Shown piece after piece: positions 1 through 64,000 of a DNA stretch of 64,000 bases. The stretch comes from an uncultured Clostridia bacterium (GTDB lineage: Bacteria; Bacillota; Clostridia; Oscillospirales; Ruminococcaceae). The position numbers were made by a program, and so were the translations under genes. The stretch covers positions 1 through 64,000 of the forward strand of contig CAMNXF010000008.1 of assembly GCA_946567425.1 (NCBI GenBank). Reading direction: 5' to 3'. Positions within the stretch are counted from its first letter, which is position 1, and each line of letters begins with the position of its first letter. The notes under the pieces are model-generated. The model made no database searches. It saw only the letters and a program-made list of their open reading frames with translations, and was not told the DNA's origin.

Positions 1-61
1 TGCCCACAAACGGCAGCGTTTTGCGCGAAGCGCATAATGCGTGTACAGCCGTTTGCGGGCA
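1..61. repeat. Palindromic intergenic repeat at window edge
   Basis: Positions 1-14 and 48-61 form a near-perfect inverted repeat (one mismatch in 14). The loop at 15-40 carries, on the minus strand, a 26-base motif that recurs at 2220-2245 and 2833-2858. It lies just downstream of tRNA-Leu, so it could act as a transcript-ending hairpin, but the window begins here and no T-run can be seen. Confidence 0.6.
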
Positions 62-86
62 TAATATCTTTTTTGTCAGTGTTTCA

Positions 87-173
87 TGGTGCCGGTGGTG
101 GGACTTGAACCCACACGGGATTGCTCCCAACGGATTTTGAGTCCGTCTCGTCTGCCAATTCCAACACACCGGC
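87..173 (-). tRNA. tRNA-Leu (anticodon CAA)
   Basis: On the minus strand the acceptor arms GCCGGTG and CACCGGC pair, followed by discriminator A and an encoded CCA at 87-89. The anticodon loop contains CAA between paired GACGG and CCGTT arms, and the TPsiC arm has GGTTCAAGTCC. A long variable arm (GGGAGCAATCCC) is typical of class II tRNAs. CAA reads the leucine codon UUG. Confidence 0.96.
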
Positions 174-236
174 ATATTGCACTATAATATTATACCACAG
201 CGCCGCCGATTTGTCAAGTACATTTATCAAAAAATT

Positions 237-1247
237 TCATCGCAACCGATCTGCGCGGAGCTGCCCACAAGCGGCGTTAAGGTCGGCGCCGAACTCGCGG
301 CGCTTTGTCGCGATAACGCCGTTGTCCTTTAACACACCGCAGAACGCCGAGACGGTCTCGGGCGACGATTTTTTATAGCTGCTGTCAGTAGAGTTGTAGG
401 GAATAAGGTTGACGTAAAAGTCGCGTTTGCCGATAAGCTCCGCGAGCCTCCGCGCGTGGTCGGGCGTGTCGTTGACGCCATCGAGCATTATGTATTCCAA
501 GGTAACGCGCCTGTGCGTTTTCTCAGAGAAGTACTCTGCCGCGCTCATTACATCGGCGATCGGGTACGCCTTGTTTATCGGCATTAACGCGCTCCGGAGC
601 CCGTCGTCGGGCGCGTGCAGACTTATCGCGAGATTGCACGGACGCGGTAGCTCGGCGAACTCGCGTATCTTAGGCGCAAGTCCGCAAGTCGATACGGTCA
701 CATGCCGCCGCCCCACGGCCAAGCCCTTGTCCTCGGTAACGAGTTCGCAGAAGTCGGCAACGGCCTCGAGATTGTCCAGCGGCTCACCAATGCCCATTAC
801 CGACACGCCGTCTATCTTGCAATTAAACGCTTTAGCAATTGCAAGCGCTTGCCCCGTTATCTCGGCAGCAGTGAGGTCGCGGCGCTTTTTCAGCATTCCG
901 CTTTGGCAGAATTTGCAGCCCATATTGCAGCCGACCTGAGTTGAAACGCAGATACAGTTCCCGAACGCCTGACGCATAAGCACGGTCTCGACAAATTCGC
1001 CGTCGGACAGTTCCAGCAAGAGCTTCGCAGCATCCTCGCACTCGCGCTTTTCGACAATCTTCGGCAGCGCGAAATCAAAGTCCGCCCTAAGTCGCTCAAT
1101 AATACGTTCCGCAAAGCCGAACTCCGCGAAATCGATCACTCCGCGGCGGTAAATACCGTCATAGATGATCGCGGCTTTGGCGGAGTTCTCGCCTATATAA
1201 TTAAAATAATCTCTCAGCTTGCGCGGAGACATTCCGTAAATATTCAT
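237..1247 (-). CDS. rlmN: Dual-specificity 23S rRNA/tRNA adenine-C2 methyltransferase RlmN
   Basis: This 336-residue radical-SAM enzyme methylates C2 of A2503 in 23S rRNA and of A37 in some tRNAs. The [4Fe-4S]-binding CxxxCxxC motif is visible at Cys107, Cys111 and Cys114. Cys327 in the C-terminal AACGQLR sequence corresponds to the family's methyl-accepting cysteine. The start is set by an AAAGGAC ribosome site about seven bases upstream. Length is near the lower end of the family range. It is followed on the same strand by tRNA-Leu and preceded by a DNA glycosylase gene 15 bases away, so it is probably cotranscribed with a small nucleic-acid-maintenance group. Confidence 0.95.
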   Translation of the reverse strand: MNIYGMSPRKLRDYFNYIGENSAKAAIIYDGIYRRGVIDFAEFGFAERIIERLRADFDFALPKIVEKRECEDAAKLLLELSDGEFVETVLMRQAFGNCICVSTQVGCNMGCKFCQSGMLKKRRDLTAAEITGQALAIAKAFNCKIDGVSVMGIGEPLDNLEAVADFCELVTEDKGLAVGRRHVTVSTCGLAPKIREFAELPRPCNLAISLHAPDDGLRSALMPINKAYPIADVMSAAEYFSEKTHRRVTLEYIMLDGVNDTPDHARRLAELIGKRDFYVNLIPYNSTDSSYKKSSPETVSAFCGVLKDNGVIATKRREFGADLNAACGQLRADRLR

Positions 1248-1262
1248 GGTTTTGTCCTTTTC

Positions 1263-1754
1263 TTAACGCAGAAATCTCCCGATCCCGCTGTAACGCTCCA
1301 ACATTTCTGTTTCGGATATAGTGCGGTTCGCGGGGCTGGTCGAGGGCAGACAAATGTCGGGCGGCAAGTCCGGGAAATACTTTCCGTAAAGCGCGTGCGC
1401 CTTTTTTCCTGTTGTGAACACCGCGCGTATATCGCAGCCGTCGATTATCCTCCGCAGATCGTTCGGCACGGCGTTCTTTATCGAACTGTCCTCCGCACCG
1501 CTTATCTCGCAGCTTTCCAGAACGTCCCAGAGCGCAACGCCGTGCTTTAAGCAAAGCGCCTTTCTCCCCTCAATATCGGAGGGGAGTTTTTCGTTTAGTA
1601 CAGCACAAAGCATTTTCCAAAAACGGTTCTGCGGGTGCATATAATAAAACCCCAGCTCGCGCGACTTCGGCGACGGTATCGTTCCAAGAATGAGAACGCG
1701 CGACCGTTCGTCAAACACGGGCGGAAACTCATGCGTTACGCGTTCAGAACTCAT
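1263..1754 (-). CDS. DNA-deoxyinosine (hypoxanthine) glycosylase, UDG superfamily
   Basis: This 163-residue protein resembles family-6 members of the uracil-DNA-glycosylase superfamily, which remove hypoxanthine left by adenine deamination. The N-terminal LGTIPSPKS motif with the following FYYMHPQNRFW segment, and the C-terminal LPSTSPAN motif, match the two conserved active-site strands of that family. The substrate is inferred from family membership and not visible in the sequence. Its start overlaps the end of the upstream Dabb gene by 11 bases, implying translational coupling. Confidence 0.85.
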   Translation of the reverse strand: MSSERVTHEFPPVFDERSRVLILGTIPSPKSRELGFYYMHPQNRFWKMLCAVLNEKLPSDIEGRKALCLKHGVALWDVLESCEISGAEDSSIKNAVPNDLRRIIDGCDIRAVFTTGKKAHALYGKYFPDLPPDICLPSTSPANRTISETEMLERYSGIGRFLR

Positions 1755-2031
1755 AATCCACGCTCACCGACTGCGTGCGTATCGACTTGCAGAAATCCGA
1801 CGCCGCGACGTGTAAGGGATTTGTACTGTACGCTCTCAATGCGTCAAGGCTGTCGAAATCCGAGACCAGTACTGCGTCAAAGCTGCGCTCGGACGGGTTG
1901 ACGTTCACGCCGACCTCCATTGCGCGTATCTCGGGTATCTGCCCCTTAAGCGCCAACAGACGCTCCCTGAAAAGCAGCATATTTTCGTATTCACCCTCTT
2001 TAAACTTCCACATTACAATATGTCGTATCAT
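1744..2031 (-). CDS. Dabb-family (stress-responsive A/B barrel) protein
   Basis: This 95-residue protein has the typical start of a Dabb domain (MIRHIVMWKFKEG), a conserved VGVNVN strand and a SDFDSLDALRAY helix followed by a NPLH segment. Members form small dimeric ferredoxin-like barrels. Their roles vary and no reaction can be assigned here. An AAGGAGATAAA ribosome site precedes the start. The gene overlaps the glycosylase gene by 11 bases, and the two are probably expressed together. Confidence 0.85.
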   Translation of the reverse strand: MIRHIVMWKFKEGEYENMLLFRERLLALKGQIPEIRAMEVGVNVNPSERSFDAVLVSDFDSLDALRAYSTNPLHVAASDFCKSIRTQSVSVDYEF

Positions 2032-2127
2032 TTTATCTCCTTATTGAAAGCCGTATCCGCCGCCGTTTAATGACATTATATCATATTTGCTCTTTCGTGT
2101 CAAGGAGATTTGCTGCATATCGGCAAA

Positions 2128-2322
2128 CCTAAGAGCCTGTTTAGTATCTCAAAATGCGCCGAATGTGCCCACGTTTTGGTGCAGAACGAAGCAATTTTTT
2201 GCCGATATACTGTATATACGCATTATCCGCTTCGCGGAAAACGCTTCAAGAAAAAACAACGAAGTTATGCGCCAAAACGCGGGTGCAGGCGGCGTATTGA
2301 GGATACAAAAAAGGATCTAAGG
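2128..2322. repeat. Imperfect inverted-repeat element, about 195 bp
   Basis: The left end (from 2128, CCTAAGAGCC) and the reverse complement of the right end (from 2322, CCTTAGATCC) align over about 75 bases at roughly 70 percent identity by eye, including CGTTTTGG in both arms. The centre holds a TATACTGTATA palindrome and the 26-base motif shared with 1-61 and 2714-2999. The right end abuts the stop codon of the YxeA-like gene. No convincing open reading frame or target duplication was seen, so it is a non-coding miniature element or RNA-hairpin repeat. Confidence 0.6.
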
Positions 2323-2682
2323 CTATCGGGCGTTATTGATCTGTGGGAAAAAGTTTCTGACCGTTTCGGGTATGTCACTCCACTTGATCTCCTCCCAGTC
2401 CAGAACTCCCATGACGCGCGAAACCTTGAGTTTCAGGAACGCGCCGTCGCGCAGCTCCCTCACCGTATTAAAGTTAAGCTCGGATTCGCCGTCGTCGGGG
2501 CAGTGCGAAAGGAGCGTGTACGAATAGTACATCTCGCCGCCGTTTTGAAAATTTGTGTATTTCGTGTTGTCTATCCGAGTGTAATAGTAAACGACATTTC
2601 CGAAAGCAAACGAGCCGAACAGAAATGCCGCCGTAAGAATAAGCGCTGTTGTAGCAAGTATTGCAATGATTATCTTCTTCAT
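2323..2682 (-). CDS. YxeA-family (DUF1093) secreted or membrane-anchored protein
   Basis: This 119-residue protein starts with a short charged region and a hydrophobic stretch at about residues 3-28, a signal peptide or membrane anchor. The rest fits the YxeA family pattern: YYTRID near the start, then a paired YYSYTL strand, an ELNF strand, LRDGAFLKLKV, and a final VLDWEEIKWSDIP. The ATG at 2682 is chosen because a CGGAGGA ribosome site lies just upstream; a longer frame to 2832 would run into the inverted-repeat element. Function is unknown. It sits between two repeat elements and may be a small mobile or recently acquired gene. Confidence 0.75.
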   Translation of the reverse strand: MKKIIIAILATTALILTAAFLFGSFAFGNVVYYYTRIDNTKYTNFQNGGEMYYSYTLLSHCPDDGESELNFNTVRELRDGAFLKLKVSRVMGVLDWEEIKWSDIPETVRNFFPQINNAR

Positions 2683-2713
2683 AATTCCTCCGTGTTGTTG
2701 AATATTTAGTAAA

Positions 2714-2999
2714 GGCAACACCGCACAATTACCGCGCTTCACGCTTTGTTGCCCAAATTGCTTTGTTGGCGGCGTCCTTGCCGCCTCTTGGCAATCCTGC
2801 GACAACGTCATGTTGTCGGCGTTTGCTTGCACGCGGTATGTGCTTCGCGCAAAACGCTATTTCCGTCATAGGGTTGACCTTTGGTCAATTCGTGCACAAT
2901 TTGTCCTAGCAAGGCATACAGCCTTGCGTCGTCCTCATTGTACAATCTGACGAAAAATCTGTCTGCGCAACCGCTCGACAATAATTATGCGGTGTTACC
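2714..2999. mobile_element. MITE-like element, 286 bp, flanked by TAAA
   Basis: The ends form terminal inverted repeats of about 18 bases (GGCAACACCGCACAATTA against GGTAACACCGCATAATTA, 16 of 18 matching). TAAA stands directly outside both ends (2710-2713 and 3000-3003), as expected for a target duplication. There is no transposase. Four short perfect hairpins lie inside: 2768-2785, 2800-2818, 2874-2888 and 2909-2927. It fills the only gap over 300 bases in this part of the window. Confidence 0.75.
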
Positions 3000-3010
3000 T
3001 AAAGTTTATC

Positions 3011-3724
3011 TTATGCCGCAGCCATGACTTCCTCCGCCTTTTTTTCGGTGATAACTCCGCAGTCCTCCATGCTGCCCAGAACCAGCTTCAGGCGCTGTTC
3101 GGCAAGCTCGGGCGATTCGTCGGGAGAATAAGCCGAGGGCGCGTTCGGAAGCCCCGCGAGCATTGCGCATTCGTACTCCGAAAGCTCTAAGGGCGCTTTC
3201 CCGAAATACCCTTTTGCCGCATCAGTAATTCCGTAGTAGCCGCTGCCGAAGTAGATCGTGTTCACATACAGCTCGAAGATCTCGTCCTTTGAGAGTGCCT
3301 TTTCCAGATCGAACGCTGCGTACACCTCGGCGAACTTCCGTTCGATCTGTTTTTCCTGCGTGAACCAAAGGTTCTTGGCAAGCTGCTGCGTTATCGTCGA
3401 GCCGCCTTGTTCAAATGAGAGCGTTTTGATGTCATACAGCAGCGCCCGCGCTATCGACTTGAGGTTGATGCCGTTATGCGTACGGAACTTCCTATCCTCG
3501 ACGGATATTACGGCGTTTATGTAGAACTGCGGCAGCTCTGAGACCCTCGCGAAGCCGTCTGCAGCTTGCAGCTCCGCAACCGCCATATCAAGCGGCTTTG
3601 CGGCTTTGGCGTTGTTCCACATAACCGCGCCCTTTATCGCGAAAAATCCGACAACGGCAATGCAAAGCGTCGCAATTCCCCCGATAACGCTAAAAATCAC
3701 TTTTATAATTTTCTTCTTTTTCAT
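3011..3724 (-). CDS. mtgA: Monofunctional peptidoglycan glycosyltransferase (GT51)
   Basis: This 237-residue enzyme polymerises lipid II into glycan strands at the outer face of the membrane. A single membrane anchor spans residues 7-30. GT51 motifs appear in order: EDRKFRTHNG with catalytic Glu76, GGSTITQQLAKNL, the RKFAEVYAAF-ELYVNTIYFG segment, GYYGITDAAKGYFGK and LAGLPNAPSAYSP. There is no transpeptidase domain, so it is a monofunctional enzyme and not a class A PBP. The ATG at 3724 follows an AAGGGGG site. It overlaps the upstream small membrane protein gene and seems to be the last gene of the Bce-like transporter operon. Confidence 0.93.
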   Translation of the reverse strand: MKKKKIIKVIFSVIGGIATLCIAVVGFFAIKGAVMWNNAKAAKPLDMAVAELQAADGFARVSELPQFYINAVISVEDRKFRTHNGINLKSIARALLYDIKTLSFEQGGSTITQQLAKNLWFTQEKQIERKFAEVYAAFDLEKALSKDEIFELYVNTIYFGSGYYGITDAAKGYFGKAPLELSEYECAMLAGLPNAPSAYSPDESPELAEQRLKLVLGSMEDCGVITEKKAEEVMAAA

Positions 3725-3872
3725 GGTTCCCCCTTGCAATCAGATCTGCCGCCTTGCCGCCCATTCCCGTAACTATCCATACTATTACCAGCACGATAAT
3801 TATCGGAACAGCGGCAAGCGCAATCATTATGCCGACTGTTTTGTGTGTGGCTTTTTCAAGTTTTTGTTTCAA
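3690..3872 (-). CDS. Small single-pass membrane protein
   Basis: This 60-residue protein has a basic N-terminus, a long hydrophobic helix at about residues 14-36 and a charged C-terminus. It starts with TTG, supported by a GGGGAGG ribosome site nine to ten bases upstream. It lies 40 bases after the permease gene and overlaps the start of the glycosyltransferase gene by 35 bases, so it seems translationally linked to both. I do not recognise a family. Small membrane proteins in such operons sometimes act as accessory or regulatory peptides, but that is only inference. Confidence 0.6.
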   Translation of the reverse strand: MKQKLEKATHKTVGIMIALAAVPIIIVLVIVWIVTGMGGKAADLIARGNHEKEENYKSDF

Positions 3873-3912
3873 CGTATATACCTCCCCGAAATTTCAAAAA
3901 ATTATGTTTAGC

Positions 3913-6021
3913 CTACTTACCGTTTCCGCTGACTATGCCCAGATAGCTCCGCGAGGTCGCCTTGTAGAACAGCACGTACATCACCGCGAATACCGCGTAG
4001 CACAGCAGTGTGACAAGCGCAAGCAGCGTAACATTGTACATATCGAACAGATTGAGCATTTTTGCAATCATCGGGAACGCGAACATCATGTGCACTCCCG
4101 CAGCGGCAAGCGGCAGAAAGAACACTTTCAGAACCTGCGAGTTTATAGCAGATTTTATCTCGCGCTGCGTCATTCCGACCTTGCGGAGTATCTCGAACCG
4201 CGCCGCGTCCTCAAAGCCCTCGCTTATCTGCTTGTAGTACATTATCAGCGCCGCCGACAGCGCGAATACACTTCCCAGCAGAATGCCGAGGAACAGCAGA
4301 CCGCCGTACAGCCCGTAATAATTCTCCACCAGCGTCGCCTTTGTATCGATATTGAGGCTGATGTTCGCCTCCTCCATAAAGTCCTCACCGAACACGCCCC
4401 ACGGATTTGAAAGCTGGTCGTATACCCTGTTGACCTCGTTTATATCCTCCGAAACGTCAAAGCCGTAGGTCACATAAATGTCGCTTATAAACACGCCGGT
4501 GTAGCCGATGTACTCGTCCTCGGGTATGTCGTGCTCCTTTTTATATTCTTTTTCCATTTCCTCGTTTATGGGAGTGAGCACGTCGTACTGCTCCTTGTAC
4601 ATCTTCGCAAGCACGTCCTTGTCGCGGACGTAGATAAACGCAAAGTCCTCGTTGGTGCGGTACACGTTTTTATCCTTAACGCTCTCAGGCACGGTATCGA
4701 GCGTGATAATATTAAACTCCATACCGCCGTATTTCAGCGTCGGATTTGTGGTTATACGCTTTTCGTTCGGCTCGTATATCGCGGCGTCGTTTTCACCGAG
4801 CTGCAAATTCAGCGCCTTGATGTTCTCGTCCGCGTCGTCGAGCGGGATTATCCTGCCCTCTGCGGGTATGCTGAATTCGCTGTCGGGCAGAGACGTGTCT
4901 ATTCCCATAACATATTTAAAGGTGTCCTCATCAAAAGAAACATAACGCGCAACGGAACCGTTTTTCAGCTCATAGCCCAGCGCCGTGACGTGTTCGTTTG
5001 TTTTCTCGATGAACTTATCCGAAACATAGCGCTCGTCGTCCCGAAAGACCATGGTAATATCGTTCGGATATTGTGTTCCGACCATATCGGGAATAGCCGC
5101 GTACAGCGACACAGTACTCGAGAGCGTTACCAGAACCATAGTTGAGAGTATGCATATAGAGGCAAGCCCTGCGCCGTTTCTGCGCATACGGAACGCCATC
5201 TGCGATAATGAAACGAAATTTTTCGTCTTATAATACCAGTCCTTTTTCTTTTGCAAAATTCTGCAAAGAACGACGCTGCCCACGATAAACAGCAGATAGG
5301 TCGCGAGAATTACCAGAATGACCGCCAGCCAGAACAGCGGAATAGCCGCGACGGGGTCTTTGACCGTGACTGCGATAAAGTACGCCGTTCCGAGCAGCAG
5401 TATACCGAATACCGTCATGGGGATATTCGTGCGCGGAGGGCGCTCTCCCGTATTCTCGGAGCGGAGCAGCTCGACGGGTCTCGAGAAGAACAGCTGCCGC
5501 AGAGAGTTCAGCAGAATAAACACAAAGATCACCGCGAACAGTATCAGCGACGCTATGACCGAAATAATGTCGACCGTGAACGTATACGTAATGCCGCCGC
5601 GCAGCATTTTCACCGCCAGCATTTCTGCCAGCTTTGAAAACAGTATTCCCATGCCGAGCCCGAGCACCTCGGATATGAGATAGATAAGAACGGTTTCCTG
5701 TACGAGAATTTTCGCTATCTGCCCCTTGCCAAGTCCGAGGATATTGTACAGTCCGAATTCCTTTTTCCGTCTTTTGATGAGGAACGAATTGGTGTAGAAC
5801 AGAAATATCGCGGAAAATATCCCCATAACGATACTTCCCATACCAAGCACGATCGACATCATTCCGCCGCCCACCATACCCTGAAGCATACTGCTGTCGC
5901 TGAGGAAAGTGACAATGTAAAATACCATGACCATAAGCGATGAGGTCAGGATATACGGGATATACGAACGCCCGTTTTTGCGTATTCCCGTAGCCGCGAG
6001 CTTTGAATACAGACCCGCCAT
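3913..6021 (-). CDS. BceB-type ABC transporter permease (FtsX/MacB-like)
   Basis: This 702-residue permease shows the BceB plan of ten predicted membrane helices: one near residue 22-40, three in the first 150 residues forming an FtsX domain, more around 205-310, a large extracellular region at roughly 310-540, and a second FtsX domain at the C-terminus. In Firmicutes such permeases remove bacitracin or other cell-wall-active peptides from lipid targets and pass the signal to a partner histidine kinase. It overlaps the ATPase gene by one base (ATG within the stop region) and so is translationally coupled. The particular peptide recognised cannot be read from sequence. Confidence 0.9.
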   Translation of the reverse strand: MAGLYSKLAATGIRKNGRSYIPYILTSSLMVMVFYIVTFLSDSSMLQGMVGGGMMSIVLGMGSIVMGIFSAIFLFYTNSFLIKRRKKEFGLYNILGLGKGQIAKILVQETVLIYLISEVLGLGMGILFSKLAEMLAVKMLRGGITYTFTVDIISVIASLILFAVIFVFILLNSLRQLFFSRPVELLRSENTGERPPRTNIPMTVFGILLLGTAYFIAVTVKDPVAAIPLFWLAVILVILATYLLFIVGSVVLCRILQKKKDWYYKTKNFVSLSQMAFRMRRNGAGLASICILSTMVLVTLSSTVSLYAAIPDMVGTQYPNDITMVFRDDERYVSDKFIEKTNEHVTALGYELKNGSVARYVSFDEDTFKYVMGIDTSLPDSEFSIPAEGRIIPLDDADENIKALNLQLGENDAAIYEPNEKRITTNPTLKYGGMEFNIITLDTVPESVKDKNVYRTNEDFAFIYVRDKDVLAKMYKEQYDVLTPINEEMEKEYKKEHDIPEDEYIGYTGVFISDIYVTYGFDVSEDINEVNRVYDQLSNPWGVFGEDFMEEANISLNIDTKATLVENYYGLYGGLLFLGILLGSVFALSAALIMYYKQISEGFEDAARFEILRKVGMTQREIKSAINSQVLKVFFLPLAAAGVHMMFAFPMIAKMLNLFDMYNVTLLALVTLLCYAVFAVMYVLFYKATSRSYLGIVSGNGK

Positions 6022-6782
6022 TACGCCTCACCTCCGCTTGCCATAACGGTGAGCGCGTCGGATATTTTGCGGTACATCTGATCGGCGGTGCCGTTCCCTC
6101 TGTATATCTGGTGGAACACCATTCCGTCGCGGATAAACAGCACTCTCCGAGCGTGAGAAGCCGCCTTTACCGAGTGCGTTACCATAAGTATAGTCTGCCC
6201 GCGCGAATTTATGCCGCCGAACAGTCTCAGCAGCTCGTCGCTTGCTTTCGAGTCGAGCGCGCCGGTAGGCTCGTCGGCGAGCAGTATCTTCGGGTCGGTG
6301 ATGACAGCACGCGCGACCGCCGTGCGCTGTTTCTGTCCGCCCGATATCTCATACGGAAATTTCGTAAGCAGCTCCGCGATACCTAGAGATTTTGCGACGG
6401 GCAGCAGCTTGCCCTCCATATCGCGGTACTTCATTCCGCGCAGAACAAGCGGCAGCAGTATGTTGTCCTTCAGCGAGAACGTATCCAGCAGATTAAAATC
6501 CTGGAACACAAATCCCAGATTATCACGGCGAAAGGACGACATTTCACTCTCCTTTATCTTCGTGAGGTCGCGCCCGTCGAGGATAACGCTTCCCGCGGTC
6601 GGTCGGTCGAGTGCGGCAAGAATATTCAGCAACGTGGTCTTACCCGAGCCGCTTTCGCCCATTATCGCGATGAACTCTCCCTCCTCTGCCGAGAACGAAA
6701 CGTTTTTCAGAGCCTCGACCTTATTTCCGCCAAACCTTTGAACGTATGTTTTTTTAATGTTGTTTACTTCAAGCAGTGCCAT
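6021..6782 (-). CDS. BceA-type ABC transporter ATP-binding protein
   Basis: This 253-residue ATPase powers the permease encoded next. Walker A is GESGSGKT at residues 42-49, the signature ISGGQKQR is at about 146-153, and Walker B ILLADEPTGALD follows at about 166-177. The arrangement and the VFQDFNLLDTFS Q-loop segment match the MacB/LolD/BceA group. An AAGGAGACTTTTAT ribosome site precedes the ATG. It is the first gene of a probable four-gene operon (ATPase, permease, small membrane protein, transglycosylase) controlled from the operator at 6932-6958. Confidence 0.93.
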   Translation of the reverse strand: MALLEVNNIKKTYVQRFGGNKVEALKNVSFSAEEGEFIAIMGESGSGKTTLLNILAALDRPTAGSVILDGRDLTKIKESEMSSFRRDNLGFVFQDFNLLDTFSLKDNILLPLVLRGMKYRDMEGKLLPVAKSLGIAELLTKFPYEISGGQKQRTAVARAVITDPKILLADEPTGALDSKASDELLRLFGGINSRGQTILMVTHSVKAASHARRVLFIRDGMVFHQIYRGNGTADQMYRKISDALTVMASGGEA

Positions 6783-6893
6783 ATAAAAGTCTCCTTAATT
6801 GAGATAAGAGCAAAGCGGAGGGATTTTTGGGAACGTACTTTTTGTGTATGCGGCTTCGGTATTTATGAACCCTCCGCTTTGTTCTCTGTATTT

Positions 6894-6958
6894 ATTATAA
6901 CATACCCGAAAAAATTTCGCTATTTATTTGTCTTACATTTATCTTACATTTTTGTAAG
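6894..6958 (-). promoter_or_regulatory. BceR-type operator and promoter of the ABC operon
   Basis: An inverted repeat CTTACA-TTTT-TGTAAG at 6943-6958 fits the TNACA-N4-TGTAA consensus described for BceR-like response regulators. A further half-site CTTACA at 6932-6937 lies 11 bases away in direct repeat. On the minus strand a TATAAT -10 box follows at 6894-6899 with no good -35, as expected for an activator-dependent promoter. The leader then contains a 12-13 bp stem (CAAAGCGGAGGG with its complement) with a loop of about 45 bases before the ATPase start. Confidence 0.75.
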
Positions 6959-6972
6959 ATAAATGTTGCAAA

Positions 6973-7000
6973 ATTCCCCGAAACGTAAGTCCCGGGGAAT
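6973..7000 (-). terminator. Terminator after the sensor kinase
   Basis: ATTCCCCG at 6973-6980 pairs with CGGGGAAT at 6993-7000. Read on the minus strand the hairpin is followed by a short TTTTG run, directly after the kinase stop codon and before the operator of the ABC operon. Confidence 0.75.
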
Positions 7001-7009
7001 AAGGTCTTG

Positions 7010-7999
7010 TCATTCTCTTGTATCTATCTCTTTTTCACGCAGGTCTATAAGCACCTCCGTGCCGTCCTTGCCGGAACGTATTTCAATACCGTGTCCGAGA
7101 GCTTTGCATATGCGCTTGCACAGATACAGCCCTATACCCGTAGCCTTTTTGTCGGCGCGTCCGTTGTTGCCCGTATAGCCGCGCTCAAACACTCTCGGCA
7201 AGTCCTCGGGGGCTATCCCGATACCCGTGTCGCGTATCGAGAGCGTTTTCTCGGGTCTCAGAGAAATTTCCACGCTTCCGCTTTTTGTGTACTTGAGGGC
7301 GTTCGAGATAAGCTGCTCGACCACGAACAGCAGCCACTTTTCGTCTGTAAGCACATCGATCCCGAGCGGCTCGTAAACCAGCGTTATTTTTTTGCGGATA
7401 AACTGCCCCGAAAATTTGCGCACCGCCTGTCTGATTATCTTGTCGAGCGAATATCCGCGTATCACGAAATCGCTCGATTCGCTGTCGAGCCGAACGTAGC
7501 AGAGCGCCATTTCGACGTATTGCTCTATCCTCTGCAAATTCTCCGAAAGCTCGCGGCTCTCCTCGGTATCCGTCTCCTGAAGCGCCAAGCTCATTGCCGA
7601 GATAGGCGTTTTTATCTGGTGCGCCCACATCGTAAAATACATGACCGTGTCGTCGTAGCGCTTGTCGGCGGCGGATTCCAGTACCGTTTTTTCGGTGAAC
7701 AGCGTTTCCAGAAGTTGCTGATACCGCTGCTCGACCTCGTTCTCGCACTCGGGCAGATGTTCGAGCGTGAGAAGTATCTCGTACTGTAACTCGCGCAGCA
7801 GCTTGTGCTTGGCGTAATACCGCCGAAAATCTCCCGCGGCGGCGGCAGCCGTTATCACCGCGCAGATAGTTCCCGCGTAAACGTATGCCGCAAGCGGCAC
7901 TCCGTACAGCGCCATAAACAGCACGAAAACCGCCGCGACCAACAGGATCACGGCGATTATCCTTCGTCTGTAGTACAAAAAGTTAAATAAAAAACTCAT
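7010..7999 (-). CDS. BceS-like intramembrane-sensing histidine kinase
   Basis: This 329-residue kinase has two membrane helices in the first 55 residues with almost no extracellular loop, typical of kinases that sense through a BceAB transporter. The H-box has His127 in MWAHQIKTPISAMSL. N-, D- and G-box motifs follow (ISNALKY, IRDTGIGI, GIGLYLCKRIC). It presumably phosphorylates a BceR-like regulator. Unusually, no response-regulator gene is next to it: its start overlaps the stop of the CCA-adding enzyme gene by four bases (ATGA), while the cognate transporter lies downstream behind its own promoter. Confidence 0.9.
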   Translation of the reverse strand: MSFLFNFLYYRRRIIAVILLVAAVFVLFMALYGVPLAAYVYAGTICAVITAAAAAGDFRRYYAKHKLLRELQYEILLTLEHLPECENEVEQRYQQLLETLFTEKTVLESAADKRYDDTVMYFTMWAHQIKTPISAMSLALQETDTEESRELSENLQRIEQYVEMALCYVRLDSESSDFVIRGYSLDKIIRQAVRKFSGQFIRKKITLVYEPLGIDVLTDEKWLLFVVEQLISNALKYTKSGSVEISLRPEKTLSIRDTGIGIAPEDLPRVFERGYTGNNGRADKKATGIGLYLCKRICKALGHGIEIRSGKDGTEVLIDLREKEIDTRE

Positions 8000-9489
8000 T
8001 TCTTCCTTTTGAATACCGGCTCGGCGCGTCTGCCTTTTTCCCGCTTGGCGCGCTCCTGTTCCGCTTTTTCCTGTGCGGCGCGCAGACGCTCCGCCTCTAT
8101 CTGCTCCAACTTTGACTTACTTTTTTCGGCGATATCGAGCAGCATAAGGCGGTTGTTGAACGACGGTTTATCCAGAACGATATCGAACAGCGCGTTTATA
8201 AGCTGCTCCGCCTCTGCGTCGCTGCTTACCAGCCGCCTTTCGATAAGCTCGCGCTTGGTTATGGCTAGCTGACTTATATCGCAGCATTCATCGGTTTCCA
8301 CGATTTCGTTAAGCGCCGCAAGGCTCGCGCGGAGCCTCTGCGTCTGCTCCGGCTCGTTGTCCGACTTGCGGGCGCGGCTGTCGGCTATCTCGCATTGCAG
8401 AAGATCGCGCAGATCGGGCGCGCCCAGCTCGCGGATAAGTCCCTTCAGATCTTTCCTGTCCTCGGGTATGGGCACGTCGTGGTGGTAGATAAGCCAACTT
8501 ATTTCGTCTATCATATTTTTCGGGAACTCCAGCCGCCGCATTATACCCTCGGCGAGCAGCCGTCCTCGCTCGGCGTGACCTTTGAAGTGCCCGTTTCCTC
8601 TGCCGTCAACGAACATACAATCGGGCTTTCCCAGATCGTGAAACAGCATGGCGAAACGTATCTCAGGCTCGGGCAGCGCGTAGCCCACCGCCTTGCATAT
8701 ATGCGTCCACACGTCAAATTCGTGATGACGCGTCTGCTGTTCAAAACCGATACAAGGCTCGATCTCGGGCAGCACATATTTTAATATGTCCGAGTTTTGC
8801 TCCAGCGCCCTTGCCGCGAATTTTCCCATTACAATGCGCTGCAATTCCTCGCGTATCGAACCCGCGTCCGCGTATTCGAAGCACGCGACATTCGCTTTCA
8901 TGCAGTTTCTCGTCTGCTCGTCAATCTCGTACTCGTCCTCCGAGCAATAGCGGATAGCCTGTAAAAGCCGCGACGGCTGTATCGTGAAGCTCTTCGACAT
9001 ATCGTAGATAGTCTCCGCGGTCGGCTTTCCGCCCACCTTTACATTGACCGTCACGTTCTCGCCGATAGCCACGACCTGTTTTATCTCGCCCGTAAGCGCG
9101 CCGCGCCCGTCATACGGGTCGATAAGCCCCGCCTTGGGAGAGTACGCCATGGCGTTCATTGTGAAACCGCGCCGCGCCAGATCAGTTTCGAGATCCTCCG
9201 CGTACATGACCCTGTTGCCAACCACCTCGCGGCGGTACGGCGATATCTGTATCACCATTCCCACGACAGTAACAAGTATCTCCCCGCGTGACATTCCCTC
9301 GTCGGAGATACGGTATTCGCGGAACGTGAACATTATGTCGTTTATCTCCGCGTTGGTCACAATATCAAAATCCTGCGGCGAGTTGCCCAGAATAAGCTCG
9401 CGCACGCAAGCCCCGACAACATAAGCCTCAAATCCCGCGCTCTCAAGGCGCTCCAGAGCCTCGATAACAGGCGCCGGCAAAATGATCAT
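7996..9489 (-). CDS. cca: CCA tRNA nucleotidyltransferase with HD domain
   Basis: This 497-residue enzyme adds or repairs the 3' CCA of tRNAs. The class II nucleotidyltransferase head shows a VVGACVRELILG turn followed by QDFDIVT with the metal-binding aspartates. An RNA-binding helical region with RLLQAIRY follows, and an HD-type domain has LFHDLGKPD near residue 280. The last 35 residues are a Lys/Arg/Glu-rich tail. The ATG at 9489 is chosen over an upstream ATG at 9534 because GGTGGGG lies just upstream and the longer form has no ribosome site. It is translationally coupled to the kinase gene downstream. Confidence 0.92.
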   Translation of the reverse strand: MIILPAPVIEALERLESAGFEAYVVGACVRELILGNSPQDFDIVTNAEINDIMFTFREYRISDEGMSRGEILVTVVGMVIQISPYRREVVGNRVMYAEDLETDLARRGFTMNAMAYSPKAGLIDPYDGRGALTGEIKQVVAIGENVTVNVKVGGKPTAETIYDMSKSFTIQPSRLLQAIRYCSEDEYEIDEQTRNCMKANVACFEYADAGSIREELQRIVMGKFAARALEQNSDILKYVLPEIEPCIGFEQQTRHHEFDVWTHICKAVGYALPEPEIRFAMLFHDLGKPDCMFVDGRGNGHFKGHAERGRLLAEGIMRRLEFPKNMIDEISWLIYHHDVPIPEDRKDLKGLIRELGAPDLRDLLQCEIADSRARKSDNEPEQTQRLRASLAALNEIVETDECCDISQLAITKRELIERRLVSSDAEAEQLINALFDIVLDKPSFNNRLMLLDIAEKSKSKLEQIEAERLRAAQEKAEQERAKREKGRRAEPVFKRKK

Positions 9490-9662
9490 CTGTAATCCCC
9501 ACCTATCCAAAAGCAAACTTGGCGTAATATTCATGCAATTTCAACATATTATCTCATAATAATTATACACCATTTCTCTCCGCAATTCAAGAGAATTTTA
9601 TAACATAATTTTGTATAAAATGACTAATTGGTGAAAACTGCAAAAAATTTTTATAAAAATAC

Positions 9663-9691
9663 TTGCATTTTTGTTTAATATGTTATATAAT
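9663..9691 (+). promoter_or_regulatory. Promoter of the EF-G paralogue
   Basis: TTGCAT at 9663-9668 and TATAAT at 9686-9691 are separated by 17 bases, within an AT-rich gap between two divergent genes. Confidence 0.75.
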
Positions 9692-9771
9692 ATGTATAAT
9701 GAGTTTGCAGAAACCATAAATAGGTGTATTATGTCTGCATTTCAAAATCAAAATCCGGAGGTACTTTTCAG

Positions 9772-11784
9772 ATGAACACATTCAAAGCCGACAACATACG
9801 CAACGTTGTCTTAGCGGGTCACGGCGGCAGCGGTAAGACCGCTCTCGCGGAAGCTATGCTCTTCAAGTGCGGATTAACCGACAGAATGGGAAACACCGCC
9901 GAGGGCAATACAGTATGCGATTTTGACGCGGAGGAGATAAAGCGCAAAATTTCGATAAATGCGTCTATTGCCAATATGACCTGGAACAACACCAAGATAA
10001 ACGTTATCGACGCTCCCGGTCAGTTTGATTTTGTAGGAGGACTTCATGAGGGTATCCGCGCCGCCGAAAGCGTCATCATCACCGTTAACGGCAAGGACGG
10101 CGTATGCCCGGGCACGATAAAATCCTATCAGCTCGCGGTAAAAAATAACAAGGCTTGTATGATGGCTGTCACCTGTATGGAGGTCGAGAACAGCGACTTC
10201 TACCGCGTATTCACGCAGATGAAGACCGTTTTCGGACCGTCCGTCTGCCCGATAGTCGTTCCATATGACAAAAACGGTCCCGTTGAGGCTTACATAAACC
10301 TTTTGACCATGAAAGCGTACAAATACGACAAGAAGGGCGTTCCCACAGAGGTGGAGATGCCCGCGTCCGAGAACCGTATCGCGGGTCTGCGCGCGGCAAT
10401 GGCGGAGGCGGTCGCGGAGACCAACGAGGAGTTTATGGACAAATTCTTTAACGAGGAGGAGTTCACCCAGGACGAGCTTGTAAAGGGTATCCACGACGGT
10501 GTTGCAAGCGGAACGATAACTCCCGTGGTATGCTGCGCGAACGACACGCTTTCGGGCGTTGATATGCTGCTTGACGCGGTAACGAAAATGCTGCCGTCTC
10601 CCAACGAAAGAAAGCTCGAGACTATTGATGGCGCTCCCGCCGATTACGACGAGAACAAGCCGTTTAAGGGCGTTGTGTTCAAGACCGTTGCCGACCCGTT
10701 TGTCGGCAAGATAAGCTATGTAAAGGTGGTTCAGGGTAAATTGACGGCAAAGACCGTTCCCGTTTCGACGGCAGGCTCGGAGCTGCGTTTCGGCAAGCTC
10801 GTCACCGTCTGCGGCAAGAAACAGGACGAGGCTGCCGAGGTATGGGCGGGCGACCTGTGCGCAGTTACGAAAATGGAAGCGAACACCGGCGACACTATCT
10901 GTGACCCAGCTGATACAAAGTCGTTGGCGGGTATGGAGTTCCCGAAAGCGTGCTATTTCAGAACGCTAAAGCTGATACGCGGCGGCGACGAGGGTAAGCT
11001 CTCCACCGCGATAAAGCGTCTGCTCGAAGAGGACCGCACACTCGAATACGTTCACAATCACGAAACACACGAGCGCCTTATCGGCGGTCTTGGCGAACAG
11101 CACCTGGACGTTACGGCGGCGAAGCTCAAGGCGAAGTTCGGTCTCGATGTGGAAATGGTTGCTCCGCAGGTTGCGTACCGCGAGGCAATCCGCAAAAAGG
11201 TCACTATCGAGAGCAAATACAAGAAGCAGTCGGGCGGTCACGGTCAGTACGGACACGTTAAGATCGAGTTTGAGCCGTATGACGGCGATGATCTGGTGTT
11301 CGAGGAGAAGATATTCGGCGGCTCCGTTCCCAAGAATTTCTTCCCCGCTATCGAAAAGGGCTTACAGGAGGCTGCGGAGAAAGGTTCTATCGGCGGCTAT
11401 CCCGTTGTGCGCCTGAAAGCGACGCTGCTCGACGGAAGCTATCACCCCGTAGACAGCTCGGAAATGGCGTTCAAGACTGCCGCGTCCATGGCGTTCAAGG
11501 ATTGTATGAAGATTGCCGAGCCGTATCTGCTCGAGCCGATACAGAGCTTGAAAGTGCTCGTTCCCGACGATAAGCAGGGCGACGTTATGAGCGTGCTGTC
11601 TAAGCGCCGCGGCTCAGTTCTCGGCATGAACAGCATGGGCGACGGTATGACAGAACTCATCGCGGAGGCTCCCGAAGCTGAGATGCTTGACTTTGCGCTC
11701 GTACTGCGCCAGATAACACAGGGTCTGGGCGAGTTTTCGGCGGAGTTCTCGAGATATGAAATGGCGGCTGCGGCTACCAAATAA
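9772..11784 (+). CDS. EF-G-like translation factor paralogue with degenerate G domain
   Basis: This 670-residue protein is homologous along its whole length to elongation factor G; domains III-V are well kept ([36 protein letters not shown], a domain V with DVMSVLSKRRG). The G domain is altered. G1 GHGGSGKT (16-23) is intact. The switch I threonine is Ser61, and G3 is DAPGQ with Gln84 where translocases have the catalytic histidine. At the G4 position, normally NKMD, there is TCME (134-137). A canonical fusA sits at 29225-31312, so this is a second, FusA2-like factor with possibly altered nucleotide handling. The ATG follows a GGAGG site. Confidence 0.85.
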   Translation: MNTFKADNIRNVVLAGHGGSGKTALAEAMLFKCGLTDRMGNTAEGNTVCDFDAEEIKRKISINASIANMTWNNTKINVIDAPGQFDFVGGLHEGIRAAESVIITVNGKDGVCPGTIKSYQLAVKNNKACMMAVTCMEVENSDFYRVFTQMKTVFGPSVCPIVVPYDKNGPVEAYINLLTMKAYKYDKKGVPTEVEMPASENRIAGLRAAMAEAVAETNEEFMDKFFNEEEFTQDELVKGIHDGVASGTITPVVCCANDTLSGVDMLLDAVTKMLPSPNERKLETIDGAPADYDENKPFKGVVFKTVADPFVGKISYVKVVQGKLTAKTVPVSTAGSELRFGKLVTVCGKKQDEAAEVWAGDLCAVTKMEANTGDTICDPADTKSLAGMEFPKACYFRTLKLIRGGDEGKLSTAIKRLLEEDRTLEYVHNHETHERLIGGLGEQHLDVTAAKLKAKFGLDVEMVAPQVAYREAIRKKVTIESKYKKQSGGHGQYGHVKIEFEPYDGDDLVFEEKIFGGSVPKNFFPAIEKGLQEAAEKGSIGGYPVVRLKATLLDGSYHPVDSSEMAFKTAASMAFKDCMKIAEPYLLEPIQSLKVLVPDDKQGDVMSVLSKRRGSVLGMNSMGDGMTELIAEAPEAEMLDFALVLRQITQGLGEFSAEFSRYEMAAAATK

Positions 11785-11810
11785 CGGTCTGATTGTTTTT
11801 TCACATATTT

Positions 11811-11835
11811 ATCGGCGTCGGAAAACGGCGCCGAT
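11811..11835 (+). terminator. Terminator of the EF-G paralogue
   Basis: ATCGGCGTCG and CGGCGCCGAT pair around a GAAAA loop, giving about ten base pairs with one wobble. A T-rich but broken tract follows, 26 bases after the stop codon. Confidence 0.6.
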
Positions 11836-11873
11836 CTTGTGTTGTTTCGCGTTTAAATTTTTCCAAAAAAATA

Positions 11874-11902
11874 TTGACATTTGGGTCAATTTGTGTTATG
11901 CT
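11874..11902 (+). promoter_or_regulatory. Promoter of the chemoreceptor gene
   Basis: TTGACA at 11874-11879 and TATGCT at 11897-11902 are 17 bases apart and precede the start by about 80 bases. Confidence 0.65.
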
Positions 11903-11983
11903 ATAAGTAGCGGTTTTATTTAAACGATATTAAAGATATTGTGGAAAGCCGCCTATTTTTATCGGTGAAAGAGGTTGACTAAA

Positions 11984-14314
11984 GTGGAAAAAGCAAAACA
12001 TTCTCTTAAAGGAAAAATCTTGCTTGTGAGCCTGCTTCTTATGCTGGGGCTTATTCTTAATGTGACTGTGGGCATTATCGTACAGTATGTCCAGACCGAG
12101 AAGAACGTTGAATCTATGCTCGGCGAAAATCTGGACAGCGCTTCAACGCTTGTTGCAAGCGGACTTGAAAATATTACCATTCTGGTAATGGATCACGCTA
12201 ACGACTACGAATTCTGGAACGGGAGTGCCGAAGAAAAGGCGGCTCACGCGCAGATGATTGCAGCTTATGACGACAACGTGAATAATCTGATATTTATGGA
12301 CAGCGACGGCACATTTCATAACGGCGAGATACCGCAGAACGTGATCTCGGCGCTTAATTCCGCTTCGGTGGCAATGACGACCCCTGCGGACGCAAATTCC
12401 AATTTTTACCTCGGCGTGAAAAGGTCGGACGGAGGTATTCTCTGCTCGGAGATGAAAGCGTCCAAGCTGGCGACAATTCTTGCCGGAAGCGCTTGCGATA
12501 CGTTTATTCTTGCAAGCGACGGCAGCGTTATTGCGTCTGAGATCAAAAACAACACTCCGATTACAAACTATTCCAAATATGTTCAAAAGTCCGGCTCTCG
12601 TATGATCGACGTTACTCCGCAGGGCGAGTGGGGGAGTCTCGGTTGCTTTGCGGCGGAGTCTATCGACGGAACAGACGGCTGGACGGTACTTATCAGCGCA
12701 AAGTCGGGTGAATACTACAACGGCATAGTGACTGCGTTCGCAGTAAATGTAGTCGTTATCATATTTATGATAGTGCTGATTCTGCTTGTAAATATCTTTA
12801 TTTCCAGAAGCATTATCAAGCCCTTGGACACCGTTCGCGCAAAGATCACCGAAATGGCTGCGGGAGATCTCTCGGGAGAACAAATAAATATTCGCTCCAA
12901 TGACGAAATGGGAGAGCTTTCTCACGCGGTCAACACAATGGCGGACTTCAATCGTAACATAATCGGCGATATCTCCTACTACGCGGAGGAGATCGCCAGA
13001 CAGAACCTTAGCGTAAAGCCGAGAGCGCAGTATGTGGGCGATTATCTGCCCGTCAAGCATTCACTTGAGCGCATTGTCGAGTCGCTGAGCGAGGTCGTTG
13101 CGAACATCGAGAACGCGGGGCGCGAGGTAAGCGTCAGCTCCGCTCAGATGTCCGGAAACTCCTCTGTGCTTTCTCAGGCGGCGGCGGAAGAGGCGGATAC
13201 CGTTTCGCAGCTCAATAACAGTCTGCACAGTGTTCACGATCAGATAAACGAAAGCGCGGAAAAGGCGGTACAGGCGCGCACAATGACCGAGGAGACCGTT
13301 ACCTCTATGAACGAGGGCAGCGAGAAGATGTCGAGAATGCTTGCCGCAATGAATGAGATCAACACTACTTCCTCGCAGATCGCGAATATAATCAAGACCA
13401 TTCAGGACATCTCTTCCCAGACGAACATACTCTCGCTCAACGCGTCCATTGAGGCGGCTAGAGCTGGCGCGGCGGGAAAAGGCTTCGCGGTAGTCGCGGG
13501 CGAGGTAGGCCGCCTCGCGAACAAGACCGCACAGGCGGCAAAGTCCACCACAGGTCTTATCGAGACCTCACTCAAGGCTGTTGAGAATGGTACGGTCATC
13601 GCGAACGAGACTGCGGAAATGCTCGGTATGATCGTCGGCAAGGCGGGCGAGTCCGCAAAGGTCGTAGAGGAGATCGCCGACGCGTCCACAAAACAGGCGG
13701 AATCGGTAAAGCAAGTCCTCGAGGGTATGAACAGCATTTCCACTGCGGTAAATCAGATAAGCGTTTCCGCAAGAGAGTGCGCGGATTCCTCCGAGTTGCT
13801 CGCGACGCAGTCCTCTATGTTGCATGAGACCGTTGAAAAGTTCGTTATCAACGGCAGCAAGCCGAGAACGGCAGCCGCTTCAAAGCCCGCGCCCGTACAG
13901 AGCGCTCCCAAGCCGACTGTTAAACCTACGCAGACAGTTCCCAAAAAGACTATCAGTCTGCCCGACGATGAGCCTGTTAAGGCAGCACCGAAGCCTGCTC
14001 AGAGCGCTCCCAAGCCGACTGCAAAGCCCGCGCAGACAGCTCCTAAAAAGACTATCAGTCTGCCCGATGACGAGCCGCCCACAATCAAGGAGAGCCCTGC
14101 TCCCGCAGCAAAGCCGGCGGCACCAAAACCGACGGCGCCCAAGCCCGCCGCTAAATCGGAAGCGCCCAAACCCGCGGCATCTTCAAAGCCCGTGATTATG
14201 CTGCCTGACGACGAGGCGACTGTTACGGCTGCTCCGACGGCAGGCAAGGTCGTTTCCAAGGCTACCATGCAGCCCGTAAAACGCACCGTGCGTATGGATC
14301 CCGATAAGTATTAA
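11984..14314 (+). CDS. Methyl-accepting chemotaxis protein with proline-rich tail
   Basis: This is a 776-residue transmembrane chemoreceptor. A first membrane helix at about residues 10-35 is followed by an extracellular sensor region of about 210 residues, a second helix near 247-272, and a HAMP domain (IIKPLDTVRAKITEMAAGDLS). The cytoplasmic signalling hairpin has the conserved tip with QTNILSLNASIEAARAG. The last 150 residues are Pro/Ala/Lys-rich with two copies of KKTISLPDDE and a third variant KPVIMLPDDE. No pentapeptide tether for CheR is evident. GTG at 11984 is chosen because GAAAGAGG stands nine bases upstream; the TTG at 11975 would have no spacing. The ligand is unknown. Confidence 0.9.
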   Translation: MEKAKHSLKGKILLVSLLLMLGLILNVTVGIIVQYVQTEKNVESMLGENLDSASTLVASGLENITILVMDHANDYEFWNGSAEEKAAHAQMIAAYDDNVNNLIFMDSDGTFHNGEIPQNVISALNSASVAMTTPADANSNFYLGVKRSDGGILCSEMKASKLATILAGSACDTFILASDGSVIASEIKNNTPITNYSKYVQKSGSRMIDVTPQGEWGSLGCFAAESIDGTDGWTVLISAKSGEYYNGIVTAFAVNVVVIIFMIVLILLVNIFISRSIIKPLDTVRAKITEMAAGDLSGEQINIRSNDEMGELSHAVNTMADFNRNIIGDISYYAEEIARQNLSVKPRAQYVGDYLPVKHSLERIVESLSEVVANIENAGREVSVSSAQMSGNSSVLSQAAAEEADTVSQLNNSLHSVHDQINESAEKAVQARTMTEETVTSMNEGSEKMSRMLAAMNEINTTSSQIANIIKTIQDISSQTNILSLNASIEAARAGAAGKGFAVVAGEVGRLANKTAQAAKSTTGLIETSLKAVENGTVIANETAEMLGMIVGKAGESAKVVEEIADASTKQAESVKQVLEGMNSISTAVNQISVSARECADSSELLATQSSMLHETVEKFVINGSKPRTAAASKPAPVQSAPKPTVKPTQTVPKKTISLPDDEPVKAAPKPAQSAPKPTAKPAQTAPKKTISLPDDEPPTIKESPAPAAKPAAPKPTAPKPAAKSEAPKPAASSKPVIMLPDDEATVTAAPTAGKVVSKATMQPVKRTVRMDPDKY

Positions 14315-14319
14315 AATTG

Positions 14320-14347
14320 ATCCCGCTGTCGGCGACGGCAGCGGGAT
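14320..14347 (+). terminator. Hairpin between chemoreceptor and galM
   Basis: ATCCCGCTG pairs with CAGCGGGAT just after the chemoreceptor stop codon. The stem is strong, but a T-run is lacking, so it may terminate poorly or only protect the message end. Confidence 0.5.
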
Positions 14348-14380
14348 ACTTGTAAAGAATTTTATTCAGGAGGAACTTTT

Positions 14381-15421
14381 ATGAGCATTGAATGTAAGGA
14401 ATTTGGCTACTGGCAAGGATACCGCTGCCATCTGGTAACACTGAAGAACAAAAGCGGTCTGTCTGCGGCGTTTACCGATTTCGGCGCGGCAGTGCAGTCG
14501 CTGTGCGTTCCCGACAAGGACGGAAAGCTTTCGGACGTAGTTTTGGGCTACGATACCCTTGACGGGTACGTTAAGGGCGATTCTTGCCACGGCGCGACTA
14601 TCGGACGTTACGCGAACAGAATAGGCGGCGCGAAATTCACGCTGAACGGCAAGGAATACAAGCTCACCGAAAACGACAACGGAAACAGTCTGCACGGCGG
14701 CGAATTCGGATACAACAAGCGGCTCTGGACTATCGAGAAGCTCAGCGACGGTGACGAGCCCGCAGTGACTTTTGGTCTTACAAGCCCCGACGGCGAGGAG
14801 CATTTCCCGGGAACGGTAAAGATCAAGGTCACTTTCACGCTTTTGGATAACGGACTGCACATCAGGTACAACGCCGTTTCCGACAAGGACACGATCTTCA
14901 ATCTCACCAACCACTCCTACTTCAACTTAAAGGGCGAAGGTGAGGGAGACATCAAGGATCATATTGTGAAAATCAACGCCGTGAAATACACGCCGGTTGA
15001 CGGCGAGCTTATCCCAACGGGCGTTATGGCTTACGTTACGGGAACGGCATTTGATTTTCAGACGCCCAAGCCCGTCCGCACGGATATGGACAACGGCAGA
15101 CTTCCCGACGGCTATGACCATAATTTCGTGCTTGGCGAGGGCAAGCAGATGCGCACGGCGGCGGTAGTGACCGAGTCCGTGAGCGGACGTGTTATGACCG
15201 TCCGCACCGACAAGCCCGCTATCCAATTGTACATCGGTATCGGTCTGAAAGGCGAAACGGGCAAGGGCAATCACAGATACGATAAGTACGCGGGACTGTG
15301 TCTCGAAAGCCAGTACTGTCCCGATTCCCCCAACAAGCCGCAGTTCGGGAGCTGCGTGCTCAAGGCAGGTGAGGAGTACTGCTTCACCACCTCTTACACG
15401 TTCTCGACTGTTGACGATTAA
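14381..15421 (+). CDS. galM: Aldose 1-epimerase (galactose mutarotase)
   Basis: This 346-residue enzyme interconverts alpha and beta anomers of galactose and related sugars in the cytoplasm. Family signatures are visible: GATIGRYANRIGGAKFTLNG with the substrate-binding Arg, NLTNHSYFNLKG with the catalytic His, DHNFVLG, and a C-terminal LCLESQYCPDSPN stretch with the catalytic Glu. A strong CAGGAGG site stands upstream. There is no signal peptide. It fits with the neighbouring glycoside hydrolases, especially the GH27 alpha-galactosidase at 26551-27810, whose galactose product would need epimerisation before Leloir metabolism. Confidence 0.93.
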   Translation: MSIECKEFGYWQGYRCHLVTLKNKSGLSAAFTDFGAAVQSLCVPDKDGKLSDVVLGYDTLDGYVKGDSCHGATIGRYANRIGGAKFTLNGKEYKLTENDNGNSLHGGEFGYNKRLWTIEKLSDGDEPAVTFGLTSPDGEEHFPGTVKIKVTFTLLDNGLHIRYNAVSDKDTIFNLTNHSYFNLKGEGEGDIKDHIVKINAVKYTPVDGELIPTGVMAYVTGTAFDFQTPKPVRTDMDNGRLPDGYDHNFVLGEGKQMRTAAVVTESVSGRVMTVRTDKPAIQLYIGIGLKGETGKGNHRYDKYAGLCLESQYCPDSPNKPQFGSCVLKAGEEYCFTTSYTFSTVDD

Positions 15422-15436
15422 GATATAATAAGCAAA

Positions 15437-15468
15437 CAGGCTCGGATAACGCGTCCGAGCCTGTTTTT
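15437..15468. terminator. Bidirectional terminator between galM and GH13
   Basis: CAGGCTCGGA and TCCGAGCCTG form a perfect ten-base-pair stem followed by TTTTT on the plus strand. The convergent GH13 gene ends six bases away. Confidence 0.88.
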
Positions 15469-15473
15469 GTATG

Positions 15474-17033
15474 TTATACCTCGAAATATCCCGCAAAGCA
15501 AGGCGGAACGGTGATTTTCCCGTTGTCGACAGACAGTCCGCTGCCTACCGAATAAATTTTCTCCTTTAAGGAGTATTCGCAGTCAAACGCCGCCGCTCTG
15601 TCTGAGGGGTTTATTATCACGAGTATCCTTTCGTTTTCCGCACTTCTGAGATATGCCAGCGGATAGGTGTTCTTTTCGGCGTACAGGAACTCGATCTCTC
15701 CGCAGCTCTGCAAGGCGGGGTGCGACTGCCGAACGGCTATAAGGGACTTTATCTCGCTGTAGAGCGAATTTTCGTCAGACATCTGCGACTTCACCGTCGG
15801 GCGGTCGGGGCTGTCGTCCTGTTTTATGTAGAGCTTATCTGACGGCGCGGAGCTGAATCCCGCGTTCGTGGAGTTATCCCACTGCATGGGCGAACGCGAA
15901 CCCGTTCTTCCGTAGCCGCCCTCGACCGACGCGAGATTTTCCACATAACGCATACCGATCTCATCGCCATAATAGATAAACGGCGCACCCGGCATTGACA
16001 GCAAAAACACGAACGCGGTTTTAAGGTCGTTTTCGTAACAGCCGCGGGCAAGTCTGTCCATATCGTGATTTCCCGACGGTATGCAGATAAGCCCCTTTTT
16101 GTCGGACTTTTCGTAATTCTCGATATACTTTTTCACGAACTCGGAAACGTCGCCCTTGCCGCGTTTTGAGAAAAACGGCTCAGTACAGCGGAACAGGTCG
16201 TTGTAATGCGACGGTCCGAAGTGCAGCAGAAAATCCATGTGAAAGCCGCCCAACAGGGATTTATCGGGCTCGCCCCACTCAGAGACCATTGCCGCCTCGG
16301 GAAACTCATTGTCGAGAAATTCGCGGACGTTCTGCCATAATTTTATCGTGCCCTTGCCGTCCTCGTCGTGCTTTACCAACGAACCCGCCATATCGACGCG
16401 GAAACCGTCGCAGCCCATTCCGAGCCAGAACCGCATAATATTTTTAAGCTCCCCCAAAGTAGCCTGCGCGCCCCGGCTGTCCATGGGCTGCTGCCACTTT
16501 TTATCGGGATCGGGCTTGTAAAATCCGTAGTTCAGTGCGGGTTGGTGGGAGAAGAAATTCACCGCACACGAACCGTCTCTGTCGGAAATTCCACGAATGC
16601 AGCCCATTCCCTCGGGAGACTCCCATATACTGTCCGTCCAGACATAGCGGTCGGTAAACTCGTTTCTTTCCGCTTTCATCGACTCCCTGAACCACTTGTG
16701 CTCAACGGAGGTATGCCCCGGGACAAGATCGAGAAGTATGTGCATTCCGCGTTTGTGAACCTCGCGGAAAAGCCGCTTCAGATCCTCATTCGTGCCGTAG
16801 CGCGGAGCAGCTTGGTAATAGTCGGAAACGTCATACCCCGCGTCGCCGAACGGCGATTTAAAGCACGGGTTCATCCATATTGCGTTGCAGCCGAGCTCCT
16901 TTATGTAGTCGAGCTTGCCGATAATTCCGTTAAAATCCCCTATACCGTCGCCGTTGCTGTCGCAGAACGACTGAGGGTATATCTCGTAAAAAACCGCGTT
17001 GTCAAGCCATGCAGGCTGATTTGTTTTGCTCAT
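15474..17033 (-). CDS. Alpha-amylase family (GH13) glucosidase
   Basis: This 519-residue protein is an intracellular GH13 enzyme acting on alpha-glucosidic bonds. The N-terminal barrel begins with VFYEIYPQSFCDSNGDGIGD; the calcium-like loop NGDGIGD is that of oligo-1,6-glucosidase and trehalulose-type subfamilies. Conserved regions are LLDLVPGHTS, GFRVDM with the nucleophile Asp, AMVSEWGEP with the acid/base Glu, and GNHDMDR with the third Asp. A beta-sandwich C-terminal domain follows. There is no signal peptide. The exact substrate (isomaltose-type oligosaccharides, maltodextrin or other) is not settled by motifs alone. Confidence 0.9.
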   Translation of the reverse strand: MSKTNQPAWLDNAVFYEIYPQSFCDSNGDGIGDFNGIIGKLDYIKELGCNAIWMNPCFKSPFGDAGYDVSDYYQAAPRYGTNEDLKRLFREVHKRGMHILLDLVPGHTSVEHKWFRESMKAERNEFTDRYVWTDSIWESPEGMGCIRGISDRDGSCAVNFFSHQPALNYGFYKPDPDKKWQQPMDSRGAQATLGELKNIMRFWLGMGCDGFRVDMAGSLVKHDEDGKGTIKLWQNVREFLDNEFPEAAMVSEWGEPDKSLLGGFHMDFLLHFGPSHYNDLFRCTEPFFSKRGKGDVSEFVKKYIENYEKSDKKGLICIPSGNHDMDRLARGCYENDLKTAFVFLLSMPGAPFIYYGDEIGMRYVENLASVEGGYGRTGSRSPMQWDNSTNAGFSSAPSDKLYIKQDDSPDRPTVKSQMSDENSLYSEIKSLIAVRQSHPALQSCGEIEFLYAEKNTYPLAYLRSAENERILVIINPSDRAAAFDCEYSLKEKIYSVGSGLSVDNGKITVPPCFAGYFEV

Positions 17034-17163
17034 AACAAAACCCCTTTCAAATAATGTCGGTCACGGATAAATGAATGCTTCTATATGATATAATACTGCA
17101 AAATAGCGCAGATTTCAAGCAGAATAACACTATTTGATAATACAATAATACTTTTTCGCGTAA

Positions 17164-17203
17164 CAAAAACCGCGCTGCAAGCCGATATCGGCACAGTGCG
17201 GTT
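17164..17203 (-). terminator. Terminator with palindromic loop
   Basis: AACCGCGCTG at 17168-17177 pairs with CAGTGCGGTT at 17194-17203 (one mismatch), enclosing a perfect GCCGATATCGGC palindrome. On the minus strand TTTTTG follows the stem, so it ends transcripts of the decayed gene at 17252-17908. Confidence 0.75.
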
Positions 17204-17251
17204 CTCGGTTTTTAAGCCGTTTTCTGTTTCGGCTAAAAGCGCCATTTTCGG

Positions 17252-17908
17252 TCATTCTTTGCCTACATAGTAATAAAAAGAATGCTTAAAGACTTTGATC
17301 TCATTCTCCCAATCGTATGTGTATTTGCTGGGGGCGTCATCGCTGCCCGAGCCGGACGGCTTACCCTCGGCAGCACCTATGTACATGAATTTTCTGCCGA
17401 GAGTGTCCTCTCCGCCGCCGCTGAAATCTTCCTTCGTAACAAAGTCACACTTATATAAGCAGAGTTCGCTGTCCTTAAAAACAAGTCCGAAATCCTCCGG
17501 TTCGGGATATGCGGAACACTCTGAAACGGTAAATGTAAAGTCCTCAGATAGTTCCGTTTGTTCGGTCTTATAGCAAGCTGCTCGATCTGCTTCTCTGTAC
17601 AAGCGAAGTCTATTTATAAAATCGGCGTCCGTTTCCTCGGTGATAACGCGCACGTTTTTTCCCTGCGGCGCGTCGACATTGTAGATAACCGCAAAGTTTT
17701 CCTCGTCAATGGGAAGAACCGCGCCGAATGAAACGTGTCGGAAACCGTCACCGTCCACATAGTCGTAATACTCGCCCTCAATTTCTTTGTCGCTCATAAT
17801 AAATTTAACTAATGAACCGTGCGTAGCCGCGTTAACGACGGTAAGCAGAGAAACAGCCGAAAGGGCGTATCCAAATACCGCAGAAAATCTCAATGGAAAT
17901 TTCGTCAA
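17252..17908 (-). pseudogene. Remnant of a membrane-anchored anti-sigma-like protein
   Basis: This 218-residue frame begins with one hydrophobic helix (about residues 8-28) and continues as an extracytoplasmic, acidic domain with no family I recognise. Its only start is a TTG with a poorly spaced ribosome site, and it overlaps, in another frame, the truncated sigma-factor gene just upstream. The simplest reading is that a deletion removed the end of an ECF sigma gene and the cytoplasmic part of its anti-sigma partner, leaving the membrane and outer domain. It could still be translated as a small membrane protein. The neighbour's identity is the only basis for the anti-sigma idea. Confidence 0.45.
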
Positions 17909-18044
17909 TATCCTTCTCAGAAAGCGCTCCGTGCGAGAAATTTCGCGCTACGGTGCAGACATATCCCGAGTATTTCCGCATTATCTTTTCAAGCGCCTTT
18001 GTATCGCCGTCCGCAAGTGCCCGAAGCAGTTTTTCCTCGTTCAT
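17832..18044 (-). pseudogene. Truncated ECF-type RNA polymerase sigma factor
   Basis: The 70-residue frame matches the N-terminal region 2 of ECF sigma factors: a helix with LLRALADGDTKALEKIMRKY, then YVCTVARN, an acidic SEKDIDEI segment, and EIFCGIW in place of the usual DVFxxLW core-binding motif. It then runs out of frame and stops, so region 4, which reads the -35 element, is missing. An intact family member is about 160-180 residues. It is therefore judged non-functional. Confidence 0.65.
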
Positions 18045-18161
18045 TTTACTTCTCTGAAATATGTACATACTTGAAAGAATTGTTGTCCTCTCATTACTAT
18101 AGACACGGTTTTCGCGAAAATGTTACATCATTTTAAAATGATTTTCAGTGAATGGCGGCGT

Positions 18162-18190
18162 AAAAAAAGGAGGAGCTTTTACGCTCCTCC
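18162..18190 (-). terminator. Terminator of the GH16-GH5 cassette
   Basis: GGAGGAGC and GCTCCTCC form a perfect stem with a six-base loop. On the minus strand it is followed by seven T residues, 12 bases after the GH5 stop codon. Confidence 0.88.
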
Positions 18191-18201
18191 GGTTCTTCAA
18201 A

Positions 18202-19230
18202 TTAAAGCAGCTTAACGAGCTTGTCGACAATCTTGCTGCGGCACGGGTCGACGATGCCGAAGTCCTTTTCGCGGTACGTCCACGCGGCTCTGCCGATACC
18301 GAGTTTGTTGAAAACTGAGGAAATATCGGTGTACCAGTTCATAAGCTGATCGTCCGAAACGCGGTCGATAACTCCGTATTCCCCGCAGTAGATCGGCACA
18401 TCAAGCTTTTCGGCAACCTCGACCGCAACCGACATCTCCCACTCCATAAACGACGCGTCGATCATCTCTCCGCCAAAATTGTCAAATTTCTGCGCAATGT
18501 CGGCACCGACGTTTTCAAGCGATTTTTGTCTGTACGCTTCCTTAGTATCAGGATAATCTATCTCGCAGTCTGGGCTCATCATATCCACCCACGGCGCTTT
18601 CTGATGCGTGAAAACAAGCGGATCGTAATAATGGAAATTAAACACGATATTGTTTGTGCACGGCTTGTCGAGCAATGTCAACCCGAAAATACTGTTCTGA
18701 TATATTCCTCCGATAAGTATGAAATTATCGGGAGCGGCGGCGCGTATCTCGCGGATAGTCCGCGCGGCTATGTTGTTCCAGATTATCGCGTATTTTTTCT
18801 CGGTGATCTCGTTCAGCAGCTCGAACGCGACACGATCCGCCTTTTCGGCATAGTGCCTTGCCGTTTCACGCCATATTGTGACAAAGACATCCTGATATTT
18901 CTCGTCTTCAAAAAAGCCGCTCTCATTTTCGCCCTTGTCGAAAGAAAAGCCGAGCGTTTTGTGCAGATCGAGAATTATATTCAGACCGTATTTTTCGCAC
19001 CACGAAACGCAACGGTCAAGGTACTTGAACGCGTCCGCGCTTATGGCGTTGTTATCGTTGAGAATAATGTTAAAGTCAAACGGAAGACGCACATGGTCGC
19101 AGCCCCAACCCGCTATCCTTTTAATATCGTCTTCGGTAATGAAATTTTCAAGGTGCTCTTTTTCATAACCCGACTGCGACAGCCAGCCGCCGAGATTTAC
19201 ACCGTGCTTGTAGCCTGCAAATTCTTTCAT
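18202..19230 (-). CDS. Cellulase-family (GH5) beta-glucanase, cytoplasmic
   Basis: This 342-residue glycoside hydrolase family 5 enzyme lacks a signal peptide, so it likely cuts imported beta-gluco-oligosaccharides. GVNLGGWLS opens the barrel, LDLHKTLG carries the conserved His, Glu141 in FELLNEIT is the predicted acid/base and Glu284 in IYCGEYGVID the nucleophile. The ATG at 19230 follows an AAGGAGAAG site; a longer frame to 19413 lies inside the upstream gene and is not used. The start is 11 bases after the GH16 gene, so both form one transcript ending at the terminator at 18162. Confidence 0.9.
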   Translation of the reverse strand: MKEFAGYKHGVNLGGWLSQSGYEKEHLENFITEDDIKRIAGWGCDHVRLPFDFNIILNDNNAISADAFKYLDRCVSWCEKYGLNIILDLHKTLGFSFDKGENESGFFEDEKYQDVFVTIWRETARHYAEKADRVAFELLNEITEKKYAIIWNNIAARTIREIRAAAPDNFILIGGIYQNSIFGLTLLDKPCTNNIVFNFHYYDPLVFTHQKAPWVDMMSPDCEIDYPDTKEAYRQKSLENVGADIAQKFDNFGGEMIDASFMEWEMSVAVEVAEKLDVPIYCGEYGVIDRVSDDQLMNWYTDISSVFNKLGIGRAAWTYREKDFGIVDPCRSKIVDKLVKLL

Positions 19231-19241
19231 GTCACTTCTCC

Positions 19242-20105
19242 TTAACCCTTGTAGTCTACCGACTTGTACTCGGCGATAAGAGGCGTTGTTCCGTCGTAGG
19301 CTTTCAGCCAGCCGTCCACGCCCTTGCCGGGCCATACGTTCATCATAATTTTGCCGGGAGTAGTCGGGATATTTTTGTCGGCGGAATAAACCTCCTCGCC
19401 GTCGACATACCACGTTATCTTATCCTCCTGCCAATTAAAGCCGTAGGTGTGGAAATCCTCGGAAGCGTCAAATCCAAGATCGTAGATATACTCGTGTTTG
19501 CCTACTCCGTCGGTGTAATAGTTGAACTGAACAGTCGTCGTATCCTTGCCGAGAAACTCAATGTCGATCTCGTCCCACGGGTTCTGGTCGGTCGGACCCG
19601 TGTAGGTAAAGAACGAGGAAACAACGCCGTCGTTCTTGATCGGCTTCATAACGACCTCATACATTCCGTAGCCGTAAAAATCCTTGCTCCTGAACTCCGC
19701 GCCCGAATAGGGGATAAGACCCTCGCCCGTGCCGTCGAGGTCTATCTTCAGCTTCATTGAGCCGTCGGAGAAATTGACGTTTGCTTTGCGCCAAGTGCAG
19801 TTGAACATCGAGCCGTTAGTCCACCCGTCGGAGCACTCGAACACGCTGCTCACGTCCGCGAGAGTACCCGTCAGATCGGCGAGTACGCCGCTTGTCGAGG
19901 GCGCGGGGTTGCTGTCCTCGGTGGAGCTGCTCTCGGAAGTGCTGCTTTCTTCAGACGAGCTTTCACCCGTACTCGTCGAGCTGTCGGAGGGGGTCTGTAC
20001 GCTGCTTGTACTGTCGGTGGAGGAATTACCCCGGTCGTTTGCACAGCCGCACAATGCCGCGCAAAGCGCTAATATAAGCGCGCCGTTTTTCAAGAATTTA
20101 TTCAT
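19242..20105 (-). CDS. GH16 endo-beta-glucanase (licheninase-like) lipoprotein
   Basis: This 287-residue enzyme would cut mixed-linkage beta-1,3-1,4-glucans outside the cell. A signal peptide with lipobox LCGC (Cys21) is followed by a Ser/Thr/Glu-rich linker to about residue 70. The GH16 domain carries the catalytic EIDIE motif with Glu179, Asp181 and Glu183, then substrate-cleft residues in [19 protein letters not shown]. The sequence matches bacterial licheninases in plan. It is the first gene of a two-gene cassette with the GH5 enzyme. An inverted repeat covers the -10 box and start codon, and an AraC-type regulator gene stands directly upstream. Confidence 0.92.
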
Positions 20106-20150
20106 AAGATCACGTTCCTTTCGGCAATTTACTTCTGTGATCTTATTATA
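20104..20150 (-). promoter_or_regulatory. Inverted repeat over the -10 box and start codon of the GH16 gene
   Basis: ATAAGATCAC at 20104-20113 and GTGATCTTAT at 20137-20146 form a perfect ten-base inverted repeat with a 23-base spacer. On the minus strand TATAAT at 20145-20150 overlaps one arm, the GAAAGG ribosome site lies in the spacer, and the other arm ends in the ATG. No good -35 is seen. This suggests an operator that blocks or opens the promoter; an RNA hairpin is less likely because transcription would begin inside the first arm. Confidence 0.6.
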
Positions 20151-20201
20151 CCTGTTTCCCCGAAAATGATATACAAAAAAGCGGCAAAAAATATCGCGTT
20201 T

Positions 20202-20969
20202 TTAATCAGAATTAAATTTCACGCCGCCCTTTATTCCCGACGCGGAATTGTAATATTTCGCGCGGTATTGCTTTGGCGTAAGACCCGTTTCCTGTTTGAA
20301 TTTCTGTATAAAATGGCTGTGCGAGCTGAACGACAAAAAGCTGCCGATATCCACCGCCTCGTAGTCGGAATATTTCAGCATCTGGCACGCCGCGTCAATG
20401 CGCTTTTTCAGTATATAGCGGTTCAGCGTCATTCCCGTTTCCGCGTGGAACAGCTTTGATAGATACTGCACCGACAAGCCGAGCTCGTTCGCGATATCGC
20501 CGATGACAAGCCGCTCGTGAAGATGCGTGTTGATATATTCGATGCATTTCGTCACCTGATAGCAGTAGCTGGAGCTTTTGTTTATTTTAGCCATTCGCTC
20601 CGTGAAATCCGTGATACACTCGGAATGTATCTCGTTTATTTCGTCGGCGGTTCTTGCGTTATCGGTCAGCCTTATATAAAGGTCGGAGAGGTTGTAGGCT
20701 GTCTCGCGCTCCATTCCGCCTTCAACGCAGAAACGCGTGATGAACGATACCGTTATCACCAGGTGATACTTGAGATTTCTCAGACTATCCGTGGAAAGCA
20801 CTCCGAACCCCTCGCCTCCGAGCGGCGTGGCAAGCGCGCGCACGCCGTCGAGATCGCCGCGCTTTACGCACTCGTAAAAGCGCATTTCGTTTTCGACAGG
20901 AGTATGTCTGAGCTCGTTTTCACGCATCTCAAACTCTATTTGTGAAAAAATTTTATCAGATAAACGCAT
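20202..20969 (-). CDS. AraC-family transcriptional regulator
   Basis: This 255-residue regulator has an N-terminal region of about 150 residues and a C-terminal AraC domain. The first helix-turn-helix is in VIGDIANELGLSVQYLSKLF, the second in VDIGSFLSFSSHSHFIQKFK, ending in the usual GLTPKQYRAKYY. The N-terminal part has no cupin motif I can identify; it looks like the helical sensor region of YesN-type regulators of sugar use. ATG at 20969 is chosen because AGGGGG stands eight bases upstream. Its position upstream of the GH16-GH5 cassette, same strand, makes that cassette the likely target. Confidence 0.88.
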   Translation of the reverse strand: MRLSDKIFSQIEFEMRENELRHTPVENEMRFYECVKRGDLDGVRALATPLGGEGFGVLSTDSLRNLKYHLVITVSFITRFCVEGGMERETAYNLSDLYIRLTDNARTADEINEIHSECITDFTERMAKINKSSSYCYQVTKCIEYINTHLHERLVIGDIANELGLSVQYLSKLFHAETGMTLNRYILKKRIDAACQMLKYSDYEAVDIGSFLSFSSHSHFIQKFKQETGLTPKQYRAKYYNSASGIKGGVKFNSD

Positions 20970-21096
20970 ACCGCACACCCCCTGTTAAATACTTATTAAA
21001 AATATTATACAAAAAAATTCACCAAAAGTCAAGATATTTAGTTAAACTGAAAATAAAAATGCTAAAAATCTGATATAAACTTCTTTAGGTAAATGC

Positions 21097-21159
21097 TATA
21101 ATTAAAACATAAAGGGCGGAGAGATAGGCTCTCGCCGATAAATACGGGGCTTTCCCCGC
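21097..21159 (+). promoter_or_regulatory. Extended -10 promoter and double-hairpin leader
   Basis: TGCTATAAT forms an extended -10 box (TATAAT at 21097-21102) without a clear -35. The leader then contains two hairpins, GGCGGAGAGA with TCTCGCC (about 21115-21138) and CGGGG with CCCCG (about 21146-21159), before the ribosome site. It matches no riboswitch class I can recall. Confidence 0.55.
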
Positions 21160-21179
21160 AAACGAAAGGATATACCGTT

Positions 21180-21779
21180 ATGAAAAAGATGATTTCCGTT
21201 ATTACCGCTGCGGCCGCATTTGCGGCAGTTTCCGTATCCGCTTCGGCGTATACCATCAATGTAGATCTCGGCTTCGGCTGGTCGGCAAACACCACTATCC
21301 CCGCTGAAGAGTTCGCGGACGTAACGACCGACACGACCATTACGATTAACTACGAGACAAACAAGGCTCTTGCGGATATGCCCGGTCAGGAGTACTGGTG
21401 CATAAAGACCATGATAAACGACGAAGGTTGGCCGTTTGTCAGCAACCTTGTAGGTCCGGAGCTTTCGGAAAGCAAGGACAGCTATTCTCTCGACGTTGAG
21501 AGTTCATCTATCAGCTTTAAAATCCCCGCTGAGGAGCTTGAGCACATTCAGATCGCGGGTATGGCGCTTATGGGACATGGCATAAATCTTATTGATATGA
21601 CCATTTCAAACGACGCTCCCGCAGAGCCCTCTGTTCCCGCCGAGTCCACTGCTCCGTCAGCATCGGAAAGCACTTCGACGGAGAACCCCAGCTCGGGCGT
21701 TGAGGGCGTTGCCGCGGTTGTCGGCGCTGCCGCTCTGGCTCTCGGCACAATGATAGTTGCGCGCAAGAGAACTAAGTAA
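21180..21779 (+). CDS. Secreted surface protein with NPxTG-like C-terminal anchor
   Basis: This 199-residue protein has a signal peptide ending near SASA-YT (residues 20-23), a beta-rich domain of about 130 residues containing two Trp-rich segments, a Pro/Ser/Thr linker at about 145-168, and a C-terminal NPSSGVEG motif, hydrophobic helix and RKRTK tail. The tail has the layout of a sortase signal or a simple membrane anchor. The middle domain resembles a small carbohydrate-binding module in size and composition, but I do not recognise a family. It is 21 bases upstream of a sugar-binding lipoprotein gene and probably in one operon with it. Confidence 0.7.
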   Translation: MKKMISVITAAAAFAAVSVSASAYTINVDLGFGWSANTTIPAEEFADVTTDTTITINYETNKALADMPGQEYWCIKTMINDEGWPFVSNLVGPELSESKDSYSLDVESSSISFKIPAEELEHIQIAGMALMGHGINLIDMTISNDAPAEPSVPAESTAPSASESTSTENPSSGVEGVAAVVGAAALALGTMIVARKRTK

Positions 21780-21800
21780 ATCCCCGAAAGGAGGCTAATC

Positions 21801-23231
21801 ATGAAAAAAATGAAAAGTATTATGGCTGCCGCGCTGGCTCTCGGCTGTATGCTGACAGTCACCGCGTGCGACGAGGAGAACGGTTCCGTTTCATCGGGCG
21901 GCGGAACTCCCGCAGACACAAACACTCCGCCCCAGGCTTCCACATCGAGTTCCACTGCTACTATGAACGAATCGGACGCGTCAGAGGTCGCTAAAATAGA
22001 TATCGGCGCGGAGAAGCTCGCAAATCCCACAGTCAAGTTCCTCAGTGAATGGGATCTGAACCCCGCCGAGGGTCAGCCAATCTCCGTCGCGCTTGAGATG
22101 TTCCAGACGCAGTACGGCGGACGTATAGAACTGATACACACCTCTTTTGAGGAACGCTACACCAAGCTCTCCACCATGGTTTCCTCCGACGAATCTCCCG
22201 ATATGTTCAGTGCGGGCGATATGGACGTTTTCCCGAAGGGCGTTCTCAGCGGATATTTTCAGCCGCTCGACCCGTATATAGATTTTAACAGCGATCTCTG
22301 GAAGCCTATGAGCACCATAAACGATCAGTTTTCTGCAAACGGAAAACACTACGTCGGCGCTATAGACGTTGAGAGCGACTGCGTAATGTTCTACAACAAG
22401 AAGACAATTATCGACAACGGCCTTGACGATCCCGTTGAGCTGCTGGAGCAGGGCAAGTGGGATTGGGACGCGCTTTGGAACATGATGACGCAGTTCTGCG
22501 ACCGCAGTCAAAGCAAATTCGCTACCGACGGCTGGTGGTTTGAGGGCGCTATATCGCTCACGACGGGCAAGCCTTATATCGGTATGGATAACGGAAAGAT
22601 CGTTCACAATCTTGACCATCCCATGATTGAGAGCGTACAGAGTTATATGCTTAAGATGAAAGAAAACGATCTGCCGTTCCCGAAGAGCGAATACGGCTGG
22701 GAGGTTCACCCGACCAATATCCGCGACGGAAAAACGTTGTTCTATCCCGTGGGCGTTTACGCGCTTTATCCATACAACAACATTATTCAGAATTTCGGCA
22801 ATATGGAGGACGTTATGTTCGTTCCCATGCCCAAATGCCCCGAGGCGGATGCGTATTATCTGCCCGCGAGAATTAACGGCTTTTCGCTGATAAAGGGCGC
22901 GAAAAATCCCGAGGGCGTTGCGGGTTATCTGAACTGCGCAATGGCTTCGCGCGACAGCGAAATCGCCAAGGAGATAGGCAAGCGTCAGGCATTTGACGAA
23001 TACGGCTGGACACAGGAGCAGTGGGATATGCTTGAAAAGGTCAACAAAATGACAACCGAGCACCCCGCTATCGAGATGTATAACGCGGTCACTCCGACCA
23101 TTGCCGACTGCATAAACAACCCGATGAAAGAGGGCTATAACGCGGGCGTAAGCTGGATACAGACCCGCGAATCGTACAGAGCTATGGTTCAGGCGGAGCT
23201 TGATACAGCAAACGCAAAGCTGAACTCATAA
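21801..23231 (+). CDS. ABC-type sugar substrate-binding lipoprotein (family 1)
   Basis: This 476-residue protein has a signal peptide and lipobox ending in TVTAC (Cys at about 22), a Ser/Thr/Pro-rich linker and a family-1 extracellular solute-binding domain: FEERYTKLSTMVSSDESPDMFSAG, an internal GKHYVGAIDVESDCVMFYNKK stretch and a Trp-rich TDGWWFEGAISLTTG region. Such proteins hand oligosaccharides to a two-permease ABC importer. No permease gene is found beside it; two terminators follow. It may serve a transporter encoded elsewhere. Neighbouring glucanases make a beta-glucan oligosaccharide a plausible ligand, by inference only. Confidence 0.85.
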   Translation: MKKMKSIMAAALALGCMLTVTACDEENGSVSSGGGTPADTNTPPQASTSSSTATMNESDASEVAKIDIGAEKLANPTVKFLSEWDLNPAEGQPISVALEMFQTQYGGRIELIHTSFEERYTKLSTMVSSDESPDMFSAGDMDVFPKGVLSGYFQPLDPYIDFNSDLWKPMSTINDQFSANGKHYVGAIDVESDCVMFYNKKTIIDNGLDDPVELLEQGKWDWDALWNMMTQFCDRSQSKFATDGWWFEGAISLTTGKPYIGMDNGKIVHNLDHPMIESVQSYMLKMKENDLPFPKSEYGWEVHPTNIRDGKTLFYPVGVYALYPYNNIIQNFGNMEDVMFVPMPKCPEADAYYLPARINGFSLIKGAKNPEGVAGYLNCAMASRDSEIAKEIGKRQAFDEYGWTQEQWDMLEKVNKMTTEHPAIEMYNAVTPTIADCINNPMKEGYNAGVSWIQTRESYRAMVQAELDTANAKLNS

Positions 23232-23253
23232 GATAATTCCTCCCCCCCATAAT

Positions 23254-23288
23254 AACCGACTTACGGCAGCAAAACTGCCCGGTCGGTT
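23254..23288 (+). terminator. Terminator of the binding-protein operon
   Basis: AACCGAC and GTCGGTT pair around an inner GGCAG-AAAA-type hairpin (GGCAG with CTGCC), 22 bases after the stop codon. Confidence 0.7.
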
Positions 23289-23350
23289 TAATGGCGATTA
23301 CAAAATACGCACACTTCATAATAAATTTTCCTGTTGAAAAAACACGCAGC

Positions 23351-23381
23351 AAACCGACTTCGTTTTTAGCGGAGTCGGTTT
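23351..23381 (+). terminator. Second terminator downstream of the binding protein
   Basis: AAACCGACT pairs with AGTCGGTTT and a T-rich tract follows. The arms repeat the AACCGAC sequence of the first terminator 100 bases upstream, which suggests a duplicated terminator. Confidence 0.7.
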
Positions 23382-23438
23382 GTTGTTTCTGTTTTTCAGC
23401 GGGAATTTTTTTGATAAATCTTTAATATTAAACACATC

Positions 23439-23467
23439 TTGAAATTTTGTGCAAAGTATGATATAAT
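23439..23467 (+). promoter_or_regulatory. Promoter of ychF
   Basis: TTGAAA at 23439-23444 and TATAAT at 23462-23467 with a 17-base spacer, about 50 bases before the start codon. Confidence 0.75.
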
Positions 23468-23521
23468 AAATATATATTGCAAAAAATGCAGAGTTCTGCG
23501 GATATAAAGAAAGGACAAACT

Positions 23522-24616
23522 ATGAAACTGGGAATGGTGGGGCTGCCGAACGTCGGTAAAAGCACCCTTTTTAACGCACTTACAAACGCGGGCGCGGAGT
23601 CCGCGAATTACCCGTTCTGTACGATAGAGCCGAACGTCGGCATAGTTTCCGTGCCGGACGAGCGTCTCGACAAGCTGGCGGAGATGTATCACCCCGAGAA
23701 ATTCACTCCTGCGACGCTGGAATTTGTTGACATTGCGGGTCTTGTAAAGGGAGCGTCCAAGGGCGAGGGTCTGGGCAACAAGTTCCTCTCGAATATACGC
23801 GAGGTGGATGCTATCGTGCACGTTGTACGCTGCTTTAACGACGACAACATTATCCATGTCGACGGCTCGATAGGCGCTGCCCGCGATATCGAAACGATAA
23901 ATCTGGAGCTTATTTTCTCCGATCTGGAGATACTCGAGCGCCGTATCGACCGCGCGAAAAAGGCGCTTAAGGGCGACAAGTCCGCACAGGCGGAGGTAGA
24001 CTTTTTTGAGGCGCTGAAGGCTCATCTCGAGAATGGCAAGTCCGCGCGCAGCTATGACTACTCCGACGAGGAGCGCGCTATGCTCCGCGATACTCCGCTG
24101 CTTTCAAACAAGCCCGTGATCTACGCGGCTAATCTGTCCGAAGCGGATTTCACGGGTGACCTCAACGCGAACGCCGAGTACAAAGCGGTGTGCGCTGTCG
24201 CCGAGGAGGAAAACGCCGAGGTGCTCCCGATTTGCGCGCAGATCGAAGCGGAGATTTCCGATATGCCCGCTGAGGACAAGGAGCTGTTCCTTGCGGATAT
24301 GCATCTTGAAAGCTCGGGTCTGGCGCGTATCATCAAAACAGGCTATCGGCTGTTGGGGCTTATCTCTTTCCTTACGGCGGGAACTCCCGAGGTTCGCGCG
24401 TGGACAATAACCAAGGGCACAAAGGCTCCGCAGGCGGCGGGAAAAATACACACCGACTTTGAGCGCGGCTTTATCCGCGCGGAGATAGTCGCGTTCGACG
24501 ATCTTATGAACTGCGGTTCTATGTCGGCGGCGAAGGAAAAAGGACTTGTCCGTCAGGAGGGCAAGGAGTATGTGATGCAGGACGGCGACGTTACGCTGTT
24601 CAAATTTAACGTGTAA
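23522..24616 (+). CDS. ychF: Redox-regulated ATPase YchF (Obg family)
   Basis: This 364-residue Obg-like P-loop protein binds ribosomes and hydrolyses ATP in preference to GTP. G1 is GMVGLPNVGKST at residues 4-15, followed by NYPFCTIEPN, the G3 segment DIAGLVKGASKGEGLGNKFL and a coiled-coil insertion. A TGS domain ends the protein (AWTITKGTKAPQAAGKIHTDFERGFIRAEIV). The start is set by an AAAGGAC site seven bases upstream; the longer frame has none. Its stop codon overlaps the next start by one base. Confidence 0.95.
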   Translation: MKLGMVGLPNVGKSTLFNALTNAGAESANYPFCTIEPNVGIVSVPDERLDKLAEMYHPEKFTPATLEFVDIAGLVKGASKGEGLGNKFLSNIREVDAIVHVVRCFNDDNIIHVDGSIGAARDIETINLELIFSDLEILERRIDRAKKALKGDKSAQAEVDFFEALKAHLENGKSARSYDYSDEERAMLRDTPLLSNKPVIYAANLSEADFTGDLNANAEYKAVCAVAEEENAEVLPICAQIEAEISDMPAEDKELFLADMHLESSGLARIIKTGYRLLGLISFLTAGTPEVRAWTITKGTKAPQAAGKIHTDFERGFIRAEIVAFDDLMNCGSMSAAKEKGLVRQEGKEYVMQDGDVTLFKFNV

Positions 24617-25317
24617 TGAAGACGATAGGCTTGATAGGCGGTATGAGCTGGGAAAGTACCGTCACGTACTACAAAGTTATCAACGAGACCGTAAGTCGGC
24701 GGCTCGGCGGTTTACATTCGGCAAAAATATTGATGTACAGCGTGGATTTCGCGGAGATCGAGGAATGCCAGACGAATGGCGATTGGGCGAAAAGCGCGGA
24801 AATTCTCGGCTCGGCGGCGCTTGCTCTGCAAAAAGCGGGCGCAGATTTTATAGTTATCTGCACCAACACCATGCACAAGGTCGTTCCCGAAATATCCGAA
24901 ATGGCAGACGTGCCGATAATGCACATCGCCGACGCGACCGCAAACGCGCTTATCGGCGCGGGTATCAGTACTGCCGCGCTCCTCGGAACGAAATACACAA
25001 TGAAACAGGATTTTTATAAGGAACGATTGACCGCTAACGGAATACGCGTACTTATCCCGAATGATAACGATATTGAAACGGTAAACCGCGTTATTTACGA
25101 GGAGCTTTGCCGAGGAGTTATCTCGCCGTCCTCGCGGGAGAAATACGCGCGGATAATCGATAGCTTAAAGCGCGGCGGCGCGGAAGCCGTAATTCTCGGC
25201 TGCACGGAGATTGGGCTTCTGATAGATGGCGGCTGTTCGCCGCTGCCCGTATTCGATACCGCGCTTATTCATGCGGAAAGGGCGGCTTTATACGCAATTG
25301 ACGAGGAGATCAAATGA
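24616..25317 (+). CDS. Aspartate/glutamate racemase family protein
   Basis: This 233-residue enzyme belongs to the cofactor-independent Asp/Glu racemase superfamily, which inverts amino-acid stereocentres with two cysteines. Cys82 lies in CTNTMH and Cys196 in GCTEI, the classical pair. The N-terminus GLIGGMSWEST is that of the aspartate racemase (YgeA-like) branch and not of MurI. Whether aspartate, glutamate or another amino acid is used cannot be decided. It overlaps ychF by one base and the NERD gene by four, so all three are coupled. Confidence 0.88.
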   Translation: MKTIGLIGGMSWESTVTYYKVINETVSRRLGGLHSAKILMYSVDFAEIEECQTNGDWAKSAEILGSAALALQKAGADFIVICTNTMHKVVPEISEMADVPIMHIADATANALIGAGISTAALLGTKYTMKQDFYKERLTANGIRVLIPNDNDIETVNRVIYEELCRGVISPSSREKYARIIDSLKRGGAEAVILGCTEIGLLIDGGCSPLPVFDTALIHAERAALYAIDEEIK

Positions 25318-26054
25318 ACAAAGTTATTCGGTGCAAAAACACCAACAATAAAAAAATAATCGGACTGCTGATCTCGCAGGTTATATGCGGAGTAATGCCC
25401 GTTGTACTGCTGGCGGCATTCGTGCTGCTGCAGATGTACGAGAACAAGATAATCGCGCTTGTTGCCATTGCGTTGATCTTTCTATGCAACGTCGGGTATA
25501 TGCTGCTCGCGCGGAGGTACAACGTTCTGAACAGCGGCAGACGCGGCGAAAAGCTGCTCTACAAGACGGTGCGTCATCTGAGCGGCAACAACATAATTTT
25601 CTGTAATCTTCCTGTGCGGTACAAGCGCGGGCGCTCAGAACTGGATATGCTCATCATCAGTCATAAGGGGCTTATCATTGTCGAGGTGAAAAACCACTCG
25701 GGAACTATTCAGGGGAGCTGGAAAGCCGACAAGTGGGAGCAGCGCAAATACTATCGCGGCGGCAAGAACACCTCGCAGCAAATGGACAATCCGATAAAGC
25801 AGATGCGCCGTCAGCGCGACATCGTCAAGAGTATACTTAACGCGGCGGGCGAGGACGTGTGGATAGATACGGTTCTGTATTTTTCAAGCAGCAACGCAAA
25901 GCTCAAGCTCAATCTCCGCGAGAACGATTATGTGTGTCTCGGCAGCAAGGAACTGCTTCATTTTCTGGAGAGATACGATCGCGATGTGGTGGTCTCGCGC
26001 GTTCAAATGGAGAAATACGCGCGCATACTTAACGAGGCAAGGGCGAATATCTGA
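25314..26054 (+). CDS. Membrane-anchored NERD-domain protein
   Basis: This 246-residue protein has two membrane helices (about residues 14-36 and 42-62) and then a NERD (nuclease-related) domain of the restriction-endonuclease-like fold. The visible pattern is GRRGEKLLY, SELDMLIISHKGLIIVEVKN with the D-(x)n-E-x-K type catalytic residues, and later WIDTVLYFSS. The domain is predicted to bind or cut nucleic acid, but its cellular role is unclear. It is coupled by an ATGA overlap to the racemase gene. Confidence 0.82.
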   Translation: MNKVIRCKNTNNKKIIGLLISQVICGVMPVVLLAAFVLLQMYENKIIALVAIALIFLCNVGYMLLARRYNVLNSGRRGEKLLYKTVRHLSGNNIIFCNLPVRYKRGRSELDMLIISHKGLIIVEVKNHSGTIQGSWKADKWEQRKYYRGGKNTSQQMDNPIKQMRRQRDIVKSILNAAGEDVWIDTVLYFSSSNAKLKLNLRENDYVCLGSKELLHFLERYDRDVVVSRVQMEKYARILNEARANI

Positions 26055-26063
26055 GGGAGAGTT

Positions 26064-26528
26064 ATGGGCGAATACTACATTATAAAAATTACTGTTCGCC
26101 GTAAGGACTTTTTCCTGTTGTGGGATTGCGAACGCGAGCCAGTATTTCTTACAGACGAAAACGGCAGAGCGGTGTTTTTCGGCAGCTTGGCGGAGCTGAA
26201 CGCGTTCGTCGAAAAAAACGGTATTAAGCATTCGGATGAAATTACCGCTTACGATCTCGACGATACTGCGGTTACCGCCGAAACGCTTGACTGCGGCGAG
26301 GTCATCAATAAGTGGAACATTATTTCCGATTTTGCACTGTCGTCGGGTTTGGAGTTTTCAGGCGAGGATAAGAGTTACAACAACATTTACAATAAGCTGT
26401 TTTTCGGCTGCAATCTTCCCGCGATGAAACACCCGCATTATATTCCCGAATGGAACGCAAGCGAGATCGTTGAAATAAACCGCGTATTGTCCGAGGGTGC
26501 GGCTCTTGTCCGCATGATCCTTAAATAA
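26064..26528 (+). CDS. Hypothetical protein, 154 residues
   Basis: A soluble acidic protein with no signal peptide and no family I recognise. It opens with a YYIIKITVRRKDFFLLWD strand pair and later has an FGSLAELNAFVEKNG helix typical of small alpha/beta folds. It starts nine bases after the NERD gene with a GAGGGAG ribosome site and precedes the GH27 gene by 22 bases, so it is part of the same transcript. Codon use resembles its neighbours, so it is likely real. Confidence 0.7.
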   Translation: MGEYYIIKITVRRKDFFLLWDCEREPVFLTDENGRAVFFGSLAELNAFVEKNGIKHSDEITAYDLDDTAVTAETLDCGEVINKWNIISDFALSSGLEFSGEDKSYNNIYNKLFFGCNLPAMKHPHYIPEWNASEIVEINRVLSEGAALVRMILK

Positions 26529-26550
26529 TGTAAACTACGGGAGGTAGAAA

Positions 26551-27810
26551 ATGGTCGCAAAAACGCCGCCTATGGGGTGGAACAGTTGGGATTGCTACGG
26601 CGCGTCCGTCACCGAGGAGATCGTCCGTCGGAACGCCGAGTTTATGGCAGAGCACCTGAAGCAATTCGGTTGGGAGTACATCGTCGTGGATATCCAGTGG
26701 TCTGAGCCGAATGCCAAGTCGCATGAGTACTGTCCGTTCGCCGATCTGTGCATGGACGAATTCGGGCGCTTGCTGCCTGCCGAGAACCGCTTTCCGTCCG
26801 CTGCGAACGGAAAGGGCTTTGCGCCGCTCGCAGAGTACGTCCATTCGCTCGGCTTGAAATTCGGCATACACATAATGCGCGGAATACCTCGTCAGGCAGT
26901 TCACCGCAACTGCAAGATAAAGGGTACGGAAAAAAACGCCCGCGAAATCGCCAAAACCGCAAGTATATGCGCGTGGAACACCGATATGTACGGCGTCGAC
27001 CCGACAAAGGACGGTGCGCGCGAGTATTACGACAGCCTGTTCGAGCTGTACGCTTCGTGGGGAGTTGACTTTATCAAGGTCGACGATATCTGCCGCGAGC
27101 TTCCTCACGAGGAAGCGGAGCTTGTGATGCTGAGCAGATCGCTGCGCGGCTGTAGCCGTGATATGGTGCTGAGCTTGTCGCCCGGACCCGCGCTGCTCGA
27201 AAAAGCAGAGCTGTACAAGCAGATTGCGAATATGTGGCGCATTACTGACGATTTCTGGGATAAGTGGGAGCTGCTTTATGCGATGTTTGAGCGCGCCGAG
27301 AAGTGGTCGGTGCACGCGGGTGCGGGGCATTTTCCCGACGCGGATATGTTGCCGATAGGACCGATACTTCAGGACTACGACAAGTCGAACCGCACGAAAT
27401 TCACTGACGACGAACAGCTTACCATGCTGACGCTCTGGAGCATTATCCGTTCGCCGCTGATGATAGGCGGCGAAATGACGGGCTTTGACGAGTTTACAAT
27501 GAAGCTGCTCACTAATGAACGCATTCTCGCAATGCACAAGAATGCACGGCATTCGCATCAGGTATGGCGGCGCACTGTCAACGGAAACGAGTACGTTCTT
27601 TGGACAGCTTACTGCGCTGACGGAGGGCAGTACATAGCCGTATTCAACGCTGGGGAGAGCATCGGAACGGTTGAAATTCCGCTCGCCGATTTGGAGATAT
27701 TCGAGCCGAAAACCGCTTTGGAGTTATGGTCGGACGACACCGAAAGTCTCACTGACACGCTCGCCGTTAAACTCAATTCTCATGGCGCAAAGGCATACCT
27801 AATTAAATAA
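26551..27810 (+). CDS. Alpha-galactosidase, glycoside hydrolase family 27
   Basis: This 419-residue enzyme removes terminal alpha-galactose. The family start TPPMGWNSWDCYG is followed by YIVVDIQWSEP. Asp178 in FIKVDD is the predicted nucleophile and one of Asp233/Asp234 in WRITDD the acid/base. The later SIIRSPLMIGGEM stretch is also characteristic, followed by a C-terminal beta domain. It has no signal peptide, so it would act on imported oligosaccharides such as raffinose-type or galactomannan fragments. Its product would feed GalM. A GGGAGG site precedes the start. Confidence 0.92.
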   Translation: MVAKTPPMGWNSWDCYGASVTEEIVRRNAEFMAEHLKQFGWEYIVVDIQWSEPNAKSHEYCPFADLCMDEFGRLLPAENRFPSAANGKGFAPLAEYVHSLGLKFGIHIMRGIPRQAVHRNCKIKGTEKNAREIAKTASICAWNTDMYGVDPTKDGAREYYDSLFELYASWGVDFIKVDDICRELPHEEAELVMLSRSLRGCSRDMVLSLSPGPALLEKAELYKQIANMWRITDDFWDKWELLYAMFERAEKWSVHAGAGHFPDADMLPIGPILQDYDKSNRTKFTDDEQLTMLTLWSIIRSPLMIGGEMTGFDEFTMKLLTNERILAMHKNARHSHQVWRRTVNGNEYVLWTAYCADGGQYIAVFNAGESIGTVEIPLADLEIFEPKTALELWSDDTESLTDTLAVKLNSHGAKAYLIK

Positions 27811-27814
27811 AAAA

Positions 27815-27842
27815 TTGCCGCTGCTCATACGAACAGCGGCAA
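27815..27842 (-). terminator. Terminator of tuf
   Basis: TTGCCGCTG and CAGCGGCAA form a perfect nine-base-pair stem. On the minus strand a TTTTTTATTT run follows, so it ends tuf transcripts; in the other direction it may weakly end the GH27 transcript. Confidence 0.88.
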
Positions 27843-27857
27843 GCTTTATTCGGTTGA

Positions 27858-29096
27858 TTAGTCGTTGATCTTAGTAACAACGCCGGAACCAACAGTGTGA
27901 CCACCCTCGCGGATAGCGAAACGGAGACCCTCTTCAATCGCGATAGGAGTAATCAGCTCAACGTCCATTACAACGTTATCGCCGGGCATACACATAGCGT
28001 CGGGACCGCCGGGCAGTGTAATAACACCCGTAACGTCTGTAGTTCTGAAGAAGAACTGCGGACGGTAGTTGGAAACGAACGGAGTGTGACGACCGCCCTC
28101 TTCCTTCTTAAGAACGTAAACCTGACCGCTGAACTTGGTGTGCGGGTGGATAGAACCGGGCTTGCAGAGAACCTGTCCACGCTCGATCTCGTCACGGGTA
28201 ACGCCACGGAGCAGTGCACCGATGTTGTAGCCCGCAACAGCCTCGTCAAGGGTCTTGTGGAACATTTCAAGACCTGTGATAACGGTGCTCTTGGGCTCGT
28301 CAACCAAACCCGCAATTTCAACGGTATCGCCAACCTTAGCAACGCCGCGCTCTACACGACCTGTAGCAACAGTACCACGGCCGGAAATGGTCATAGTGTC
28401 CTCGACAGGCATAAGGAAAGGCTTATCCTCATCTCTCTCGGGAGCGGGAATGTGCTCGTCAACAGCGTCCATAAGCTTTTTGATGCAAGCGTAAATGGGA
28501 TCGTTAGGATCCTTGCTGTCGCTGTCAAGCGCTTTGAAAGCAGAGCCGCATACAACGGGAACATCGGTAAAACCGTTCTTCTCAAGAATTTCGGTGATGT
28601 CCATTTCAACAAGCTCAAGCATACCGTCATTGTCCTTGTATTCGCCGGTTGCCGTATCAAACTCAACGCCGTCAACGTCGTCGCACTTGTTAATGAAAAC
28701 AACCATTGCGGGAACACCTACCTGGCGTGCAAGAAGAATATGCTCCTTGGTCTGCGCCATTGCGCCGTCAGTTCCGGCAACGACGAGGATCGCGCCGTCC
28801 ATCTGAGCCGCACCAGTAATCATGTTCTTGATATAGTCCGCGTGTCCGGGGCAGTCAACGTGAGCATAGTGACGAGCGTCGGTCTCATACTCAACGTGTG
28901 CGGTATTGATAGTGATACCGCGCTCTCTCTCTTCGGGAGCCTTATCGATCATATCATAAGCCTCGAACTTAGCCTGACCCTTGAGTGCGAGCCACTTGGT
29001 GATAGCTGCGGTCAAAGTGGTCTTACCATGGTCAACGTGACCGATGGTACCGATGTTAACGTGGGGTTTGCTGGAATTATATTTTTCCTTAGCCAT
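27858..29096 (-). CDS. tuf: Elongation factor Tu
   Basis: This 412-residue GTPase delivers aminoacyl-tRNA to the ribosome. G1 GHVDHGKT, G3 DCPGHADY and G4 NKCD are intact, and domains 2 and 3 are complete. The protein is about 12-15 residues longer than E. coli EF-Tu, with the extra length in a loop of domain 1 around [11 protein letters not shown], as seen in many Clostridia. It has its own promoter at 29161-29189 and a strong terminator, so it can be transcribed apart from fusA. Confidence 0.97.
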
Positions 29097-29160
29097 TGGT
29101 ATTTCCTCCTTTAGTAGGCAATTTGGGCGAAGCGCCCCAATTTCAAATGTTTACAGTAAT

Positions 29161-29189
29161 ATTTTACCATAAATACGTAAAAAAATCAA
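29161..29189 (-). promoter_or_regulatory. Promoter of tuf
   Basis: On the minus strand TTGATT at 29184-29189 and TAAAAT at 29161-29166 are 17 bases apart in the 128-base fusA-tuf gap. Confidence 0.75.
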
Positions 29190-29224
29190 GTACTTTCGGT
29201 AAATATTTATAACGACCGTGAAAG

Positions 29225-31312
29225 TCAATCGTTCTGTTTGCGTTTGGACATAATGCCCTCGGCAATGTTCTTCGGAACCTCGATATAGCTGTGCGGCTCC
29301 ATAACATACTGACCGCGTCCCTGTGTCTTGGAACGGAGATCGTTGGAGTAACCGAACATCTCGGAAAGCGGAACGAGCGCAGTTACCTGCTCCGTGCCGT
29401 TGCGTGATTCCTGACCCTGTATCTGTCCGCGCCGTGAAGTCAAATCGCCGATGACCGTACCAGTATAATCGGACGGAGAAACGACAACAACCTTCATGAT
29501 CGGCTCAAGAATGATCGAGTGCGCCTTTTTGAGCGCTTCCTTGATCGCCATTGAACCCGCGATCTTAAACGCCATTTCGGACGAGTCGACCTCGTGGTAA
29601 GAACCGTCGTACAGCGAAACCTTAAGGTCTACAACGGGGTAGCCCGCTAGAACGCCCGCATTGAGCGCACCCTGGATACCCGCATCAACAGCGGGTATGA
29701 ATTCCTTCGGGATAGAGCCGCCGACAACATCGTTGCTGAACTCGTAGCCCTTGCCGCTCTCGTTCGGGGTAACGCGTATCTTAACGTGACCGTACTGACC
29801 CGAACCACCCGACTGACGCTTGTACTTCATATCAACGTCCGCGTCGCCCGTAATGGTCTCCTTGTAGGCAACCTGGGGAGCACCGACGTTAGCTTCAACC
29901 TTGAATTCACGCAGAAGTCTGTCGACGATGATCTCAAGGTGCAACTCTCCCATACCCGCAATAATAGTCTGACCCGTTTCTTGGTTCGTCCAAGTCTTGA
30001 ACGTCGGATCTTCCTCGGCGAGCTTCGCGAGACCGATAGCCATTTTCTCCTGACCCGCCTTGGTCTTGGGCTCGATAGCCAGATCAATAACAGGCTCGGG
30101 GAAGTCCATGGACTCGAGAATTATCGGGTGCTGGGGATCGCAGAACGTATCGCCCGTCGTGGTGTATTTAGTACCTACGACCGCCGCAATATCTCCGCAC
30201 GGACAAGCCTCGATGTCCTGTCTGTGGTTGGAGTGCATCTGCAGAATACGACCCATGCGCTCGTTCTTGTCCTTGGTGGAGTTGAGAACGGTAGTACCCG
30301 CCTCAACAACGCCCGAGTAAACTCTGAAGAAGCAAAGCTTACCAACGAACGGGTCGGTAGCGATCTTGAACGCAAGCGCGGAGAACGGCTCCTTATCGCC
30401 CGCGTGACGCTCCTCCTCCTCGCCCGTATCGGGATTCGTACCCTTAATGGACGGGATATCAAGCGGCGACGGCATAAAGTCGACAATAGCGTCGAGCAGC
30501 TTCTGAACGCCCTTGTTTCTGTAAGACGTTCCGCAACAAACAGGAACGAACTTGTTATCGATCGTGCCCTTGCGGATAGCCTTTTTGATCTCCTCGGGAG
30601 TGAAGTCCGCGCCCTCGTTCTCGAGGTAACGCTCCATAAGGTCGTCGTCGAGCTCAGCAACCTTTTCAAGCAGATTTGCTCTGTACTCTTCCGCCTTATC
30701 CTTCATATCCGCGGGAATTTCCTCGACGCGCATATCCTTGCCGAGGTCGTCATAGTAGATATCGGCATTCATCTCAATAAGGTCGATGATGCCCTTGAAG
30801 TCCTGCTCAGCGCCGATAGGGAGCTGAATCGGGACAGCGTTGCACTTCAGTCTGTCGTGCATCATATCCACTACGTTATAAAAGTTCGCGCCCATAATGT
30901 CCATCTTATTTACATAAGCCATTCTGGGAACGTGATAATTGTCCGCCTGACGCCAAACTGTTTCGGACTGCGGTTCAACGCCGCCCTTTGCGCAAAATAC
31001 GGTAACAGAGCCGTCAAGCACTCTCAGAGAACGCTGAACCTCAACCGTGAAGTCAACGTGTCCCGGAGTATCGATAATATTGATACGGTGTTCTTTCCAG
31101 AACGCGGTGGTAGCGGCAGAGGTAATTGTGATACCTCTCTCCTTTTCCTGATCCATCCAGTCCATCGTGGAAGCGCCCTCGTGCGTCTCACCCATTTTGT
31201 AGTTGACGCCCGTATAAAACAGGATACGCTCGGTGGTGGTGGTCTTACCCGCGTCGATATGAGCCATGATACCAATATTACGTGTCATTTCAAGAGAAAC
31301 GTCTCTTTTCAT
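29225..31312 (-). CDS. fusA: Elongation factor G
   Basis: This 695-residue translocase has all GTPase motifs intact: [12 protein letters not shown], the switch [14 protein letters not shown], and NKMD. Domains II-V are complete, with [12 protein letters not shown] and domain V typical of bacterial EF-G. ATG at 31312 is chosen because a GGAGG site lies just upstream; the longer frame to 31384 reads into the leader. It follows rpsG in the classical str order. The intact motifs contrast with the paralogue at 9772-11784. Confidence 0.97.
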
Positions 31313-31426
31313 AAAATCCTCCGTAATAGCCCAGCTCAAAATTAAACGCCGCAGAACTCCATACGTACAGCAAACGCTCCGCACGAAAATCCGCCTCTAT
31401 TCGTTCGAGCCGAACAGCGTTTAATT

Positions 31427-31897
31427 TTACCATTTGAAATGCGCGAAAGCCTTGTTGGCTTCAGCCATCTTATGTGTATCATCACGCTTCTTGCAAGCTC
31501 CGCCCTGATTGTTCAGCGCGTCGCAAATCTCGTTTGCAAGTCTTTCTTTCATCGTCTTTTCGCTGCGGTCGCGGCTGTACTTGGTTATCCAACGCAAGCC
31601 GAGAGTGCGGCGTCTTTCGGGACGAACCTCCATAGGAACCTGGTAGGTCGCACCGCCGACACGTCTTGCCTTTACCTCGAGCTGGGGCATAATGTTCTCC
31701 ATTGCCTCCTCAAAAGCCTCGAGAGCGTCCTTGCCGGTTTTCTCGGCAACGATCTCGAACGCGCCGTAAACGATCTTCTGGGCTACGCCCTTCTTTCCGT
31801 CAAGCATGATGTTGTTGATAAGTCTTGTTACCAGCTCCGAACCATAAAGCGGATCCGGCAGCACCTCACGCTTGGGGACATTACCTCTTCTTGGCAC
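31427..31897 (-). CDS. rpsG: 30S ribosomal protein S7
   Basis: This 156-residue protein binds the 3' major domain of 16S rRNA and starts 30S head assembly. The N-terminus [20 protein letters not shown] and the [17 protein letters not shown] stretch are family hallmarks. An AAGGAGGGAAG site lies upstream. It sits between rpsL and fusA, separated by gaps of about 120 bases with no clear terminator. Confidence 0.97.
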
Positions 31898-32020
31898 TTT
31901 AACTTCCCTCCTTCAAAAATTTGAAATCACAGGTACTCGAAAGCACTTCATCTTCCGCAAATGCAAACAATCGGCAATGATTTTATTTCAAAATAATGCC
32001 TATGTCAGCTTACAGGAAAA

Positions 32021-32446
32021 TTAAGCCTTCTTTCCTGCCTTGGGTCTCTTTGCTCCGTACTTGGAGCGCCCCTGCATTCTCTTGTCAACGCCCTGTGCGT
32101 CGAGAGTTCCTCTTACGATGTGGTAACGCACACCGGGGAGATCCTTAACACGTCCGCCTCTGATAAGAACGACGGAGTGCTCCTGCAGTTTGTGTCCGAT
32201 ACCGGGGATATACGCCGTTACCTCGTAGCCGTTGGAGATCTTTACTCTGGCAACCTTTCTCATTGCGGAGTTAGGCTTTTTGGGAGTCTGAGTTCTTACG
32301 GCGGTGCACACTCCGCGCTTCTGGGGAGAGTGCTGGTCGATCTGCTCCTTGTGGAGAGTGTTCATACCCTTCTGGAGCGCCGGCGCCTTGGATTTCTTGG
32401 TAGAAACCTGACGGCCCTTGCGGACAAGCTGGTTAAACGTAGGCAC
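32021..32446 (-). CDS. rpsL: 30S ribosomal protein S12
   Basis: This 141-residue protein of the decoding centre begins [12 protein letters not shown]. The loop [10 protein letters not shown] and the [12 protein letters not shown] segment carry the lysines (K43 and K88 in E. coli numbering) whose change gives streptomycin resistance; both are wild type here. A typical NPxR-like basic tail ([13 protein letters not shown]) ends the protein. Its promoter overlaps the rpoC terminator. Confidence 0.97.
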
Positions 32447-32557
32447 TATTTTTCACCTCTTTCTTGATTTGCGGTATACGCGCTGCGTATTCCGAGATTT
32501 ATTGCCGTGTGTTTATTATTTCCCCGAATAGAAAAATATACTAACACACATTCATAA

Positions 32558-32586
32558 ATTATACAGTAAAAAGCGGCGTTTGTCAA
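32558..32586 (-). promoter_or_regulatory. Promoter of the rpsL-rpsG-fusA operon
   Basis: Minus-strand TTGACA at 32581-32586 and TATAAT at 32558-32563 are 17 bases apart. This near-consensus promoter shares bases with the rpoC terminator stem. Confidence 0.88.
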
Positions 32587-32616
32587 GGTCTTTTTCAAAA
32601 CTTTGTGACAACCGCC
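32568..32616 (-). terminator. Terminator of rpoBC
   Basis: GGCGTTTGTCA at 32575-32585 pairs with TGACAACCGCC at 32606-32616 (one mismatch); on the minus strand a TTTTT run follows. It lies 54 bases after the rpoC stop codon and overlaps the rpsL promoter. Confidence 0.75.
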
Positions 32617-32669
32617 GCCAAAAAAATTACCTATTCAATTGCTTTTTGTGCACTTTGACCAACGTCTTT

Positions 32670-35600
32670 TCAAGCTTTTTCACTATTGGGAACCTCTGTG
32701 CCGACACTCGGCTCGGGAACAGCTTCGACGCTGACGCTGACTTCGTCCGCGGCAACGTTCTCCGGCTCGGTCATGGGAGCTTCTTCCGCTGCCTTAGCTT
32801 CAGCCTCGGCGGCAGCCGCAGCGGCCTCCTCCTGAGCGCGAAGACCCGTACCCGCGGGAATGAGCTTGCCGATTATGATGTTCTCTTTTAAGCCCGTGAG
32901 CGGGTCGACCTTACCGCGAATGGCAGCCTCGGTAAGCACTCTCGTGGTCTCCTGGAATGATGCCGCCGACATAAAGCTGTCGGTCGCCAGAGACGCCTTG
33001 GTGATACCGAGCAGAACGGGCTCGCAGGTAGGCAGCTCGACCGCCTCGCCGTTTGCCTCGCGTTCCTTAAGCTCGTCATACACAGCTGCGTATTCGTTCT
33101 TGCCGATAACCGAACCCGCGAGCAGTGTGCTGCTGCCGGGTTCGAGCACGCGGATTTTTCTCATCATCTGGCGGACAATTACCTCGATATGCTTGTCGTT
33201 GATATCAACACCCTGCAGACGGTAAACCTTCTGTACCTCGCTGATGATATAGTTCTGAACTTCCTTTTCGCCCTTTACAGCAAGTACGTCCGGCGGGTTG
33301 ATAGAACCCTCGGTCAGCGGATCGCCCGCCTCAACGCGGTCACCGTCCTGAACCTTGGGACGGTAGCCGAACGGAACGGCATACGCCTCCTCAAGGCCGT
33401 CGTCCGTCGTGATAACCGCATGACGCGTTTTCTTGATTTCCTCAAACTTCACCGTACCCGAAACTCGTGTAATGATCGCCGCGTTCTTCGGGTGGCGGCT
33501 CTCGAACAGCTCCTCGACACGCGGCAGACCTTGCGTGATATCCTCCGCGTTCGCGATACCGCCGGTGTGGAAGTTACGCATCGTAAGCTGTGTACCGGGC
33601 TCACCGATAGACTGCGCCGCGATAACTCCGACAGCCTCGCCCTTGTTTATAAGCTGACCGTTCGCCAGCGACGCGCCGTAGCACTTCGCACAAACGCCGT
33701 TTCTCAGTTCACAGGTGAGCACCGAACGCACCTTAACGCGCTCCGCGCCGGACTTGACGATCTTCGACGCGTCTGCATCGGTGAGCATTTTGTCCTTGGA
33801 AATGGTGAACGAGCCGTTCGGCGCGGTGAAATCCTCCGCGAGGAAACGCCCGACAAGTCTTTCGGCGAGCTTTTCAACAAGCTCGTTGCCCTCGCGTATC
33901 TCGTAGACCTCGATGCCGTTCGTCGTACCGCAGTCGTCGCCGCGGATAATTACCTCCTGCGAAACGTCGACCAGACGGCGGGTCAGATAACCCGAGTCTG
34001 CGGTACGGAGCGCCGTATCCGCCAAGCCCTTACGCGCGCCTCGCGAGGAGATGAAGTACTCGAGGACGTTCAGACCCTCACGGTAATTAGCCTTGATAGG
34101 CATCTCGATAGTAGCGCCCGAGGTATTCGCGATAAGTCCGCGCATTCCCGCGAGCTGCCTGATCTGAGCCGTAGAGCCACGCGCTCCCGAATCAGCCATC
34201 ATAAAGATGTTGTTGTACTGTCCGAGGTTTTTCGTAAGCGCCGTCGACACGTCGTCGGTCGCCTTGTTCCATATCTTGATGAACGTTTCCTTGCGCTCGC
34301 CATTGGAAATAAAACCGCGGCTGAACTGCTTGTTTATCTTCTCAATAGCGGCGTCCGCACCCGCGAGTATCTCCGCTTTCTGGGGCGGGATTTCCGCATC
34401 GCAGACCGCAACGGTAATTCCCGAGCGCGTGGAGTATTTGTAACCCATTGCCTTGATCTTGTCCAGAACCTGCGCGGTGGTCGCCGTTCCGTGAATTTTC
34501 AGACAGCGGTCGATTATCTGTCCGAGCTCCTTCTTCGTTACCTTGAAGCCTATCTCGTAGTCGAGCTGATGATCGGGGTCGGTTCTGTCAACATATCCCA
34601 AATCCTGCGGAATGTGCTCGTTGAAGATTATGCGCCCTGCCGTAGTCGGCACTATCCTCGTGATGACGGTCTCGCCGAGATCCTTTGTAACGCGCACCTT
34701 GATAGCCGCGTGAATGGTGATGATACCGTCCTGATAGGCCATAATAGCCTCATTCGCGTCACGGAACACCTTGCCCTCGCCCTTTTCGCCCGCCTTGTCA
34801 ATGGTCAGGTAGTACGAGCCGAGTACCATATCCTGCGTGGGAACGGTAACGGGCTTTCCGTCGGAGGGCTTGAGCAAATTCTTCGCGGCGAGCATAAGGG
34901 TTCTCGCCTCCTCCTGCGCCTCGTTGGAAAGCGGGAGGTGGACTGCCATCTGGTCGCCGTCGAAGTCCGCGTTGAACGCCGTACAGCAGAGCGGGTGCAG
35001 CTTGATAGCGCGTCCCTCTACCAGCACGGGCGAGAACGCCTGAATACCGAGTCTGTGCAGCGTAGGCGCACGGTTGAGCAGCACAGGGTGATCCTTGATA
35101 ACGTTTTCGAGCGAATCCCAAACCTTGTCGTCCGCGCGTTCGACGAGCTTCTTCGCCTGTTTGATGTTAGGCGAGACCTCGCGAAGCACCAAATCGTTCA
35201 ACACAAACGGCTTGAACAGCTCGAGCGCCATTTCCTTGGGCAGACCGCACTGATCCATTTTAAGCTCCGGACCTACGACGATAACCGAACGTCCCGAATA
35301 GTCGACGCGCTTACCGAGCAGGTTCTGACGGAAACGCCCCTGTTTGCCCTTAAGCATATCGGACAGCGACTTCAGCGGACGGTTGTTCGAGCCTGTGTAG
35401 GCTCTGCCGTGCCTGCCGTTGTCTATCAGAGCGTCAACAGCTTCTTGCAGCATACGCTTCTCGTTGCGCACGATAAGGTCTGGCGCTTTCTTGGAGAGCA
35501 GGTCTTTCAGACGGTTGTTTCTCATTACGACCTTGCGGTAAAGCTCGTTAAGGTCTGAGGTGGCGTAGCGTCCGCCGTCCAGCTGTACCATAGGACGGAT

Positions 35601-36320
35601 ATCGGGCGGAATTACGGGTATTACATCCAAGATCATCCATTCGGGGCGGTTGCCGCTGTTCTTGAAAGCCTCGATTACATCCAGTCTGCGCAGCAGCTTT
35701 ACCTGCTTCTGACCCGCCGACGTTGTCTCCAGCTCGGCTTTCAGCTCCTCTTCGAGCGCGTCCAGGTCTATCTCCGTAAGCAGTTCCTTAATAGCCTCCG
35801 CGCCCATACCCGCGCGGAAAGTGTCGATGCCTGCGTACTTAGACAAATACTGGCTGTATTCCTCCTCGGTGAGCAGCTGCTTCTTTACCAGGCCCGTTTT
35901 TTCACCCGGGTCGATAACGATATATTTAGTGAAATAAAGTACCTCTTCCAGTTTCTTAGGGGTAAGGTCGAGAACCTGCCCGATACGGCTCGGAGTTCCC
36001 TTGTAGTACCATATATGCGATACGGGAGCGGCAAGCTCGATATGCCCCATACGCTCGCGTCGAACCTTGCTGCGCGTTACCTCAACGCCGCACTTTTCGC
36101 AGATCTTGCCCTTGAAGCGGATACGTTTGTACTTTCCGCAGTTGCACTCCCAGTCTTTCTGCGGCCCGAAGATACGCTCACAGAACAGACCGAATTTCTC
36201 CGGCTTCTGGCTGCGGTAGTTAATGGTCTCCGCGCGCTGTACCTCGCCGTGCGACCACGCTCTTATCTGCTCGGGGGAAGCCAGTCCGATCTTCATAGAC
36301 TCGAAAACACTAAAGCTCAT
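32670..36320 (-). CDS. rpoC: DNA-directed RNA polymerase subunit beta'
   Basis: This 1216-residue subunit holds the catalytic metal site [12 protein letters not shown] near residue 450. The N-terminal zinc finger [14 protein letters not shown] and the second zinc site with CGTTNG and [13 protein letters not shown] are present. Bridge-helix and trigger-loop regions ([37 protein letters not shown]) are intact. The last 55 residues form an Ala/Glu-rich tail beyond the usual end. It starts 48 bases after rpoB. Confidence 0.97.
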
Positions 36321-36368
36321 TATATTACCTCGTTTTCTTTTGTTAAACGCCCATACGGCGCGGAACCG

Positions 36369-39300
36369 TTATTCTTCGTCAAAATCGTCGCTGACCGGAT
36401 CGGACGGCTCGCCGAATTCCTCCTCGTCGTCCAGACCGTCGTCAAAATCCGCGTCCTCGTCGTCGTATTCCTCATCGTCGGCGAACATATCATCGGGATC
36501 GTCGCTTGTAATGCCGCCCTCGCCCGAATCCTCGCCGATAATGTCATAGCCCGCGGCATTGAGAGACGCGTCGTCGGAGCGGTAATCCTCGTTGAAGCCC
36601 TGCTTGCCGTAGCTCGTGTTCTCTTCCTCTTCGCCGTCGTCCTTGAGGTCGATCTCCTTGCCCGCGTCGTCAAGTATACGGATATCCAGACCCAGACCCT
36701 GCAGCTCGCTCACCATTACCTTGAACGACTCGGGAACGCCGGGTTTCGGCACGGAATCGCCCTTTACAATAGCTTCGTAGGTTTTCTGGCGACCCATAAG
36801 GTCGTCCGACTTTACGGTCAGTATCTCCTGAAGCGTATACGCCGCGCCGTAAGCCTCCAGTGCCCAAACCTCCATTTCACCGAAACGCTGACCGCCGAAC
36901 TGAGCCTTACCGCCCAACGGCTGCTGCGTAACGAGCGAGTACGGACCCGTGGAACGCGCGTGTATCTTATCGTCGACCAGGTGATGCAGTTTAAGATAGT
37001 ACATATAACCGACGGTTACGGGGGAGTCAAATTTCTCGCCCGTTCTGCCGTCTACGAGCTGCGTTTTGCAGTCGCTCGTCCATGCCAACTTTGTGAAGTC
37101 GATGCCCGCGCCGCCCTCGCCGAGAAGCTCCTTGCGCTTGCCTCTCGCCTCGTCGTAGAGCGCGCGTATATCCTGTTCGTGAGCGCCGTCGAATACAGGC
37201 GTCGCGATTTTCCAGCCGAGCGCTTTTGCAACGTAACCGAGGTGAACCTCAAGCACCTGTCCGATGTTCATACGTGACGGAACGCCCAAGGGGTTCAGTA
37301 CGATATCGAGCGGAGTTCCGTCAGGCAGGAACGGCATATCCTCTTGTTTGAGAATACGCGAAACGACGCCCTTGTTTCCGTGACGACCCGCCATTTTATC
37401 GCCGACGGATATCTTGCGCTTCTGCGCGATATAAACGCGTACCTTTTCGTTTACACCCGGCGACAGATCGTCACAGTTCTCGCGGTTGAACACCTTAACG
37501 TCCACGACGATACCGCTCTCGCCGTGCGCAACGCGCAGCGAGTTGTCGCGCACCTCGCGCGCCTTTTCGCCGAAGATCGCGCGGAGCAGCTTTTCCTCTG
37601 CCGTAAGCTCCGTCTCGCCCTTGGGCGAAACCTTGCCGACCAGAATATCGCCCGAATGTACCTCCGCGCCTATTCTGATTATGCCGCGGTCGTCGAGATC
37701 CTTCAGCACCTCATCGGAAAGGTTCGGGATATCGCGTGTGATCTCCTCCGGACCGAGCTTTGTCTCACGGCATTCAAGCTCATATTCCTCTATATGAATT
37801 GACGTGTACACGTCGTTGTAGACCAGCTTCTCGTTGATGAGCACCGCGTCCTCGTAGTTGTAGCCCTCCCACGTCATAAAACCGATGAGAGCGTTCTTTC
37901 CGAGCGCGATCTCGCCCATTTTTGTAGCGGGACCGTCCGCGATAACGTCGCCCTTTGCCACGCGCTCGCCCTTGTTGACGATAGGACGCTGATTTACGCA
38001 GTTGCCTTGGTTGGAGCGCTTGAACTTGATAAGCTTGTACATGTGCTCCCTGCCCTCGTCCGTTCTGATGATAATGCGGTCGGCGGAGACCTCGGAAACA
38101 ACTCCGTCCTCCTTTGCGCATACGACAACGCCCGAGTCAACGGCAGCCTTGTACTCCATTCCCGTGCCGACAATAGGATTATCGGTGACCATAAGCGGCA
38201 CTGCCTGGCGCTGCATGTTCGCACCCATAAGGGCACGGTTCGCGTCGTCGTTCTCGAGGAACGGGATCATAGCCGTAGCCACGGACACCACCATTTTCGG
38301 TGAAACGTCCATATAGTCAACCTTTTCACGCTCAATCTCGAGGATAGAATCGCGGCATCGCGCGTTCACGCGGGGTCTCGCGAAGTGTCCGTCCTCGTCA
38401 AGCGGCTCGTTTGCCTGCGCAACGACATAATTATCCTCAACGTCGGCGGTCATATAAACGACCTCGTCCAGCACCTTGCCCGTAGTCTTGTCGACCTTAC
38501 GGTAGGGAGCTTCGATAAAGCCGTAAACGTTGATGCGTGCAAACGTCGCGAGGTAAGAGATAAGTCCGATGTTGGGACCTTCGGGGGTCTCAATGGGACA
38601 CATACGTCCGTAGTGCGAATAGTGAACGTCACGTACCTCAAATCCTGCACGGTCGCGCGAAAGTCCGCCCGGACCGAGCGACGACAGACGGCGCTTATGC
38701 GTAAGCTCCGCAAGCGGGTTGTTCTGATCCATGAACTGCGACAGCGGCGAAGAGCCGAAAAACTCCTTCATAGCCGCGATAACCTGACGCGCGTTGATGA
38801 GCGACGACGGCGTTACCTTTTCGGTATCGTTCGCCTGGAGTCCCATTCTCTCGCGGATAGTGCGTTCCATTCTGGTAAAGCCTATTCTGAACTGGTTCTG
38901 GAGCAGCTCGCCCACGCAGCGGATACGTCTGTTTCCAAGGTGGTCGATGTCATCGATGTCTCCCACACCCTCGTTGAGGTTGATAAAGTAGCCGACTGCC
39001 GCGAAAATGTCCTCCAGCGTGATGTGCTTGGGGATAAGCTCGTCGGAGCGCTTTGCGATAAGCTCCGCGAGCGTTTCCTTATCGTCGCCCGCTTCCTCGA
39101 GAATATCCGCGAGTACGCCGAACTTGACCTGCTCGTTGATGCCCAGCGCCTCAACGTCCAGATCGCCCGTATACAGATGAATGTCGACCATACCGTTGCC
39201 GACGATCTTCATCACGCCCTCGCCCTCGGGCTTGTAGACGGATACCTCCATTACGCCCGAGTTCTGAATTTCCATTGCCATATCGGCAGTGATGATACCG

Positions 39301-40229
39301 CCCTCCTCGGCAAGCAGCTCGCCCGAAAGGGGCGCAACAACGTTCTCGGCGGCTTTCTTTCCCACAAGCCGCTGAGCTATGCCGAGCTTCTTATTGTATT
39401 TATAGCGTCCGAAACGCGACAGATCGTATCTTTTAGCGTCAAAGAACAGGTTGTCGAGCGTAGTCCTTGCCGAATCGACGGTTGCGGGCTCTCCGGGGCG
39501 GAGCTTTCTGTAAACCTCGAGCAGAGCCTCCTCCTCGTTCTTTGTGTTATCCTTACCGTTTTCTATAGTAACGGTAATTCTCGGATCCTCGCCGAACTTG
39601 TTTATGAGATCCGCGTCGCTCGAAAGTCCGATAGCGCGCAGAAATGTCGTGCAGGGGAACTTTCTGTTCTTGTCGATACGCACGTAAAACACGTCCGAGC
39701 CGTCCATTTCAAGCTCGAGCCAAGCGCCCCTGTTCGGGATAACGGTCGCCTTAAAGAGCTTTTTGCCTGTTTTATCATAATCAAAGCCGTAGTAAACGCC
39801 CGGAGAACGCACCAGCTGAGAAACGACGACACGCTCCGAGCCGTTGATGACAAACGTTCCGCTTTCGGTCATAAGCGGCATATCGCCCATATAGATCTCG
39901 TTGTCGATGATCTCGCCCGTTTCCTTGTTGAGCAGGCTTGCTGTGACCTTTAACGGTGCGGCGTAGGTAGCGTCGCGCTCCTTGCACTCCTCAATCGAAT
40001 ACTTTGTGTTTTCCTCCAGTCGGTAATTCACAAAGGACAACTCAAACTTGCCGTTCGAGTCGACGATCGGGGATACGTCTTTAAAAACCTCTTTGATTCC
40101 TTCGTTAAGAAACCACTCATAGTTATCCTTCTGAATACCGATGAGGTTCGGCATATTGATGACCTCATTGATCTTCGAGAAGCTCTGTCTTGTGGTTTTT
40201 CCCGACTGCACAGGCTTTGTATTCACCAT
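36369..40229 (-). CDS. rpoB: DNA-directed RNA polymerase subunit beta
   Basis: This 1286-residue subunit is complete. The rifampicin-binding segment ([31 protein letters not shown]) keeps the Asp, His and Ser positions usually changed in resistant strains, so it looks susceptible. The C-terminal half carries [13 protein letters not shown] and [28 protein letters not shown]. The last 90 residues are a long Asp/Glu-rich tail, which is notable in length. It has its own consensus promoter; rplJ and rplL, often cotranscribed upstream, are not present. Confidence 0.97.
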
Positions 40230-40309
40230 CGGCTTTAATCACTCCTTAATTAAATAACGCGGAATTTCAGGCGCAAATAGCCTATAACTCCATTATGATA
40301 CATTTTAAT

Positions 40310-40338
40310 ATTTTACCACATTCGGAACAATTTGTCAA
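40310..40338 (-). promoter_or_regulatory. Promoter of rpoBC
   Basis: Minus-strand TTGACA at 40333-40338 and TAAAAT at 40310-40315 with a 17-base spacer, followed by a leader of about 75 bases. Confidence 0.85.
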
Positions 40339-40441
40339 GGGCTAATTCAAAATATTTTTGTATATTTTTGTTTTTTCGTGAAATCACCCGTCGAACGCCG
40401 CAGAAATGCCGCCCTTTCGGGCAATATAGCCGATAAAACGC

Positions 40442-40478
40442 AAAAAGGCGCTGCCACGTCCAAAACGGGCAGCGCCTT
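40442..40478 (-). terminator. Terminator of the small acidic protein gene
   Basis: AAGGCGCTGCC and GGGCAGCGCCTT pair strongly; on the minus strand five T residues follow. It isolates rpoB from upstream transcription. Confidence 0.88.
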
Positions 40479-40503
40479 GTGTGATTTTAATTTTTTTCGG
40501 AAA

Positions 40504-40824
40504 TCAAAGCTCCTCGTCGGATTCCTCTGTGCTGCCGAAAATATCGCTGTTCGAGAACGGAGTCTCCGTTACTGCCGCAGCCTCGACCGCGCTGCTTTCG
40601 GGAACCGCGTCTGCGACAGCCTTTGCGAGCGACGGCTCGTCCTCGACATCCATATCCTCGTCAAAATCGAAGTCCCAATCATCGTCGATATCGTCGCTGT
40701 CCCAATCGTCGTAATAGTTTTCCTCGTTTTCCTTTTCGAGTTTCTTTTTAGTGATATAAGTCGCCGCCGCGATACCGCCCGCGACAGCCAATGCGCCCAC
40801 CATAAAAATTCCTAAAGCCTTCAT
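40504..40824 (-). CDS. Small acidic membrane-anchored protein
   Basis: This 106-residue protein starts with one membrane helix (about residues 3-24), a short KKKLEKE linker and then a strikingly Asp/Trp-rich segment (residues 34-62) and an Ala/Glu/Ser tail. No family is recognised. The ATG at 40824 follows an AAGGAGG site. A monocistronic unit is indicated by its own terminator. The acidic segment might bind cations or basic proteins, but there is no direct evidence. Confidence 0.75.
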   Translation of the reverse strand: MKALGIFMVGALAVAGGIAAATYITKKKLEKENEENYYDDWDSDDIDDDWDFDFDEDMDVEDEPSLAKAVADAVPESSAVEAAAVTETPFSNSDIFGSTEESDEEL

Positions 40825-40944
40825 AGCCGTTTCCTCCTTAAATTTCGGCAAAACTGCCGCGTTGAATACTGTACATCTATTATATACCCATTTCAAAAAA
40901 AATGCAAGCGTCGGCAAAAAATTTGGTAACTTTCACCAAAGCGG

Positions 40945-41685
40945 CTACATATTTCCTGTCATATTCATCAAAATTGATATTGCCGCTATCGGCGCGGTCT
41001 CGCACCGAAGTATACGTTTCCCGAGCGACACCGACGCAAATCCCAGTTTTTGCAGCTCCTCAGCCTCGGCGACCTCAAATCCGCCCTCGCTGCCGATAAC
41101 GATATCCACGTTCCGTTTAAATTCGCTCACCGCGCTTTTCAGCGGAATGTCAGAGCACTCATAAAACATTATTCCCGTATTCTCCTCGGAAATGAACCGT
41201 TTTAATTCGGTAAATTCCACCGCTGCTCCGACCGTCGGTACTATTCCGCGTCCACACTGCTTTGCCGCCTCCAATGCGATTTTTTGGTATCTTGGCAGTT
41301 TTTTGCGCATTTGCTTTTCATCGGGACGCGATACGCAACGCTTGGTAAATATTGGAATTATCTCAGCCGCTCCGCACTCTACCGCCTTCTGAACGATAAA
41401 CTCCATTTTGTCGCCTTTCGGCATTGCCTGAAAAAGCCGCAGATAAATGTTCGGTTCGGCTTGGTTGACGCTTTTTTCGATTATCCTGAACGTGCAGCAG
41501 TCGCCGTCTGCGCCCTCAAACTCCGCGAGATGATCAGCGAGTTTGCCGTCGCACAACACCGCGAGATCGCCCCGCCGCATTCTGAGCACGGACACAATAT
41601 GCTTTACGTCCTCGCCGGTTATCACCGCCGAGCTTTCGGATATGTTCTCCGTGAAAAATCTCGGGTATCTCCAACGCTCCATCAT
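40945..41685 (-). CDS. rsmE: 16S rRNA (uracil-1498-N3)-methyltransferase
   Basis: This 246-residue SPOUT-class enzyme methylates U1498 of 16S rRNA. An N-terminal PUA-like domain (RYPRFFTENI, VLRMRRGD) is followed by the knotted domain with QKAVECGAAEIIPI, ALEAAKQCGR, IGSEGGFEVAEAEEL and LGKRILRCETAPIAA, where SAM binds. Its start overlaps the stop of the thioesterase gene by four bases (ATGA), so the two are coupled. ATG 41685 and ATG 41682 are adjacent; the first is assumed. Confidence 0.94.
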   Translation of the reverse strand: MMERWRYPRFFTENISESSAVITGEDVKHIVSVLRMRRGDLAVLCDGKLADHLAEFEGADGDCCTFRIIEKSVNQAEPNIYLRLFQAMPKGDKMEFIVQKAVECGAAEIIPIFTKRCVSRPDEKQMRKKLPRYQKIALEAAKQCGRGIVPTVGAAVEFTELKRFISEENTGIMFYECSDIPLKSAVSEFKRNVDIVIGSEGGFEVAEAEELQKLGFASVSLGKRILRCETAPIAAISILMNMTGNM

Positions 41686-42119
41686 GGCGTCACCCGTATA
41701 TCTTGCTGCGCGTGTTTTTCCATTACCTCGTAAAAATCGGGCATTGCTTTTTTGAAATTCAGCGGTTTGAACGTCCGCGAATCCACAAACCCGTGCGAAC
41801 TCGTACCCACCGTGAGAATGTCCGTTTCTCCCTTGCGCGTAACCGTATACTCAAACTCTATTCTTGCCGGAGTAAGCCGCGATATTCTCGCCTCGATAAG
41901 CAGAGTGTCGTCATATTTCGCGGGAAGTCTGTAACGGCAGGAAATTCCCGTTACGGGCAGCATAACGCCCGATTTTTCCATATCCGCGTAGCTCATGCCC
42001 GCCGCCTTGATATAATCCGTCCGCGCGATCTCGAACCACACGGGATAAACCGCGTGGTGTACCACTCCCATGCAGTCCGTTTCCGCGTAACGAACCGTGA
42101 CCTCGGTTATATTCGCCAT
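41682..42119 (-). CDS. Acyl-CoA thioesterase (YbgC/4-hydroxybenzoyl-CoA type)
   Basis: This 145-residue hot-dog-fold protein cleaves acyl-CoA or acyl-ACP thioesters. The motif RYAETDCMGVVHHAVYPVWFE contains the Asp that defines the family's active site. The substrate is unknown; short acyl chains are common in this branch. It lies 11 bases after the dehydrogenase gene and overlaps rsmE, forming a three-gene group. Confidence 0.88.
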   Translation of the reverse strand: MANITEVTVRYAETDCMGVVHHAVYPVWFEIARTDYIKAAGMSYADMEKSGVMLPVTGISCRYRLPAKYDDTLLIEARISRLTPARIEFEYTVTRKGETDILTVGTSSHGFVDSRTFKPLNFKKAMPDFYEVMEKHAQQDIRVTP

Positions 42120-42130
42120 TGCCGCCTCCG

Positions 42131-42898
42131 TTAAAACTTTTTGCGTTTAGACTGGAACAACCCCGCCACAAACGCCTGCACTCTGTCAGGAACGAACTTA
42201 GCCGCCAGCAGAAGCGCCTTTGTCGCCCTATTTTCCGTTATCAGCAGCGTGCCGCCGAACATTTCTCTCACTGCGTGCTCGGCAAGCTTTTCACTCGGAT
42301 ATGCGGCGGTCAGGAATTTAACGCGCGCGGTCTCGCTGAACTCCGTGGCAACGGGTCCCGGGCAGAGCATTGACACATGAACGTGGCTTTTCTTCGACCT
42401 CAGCTCCTCCGCGACTGCCTCTGTCATACGCACGATATAGCTCTTGCTCGCGTAATACGACGAGAACCACGGTCCGGGAATAAATCCCGCCATGCTCGCG
42501 GTATTCAGTATATACCCGCAGTCGCGCCGCCTGAAATCGCGGAGGAACAGCTTAAACAGTATGTGGAACGCCTTTACGTTCACGTCGAGCATATCCAGCT
42601 CGCGTTCGAGATCTGTTTCCGCGAAATCGCCGAAAACGCCGTAGCCCGCGTTATTTATCAGAATATCGATATTATACTTACGCACCTTTTCATAAAGCGC
42701 GAACACCTGATTTTCCTTTGAAAGATCCGCCGTTATGCACATTGCCTTTACGCCGTATTTGTCGACAAGCTCGTTCTTCAGCTCGATGAGCCTGTCGCGG
42801 CGGCGTGCCGTCAATATTACGTTTATTCCGTGTCTTGCCAGTGAACGCGCGATATCGCGCCCAATTCCGGAGCTTGCGCCCGTTACCAAAGCTATCAT
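42131..42898 (-). CDS. Short-chain dehydrogenase/reductase
   Basis: This 255-residue classical SDR has the NAD(P)-binding TGASSGIG at residues 6-13, NNAG at 82-85, catalytic Ser135 and the YxxxK motif with Tyr148 and Lys152. Arg32-Arg34 after the second strand suggest NADP preference. The C-terminal basic region ends in KRKKF. It resembles the DltE/YqjQ-type group, with unknown substrate. It is the first gene of the dehydrogenase-thioesterase-rsmE group. Confidence 0.88.
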   Translation of the reverse strand: MIALVTGASSGIGRDIARSLARHGINVILTARRRDRLIELKNELVDKYGVKAMCITADLSKENQVFALYEKVRKYNIDILINNAGYGVFGDFAETDLERELDMLDVNVKAFHILFKLFLRDFRRRDCGYILNTASMAGFIPGPWFSSYYASKSYIVRMTEAVAEELRSKKSHVHVSMLCPGPVATEFSETARVKFLTAAYPSEKLAEHAVREMFGGTLLITENRATKALLLAAKFVPDRVQAFVAGLFQSKRKKF

Positions 42899-42987
42899 AT
42901 CATACCTCTATTCTTTTTATTCGGGGTGATGGAAAATGTTGACGAAAGCCAAGCCGATTTGCGTACTCTCTGCTTCGTTCAAACAAT

Positions 42988-43152
42988 GTCGACAAAAGCG
43001 GATTTATCTGAAAGCAAGCTGTGCACCGGCTCACTTCGTTCGCCTAGCCGAACTGATTTGCGTACTTTCCGCTCCGTTCGCTTTGCTCACTGCGCTGCAA
43101 GTACATAAATCAGCTCGCTTGCACAGCTTGCCTGAAGCATTATTTTGCCGAC
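42988..43152. repeat. Hairpin-forming inverted-repeat element, about 165 bp
   Basis: Ends GTCGACAAAA at 42988-42997 and TTTTGCCGAC at 43143-43152 are inverted, with further inverted pairs inside: GCAAGCTGTGCA with TGCACAGCTTGC, and CTGATTTGCGTACTT with AAGTACATAAATCAG. A partial direct copy (GATTTGCGTACT followed by GCTTCGTTC) lies just left at 42956-42980. No reading frame is convincing. It fills most of the gap between the esterase and dehydrogenase genes. Confidence 0.6.
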
Positions 43153-43155
43153 AAA

Positions 43156-44658
43156 TTACTTTTTGATCCTGAATGGAGCCAACGGCAATCCGAAACCGCT
43201 GAAAATGTGTATCTCGGCGTAATTTTTCCAGAGATAACGCACCCCGCAGGGATTGGGAACCTCGTCGCACGAAAGGAAAATACGCTCTCCCGATACGTCA
43301 GCCCAGACGGGATAGTACACTCCGTCCTCGCCACAAATCTCGAACCCGTCCGGCTCTCCCTTTACCTTAAACCCGCCGCGCGCGTTTGCGAATTGCAGTT
43401 CCACCATATCGCCGCGCCAGATAACGTTTTTGAACGTCGGAGCGAACGCGCCGTCGCAGCCGCCATATACCATCTCCATTGCCTGCATGGCAAATCTGTG
43501 ACCTACGGGCTCCTTGTCGACGGGGTGGATATTATCGCGCTCGCCGCAGTCCAGCGTTACTATTATGCCCGTATTCTTTATTGTATTGTAAACGCGCATC
43601 TGTGCCTCGCGTATTCTGCTCCAACTGTCGCCGTCGGGGTTGCCGCCCGCGTACATCGGCAGCTGCGCGATAATGAACGGCAGCCCGTCGTCCTCCCAAT
43701 CGTCACGCCAGTTGCGGATAAGCTGAGTGAGCAGCGTGTAATACGCGTCGGGGTGGCTTTCGTCGGTCTCGCCCTGATACCAGAGCACGCCGCCCAGCGT
43801 ATACGGGAATACGCGCGACACCATGCTCTCGTGGAGTATGCCCGGCGAAGTCGGGTTGCAGGGCGCGATGGGTCCCGGATAACGATCCTCACCGCAGTAT
43901 TCCAGACAGCCCTCCCAGGTGTGCTCGCCCTCAGACGCGTAGTATTCGGCACTTTTTGCCCACCATTCCTGCTGATAGACCATATATTCGCGGTAATCGG
44001 CGATCATCTTGCTGACGTCCTTGCCCTCGACAGCTGCGTCGTAATCGTCAAAGTAGACCTTTGCGTCGCCCGCGGCGTACTCGCGCTTTATCCAGCAGGA
44101 CGCGGAAGTGCCGCCCCAGTTGCAGCCGATAACGCCGACCGTAACATCCAGCAGCCGTGACATCTCCTTGGCGAAGAAGTAGCCGACCGCGCTCCAGTGC
44201 GCCGCGCTTTCCTTGTCAGCGAAATCCGTCCAGCAAGCGTTCTGCATACTTTCTTCGTAGTCGTCGTCGTAGATCGTCTTTTTGGGAACATAATAATAAC
44301 GCACGTCGCGGGTATCGTCGTTTTCAAGACACTCCTTGCCGCCCTTGCAGTTGCAGAGCTCAAGCTCCATGTTCGACTGACCGCCCGCAAGCCATACCTC
44401 GCCTATTGCGACATTTTCAATACGCTCGACCTGATTGTTGTCGTCGTCGTAGAGCTTTAAAATGACAAAGCGGCACGCTCCCATAGGCGGGAAAACGATT
44501 TTCCATTTTCCGTCCTTGACGGCGCATGAGGAGTGAAATCCGCAGAGCTCGCCGTGAATAATCGTGCCCTCCTCGCCCGTGCCGAACACGCAGATGTTTT
44601 TGCCGCGCTGCAATACCATGCCGTTGGTAAAGATCGGTGCTGTCTGAAATTTCGCCAT
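43156..44658 (-). CDS. Sialate O-acetylesterase-like carbohydrate esterase
   Basis: This 500-residue SGNH-type esterase has GGQSNMELE with nucleophile Ser95, GGVLWYQGETD and a C-terminal DNIHPVDKEPVGHRFA block carrying the Asp-x-x-His pair. It would remove acetyl groups from sugars, either sialic acid or plant polysaccharide decorations. There is no signal peptide. ATG at 44658 is chosen because AAAGGGG stands upstream; the longer TTG start is not used. The gene has its own strong promoter, divergent from the ABC exporter. Confidence 0.88.
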   Translation of the reverse strand: MAKFQTAPIFTNGMVLQRGKNICVFGTGEEGTIIHGELCGFHSSCAVKDGKWKIVFPPMGACRFVILKLYDDDNNQVERIENVAIGEVWLAGGQSNMELELCNCKGGKECLENDDTRDVRYYYVPKKTIYDDDYEESMQNACWTDFADKESAAHWSAVGYFFAKEMSRLLDVTVGVIGCNWGGTSASCWIKREYAAGDAKVYFDDYDAAVEGKDVSKMIADYREYMVYQQEWWAKSAEYYASEGEHTWEGCLEYCGEDRYPGPIAPCNPTSPGILHESMVSRVFPYTLGGVLWYQGETDESHPDAYYTLLTQLIRNWRDDWEDDGLPFIIAQLPMYAGGNPDGDSWSRIREAQMRVYNTIKNTGIIVTLDCGERDNIHPVDKEPVGHRFAMQAMEMVYGGCDGAFAPTFKNVIWRGDMVELQFANARGGFKVKGEPDGFEICGEDGVYYPVWADVSGERIFLSCDEVPNPCGVRYLWKNYAEIHIFSGFGLPLAPFRIKK

Positions 44659-44698
44659 AAAAAATTCCCCTTTCAAAGAAAAAGAATGTACCGTTTAT

Positions 44699-44764
44699 AT
44701 TTTACCTCTTTTTGGACAAAATGTCAAGAAATATCTTTACAAAATTAAAAAAATATATTATAAT
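44699..44764. promoter_or_regulatory. Divergent promoter pair
   Basis: Minus strand: TTGACA at 44722-44727 and TAAAAT at 44699-44704, for the esterase. Plus strand: TTTACA at 44736-44741 and TATAAT at 44759-44764, for the ABC exporter. Each has a 17-base spacer, and the -35 boxes lie nine bases apart. Confidence 0.8.
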
Positions 44765-44809
44765 AATAAGATAGAGTTTTATTAAGATGCATGGGAGGAT
44801 TTCAGACAA

Positions 44810-46564
44810 ATGCTCAGACTTGCGCGGTATTTGAAAGAATTTATGCTGAACGTGACCGTTGGTCCGGCTTGCAAGCTGACCGAGGCGATATTCGAACTTA
44901 TCGTGCCGCTCGTAATGGCGGAGATAATCGACGTGGGCATCGCAAACGTCGACACGGACTATATTTGGCGGCACGGGGTAACGCTGATTATTCTGGCGGT
45001 GTGCGGACTTACGTTCGCGTTGGTGTGCCAGTATATGGCGAGCGCGGCTTCGCAGGGCGTGGGAACGCGTCTGCGCGACGATCTGTACGCGCACATAAAC
45101 ACGCTGTCCTACAGGGAACTTGACAAGCTCGGCACCGCGGCGCTCGTTACGCGCATTTCCAACGACGTAAACCAAGTGCAGACCGCCGTCGCTATGCTGA
45201 TACGTCTGGTGGTGAGAGCGCCGTTTCTGGTTATTGGCGCGACCATTATGGCGTTCACTATCTCGGCGCGGCTGTCGCTGATCTTCTTGGGAGCAATGGC
45301 GGCGATAGTCGGTGTTATGTACCCGATAATGCGCATTACCGTAAAGCTGTTCAAAAAGCAGCAGAAGTCGTTGGACGGCATTTCGCGCATAACAAGGGAG
45401 AATTTGTCGGGAGTGCGCGTCGTGAGAGCGTTCTCGCGGCAGGACTACGAAATGGAGCGCTTTGAGGAGACCGCCGAGGAGTACCGCAAATTCGCGGTCA
45501 GGGCGGGCAGAATAAACGCGCTGCTCAACCCCGCGATATTCGTCGCGGTGAACGTCGCGTATCTGCTTATAGTCTGGATAGGCGGCGGCTTTGTGGACGG
45601 CGGCATCGACGGACTTACACAGGGCAAGGTCATTGCGCTTGTCAACTATATGACGCAGATATCGCTCGCGCTTGTCGTAGTGGCAAATCTGGTGACTATC
45701 TTCACGAAAGCGGCGGCTTCGTCTGCGCGTATCAATGAAATTTTCGATATGCAGCCCTCGATCGTTGGTGCGGAAGCTTCGCCGAAACAAGACGAAAATG
45801 CGCCCGCCGTCGAATTTGACAACGTAAGCTTTTCCTACGTCGGCGGAGAAAATTCGCTTGAAAAAATCTCGTTTTCGCTCAACAAGGGAGAGACACTCGG
45901 AATTATCGGCGGTACGGGTTCTGGCAAATCCACGCTTGTAAATCTGCTGTGCCGCTTTTACGACACGGGCAGCGGCACGGTCAGGGTGAACGGCGCGGAC
46001 GTGCGCGATTACCCGACAGAGGAGCTGCGGCGGCTTATCGGGATAGTTCCGCAGAAAACGGAGCTGCTCAGCGGCACGCTCCGCGAGAATATGAAGCTCG
46101 GCAGAACGGATATATCCGACGAACAGATACAAAAGGCGCTTGAGATAGCGCAGGCAAAGGACTTCACCGACAACCTTGACGGCGGGCTTGACGCGCGTAT
46201 CTTACAGGGCGGCAAGAACCTCTCAGGCGGACAGAAACAGCGTTTGACTATCGCGAGAGCAGTCGCGCAAAACCCCGAGATACTGATACTCGACGACAGC
46301 TCCAGTGCGTTGGATTACGCTACGGACGCTAATCTCCGCAAGGCTCTGAAAACGCTGCCGGTGACGTGCGTTATCGTATCGCAGCGAGCGAATTCCATTC
46401 GGCACGCAGACAAGATAATCGTGCTTGACGACGGTGAGGCTGCGGGTATAGGCACTCACGCGCAATTGCTGAAAAGCTGCGAGGTATACCGCGAGATATG
46501 CCTTACACAGTACACCGAGGAGGAGCTTCTTGAACAGGAGAAAGAGGAAGGGGGCGCTTTATAA
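44810..46564 (+). CDS. ABC exporter half with degenerate ATPase site (subunit 1)
   Basis: This 584-residue protein joins six membrane helices with an ATPase domain. Walker A is GGTGSGKS and the signature LSGGQ is canonical, but Walker B ends ILILDDSSSALD with Asp where the catalytic Glu should be, and the H-loop has Gln (VSQR) instead of His. This is the pattern of the first subunit of heterodimeric exporters such as TM287/288 and LmrCD. It exports drugs or lipids of unknown identity. It overlaps the second subunit gene by one base. Confidence 0.92.
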   Translation: MLRLARYLKEFMLNVTVGPACKLTEAIFELIVPLVMAEIIDVGIANVDTDYIWRHGVTLIILAVCGLTFALVCQYMASAASQGVGTRLRDDLYAHINTLSYRELDKLGTAALVTRISNDVNQVQTAVAMLIRLVVRAPFLVIGATIMAFTISARLSLIFLGAMAAIVGVMYPIMRITVKLFKKQQKSLDGISRITRENLSGVRVVRAFSRQDYEMERFEETAEEYRKFAVRAGRINALLNPAIFVAVNVAYLLIVWIGGGFVDGGIDGLTQGKVIALVNYMTQISLALVVVANLVTIFTKAAASSARINEIFDMQPSIVGAEASPKQDENAPAVEFDNVSFSYVGGENSLEKISFSLNKGETLGIIGGTGSGKSTLVNLLCRFYDTGSGTVRVNGADVRDYPTEELRRLIGIVPQKTELLSGTLRENMKLGRTDISDEQIQKALEIAQAKDFTDNLDGGLDARILQGGKNLSGGQKQRLTIARAVAQNPEILILDDSSSALDYATDANLRKALKTLPVTCVIVSQRANSIRHADKIIVLDDGEAAGIGTHAQLLKSCEVYREICLTQYTEEELLEQEKEEGGAL

Positions 46565-48315
46565 TGGATAATAAAAAATTGACGAAAAAGGGCGCTCTGG
46601 GGCGTATCCTGCGTTATATGAAAGGTCAGATACCGCTTGTCGTGCTGGCGATAATCTGCGCGGCGGGCAGCGTTTTGCTGTCGCTTTACACCACCGTGCT
46701 GATAGGCAGAGCGGTCGACTGCATAAGCGAAAACGGCGTTGACTTTGAGCGTATGATACCCGTTCTGATAACCATTGCGGTTATCATACCCGCAGTTGCG
46801 CTGCTGCAATGGCTGATGTATTTTTCGACCAACAAGATAACTCACAAGACCGTAAAGCAGCTCCGCGCGGACATCTTCGCGCATTTGCAGCATCTGCCGC
46901 TCGCCTATATCGACGCTAACTCCCACGGCGACATTATAAGCCGCGTGGTGAACGACGTGGACGCGGTGAGCGAAGGCTTGCTGCAAGGATTTCAGCAGCT
47001 TTTTACGGGCGTTGTCACGATAATCGGCACACTGGTATTTATGGTTACGCTCAACTGGCAGATAACGCTTGTGGTCGTATGCATCACGCCGCTGTCGTTC
47101 GCGGTTGCGGCGATAATCTCCAAGCTCTGCTTCAACAAATTTAAGGAGCAGTCGTCGATAAAGGGCGAGCTTACGGGCTACATCGACGAGCATATCGGCG
47201 GACAGCGTCTCGTCAAGGCCTTCGGCTTTGAGAAAGCCGCCGAAGCCGAGTTCGGAAAGATAAACGAGCGGCTGAACGTCTGTGGACGGCGAGCGCAGTT
47301 TTACTCGGCATTGACAAACCCCTGTACGCGTTTCGTGAACTCCCTTGTTTACGCGGGAGTGGGCGTGTTCGGCGCGCTGAACGCGGTAAAGGCGGTTTCG
47401 GGCGGCTTCACGGTCGGCGACCTGAGCTGCTTTCTGCAATACGCTAACCAGTACACCAAGCCGTTCAACGAGATCTCGGGCGTTGTCACCGAGCTCCAGA
47501 ACGCGCTTGCTTCGGCAGCGAGAATTTTCGCGCTCATCGACGAGAAGCCCGAAAGCTCCGACGAGGACAAAAAGGTGCTCGAAAAATGCGACGGACGCGT
47601 GCAGATAAAGGACGTGTCGTTCTCCTACGTTCCCGAGAAGCCGCTCATCGAAAATCTGAACCTTGACGTTAAGAGCGGACAGCACATTGCGATAGTGGGA
47701 CCTACAGGCTGCGGCAAGACAACGCTTATAAACCTGTTAATGCGCTTCTACGACGTTGTAAGCGGCGAAATAGACGTGAGCGGACTGCCCGTCAAGGAAA
47801 TAACGCGAAACAGTCTGCGTAGCAATTTCGGCATAGTTTTGCAGGAAACATGGGTGTTCCGAGGAACGGTGCGCGACAACATTGCCTACGGCAAGCCCGA
47901 CGCGACGCTTGAGGAGATAACCGCCGCCGCGAAAGCCGCTCATGCGCACAGTTTCATAAAGCGTCTGCCGCAAGGCTACGATACGGTAATAACCAACGAC
48001 GCGGAATTGTCGCAGGGGCAGCGGCAGCTTTTGTCGATCGCGAGAATAATGCTCTCGCTGCCGCCCATGCTGATACTCGACGAGGCTACGTCCTCGATAG
48101 ATACCCGCACCGAAATGAAGATACAGAACGCGTTTGACAAGCTGATGCAAGGGCGTACCAGCTTTGTGGTCGCACACAGACTTTCGACGATACGCGAGGC
48201 GGACTGCATTCTCGTAATGAAGTCGGGGCATATCGTGGAACAGGGTACGCATTCGGAGCTTATGGCGAACGACGGCTTTTACGCGGAGCTTATCCGCTCG
48301 CGGCAGGAGGGGTAA
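46564..48315 (+). CDS. ABC exporter half with catalytic ATPase site (subunit 2)
   Basis: This 583-residue half-transporter has Walker A GPTGCGKT, a canonical Walker B ILDEATSSID with the catalytic Glu and a canonical H-loop (VAHR). Its signature is altered to LSQGQ. Together with subunit 1 this gives one competent and one degenerate ATP site, as known for heterodimeric multidrug exporters. The membrane part has six helices. Translation is coupled to subunit 1. Confidence 0.92.
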   Translation: MDNKKLTKKGALGRILRYMKGQIPLVVLAIICAAGSVLLSLYTTVLIGRAVDCISENGVDFERMIPVLITIAVIIPAVALLQWLMYFSTNKITHKTVKQLRADIFAHLQHLPLAYIDANSHGDIISRVVNDVDAVSEGLLQGFQQLFTGVVTIIGTLVFMVTLNWQITLVVVCITPLSFAVAAIISKLCFNKFKEQSSIKGELTGYIDEHIGGQRLVKAFGFEKAAEAEFGKINERLNVCGRRAQFYSALTNPCTRFVNSLVYAGVGVFGALNAVKAVSGGFTVGDLSCFLQYANQYTKPFNEISGVVTELQNALASAARIFALIDEKPESSDEDKKVLEKCDGRVQIKDVSFSYVPEKPLIENLNLDVKSGQHIAIVGPTGCGKTTLINLLMRFYDVVSGEIDVSGLPVKEITRNSLRSNFGIVLQETWVFRGTVRDNIAYGKPDATLEEITAAAKAAHAHSFIKRLPQGYDTVITNDAELSQGQRQLLSIARIMLSLPPMLILDEATSSIDTRTEMKIQNAFDKLMQGRTSFVVAHRLSTIREADCILVMKSGHIVEQGTHSELMANDGFYAELIRSRQEG

Positions 48316-48447
48316 ATCGCAATTTAGCAATGTTATGACTTGAAAGCCGGGATTATATAGGGACATCATCCTTCGGCGTGATCCACACTCGATGCATACA
48401 GCGTTAAGCAATAATTTGCTTAATTTTCTGAAAGGTTGATAATTACT

Positions 48448-49761
48448 ATGCAGATACCTAAACGAATAGCCGCGGGGCTTATCAACGCGCTTAAAGGCGG
48501 AGTTGTGCCGCGCGTGGGGCTTGGTTATATCGCGGTCGGGCGCACGAATGAGATAAACGCACTGCTGCACGACGTTGCCATTGCCGAGGACGGCGGCGCG
48601 TTCTTCCGCTTTATCGTCGGGAAATTCGGCAGCGGCAAGAGCTTCCTTATCCAAACTATGCGCCAGCACGTTATGGACAGGGGGTTCGCCTCGGCGGACG
48701 CGGACCTGTCGCCCGAACGGCGGCTTATGGGCACAAAGGGGCAAGGGTTGGCGACCTACCGTGAGCTTATGCGTTCGCTGTCCGTCAAGGCTAAACCCGA
48801 CGGCGGCGCGCTGCCGCTTATCCTCGAAAAGTGGATAAACGGCGTGCGCTCCGAGGTGGTCGCGGACGGAATGCCGCCGGACAACACGTTCTTCGATACC
48901 GAGGTCGAGAAACGCGTTTACGCGAAAATAAACGGACTGGAGGATATGGTTCACGGGTTCGATTTCGCGGCGGTGATAATCACCTACTACAAGGCGTTCC
49001 GCGACGGCGACGACGAGCGGCAGAGCAAAGCCGTCCGCTGGCTGCGCGGGGAGTATTCCACCAAGACCGAGGCAAAACAGGACTTGGGCGTGAACGTTAT
49101 CATCTCGGACGAAAACTGGTACGATTATATCAAGCTTATGACGGCGTTTCTTGTGAACGCAGGCTATAAGGGCTTGGTCATTATGATAGACGAGCTTGTC
49201 AACATAATGAAGATCTCCAACTCGGTAACGCGCCAGAACAACTACGAGAAAATACTGATGATGTACAACGACGTAATGCAGGGCAAGGCATCGCACCTCG
49301 GGATAATCATGGGCGGCACTCCGCAGTGCGTCGAGGATACGCGGCGCGGCGTGTTCAGCTACGAGGCGCTGCGTTCGCGGCTGGAGCGCGGACGGTTCGC
49401 GACGGACGAAACGCACGATATGTTAGCGCCGATAATCCGCTTGAATACGCTCACCTACGAGGAGCTTACCGTGCTTACCGAGAAACTTTCGGAGATACAC
49501 GCGCTGCTGTACGGCTATGAGCCGAAGATAACTCTTGAGGACAGAATTTACTTTGTTAAAGCGGAGTTTGAGCGCGTGGGAGCGCAGACGAACGTTACGC
49601 CGCGCGAGATGATCCGTGACTTTATCGAGCTGCTGAATATCGCTTATCAGCACCCCGAAAAAACGCTCCCCGAGCTTATGGGCGAGGACGAGTTCAAGTT
49701 TGCGGAGGGCGAGGGTGACAATTCCGAGGGTGCGGACGGTTTTGAGGATTTTGATTTGTAA
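48448..49761 (+). CDS. BrxD-like P-loop ATPase (DUF2791, BREX ATP-binding family)
   Basis: This 437-residue protein has Walker A GKFGSGKS at residues 58-65, preceded by an FIRF-type strand, and Walker B VIMIDEL with Asp248-Glu249. The sequence around YRELMRSL, VVRWL-like repeats and the C-terminal TPREMIRDFIELLNI resembles the BrxD/DUF2791 family found in BREX phage-defence loci. ATG at 48448 is chosen; a TTG at 48436 would abut the ribosome site. The acidic tail (last 30 residues) is notable. It is followed by a small basic protein and an Lhr-like helicase, two genes of an apparent cassette, without other BREX genes. Confidence 0.82.
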   Translation: MQIPKRIAAGLINALKGGVVPRVGLGYIAVGRTNEINALLHDVAIAEDGGAFFRFIVGKFGSGKSFLIQTMRQHVMDRGFASADADLSPERRLMGTKGQGLATYRELMRSLSVKAKPDGGALPLILEKWINGVRSEVVADGMPPDNTFFDTEVEKRVYAKINGLEDMVHGFDFAAVIITYYKAFRDGDDERQSKAVRWLRGEYSTKTEAKQDLGVNVIISDENWYDYIKLMTAFLVNAGYKGLVIMIDELVNIMKISNSVTRQNNYEKILMMYNDVMQGKASHLGIIMGGTPQCVEDTRRGVFSYEALRSRLERGRFATDETHDMLAPIIRLNTLTYEELTVLTEKLSEIHALLYGYEPKITLEDRIYFVKAEFERVGAQTNVTPREMIRDFIELLNIAYQHPEKTLPELMGEDEFKFAEGEGDNSEGADGFEDFDL

Positions 49762-49813
49762 GGAATTTTGTTATGGCAATTGTGAAACTCTAAATTTTAA
49801 AAATCGGCAGCGA

Positions 49814-49842
49814 TAGCAAAATATAAGTCAAGCGCATATAAT
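49814..49842 (+). promoter_or_regulatory. Possible internal promoter before the small basic protein
   Basis: TATAAT at 49837-49842 with a weak TAGCAA at 49814-49819 gives a 17-base spacer. A small CGGGA-GCAT-TCCCG hairpin follows at 49849-49862. Confidence 0.45.
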
Positions 49843-49888
49843 ACGGCACGGGAGCATTCCCGACTTTAAAGCAAAGGAGCTGAATTGT

Positions 49889-50032
49889 ATGTTTGGCATT
49901 TTCGGCAGACGACCGAACCGCAGACCCGACCGCAGACCGCCTGTACAGCCCGGCAGACCCGGACACAGACCGCCGCCTCACAGCAGACCCGGGCGCAGAC
50001 CGCCGCCTCCGCCATGCGATTGCGGACGTTAA
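49889..50032 (+). CDS. Small Arg/Pro-rich basic protein, 47 residues
   Basis: An ATG at 49889 is preceded by a strong AAAGGAG ribosome site at good spacing and opens a 47-codon frame to TAA at 50030-50032. After MFGIFGRR the protein is built from repeated RRP/RPG/RPPP units: about a third of residues are Pro and a quarter Arg. It ends CDCGR, with two cysteines. It has no recognised family. Such composition would be disordered and able to bind nucleic acid or acidic partners, perhaps the acidic tail of the upstream ATPase, but this is inference. It lies between the ATPase (127 bases) and helicase (67 bases) genes. Confidence 0.65.
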   Translation: MFGIFGRRPNRRPDRRPPVQPGRPGHRPPPHSRPGRRPPPPPCDCGR

Positions 50033-50099
50033 TTAAATGATCGCGGCTGCTCCGCCGAAACGCAGGGCAGCCGCTTATAATATTAAACGAGGTAAAAAA

Positions 50100-52349
50100 A
50101 TGAGCAAAAACGATATTTTCTACAGACTTGCGCCGTTTATTCAGGACTATATCTACCGTAACAAGTGGGAGGAGCTGCGCGATATTCAGGTCGCGGCTGC
50201 GGAGATCATCTTCAATAGCGAGGATAATCTGCTGCTGACCTCGGGCACAGCGAGCGGAAAGACCGAAGCTGCGTTCCTCCCCGTGATAACGCAGCTCTGG
50301 GAGAACCCCTCGGGCAGCGTGGGAGCGCTGTACGTCTCGCCGCTAAAGGCGCTGATAAACGACCAGTTCGAGCGGCTGGAGGAGCTGCTCGAGGAAGCGG
50401 ACATGCCTGTCACGAAATGGCACGGCGACGCTTCGCCCTCCGCGAAAAAGAAGCTCGTTAAAAATCCGCGCGGCATTATGCAGACCACTCCCGAGAGCCT
50501 TGAGAGCCTGCTTATGCGCAACAGCGCGAACGCCTATCGTTTGTTCTCAGACCTGCGTTTCGTCATCATCGACGAGGTTCATTATTTTATGGATAACGAC
50601 CGCGGCTTGCAGCTGCTGTCGGTGTTGGAGCGTTTGCAGCGGATCATCGGTTTCGTGCCGCGCCGTATCGGGCTTTCGGCTACTCTTGGCGACTGTGCTA
50701 ACGCCGAAAAGTGGCTCTGTATGGGAACTAACGCGCCGTGTATAACACCCAAGGTCCGCGAGAAAAACCGCAAGGTACGTCTGTCGGTGAGGTTCTTCCC
50801 CGTCGCCGAAAAAATACCGCACTCCGACAGCAAGACGCTGCTCGAAAAATATTACGAATACCTCTATGAAAGCACGCACGGCAAGCGCTGCATAATGTTC
50901 TCAAACAGCAAGGGCGAGGTTGAGGAGAATATCGCGCACATGAAAAGGCTCTCCGAGAAAAACCGCGGGAACGACTGCTATCTCGTTCATCACGCGAATA
51001 TTTCCCCCGCGCTGCGAGAGTTCGCCGAAAAGCGCATGAAATCGGGCGAGCTGCCTGTCTGCACGGGCGCGACTGTCACGCTGGAGCTGGGCATCGATCT
51101 CGGACATCTGGAGCGAATAGTGCAGACAGGCTGTCCGCTTACGGTCTCGGGACTTGTTCAGCGGCTCGGACGGACGGGGCGGCGCGGCGGCGATATAGGC
51201 GAAATGCGTTTCGCGTTCCGCTGGGATATGAGCCTGCCGCCGAATACGTTCTACAAGGAAATAAACTGGGATCTCGTTATGTGCTCGGCTATGATCTTGC
51301 TCTACACACGCGAAAAGTGGGTCGAGCCTATGTATCTGCCCAAGCTGCCGTACAGTCTGCTCTATCATCAGACTATGTCGATACTCGCGGCGAGCGGCTC
51401 GGTGCAGCCAAAGGAGCTTGCGCGGCAAGTGCTCACGCTGTCGGTGTTCTCTCACGTTTCCAAGGATGACTACTTGCTGATGCTCCGTAATATGCTTGAG
51501 AACGGTCAGCTTGAACGCGGCGAAGACGGCGGTTTGCTTATTGGCGAAAAGGGCGAGGCAGCCGTGAACAGCTACGATTTTCTGGCGGTGTTTTCCGTTC
51601 CCGTGGAGTATACCGTGCGGAGCAGTGCGGGCGGCGGTGTTTCGGCGGAGATTATCGGCACGGTGCAGAACCCGTTTCCGCCGAAGTCACAGTTCGCGCT
51701 GGCGGGTCAGGCGTGGGAGGTCACGGAACTTGACAAAAAGCAGACGATGATTTACGTTAAAAAGATCGAGGGCATTTCCGCGAACGTGTGGACGGACATC
51801 GGCAACGAGTACGTACACACAAGGGTGATGAAGATGATGCTGGAGGTGCTGCGCAGCGACGAGCAGTACGCGTTCCTTGACGAAAGCGCGCGCAAACGGT
51901 TAGACGATATTCGCCGTCTGTGCCGAAACGCGACGATGAGCGGCGAGGTGACAAGCGGACGCGAGCTTACGGGCGGAACGATCTTGGACGGGCGGGGAGA
52001 ACGAATTGTTGTTCCGCTCTCCGAAACGGTGTATGCGGTTTTCCCGTTTCTGGGAACGCGCGGAGTTATGGCGCTGCTGTACGCCTTGCGTGAGCGCGGA
52101 TTTCAGGCTAACCTATGGTTACAGCGCTACATTCCCGTGTGTATCGAAGTGACGACCGACCGCGGCAAGGAGACCCTTACCGCCGCGCTGAACAATATCC
52201 GCGAAAACGGCGCGGACAAGTATACGTTTCACATTCCCGAAAACTGTGAGATCACGGGCAAGTTCAACGACTATATCCCGCGTCAATTGCTTACAAAGCA
52301 GTATGTGGAGGATTACCTTGACACGGACGATCTGCGGAATATGGAATAA
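50100..52349 (+). CDS. Lhr-like superfamily II DEAD/DEAH helicase (BrxHI/BrxHII type)
   Basis: This 749-residue helicase has motif I TSGTASGKT at 47-55, TTPESLE at 129-135, motif II DEVH at 158-161, motif III SAT at 193-195 and motif VI QRLGRTGRRG at 354-363. DEVH is the Lhr form. A C-terminal half of about 370 residues resembles the winged-helix and later domains of Lhr-like proteins. In type 2 BREX an Lhr-like helicase (BrxHI) accompanies BrxD. ATG at 50100 is chosen, as GAGG stands upstream; the frame can be extended to 50037 without a ribosome site. A GC-rich hairpin at about 50043-50073 lies in the leader. Confidence 0.9.
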   Translation: MSKNDIFYRLAPFIQDYIYRNKWEELRDIQVAAAEIIFNSEDNLLLTSGTASGKTEAAFLPVITQLWENPSGSVGALYVSPLKALINDQFERLEELLEEADMPVTKWHGDASPSAKKKLVKNPRGIMQTTPESLESLLMRNSANAYRLFSDLRFVIIDEVHYFMDNDRGLQLLSVLERLQRIIGFVPRRIGLSATLGDCANAEKWLCMGTNAPCITPKVREKNRKVRLSVRFFPVAEKIPHSDSKTLLEKYYEYLYESTHGKRCIMFSNSKGEVEENIAHMKRLSEKNRGNDCYLVHHANISPALREFAEKRMKSGELPVCTGATVTLELGIDLGHLERIVQTGCPLTVSGLVQRLGRTGRRGGDIGEMRFAFRWDMSLPPNTFYKEINWDLVMCSAMILLYTREKWVEPMYLPKLPYSLLYHQTMSILAASGSVQPKELARQVLTLSVFSHVSKDDYLLMLRNMLENGQLERGEDGGLLIGEKGEAAVNSYDFLAVFSVPVEYTVRSSAGGGVSAEIIGTVQNPFPPKSQFALAGQAWEVTELDKKQTMIYVKKIEGISANVWTDIGNEYVHTRVMKMMLEVLRSDEQYAFLDESARKRLDDIRRLCRNATMSGEVTSGRELTGGTILDGRGERIVVPLSETVYAVFPFLGTRGVMALLYALRERGFQANLWLQRYIPVCIEVTTDRGKETLTAALNNIRENGADKYTFHIPENCEITGKFNDYIPRQLLTKQYVEDYLDTDDLRNME

Positions 52350-52354
52350 AATGA

Positions 52355-52382
52355 AAAACACGTTCGCTCTGAACGTGTTTTT
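52355..52382. terminator. Bidirectional terminator between helicase and HD-GYP genes
   Basis: AAAACACGTTC pairs with GAACGTGTTTT around a five-base loop; T-runs occur on both strands. Both convergent genes end within six bases. Confidence 0.9.
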
Positions 52383-52387
52383 GCGTT

Positions 52388-53503
52388 TTATGCCGAATCG
52401 GAATTCTGATACTCGCCGTTGTAAATTCCGGTGACGGAGATCGTGAGGAAACGGAAGTCGTTCATCAAATCCAGCTCCTCGCCCGGGTGATCACCCATTA
52501 TCCGCACCGTCGGGCGCAGTATGTTCGCGTTGTGCGCGATAACGACGCCATGTCTGCCGTCCGAAAGCTGCACCATCGTTCCGATTGGGTACGGATTGAA
52601 CGCCCTCAGAAACGCCTGTATGACACCAAGATCGAAGTGCGTGCCGCTGCCGCCGAGTATGTACTCCTCCGTCTCCGCAACCGACCACGGAATGCGGTAA
52701 GGACGATTTGAGGTGAGCGCGTCAAACACGTCGCAGACCGTGAGAATACGCGCGATAAGCGGTATTTTTTCGCCCGCCAATCCAGTCGGATATCCCGATC
52801 CATCAAATTTTTCTTGATGAAAAAGCACGCCCGAAAGCACGTTCGGGCTGAAATTGTCGCCGTTTTTCAGAATATTGTAGCCGATAAGCGGGTGACGCTT
52901 TATCTCCTCGAACTCCGCGTCGGTGAGCTTGCCCGGCTTGATTATGATGTCGTGGTCGATGTTCGACTTGCCGATATCGTGCAGCAGCCCCGAAAGCACG
53001 ACCTCCTTAGTTTCGTCGGGCGTCATTCCGAGTTCCGTGCAGACGCTCGCCGAAAGCATGGAGACACGCAGACAATGCTTATAGGTGTAGTCGTCGTAGT
53101 TTTGTAGCGCGATCATCTGATTACCGAGAAACGAAGAGTCGTTTGCGATGTCGTTGATAATATCGTCGGCTATCTCGTCGACCTTTTTCACGGCGCTCTG
53201 CGAAAGCTCCTTTATCTCCTCGTTGCAGTCAAAGATCTCGTCAAGATCCGCAAGCGCTCTGCCAATACGGATATTGCGTTCGCGTTCAACCTCTGCCTTT
53301 GTGGCGGGACGCGCGGCTTCCTCTATTCCGCCGCCGACGATACGCACTGTCTTAATGCCCTTTTCCGCGAGCATTTCGATCATATTGGAGGATAAGAAAG
53401 TTCCCTTGTAGAGTAAAGTCTGATATTCCCGCGCAGTGGTGGAATCAACGTTTTCCGCGAGCTGCATTCCCTCGCGGAGCTTGTCAACCGGAACGATAAG
53501 CAT
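52388..53503 (-). CDS. HD-GYP domain phosphodiesterase
   Basis: This 371-residue cytoplasmic protein has an N-terminal region of about 130 residues and an HD-GYP domain, a class that degrades cyclic di-GMP. GLLHDIGKSNID provides the HD pair, then FHQEKFDGSGYPTGLAGEKIPL includes the GYP motif, with Gln in place of the second His of the common HHE (a frequent variant), and VCDVFDALTSNRPYR closes the site. Activity on cyclic di-GMP is inferred. It follows the nucleotidyltransferase gene by 17 bases as the last gene of the long minus-strand run. Confidence 0.9.
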   Translation of the reverse strand: MLIVPVDKLREGMQLAENVDSTTAREYQTLLYKGTFLSSNMIEMLAEKGIKTVRIVGGGIEEAARPATKAEVERERNIRIGRALADLDEIFDCNEEIKELSQSAVKKVDEIADDIINDIANDSSFLGNQMIALQNYDDYTYKHCLRVSMLSASVCTELGMTPDETKEVVLSGLLHDIGKSNIDHDIIIKPGKLTDAEFEEIKRHPLIGYNILKNGDNFSPNVLSGVLFHQEKFDGSGYPTGLAGEKIPLIARILTVCDVFDALTSNRPYRIPWSVAETEEYILGGSGTHFDLGVIQAFLRAFNPYPIGTMVQLSDGRHGVVIAHNANILRPTVRIMGDHPGEELDLMNDFRFLTISVTGIYNGEYQNSDSA

Positions 53504-53520
53504 AAAATTATCTCCTTTTA

Positions 53521-54420
53521 TTATAACGGAGAGGTGTAAATTCCTTTCCGCACATGATCCTTAAGAGTTTCGCGCGCGTCAGCGACTTCGCTTTCGTAGG
53601 TTATACCGAACCACTTGCTGTCGGTGGGAATATCGAGCATACGATAACCGCGCGAGGTTATCTCATGTCCTACTGCTTCCGCAATGGTAAGCTCGGCTTT
53701 CAGCTCGTCGGGCTGGAGATTGTCGAGGAACTTCCGAAGCTGATGAGCAAGCACAGGCATAAATCCGATAGTAAAGCCCCACATACTCATAGAGGTAGTA
53801 TCGTTGTCGTTCAGAACGCGCTCATAGCCGTCGTACTTTCCTCGGATAACGCCGTCTTCACCGCGCTTTATCTGCTTTGTTTCCTCAACGAGTGTGAGCA
53901 GATGATTTTCGTCGGTGCGGCAGATACCGCGGTTTACCGTGCCGTTTTTGGAGAGTGTGTTCTTCAGCAGAAAGTCGACCGAGCAGCCGTCCGCGGTCGG
54001 GTTCTTAAGGAAATCGCCCAGCAATTTAAACGCGTCCGCTCCATAAAAGTCGTCGGCGTTGATAACAGCGAAGCTGCCGTCCAATACGTCCTTGCAGCAG
54101 TACAGCGCCTGAGCCGTACCCCACGGCTTGGTGCGCGAGGGAAAGTCTTTTTCGCGCTTGGGGAGTTGATCGGGCGACTGGTAGACGTAATCTACCTTGA
54201 CGAGCTTTTCAACGCGTGCGCCGATAGTGCTTTTGAACAGCTCCTCAATATCGCGGCGAATAATGAACACCACGCGGTCGAAACCGTTTTTAAGCGCGTC
54301 GTGCACTGAATAGTCTATCAGCAGCTCCCCGTTCGGACCAAGCGGTTCAAGTTGCTTTATCCTGTCACCGAAACGGCTCCCCATTCCCGCCGCGAGTACT
54401 ACCAAAGTTAAATCAGACAT
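53521..54420 (-). CDS. Sugar nucleotidyltransferase-like protein
   Basis: This 299-residue protein has the nucleotidyltransferase start VLAAGMGSRFGDRIKQLEPLG with the pyrophosphorylase G-x-G-x-R signature and a metal-binding INADDFYGADA motif. It would join a nucleotide to a sugar- or choline-like phosphate; the acceptor is unknown. It lacks the hexapeptide repeats of GlmU. It starts 17 bases after the GNAT gene stop and precedes HD-GYP. Confidence 0.85.
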   Translation of the reverse strand: MSDLTLVVLAAGMGSRFGDRIKQLEPLGPNGELLIDYSVHDALKNGFDRVVFIIRRDIEELFKSTIGARVEKLVKVDYVYQSPDQLPKREKDFPSRTKPWGTAQALYCCKDVLDGSFAVINADDFYGADAFKLLGDFLKNPTADGCSVDFLLKNTLSKNGTVNRGICRTDENHLLTLVEETKQIKRGEDGVIRGKYDGYERVLNDNDTTSMSMWGFTIGFMPVLAHQLRKFLDNLQPDELKAELTIAEAVGHEITSRGYRMLDIPTDSKWFGITYESEVADARETLKDHVRKGIYTSPL

Positions 54421-54437
54421 TTTATCCTCCTGAATTT

Positions 54438-54920
54438 TTATTTTATATATCGTGTATCCGTGACCGTCATGCCGCCGACTTCACAGTCGAGAGTATCCTC
54501 GGTCGGCGCAAAGCCGTGTTTTCGGTAAAACCTTGCCGCGCGTTCGTTGCCGTTCAACACGTAGAGGTATATGCGTTCAAATCCTTGCTTGTTAAGCCAA
54601 TCGACCGCATAGTCGAACAGTTCCCCCGCACAGCCCGTACCCCAAAATTGGGGTAAAGCGTACATTGTGTGAATTTCTCCCCAGCCGCTCATATTTTCCT
54701 CGGCGGCGGGACGCGCGTGAACGTGCGCGGCGATTTGCTCTCCGTCAATAATTACAAAGCTGCCCTCGTCCAAAAAATCAATTCTTCCAGACCATCTTTC
54801 GGGTTCTATCCCGTCCAGAAAATCCTGCGGCAGAATCCCCTTGTAGCCCTTTTTCCACGCGGCAGTATACAATGCGCCGACCTCGCGGAGATCGTTCTCG
54901 GTCATTTTGCGTATTTTCAT
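54438..54920 (-). CDS. GNAT-family N-acetyltransferase
   Basis: This 160-residue protein opens with IRKMTENDLREVGALYTAAW, the typical GNAT start, and has the acetyl-CoA loop around PQFWGTGCAGELFDYA and the closing NGNERAARFYRKHGF. The substrate is unknown. Its start overlaps the previous stop codon by one base. Confidence 0.88.
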   Translation of the reverse strand: MKIRKMTENDLREVGALYTAAWKKGYKGILPQDFLDGIEPERWSGRIDFLDEGSFVIIDGEQIAAHVHARPAAEENMSGWGEIHTMYALPQFWGTGCAGELFDYAVDWLNKQGFERIYLYVLNGNERAARFYRKHGFAPTEDTLDCEVGGMTVTDTRYIK

Positions 54921-55294
54921 TACAATATCTTTCTTGGCAAGCCCTCAAACAAGCCGTCGAGCTGCTCCAAGGTCATTGCGCCGATAAGCGTCCAGCCGTC
55001 CTGTACCGCGAGAAAATACGGCTTCAAGCGTTTCATAGCCTCATGGTATTCAATCTGCCCGATAACGGTTTCCTTGGTAATGCTGACTATCGAGATTATC
55101 CACTTATCAATGACCGCGCCCTTTATCGCCCACTGTTCTTCGGGAACGATCGGGAAAAGCGAATCGGTGTCCTCGGTGAGTGCGCACGCCACAATGATCG
55201 CCCCCTCGTCGTTCTGATATACTCTCGGATTTGCCTGATATGCCTCTTGCCAACGCTTGTTGAGATCGTTTTCCCTTTTCTTGAATAAGCCCAT
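54920..55294 (-). CDS. Hypothetical protein, 124 residues
   Basis: No family is recognised. It begins with a basic MGLFKKRENDLNKRW segment and has an alternating strand-helix pattern with AIKGAVIDKWIISIVS in the centre. It overlaps valS upstream and the GNAT gene downstream by one base each, so it is translationally coupled to both and very likely expressed. Confidence 0.75.
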   Translation of the reverse strand: MGLFKKRENDLNKRWQEAYQANPRVYQNDEGAIIVACALTEDTDSLFPIVPEEQWAIKGAVIDKWIISIVSITKETVIGQIEYHEAMKRLKPYFLAVQDGWTLIGAMTLEQLDGLFEGLPRKIL

Positions 55295-57927
55295 TATTTC
55301 AAACCCTCTAAAGACTCCAGTATTTTGCGCATTTTTTCCTCTGCTTTCGCGAGCTTTGCGCGCTCGTTTTCAATCTGCTGCGCGGGGGCTTTCGCGAGGA
55401 AGCCCTGATTGTTCAGCTTGCCCGAGAGGAAGTCGATGTCCTTTTGCACGGCTTTCTTTTCCTTTTCAAGACGCGCAAGCTCCTTATCCTTGTCGACAAG
55501 CTCTCCCATGGGGATAAATACGCGTGCACTGTCGGTAACGACCGTTATCATTCCGTCGGTGTTCTCGGTTTTCTCAACAACGGAGAACTCTCCCGCGCCC
55601 GCGAGCTTCTCAAAAAACGGCTGCGCGTTCTTGAAAATATTAACGAACTTAGTCTCTACGATCTCGGTGACTTTCTTTGACGGCGGAACATTCATTTCGT
55701 TGCGCTGAACGCGTATAGCACGGATAGTCTCGATAACGCGCGAGAACTCCTCTTTCTCCTTTGCGAAATTGAGCGTCTCGTCATATTCACACCACTTGGA
55801 GACCATAATGGATTCGCTCTCGGTCTGCGGCATGGACTGCCATATCTCCTCGGTGATAAACGGCATAAACGGGTGGAGCAGCTTTAATATCCCCGTAATG
55901 ATGAATACGAGAACATTCTGCGCGGCAAGCGCGGTCTCTCCTCCTGCCGCAATACGCGGTTTTGTAAGCTCAATATACCAGTCGCAGTAAATATCCCAGA
56001 TAAAGTCGTAGAGGTTCTGCACTGCAATGCCCAGCTCGTAGGCTTCAAGGTTAGTAGTAACGTTCTTTACAAGATCGTTGTAGAGCGACAGCACCCACTT
56101 GTCCTCGACGGGCATATTTTCTGAGAGCTTTGCGCTCTCAAAGTCCTCGGGGAGGTTCATGAGAATGTAGCGCGAGGCGTTCCAGAGTTTATTCGCGAAG
56201 TTGCGCGAGTTGGTGACCTTGGTTTCCGTCCAGCGCATATCGTTTCCGGGAGCGTTGCCCGTTACCAGCGTTAAGCGCAGCGCGTCCGCGCCGTACTTGT
56301 CGATAATTTCAAGAGGATCGACGCCGTTGCCGAGCGACTTGGACATCTTGCGCCCCAGCTCGTCGCGGACAAGGCCGTGAATAAGCACGTCCTTGAACGG
56401 CTTTTCTCCCGTGTGTTCAAGCCCCGAGAAGATCATTCTTGATACCCAGAACGTGATTATATCGTACCCCGTGACCAAAGTCTGCGTGGGGTAGAAGTAC
56501 TCGTAATCGGGAGTTTTCTCGGGCCAGCCGAGTGTGCTGAAAGGCCAGAGCGCCGAACTGAACCACGTGTCGAGCGTGTCCTCGTCCTGCCTTACTGGAG
56601 CGCCGCACTTCGGGCATTTCGTGATGTTGTCGAGCGTTATCTCGGTGTGCTTGCAGTCGGGGTTCTGGCAGTAGAACGCAGGAATGCGGTGTCCCCACCA
56701 TATCTGACGGGAAATGCACCAGTCGCGTATATTTTCCATCCAGAACAGATAGCTGTTCTCAAAGCGCTTTGGAACGTAACGCAGCTCCCCGCTCTTAACA
56801 ATGTCAATAGCGGGTTTCGCAAGATCTTTCATCTTAACGAACCATTGCAGCGACGCGGTGGGCTCAACGGTAGTTCCGCAGCGCTGGCAAGTGCCGACGT
56901 TGTGCTTGTGCGGCTCGACCTTAACGAGCAAGCCCTGAGCTTCGAGATCCGCGACCATAGCATTGCGCGCCTCGTAGCGGTCCATGCCCGCGTATTTGCC
57001 GCCTACGCCGTCCATGATAGTCGCATCGTCGTTCATCATGTGGATAACGGGCAGACCGTGGCGCTGACCGACCTCAAAGTCGTTGGGGTCATGCGCGGGA
57101 GTTATCTTAACGCAGCCCGTTCCGAATTCCATATCAACGTATTCGTCTGCGACAACGGGTATCTCGCGGTCGGTGAGCGGCAGCTTCAGCATTTTCCCTA
57201 CAAGGTGAGTATAGCGCTCGTCCTTGGGATTAACGGCAACAGCGCTATCGCCGAGCAGCGTCTCGGGGCGCGTGGTCGCGATCTCAACGAAACCCGAGCC
57301 GTCTGCTATCGGATAATTTATATGCCAGAAAAACCCGTCCTGTTCCTCGTATTCGGTTTCGATGTCGGAAATGGATGTCCTGCAGTTCGGACACCAGTTG
57401 ATGATCCTCTCGCCGCGGTAAATAAGCCCCTTGCCGTGCAGATCCATAAAGACCTTCTGAACGGCTTTCGAGCAGCCCTCGTCCATTGTGAAGCGTGATC
57501 GGCTCCAGTCGCAGGACGTACCCATTTTGCGCTGCTGCTCCTTTATTCTGCTGCCGTATTTGTCGTTCCAAGCCCACGCGCGCTCCATAAAGCCATCGCG
57601 TCCGAGCTGATGCTTGGTAACGCCCTCCTCTTTCATCGCCGCGACTATCTTTGCCTCGGTCGCCAGAGCCGCGTGATCGGTTCCGGGCAGCCAGAGCGCG
57701 GAATAGCCCTGCATTCTCTTAAAGCGGATAAGTATATCCTGTAACGTACAGTCGAGCGCGTGCCCCATGTGGAGCTGTCCCGTGATGTTAGGCGGCGGCA
57801 TTACTATCGTGTAGGGAGTTTTCTTCATGTCGCGCTCCGCCTTAAAAAAGCCGCCGTCCTCCCAGTATTTGTAAAGTCTGTCCTCGAAATCTTTCGGGGA
57901 GTATGTTTTCTCCAGTTCTTTTCTCAT
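55294..57927 (-). CDS. valS: Valyl-tRNA synthetase
   Basis: This 877-residue class I synthetase charges tRNA-Val. The HIGH-type motif PPPNITGQLHMGH is at residues 44-56 and the KMSKS loop is in GRKMSKSLGNG. An editing domain, a zinc-type CQNPDCKHTEI-KCPKCGAP pair and the anticodon-binding region are present, followed by a C-terminal coiled coil of about 70 residues. The ATG at 57927 follows AAAGGAC. No T-box leader is seen: the upstream gene ends only 26 bases away. Confidence 0.96.
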   Translation of the reverse strand: MRKELEKTYSPKDFEDRLYKYWEDGGFFKAERDMKKTPYTIVMPPPNITGQLHMGHALDCTLQDILIRFKRMQGYSALWLPGTDHAALATEAKIVAAMKEEGVTKHQLGRDGFMERAWAWNDKYGSRIKEQQRKMGTSCDWSRSRFTMDEGCSKAVQKVFMDLHGKGLIYRGERIINWCPNCRTSISDIETEYEEQDGFFWHINYPIADGSGFVEIATTRPETLLGDSAVAVNPKDERYTHLVGKMLKLPLTDREIPVVADEYVDMEFGTGCVKITPAHDPNDFEVGQRHGLPVIHMMNDDATIMDGVGGKYAGMDRYEARNAMVADLEAQGLLVKVEPHKHNVGTCQRCGTTVEPTASLQWFVKMKDLAKPAIDIVKSGELRYVPKRFENSYLFWMENIRDWCISRQIWWGHRIPAFYCQNPDCKHTEITLDNITKCPKCGAPVRQDEDTLDTWFSSALWPFSTLGWPEKTPDYEYFYPTQTLVTGYDIITFWVSRMIFSGLEHTGEKPFKDVLIHGLVRDELGRKMSKSLGNGVDPLEIIDKYGADALRLTLVTGNAPGNDMRWTETKVTNSRNFANKLWNASRYILMNLPEDFESAKLSENMPVEDKWVLSLYNDLVKNVTTNLEAYELGIAVQNLYDFIWDIYCDWYIELTKPRIAAGGETALAAQNVLVFIITGILKLLHPFMPFITEEIWQSMPQTESESIMVSKWCEYDETLNFAKEKEEFSRVIETIRAIRVQRNEMNVPPSKKVTEIVETKFVNIFKNAQPFFEKLAGAGEFSVVEKTENTDGMITVVTDSARVFIPMGELVDKDKELARLEKEKKAVQKDIDFLSGKLNNQGFLAKAPAQQIENERAKLAKAEEKMRKILESLEGLK

Positions 57928-57953
57928 TGTTATATGTCCTTTCTTGCCATATC

Positions 57954-58655
57954 TTAATCGTATTCCTCGCATATAAATCTGAAATCCTCGGTTGTCTTCG
58001 TCTTTTTGAGAACGCGGCTTTCCAGACGTTCCGCGAAAGTTTCCGATGCTTTATTATACAGAATATTTGTAAAATAGCTGTTGGTGCACATCATCATAAT
58101 GCCAAGCGTATCACGATCAAGTTCGGCCCTGTTTTCAACGGGATAATTTCCGCTGTTGTCGGCAGTCGTGGCATCTCCGTCATATTCGTCAATTACCGCC
58201 TGCATTTCCTCGGCAGTGGCTGTCTTGGCGGCGATATCGACCGCCTCTCCGTCGTAAAATTTCTCAACGAAAAGCCTTGCCAGCGTCTGCTTGCGTTTGA
58301 TTATCACATCGGAAATATTATTCGCCTGTTCCTTGACGAACTTCAAGACCGCTCTTTCGGACGCCTTGATATTCTTAAACCGAATGTAGATCAGCCGCGT
58401 TTTCCCGTTTTCGGATAACTCAACCTTATCCAACACACCGTCCTCACCGTATGCGGCGGTCAATCCGAAGGGAATAAGCTCCCTAGGAACGGTATAAATG
58501 CGGGCTTCGTTTTCGTAAAGCGGCACCTCGTATGTCATTATCTGATATTCGTTATTGTAATCGAGCTCCAGACATTCGCAGTTCTTATAGTCGGGTAACC
58601 TGTCGAATTTGAACTCGCCGGCTTTAAATTCCAACGGTATTCTGTAAATTCCCAT
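57954..58655 (-). CDS. Hypothetical protein, 233 residues
   Basis: A soluble protein without signal peptide or recognised family. The N-terminal half is beta-rich and contains EARIYTVPREL; the C-terminal half is helical and acidic, with an IIKRKQTLARLFVEKF segment. It is 12 bases after rqcH and 26 before valS, so it belongs to that transcript. Nothing in the sequence shows its role. Confidence 0.7.
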   Translation of the reverse strand: MGIYRIPLEFKAGEFKFDRLPDYKNCECLELDYNNEYQIMTYEVPLYENEARIYTVPRELIPFGLTAAYGEDGVLDKVELSENGKTRLIYIRFKNIKASERAVLKFVKEQANNISDVIIKRKQTLARLFVEKFYDGEAVDIAAKTATAEEMQAVIDEYDGDATTADNSGNYPVENRAELDRDTLGIMMMCTNSYFTNILYNKASETFAERLESRVLKKTKTTEDFRFICEEYD

Positions 58656-58667
58656 TTGTATGCTCCT

Positions 58668-60428
58668 TTAACCTTTCGCGCGCAGCTTCTCGGTGACGCT
58701 CTCGTCAGGTGTAACATAAAGCGTTTTGTTGTTGGTAAATATCACCATTCCGGGCTTTGCTCCCGCTGGCTTTTTGACGAACTTTACCGCCGTGTAATCG
58801 ACGGGAACGCCCGAACCGCTTCGCCCCTTGGAATGGAACGCCGCAAGCTGCGCCGCCTCGAATATCGTCTGCTCGGAGGGCGCTTTGCCGTCCGTTTTTA
58901 TGATGACGTGCGAACCCGCGATATCCTTGGCGTGAAGCCAGATGTCCGTCGCCTTTGCGGTTTTCAGTGTGAGCGTATCGTTTTGTCGGTTGTTTTTGCC
59001 GACAAGTATCTCGAAGCCGTCCGTCGAGCGGAATTTCATAGGCTCAGAGAGCTTTTTCCGTTTATCGTCGGGCTTATCCCTACCGCCCCTGATGAACCCC
59101 TGTTCGCGGAGCTCACGGCGTATCTCATTCAGTTCCTGTTCGTTATCGTTTCGGGAAATGCAGTCCAGAACGCTGTCCAGATAAACCAGATCGTCCGCGC
59201 CCTTTTTGATAAGCTCCGTGAGCATCTTCTCAGCGGTGTCCAGCTTGCGGTATTCCGCGTAATACCTCTGTGCGTTCTGCGACGGAGTAAGTCGCGCGTC
59301 AAGCTTTATCTCACGGCGCTCTCCTGTGTAGAAATCGTCCAGCGTACACGAGGTCATTCCTTTTTCGAGTTGGTAGATATTGGCGTTTATAAGGTCGCCG
59401 CAGACTCGGAAAACCTCGCGTTCTCCGCACTCGGCGAGTTCCTTTTTCTGTAATTCCAGTTTTCGTGAAACGCGCTCGTATGCGTTATTTACGGTCTTTA
59501 AAAGGTCGTGAGCGCGCTGTCTGGTGCGCTCGGCTCTCCCCGCCGACGAAAAGAAATCGTCGAGCAAAGCGTTCGCCGTGTCAAATCTTGTCACGGTCAT
59601 CGCCGAGCCGTACTGTCCGATATCAACGAAACAAAAGTCCTTTTTCTTTCCCGTTTCGTCCGTGAGCATGGTGAACTCTGCCGCGCCGTTCAGCGCCGAT
59701 TTCGCTTTGTTGAGGAACGCGACGACGTGTCCGCGCTGTTCCTCCGTAAGTCCGCCGCACGGCACGTCAACGTCGCCCGCCGCGCAGTACGCGCACTCGC
59801 GGGCGAAAATCGGCGATACTCCCTCCAGAACGTCGGGCAGCGCTTTTGCAAGCCTGTCTGTTCTGCCGTCGAGCACGCTCAATACCTCGTCGGAGTTCAC
59901 TTCGAGCAAATTCAGACGCCGCGCGCGCGGAGGAGTTTCGTAAACGATATTCGGCAGCACGCGCCGAACGCTCGAGACCTCGTCGGTCACGCGCTTTATG
60001 CTGTCAACGACCCGACCGTCACGCACCACGATAATGTTGCTGTGCCGCCCCATGATTTCCGAAACGACCGTGTTCACGACGATATCGCCGATCTCGTTGG
60101 TGCACTCGAAATCGAAGTACAAAATTCGCTCGAGACCGTCCTGACGTATATTGACGAGCCGACCGCCGCCCAAGTGCTTGCGCAGCAGCATACAGAACAT
60201 CGGCGGCGACTGCGGGTTTTCGAACTCCGCACTTGTGAGGTTTACGCGCGCCGAGCCGCCGTTCGCCGAGAATATCAGCGATTTGCGGCTCTTGTCCGCG
60301 CCGCCGAGCAGCCGCAGAGAGAGCACTATTTCCTCGCGCGAGGGCTGGTAGATTTTGTCAACTCTCGCGCCTATCAAATTTTTCAGTTCTTCCTTTACGC
60401 AGTGTAAAAGCGCTCCGTCAAGCGACAT
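58668..60428 (-). CDS. rqcH: Ribosome quality-control factor RqcH (NFACT/FbpA family)
   Basis: This 586-residue protein binds stalled 50S subunits and promotes C-terminal alanine tailing of nascent chains. The NFACT-N domain starts with LDGALLHCVKEELKNLIGARVDKIYQPSREEIVL; a central coiled coil and the NFACT-R domain with DIWLHAKDIAGSHVII near residue 480 follow, ending in TPDESVTEKLRAKG. ATG at 60428 is set by AAAGGGGG. The family was once called fibronectin-binding protein. Confidence 0.95.
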   Translation of the reverse strand: MSLDGALLHCVKEELKNLIGARVDKIYQPSREEIVLSLRLLGGADKSRKSLIFSANGGSARVNLTSAEFENPQSPPMFCMLLRKHLGGGRLVNIRQDGLERILYFDFECTNEIGDIVVNTVVSEIMGRHSNIIVVRDGRVVDSIKRVTDEVSSVRRVLPNIVYETPPRARRLNLLEVNSDEVLSVLDGRTDRLAKALPDVLEGVSPIFARECAYCAAGDVDVPCGGLTEEQRGHVVAFLNKAKSALNGAAEFTMLTDETGKKKDFCFVDIGQYGSAMTVTRFDTANALLDDFFSSAGRAERTRQRAHDLLKTVNNAYERVSRKLELQKKELAECGEREVFRVCGDLINANIYQLEKGMTSCTLDDFYTGERREIKLDARLTPSQNAQRYYAEYRKLDTAEKMLTELIKKGADDLVYLDSVLDCISRNDNEQELNEIRRELREQGFIRGGRDKPDDKRKKLSEPMKFRSTDGFEILVGKNNRQNDTLTLKTAKATDIWLHAKDIAGSHVIIKTDGKAPSEQTIFEAAQLAAFHSKGRSGSGVPVDYTAVKFVKKPAGAKPGMVIFTNNKTLYVTPDESVTEKLRAKG

Positions 60429-60461
60429 ACCGCCGCCCCCTTTCACAATATCGGCTTATGA

Positions 60462-60698
60462 TCAGTCCGAAATATCGGTTTTAAACATCATCAATTTGCA
60501 GCTTTCGCAGTAAACAGCGCCGATTTGAAATCTCGCGGGAAATCTGACATTATAATATACGTTTTCCAATTTCCCATTGCCGTGTACACGCTCTGTATAT
60601 GTTGAGGGTTCATTGCCCTCTTTCTAGCAAACCTTACTCCTGGCGTCACCCGAAATAACTCCGTCTTTCATTGCCGAGCCGCAATACGGGCATTTCAC
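60462..60698 (-). pseudogene. Zinc-ribbon protein (PF20097-like) broken by one stop codon
   Basis: Read from GTG at 60698, with a GGGAAGTGA site, the frame gives CPYCGSAMKDGVISGDARSKVC, then a TAG at 60624-60626, and continues in the same frame for 53 more codons to TGA at 60462, with a second CESC pair. Both halves fit the family of small zinc ribbons with two CxxC pairs and an ISGDxRSxVxW block. The stop stands exactly where a Trp codon (TGG) is expected. One base change explains it. The function of the intact family is unknown. Confidence 0.65.
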
Positions 60699-60724
60699 AA
60701 AATCACTTCCCACAATATGAAAAT

Positions 60725-61498
60725 TCACACATAAGCGCAAGGGTCTTGTTCGCACTCCGCGCTGAACACGGGAACGGACGAAAACTCCGCCGTGATGAGT
60801 TTCGCAAGCCTGTGTGCCGCTGCCTTTTCCGTGCCGAAATGCCCCGCGTCGACAAGCGTTATTCCGCAGTTTTCTGCCTCGATCCAGAAATTGTGCTTGA
60901 TGTCGCCCGAGATTATCGCGTCGCAGCCGCGTTCGCGGGCAAGCCGCATTACGTTTCGGTCGACACCGCCGCCGCAGCATACCGCAATCCGCTTTATCGG
61001 GCGGTTCGTTCGACTGTAACGAACGCCGCCAAGGTCGAGCCTTTCCTTGCAGTACTCGGCGAGCATCTGCGGCGTGAACTCGAGCGGTATCTCGCAAACC
61101 GCGCCGAAACCCTTTCCGTTGGGCTGCGTTACCTCGAGAACACCCTCGCTCGTCCATTCCAGCAGCTCCACCAACGTATCGTTTACGCCGCCCTCAGCGA
61201 TATCGAGGTTGGTGTGCATGGCTATCGCGGCAATATCGCGGCGGATAAGTTCTGCGGCAACGCTCCGCGCGGGAATGCACTTCAGTGCATCAAAAATCAC
61301 AGGGTGGTGCGAAACGATGAGGTTCGCGCCCTTTTCGGCAGCCTCCTTGATAACGTCGAGCGTTATGTCAAGGCAGCAGCACACTCCCGTGACCTCCGCA
61401 GTGCTGTCTCCGACAAGCAAGCCCACGTTGTCAAAACTCTCGGCGCTTTTCAGCGGAGCGAGCGTATCCAGATAGTTTAAAATATCTCCAACCGTCAT
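60725..61498 (-). CDS. Nif3-like dinuclear metal-centre protein
   Basis: This 257-residue protein has the metal ligands His64-His65 in IVSHHPVIFDAL, His95 and Asp99 in AMHTNLDIA, and a second half with SGDIKHNFW and DAGHFGTEKA. Length shows it is the short form, without the central domain found in some Bacillus members. The family may act as hydrolases or GTP cyclohydrolase relatives, but the role is unsettled. It is often adjacent to trmK, as here. GAGGTG precedes the ATG at 61498. Confidence 0.9.
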   Translation of the reverse strand: MTVGDILNYLDTLAPLKSAESFDNVGLLVGDSTAEVTGVCCCLDITLDVIKEAAEKGANLIVSHHPVIFDALKCIPARSVAAELIRRDIAAIAMHTNLDIAEGGVNDTLVELLEWTSEGVLEVTQPNGKGFGAVCEIPLEFTPQMLAEYCKERLDLGGVRYSRTNRPIKRIAVCCGGGVDRNVMRLARERGCDAIISGDIKHNFWIEAENCGITLVDAGHFGTEKAAAHRLAKLITAEFSSVPVFSAECEQDPCAYV

Positions 61499-61568
61499 TG
61501 TTTCACCTCGTCGACGTTCTGTAATACAAATTCGACAAATTACGACAAGTATATTATTGCTATAATAC

Positions 61569-61598
61569 ATTTTGTCATTAAATGTTTAAATATGTCAA
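61569..61598 (-). promoter_or_regulatory. Possible promoter of the nif3-rqcH-valS run
   Basis: Minus-strand TTGACA at 61593-61598 and CAAAAT at 61569-61574 with an 18-base spacer, in the AT-rich 247-base gap upstream of nif3. Confidence 0.5.
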
Positions 61599-61686
61599 AT
61601 TGAAAACAATTTGCTCACAATTTCTTTTGTGTATTTCATAAAAAAGAGAAATATCTCACCTTTTTCAAAAGTGTGTGGTTTATTTT

Positions 61687-61754
61687 GGTTTGTACCGATA
61701 ATTCACAAAAAGTGCATATTTGTGAATTAGCATCTGCAACCATTATTACAAACC
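61687..61754 (-). terminator. Nested inverted repeat at the end of trmK
   Basis: AATTCACAAA at 61700-61709 pairs with TTTGTGAATT at 61719-61728. Outside it GGTTTGTA at 61687-61694 pairs with TACAAACC at 61747-61754, which overlaps the trmK stop. Terminator-like, but without a T-run on the minus strand. Confidence 0.45.
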
Positions 61755-62411
61755 GCTTTCAAGGTTATTCGCCCTGTCGAGAATTTCATTCGCCATATTC
61801 CGAAGAACCCTCGCTTGTTCTGCGCTGTTGTGAGATTTCTCCATTCCGTCGGCATTTTTTCTCAACTTTTCGGCGATTTTCCGCAAAAAAATATGATCGG
61901 TAATTCTCCCTGTAAGCGATTCAACAGTACTAATCTCGCGCTGAACGCCCGTATACGCAGCCAGCATTATCGTGTAGCCGCGCCCGCCGTCGTAGGCAAC
62001 GCGCTCCTCCAGAATATTGAAGCCGTTTCTGTACAGCCATTTGCGCAGAAATTCCGCACGCGTCATAGGCTGAAGAATAAACCGCGTATCGGCGTTAAGA
62101 AAGCGGCAGCCGCCGATTATCCGCGCAATAAGCTCGCCGCCCATTCCGCATATGATAACGTCGTCGGCAAAATCGATCTCCGCCAGGCCGTCCGATTTTA
62201 CTATGCGGATATTGTTAACTCCCGTTTCCGAGACTGTTCTGCGTGCCGCCTCAAGCGGTCCGTCGCGAACGTCCGAGGCAATAACGAACGCAGATTTGTC
62301 CATAGCTAAGCGGCAAGCGAGCTGTGCGTGGTCGCAGCCGATGTCTGCGGCTGTTTTGCCGTTTCTGCACAGCTCCGCCGCTGTTTTCAGCCTGTTGTCA
62401 AGAGTGAGCAA
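61746..62411 (-). CDS. trmK: tRNA (adenine-22-N1)-methyltransferase TrmK
   Basis: This 221-residue SAM-dependent methyltransferase modifies A22 of tRNAs in Gram-positive bacteria. AADIGCDHAQLACRLA is the SAM-binding motif I, CGMGGELIARII is the family signature and LQPMTRAEFLRKWLYRNGF follows. It starts with TTG at 62411, two bases after the stop of the DUF1858 gene, with a GGCGAG site inside that gene. A helical C-terminal extension ends the protein. Confidence 0.92.
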   Translation of the reverse strand: MLTLDNRLKTAAELCRNGKTAADIGCDHAQLACRLAMDKSAFVIASDVRDGPLEAARRTVSETGVNNIRIVKSDGLAEIDFADDVIICGMGGELIARIIGGCRFLNADTRFILQPMTRAEFLRKWLYRNGFNILEERVAYDGGRGYTIMLAAYTGVQREISTVESLTGRITDHIFLRKIAEKLRKNADGMEKSHNSAEQARVLRNMANEILDRANNLESGL

Positions 62412-62412
62412 A

Positions 62413-62613
62413 TCACTCGCCTATTGCTGCGTTCAGCTTGTTGACAATATCGTTCGCGTCAACGCCGTGAACGGAGCAAGCCTGTCCGACGGACTCACCG
62501 CGCGCGGACGGACAGCCGAGACAGTGCATTCCCATTGCGAGAAAGATGGGAGCGGCAGCCTCGCCGTTAAAATCGAGAATATCACCGATAATGGTATCAA
62601 CAGTTACTTTCAT
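62413..62613 (-). CDS. DUF1858-domain protein
   Basis: This 66-residue protein has the DUF1858 pattern: a TVDTIIGDIL start, two cysteines in HCLGCPSA and an ending VNKLNAAIGE. Such domains are linked to redox or metal sensing, often fused to larger enzymes; here the domain is free-standing. It begins at ATG 62613 with an AAGGAAG site and is coupled to trmK. Confidence 0.88.
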   Translation of the reverse strand: MKVTVDTIIGDILDFNGEAAAPIFLAMGMHCLGCPSARGESVGQACSVHGVDANDIVNKLNAAIGE

Positions 62614-62660
62614 AATAATACTTCCTTTCTTTACTAACGTGTATTGACATACACATATTT

Positions 62661-62748
62661 ATTATATCACAAAATTTGCGTTTTGTCTACCGATATTTCT
62701 GTTATTTTTTCCCCGGGTATTGCAATTTAGTAAAAAATATGCTATAAT
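62661..62748. promoter_or_regulatory. Divergent promoters between DUF1858 and YwaF-like genes
   Basis: Minus strand: TAGACA at 62684-62689 and TATAAT at 62661-62666. Plus strand: TTGCAA at 62720-62725 and TATAAT at 62743-62748. Both spacers are 17 bases. Just downstream of the minus -10, a GTGTAT-TGAC-ATACAC inverted repeat (62640-62655) may be an operator. Confidence 0.75.
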
Positions 62749-62788
62749 ATACAAAAAGTTTTGTTTTTACGGTTTCGGAGATGTATTT

Positions 62789-63529
62789 ATGGTTGATTTT
62801 TTCAGAAGAGAGTTGGAGGGCGATCCCGGATTAAAGCTGTTTGGCGGGCTTCATATCGGGCTATCCGCGTTCTTCCTTATTTTATATATACTTCTGTTCA
62901 TTTGCCGAAAGCGGCTGAGGGAGTTCGGACATTTTACTGTTATCAGACGCGGAATGGCGGCGCTGCTCTTCGCGAATATGGTCGTGCATTACACAGGGCG
63001 CATCGCAATCGGTGAGTGGCGGTTGGAAGAGGATCTTCCGTTCCACCTATGCTTTATCGCGAACTTCTTTATGATGTACATTCTCTCGACCGACAATAAG
63101 CATAATCTTTACCGCGTGATTTATTTTTTCACGCTGATAGGTCCGCTGCCCGCGATCATATGGCCCGACCTTCACCGTACATGGGGCGGATACATTTTTT
63201 ACCAGTTCATTATAAGCCACCATATAATGCTGTTGTTCAGCCTGTATTGCCTGTTCGTTCTCGAATACAATACCTCGTTAAAGGGCGTGGCGCTCACGTT
63301 CCTTATCGGCAATGCATATATCGGCTTAATGGCGCTGTTTAATCACTTCTTCCACACCAACTACGTTATGATCGGGGAGCTGCCGTCACAGCTGTACGAG
63401 GTGTACCCGTTCCTTGACAAAATGCCCGCGATATTCTGGCTGGAGCTGGTGGGAGTGCTGGTTCTTATTGCGGCTTATATTCCAACGCGTTTTATTAAAC
63501 AACACAGTATAAAGGAGAAAACGACATGA
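62789..63529 (+). CDS. YwaF/TIGR02206-family integral membrane protein
   Basis: This 246-residue protein has about seven predicted membrane helices. The EEDLPFHLCFIANFFMMYIL segment and the HHIMLLFSLYCL helix match the TIGR02206/YwaF family of unknown function. ATG at 62789 follows GGAG at nine bases; the frame can be extended to 62720 without a ribosome site. It overlaps the next gene by four bases (ATGA). Confidence 0.85.
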   Translation: MVDFFRRELEGDPGLKLFGGLHIGLSAFFLILYILLFICRKRLREFGHFTVIRRGMAALLFANMVVHYTGRIAIGEWRLEEDLPFHLCFIANFFMMYILSTDNKHNLYRVIYFFTLIGPLPAIIWPDLHRTWGGYIFYQFIISHHIMLLFSLYCLFVLEYNTSLKGVALTFLIGNAYIGLMALFNHFFHTNYVMIGELPSQLYEVYPFLDKMPAIFWLELVGVLVLIAAYIPTRFIKQHSIKEKTT

Positions 63530-63954
63530 TCGACAAGACAGACGAATTCTGGGCAAGTGCTACCGCCGACGATATCGACGAGTATCTCAAGGCGTATTCC
63601 GACAACTCCGCGCTCGACGTAAAGCCCGTGGTGTGCAGTTGCGGCGGGGATACGTTTACAATAAGGTGCGATCAGGACGAGAGCGTTGTCGGGGTAAAGT
63701 GCGAAAGCTGCGGTGCGGAAAAGCTGCTCGCCGACAGCGCCAAATATTGGGACGACGCAGACCCCGAGAACTTTGAGTGTCCGCTGTGCCAAAACCGCGT
63801 CTATAACACACGCGTAGGCTTTCGGCGGCGCAGGAACGGCAGCGTGAAATGGGTGTATATCGGCGTTCGCTGTACAAAGTGCAAGGCACTCGGCTCGCCG
63901 TTGGACTGGAAAATCGACTATGAGCCTACCGACGAAATGGAACGGAACATTTAG
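63526..63954 (+). CDS. Zinc-ribbon protein of unknown function
   Basis: This 142-residue cytoplasmic protein has an N-terminal helix followed by four Cys pairs (CSCGG, CESCG, CPLCQ, CTKCK) making two zinc ribbons. An Arg-rich stretch lies between the last two (RRRRNGSVKW). It may bind nucleic acid or a protein partner. It is coupled to the membrane-protein gene by an ATGA overlap. The last 46 bases of the window hold no further feature. Confidence 0.75.
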   Translation: MIDKTDEFWASATADDIDEYLKAYSDNSALDVKPVVCSCGGDTFTIRCDQDESVVGVKCESCGAEKLLADSAKYWDDADPENFECPLCQNRVYNTRVGFRRRRNGSVKWVYIGVRCTKCKALGSPLDWKIDYEPTDEMERNI

Positions 63955-64000
63955 TGTATTACATTTTGCAATTCACCTGGGAAATTATACAAAATGTTGT

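What the first reader, a model, noticed from the sequence alone, without database searches (positions are those of the whole stretch)
48448..52349. BrxD-like ATPase, small basic protein and Lhr-like helicase as a free-standing cassette
Type 2 BREX phage-defence loci pair a BrxD ATPase with an Lhr-like helicase (BrxHI) beside PglX, PglZ and PglW/Y. Here the ATPase and helicase stand together with no methyltransferase, phosphatase or kinase gene in the window, on either side of a 47-residue Arg/Pro-rich protein. The three genes are on one strand and end at a strong terminator. This could be a minimal defence or DNA-processing module, a relic of BREX, or a housekeeping pair common in Clostridia (for example with a TerB-type partner elsewhere).
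Basis: partly seen in the sequence, partly recalled or inferred. Interest (0 to 1): 0.75.

Follow-up and report, generated by a model that had tools for sequence, protein, structure and literature searches.

The report
Scattered core-genome Shango defence genes
Two genes that looked like a stripped-down phage-defence cassette are two thirds of a known three-gene defence system, Shango, whose third gene sits elsewhere in the genome beside a suspected RNA-cutting gene, and a whole genus of gut bacteria keeps this scattered set as part of its standard genome.

Summary
In detail: ATPase (48448-49761), 47-aa ORF (49889-50032) and helicase (50100-52349) on one strand before a terminator-like hairpin. 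The BREX reading fails: the ATPase is SngB (588 bits; BrxD 172) and the helicase SngC (725; BrxHI 382) of Shango. The missing subunit, SngA (TerB_N/TerB_C), is on another contig of the same genome. Among 43 genomes of this Oscillospiraceae genus, SngB is found in 37, SngC in 39, SngA in 43. SngA never shares a contig with SngB (0 of 37) or SngC (0 of 39). Outside the genus SngA adjoins SngB in 76 of 78 genomes checked. In the genus SngA sits in a core-gene run behind an Abi_2/AbiD HEPN gene in 40 of 41 testable genomes; none of 50 Shango loci fetched from other genera has its homologue. The genes are vertically inherited under purifying selection; unlinked SngA and SngC co-vary beyond controls. 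Best reading: a dispersed Shango fixed in a core genome. That the HEPN protein is its effector is plausible, unproven.

The parts
48448..49761 (+). sngB: BrxC/BrxD-superfamily ATPase of the Shango kind, 437 aa
   Evidence: PADLOC SngB 588 bits against BrxD 172; PF10923 543.6 bits; Walker A GxxGSGKS and Walker B VxMIDELVN with G62, G65-S69 and D252-E253 kept in 36 of 36 genus proteins
49889..50032 (+). 47-aa Arg/Pro-rich ORF with a good ribosome-binding site; not a constant part of the system
   Evidence: similar ORF before SngC in 3 of 36 genus genomes (G000, G300, G309); a whole-genome search of the genus found only G000 and G300; no family match
50100..52349 (+). sngC: SF2 (DEAD/Lhr-like) helicase of the Shango kind, 749 aa
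   Evidence: PADLOC SngC 725 bits against BrxHI 382; DEAD and Helicase_C; helicase motifs nearly invariant in 32-34 genus proteins
52354..52382 (.). terminator-like hairpin, 13 pairs, shared with the convergent HD-domain gene

Best explanation
The pair is the SngB-SngC half of a Shango defence system that has been taken apart and fixed in the core genome of this genus. SngA, the TerB_N/TerB_C subunit, is made from a distant, syntenic site directly behind an Abi_2/AbiD-family HEPN gene. Proposed mechanism (inferred, not shown): SngB and SngC act together on invading or abnormal DNA, SngB as an ATP-driven loader or switch and SngC as a translocating helicase; SngA joins them in trans as the fast-evolving recognition or relay subunit; the HEPN protein made with SngA is the most likely toxic output (RNA cleavage, abortive infection). 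Shown here: family identity, dispersal, co-retention, vertical inheritance, purifying selection, co-variation of unlinked SngA and SngC. Not shown: anti-phage activity, complex formation, any role of Abi_2.
For: Profile scores. Co-retention in the genus: SngB 37, SngC 39, SngA 43 of 43 genomes, all three in 34. Never on one contig with SngA, whereas SngA adjoins SngB in 76 of 78 other genomes checked. One clade in SngB and SngC trees. dN/dS medians 0.044 and 0.051 for SngB and SngC against 0.03-0.07 for Der, GpsA, PlsY. SngA-SngC partial distance correlation 0.65 given Der; unlinked controls -0.07 to 0.37. Abi_2 in 43 of 43 genomes, beside SngA in 40 of 41 testable, absent from 50 Shango loci of other genera. 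Shango itself is anti-phage in Pseudomonas (PMC10250203, passages).
Against: No experiment in this genus. Near-universal, vertical retention and strong purifying selection also fit a housekeeping role. SngA-SngB partial correlation (0.35) is no higher than the control SngC-PlsY (0.37), and SngB-SngC (0.57) may owe part to linkage in 24 of 34 genomes. SngA-Abi (0.44) does not exceed the linked control SngA-GpsA (0.42). G334 keeps Abi_2 with gpsA while SngA is about 23 kb away. Two genomes over 90% complete lack SngB (G303, G312) and one lacks SngC (G322), so the set is not strictly obligate, unless assembly gaps explain it.
Confidence: 0.6

Rival explanations
1. Domesticated housekeeping module: former Shango proteins now serve chromosome maintenance, for example processing of stalled forks or DNA ends, and Abi_2 is only a core neighbour of SngA.
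For: Near-universal and vertically inherited in the genus, low dN/dS of SngB and SngC; no defence genes beside the pair in the window; no Abi-specific co-variation.
Against: SngA evolves fast (mean identity 0.47, dN/dS 0.17), which fits recognition of a changing target better than housekeeping; the related operons outside the genus are patchy (32 of about 292 family genomes), as defence systems are.
Confidence: 0.27
2. Remnant of a Shango locus in decay: the dispersed genes persist by drift.
For: The operon is broken up, and 9 of 43 genomes lack a detectable SngB or SngC; SngA of G297 is broken in frame.
Against: Open frames in the listed SngB and SngC matches, catalytic motifs kept, dN/dS about 0.05, SngA in 43 of 43 genomes.
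Confidence: 0.05
3. Minimal or relic type 2 BREX module, as first proposed.
For: PF10923 and BrxHI profile matches.
Against: Shango profiles win by 416 and 344 bits; BrxD equivalog cut-off missed; no PglZ over cut-off in the genome; related loci are Shango operons.
Confidence: 0.02

Closest known systems
Shango (SngA-SngB-SngC)
   Same: All three protein families are present in the genome; single copies; catalytic motifs of SngB and SngC kept.
   Different: Genes dispersed over two or three sites instead of one operon; core-genome and vertical instead of patchy; SngA has a genus-specific N-terminal stretch of about 75 residues and an Abi_2 gene as constant neighbour.
BREX type 2 BrxD and BrxHI
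   Same: Same ATPase superfamily (PF10923) and a related helicase; SngC, BrxHI, DruE and DpdJ were reported as a potentially distinct SF2 clade (PMC12278908, passage).
   Different: Scores fall far below the Shango profiles and below the BrxD equivalog cut-off; no BREX enzymes found beside them.
AbiD/AbiF (Abi_2) HEPN systems
   Same: The SngA-linked gene is Abi_2 (169 bits) and PADLOC AbiD (307 bits) with an RN[YFSA]CAH motif in 37 of 37 proteins. AbiF of C. difficile is a toxin held by an RNA (PMC12373285, abstract and one section).
   Different: No Rfam match, abiF RNA included, in the nine loci tested; the constant neighbour is SngA.

Membership tests
Shango | SngB-type ATPase | tested here: met
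   588 bits, best PADLOC match
Shango | SngC-type helicase | tested here: met
   725 bits, best PADLOC match
Shango | TerB-domain subunit SngA in the genome | tested here: met
   TerB_N 71.8 and TerB_C 27.7 bits, PADLOC SngA 160 bits, on contig C4
Shango | three genes in one locus | tested here: not met
   SngA is on another contig in the window's genome and shares a contig with SngB in 0 of 37 and with SngC in 0 of 39 genus genomes. So: Shango proteins, but not a Shango locus of the described form
Shango | anti-phage activity | not testable with these tools
   known for Pseudomonas Shango (PMC10250203, passages)
BREX type 2 | BrxD by curated equivalog cut-off | tested here: not met
   173.2 of 350 bits
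BREX type 2 | PglZ phosphatase in the genome | tested here: not met
   one match below cut-off, 22.3 of 25 bits
BREX type 2 | PglX and PglW | not tested
   not searched genome-wide; absent from the 10 flanking proteins scanned
AbiF-type RNA-antitoxin system (the SngA neighbour) | Abi_2 HEPN protein with RxxxxH motif | tested here: met
   PF07751 169.3 bits; motif in 37 of 37 aligned proteins
AbiF-type RNA-antitoxin system (the SngA neighbour) | abiF RNA (RF03085) beside the gene | tested here: not met
   no Rfam match at E up to 1 in L060 5000-12000, none at gathering scores in eight more loci

The most novel reading that the evidence does not exclude
A whole genus has turned a mobile three-gene defence system into a genome-distributed core immune pathway: SngB and SngC sense foreign or damaged DNA from one or two sites, and SngA, made elsewhere, relays the signal to a dedicated HEPN RNase (Abi_2) encoded with it. 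Shango would then be a sensor that triggers abortive infection, with a protein in the place of the usual RNA antitoxin.
Probability: 0.3. Interest if true: 0.78.

Novelty: new variant of a known kind. Interest (0 to 1): 0.6.

Why it matters
I found no account of how Shango works in the papers seen. Tools that call a defence system from clustered genes would be expected to miss a dispersed one (inference; no caller was run). Because the subunits are unlinked here, co-variation of SngA with SngC points to interaction and not to linkage, which makes this genus a natural dissection of the system. The constant Abi_2-SngA pairing names a candidate effector that a plaque assay in a laboratory strain could confirm or exclude.

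Tried and rejected
BREX membership: rejected on profile scores and on the absence of PglZ over cut-off.

An apparent Abi_2-SngA fusion ORF in G307 was rejected: the frame runs across a run of N, so it is an assembly artefact. That row stayed in the SngA sets (X skipped in 46, 60 and 90, but counted as mismatch in the mean identity); it was left out of alignment A1 and the structure.

RNA antitoxin beside Abi_2: no Rfam match. Specific SngA-Abi co-variation: not above the linked control. The 47-aa protein as a system component: rejected, 3 of 36. SngA as a recognisable enzyme fold: AlphaFold model with mean pLDDT 81.4, pTM 0.56; no PDB match at E up to 0.001; profile search of PDB sequences gave two weak hits, E 0.044 and 0.13.

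Paper searches for a split or core-genome Shango or for Shango with an Abi gene. I saw listings with titles and abstract openings, capped (25 of 97, 6 of 6, 12 of 12, 40 of 187, 15 of 99, 10 of 44, 3 of 3), and passages of PMC10250203, PMC12278908, PMC10952713 and PMC13356809. None of what I saw describes it; subscription journals are mostly not held. Millman et al. 2022 (Shango) and Anantharaman et al. 2012 (TerB neighbourhoods with helicase and ATPase) are recalled, not read.
Full report
Observation. On the plus strand the window holds an ATPase ORF at 48448-49761, a 47-aa ORF at 49889-50032 and a helicase ORF at 50100-52349, then a terminator-like hairpin at 52354-52382 shared with a convergent HD-domain gene. 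The finding's coordinates and description are correct. Two ABC exporter genes end 132 nt before the ATPase; beyond the hairpin are an HD-domain protein, a nucleotidyltransferase, an acetyltransferase and a valyl-tRNA synthetase (the last named from its sequence by recall). Ten flanking proteins gave only generic ABC-ATPase and HD cross-matches to defence models.

Identity. The ATPase is in the BrxC_BrxD superfamily (543.6 bits) but misses the curated BrxD equivalog cut-off (173 of 350); it scores 588 bits with PADLOC SngB and 172 with BrxD. The helicase scores 725 with SngC and 382 and 240 with two BrxHI models. Both are Shango proteins. PglZ has no match over cut-off in the genome.

The missing subunit. 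A TerB_C search of the window's own assembly gave one protein, on contig C4, while the window is on C8. It has TerB_N, TerB_C and a PADLOC SngA match of 160 bits. The genome thus encodes all three Shango proteins, apart.

Distribution in the genus. Of 43 genomes searched, SngB is found in 37 (25 of 27 of good quality), SngC in 39 (26 of 27), TerB_C in 42 (27 of 27). The 43rd SngA, in G313, was found next to Abi_2 on a 4.6-kb contig with a profile from my own alignment. All three are present in 34 of 43. SngB is missing in G302, G303, G312, G313, G321; SngC in G308, G311, G322; both in G318. Some of these assemblies are incomplete, but G303, G312 and G322 are over 90% complete. SngA shares a contig with SngB in 0 of 37 and with SngC in 0 of 39 genomes; the assemblies are fragmented, so true distances are unknown. 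SngB and SngC are in tandem within 3 kb in 24 of the 34 genomes with both and apart in 10, of which 8 have at least 3 kb of contig downstream of SngB. Named records with close relatives are uncultured Clostridia, Oscillospiraceae or Ruminococcaceae metagenome genomes, with one Candidatus Caccomorpha record at 60% identity (35 loci).

Outside the genus. In 297 family genomes SngB is found in 37, five listed as the same genus. In the other 32, SngA lies beside SngB in 30. In G198 SngB is at a contig end; in G019 SngA is on another contig and SngB has other neighbours. In 394 order genomes SngB is found in 87. I tested 46 of the 82 outside the family: SngA is within 1.4 kb of SngB in 46 of 46. 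Together 76 of 78. Twenty of the order loci were read: SngC is beside in 14 of 20. So the linked SngA-SngB arrangement is the rule, the genus is the exception, and G019 shows that a split has arisen at least once more, there without an Abi_2 relative.

The SngA site. In the genus SngA commonly ends a run der - small gene - plsY - gpsA - Abi_2 - SngA: gpsA is among the three genes upstream in 30 of 40 SngA loci. Abi_2 (PF07751 169 bits; PADLOC AbiD 307 bits) directly precedes SngA in 40 of 41 testable genomes: 36 clustered pairs, G297 whose SngA frame is broken, G307 with a run of N and G323, and G313. G315 and G321 have SngA at a contig end. G334 keeps plsY-gpsA-Abi_2, but SngA is about 23 kb away. 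The 36 measured gaps run from -34 to 615 nt, 31 of them under 60 nt, all same-strand; in G304, the longest, a 143-aa ORF call lies between. Genes downstream of SngA vary: the commonest family is first in 11 of 40. One strong Abi_2 copy exists in 43 of 43 genomes; four have a second, weaker one. In the other family genomes, homologues of this Abi_2 are found in 18, at most 51% identical; none of those 20 loci (flanks up to 1.5 kb) has SngA, Der, GpsA or PlsY beside it, whereas all five genus loci searched the same way have both. No homologue was found in the 50 Shango loci fetched from other genera, some of them on short contigs (30 loci; 20 loci).

Evolution. The genus is one clade, SH-aLRT 100, in quick LG+G4 trees of SngB (100 rows, 36 genus) and SngC (73 rows, 33 genus). 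The SngC tree warns that G460, a long branch, joins the genus stem, so the sister group is unsure. Distances follow core genes. Median dN/dS: SngA 0.17 (14 pairs), SngB 0.044 (14), SngC 0.051 (12), Abi 0.067 (9), Der 0.032 (10), GpsA 0.029 (10), PlsY 0.068 (8); the pairs were chosen by me among close relatives. Mean identity: SngB 0.79, SngC 0.77, Abi 0.71, SngA 0.47. With Der distance held constant: SngA-SngC 0.65, SngB-SngC 0.57, SngA-SngB 0.35. Controls: SngB-GpsA -0.07, SngB-PlsY 0.02, SngC-GpsA 0.26, SngC-PlsY 0.37; linked pairs GpsA-PlsY 0.62, SngA-GpsA 0.42, SngA-PlsY 0.29, SngA-Abi 0.44. Only SngA-SngC is both unlinked and clearly above the unlinked controls. SngB-SngC is high but often linked. 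SngA-SngB is not above them. Abi shows no excess over its linked neighbours. Each pair used the 20 to 28 genomes with both genes and Der in my clusters.

SngA itself. Twenty-two columns are invariant in 33 genus and 13 operonic SngA proteins. The first 75 residues are well filled in the genus (0.87-0.99) and poorly in operonic SngA (0.25-0.44). The AlphaFold model is confident for 383 of 643 residues (pLDDT 90 or more), mostly helical, pTM 0.56, with no PDB match at E up to 0.001.

The 47-aa ORF. A similar ORF with like start, end and ribosome-binding site precedes SngC in G000, G300 and G309, so it is probably a gene, but in only 3 of 36 genus genomes examined. A genus-wide search at E up to 0.001 found G000 and G300 only. 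Close relatives G300, G323 and G324 have an acetyltransferase-like gene between SngB and SngC (the name is recalled, not from a profile).

Mechanism. Shown by others: Shango lowers plating of many phages 10- to 100-fold in Pseudomonas (PMC10250203, passages); AbiF, an Abi_2 protein, is a toxin restrained by an RNA (PMC12373285, abstract and one section); HEPN domains of AbiD and AbiF are predicted RNases (PMC3710099, passages). Inferred here: SngB and SngC are the ATP-driven DNA-acting part, SngA the variable recognition or relay part, Abi_2 the output. The last step is the weakest.

Verdict. Not BREX. A dispersed, vertically inherited Shango, kept across a genus, with a HEPN gene as SngA's constant companion: a new variant of a known kind. 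Seven searches of the open-access library showed no paper describing it (listings capped).

Noticed in passing
L074 (G019) and G019 contig C6: A second, separate case of SngB-SngC without SngA beside them: SngA is on another contig, and peptidase genes stand upstream of SngB.
   Followed up: partly
L281 (G586) 3548-8090: Two SngC genes in tandem behind SngB.
   Followed up: no
L264, L266, L273, L274, L279, L280 (families f21, f16, f6 of the order): SngA-SngB pairs with no SngC relative found in the stretch read: 6 of 20 order loci.
   Followed up: no
Order-wide list (families f21, f17, f16, f7, f10): SngB recurs in many genera of a few other families, mostly with SngA beside it, so core-genome Shango may not be limited to this genus; totals per family were not shown.
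   Followed up: partly
L111, L113, L115, L084, between SngB and SngC or before SngC: An acetyltransferase-like gene of about 150 aa in three near relatives of the window and in G321, absent from the window's cassette.
   Followed up: no
G403 contig C58: A full-length SngB match with two in-frame TAG codons: decayed gene or altered reading of TAG in that lineage.
   Followed up: no
G314, G315, G316, G322: A second, weaker Abi_2 gene away from SngA in four genus genomes.
   Followed up: no
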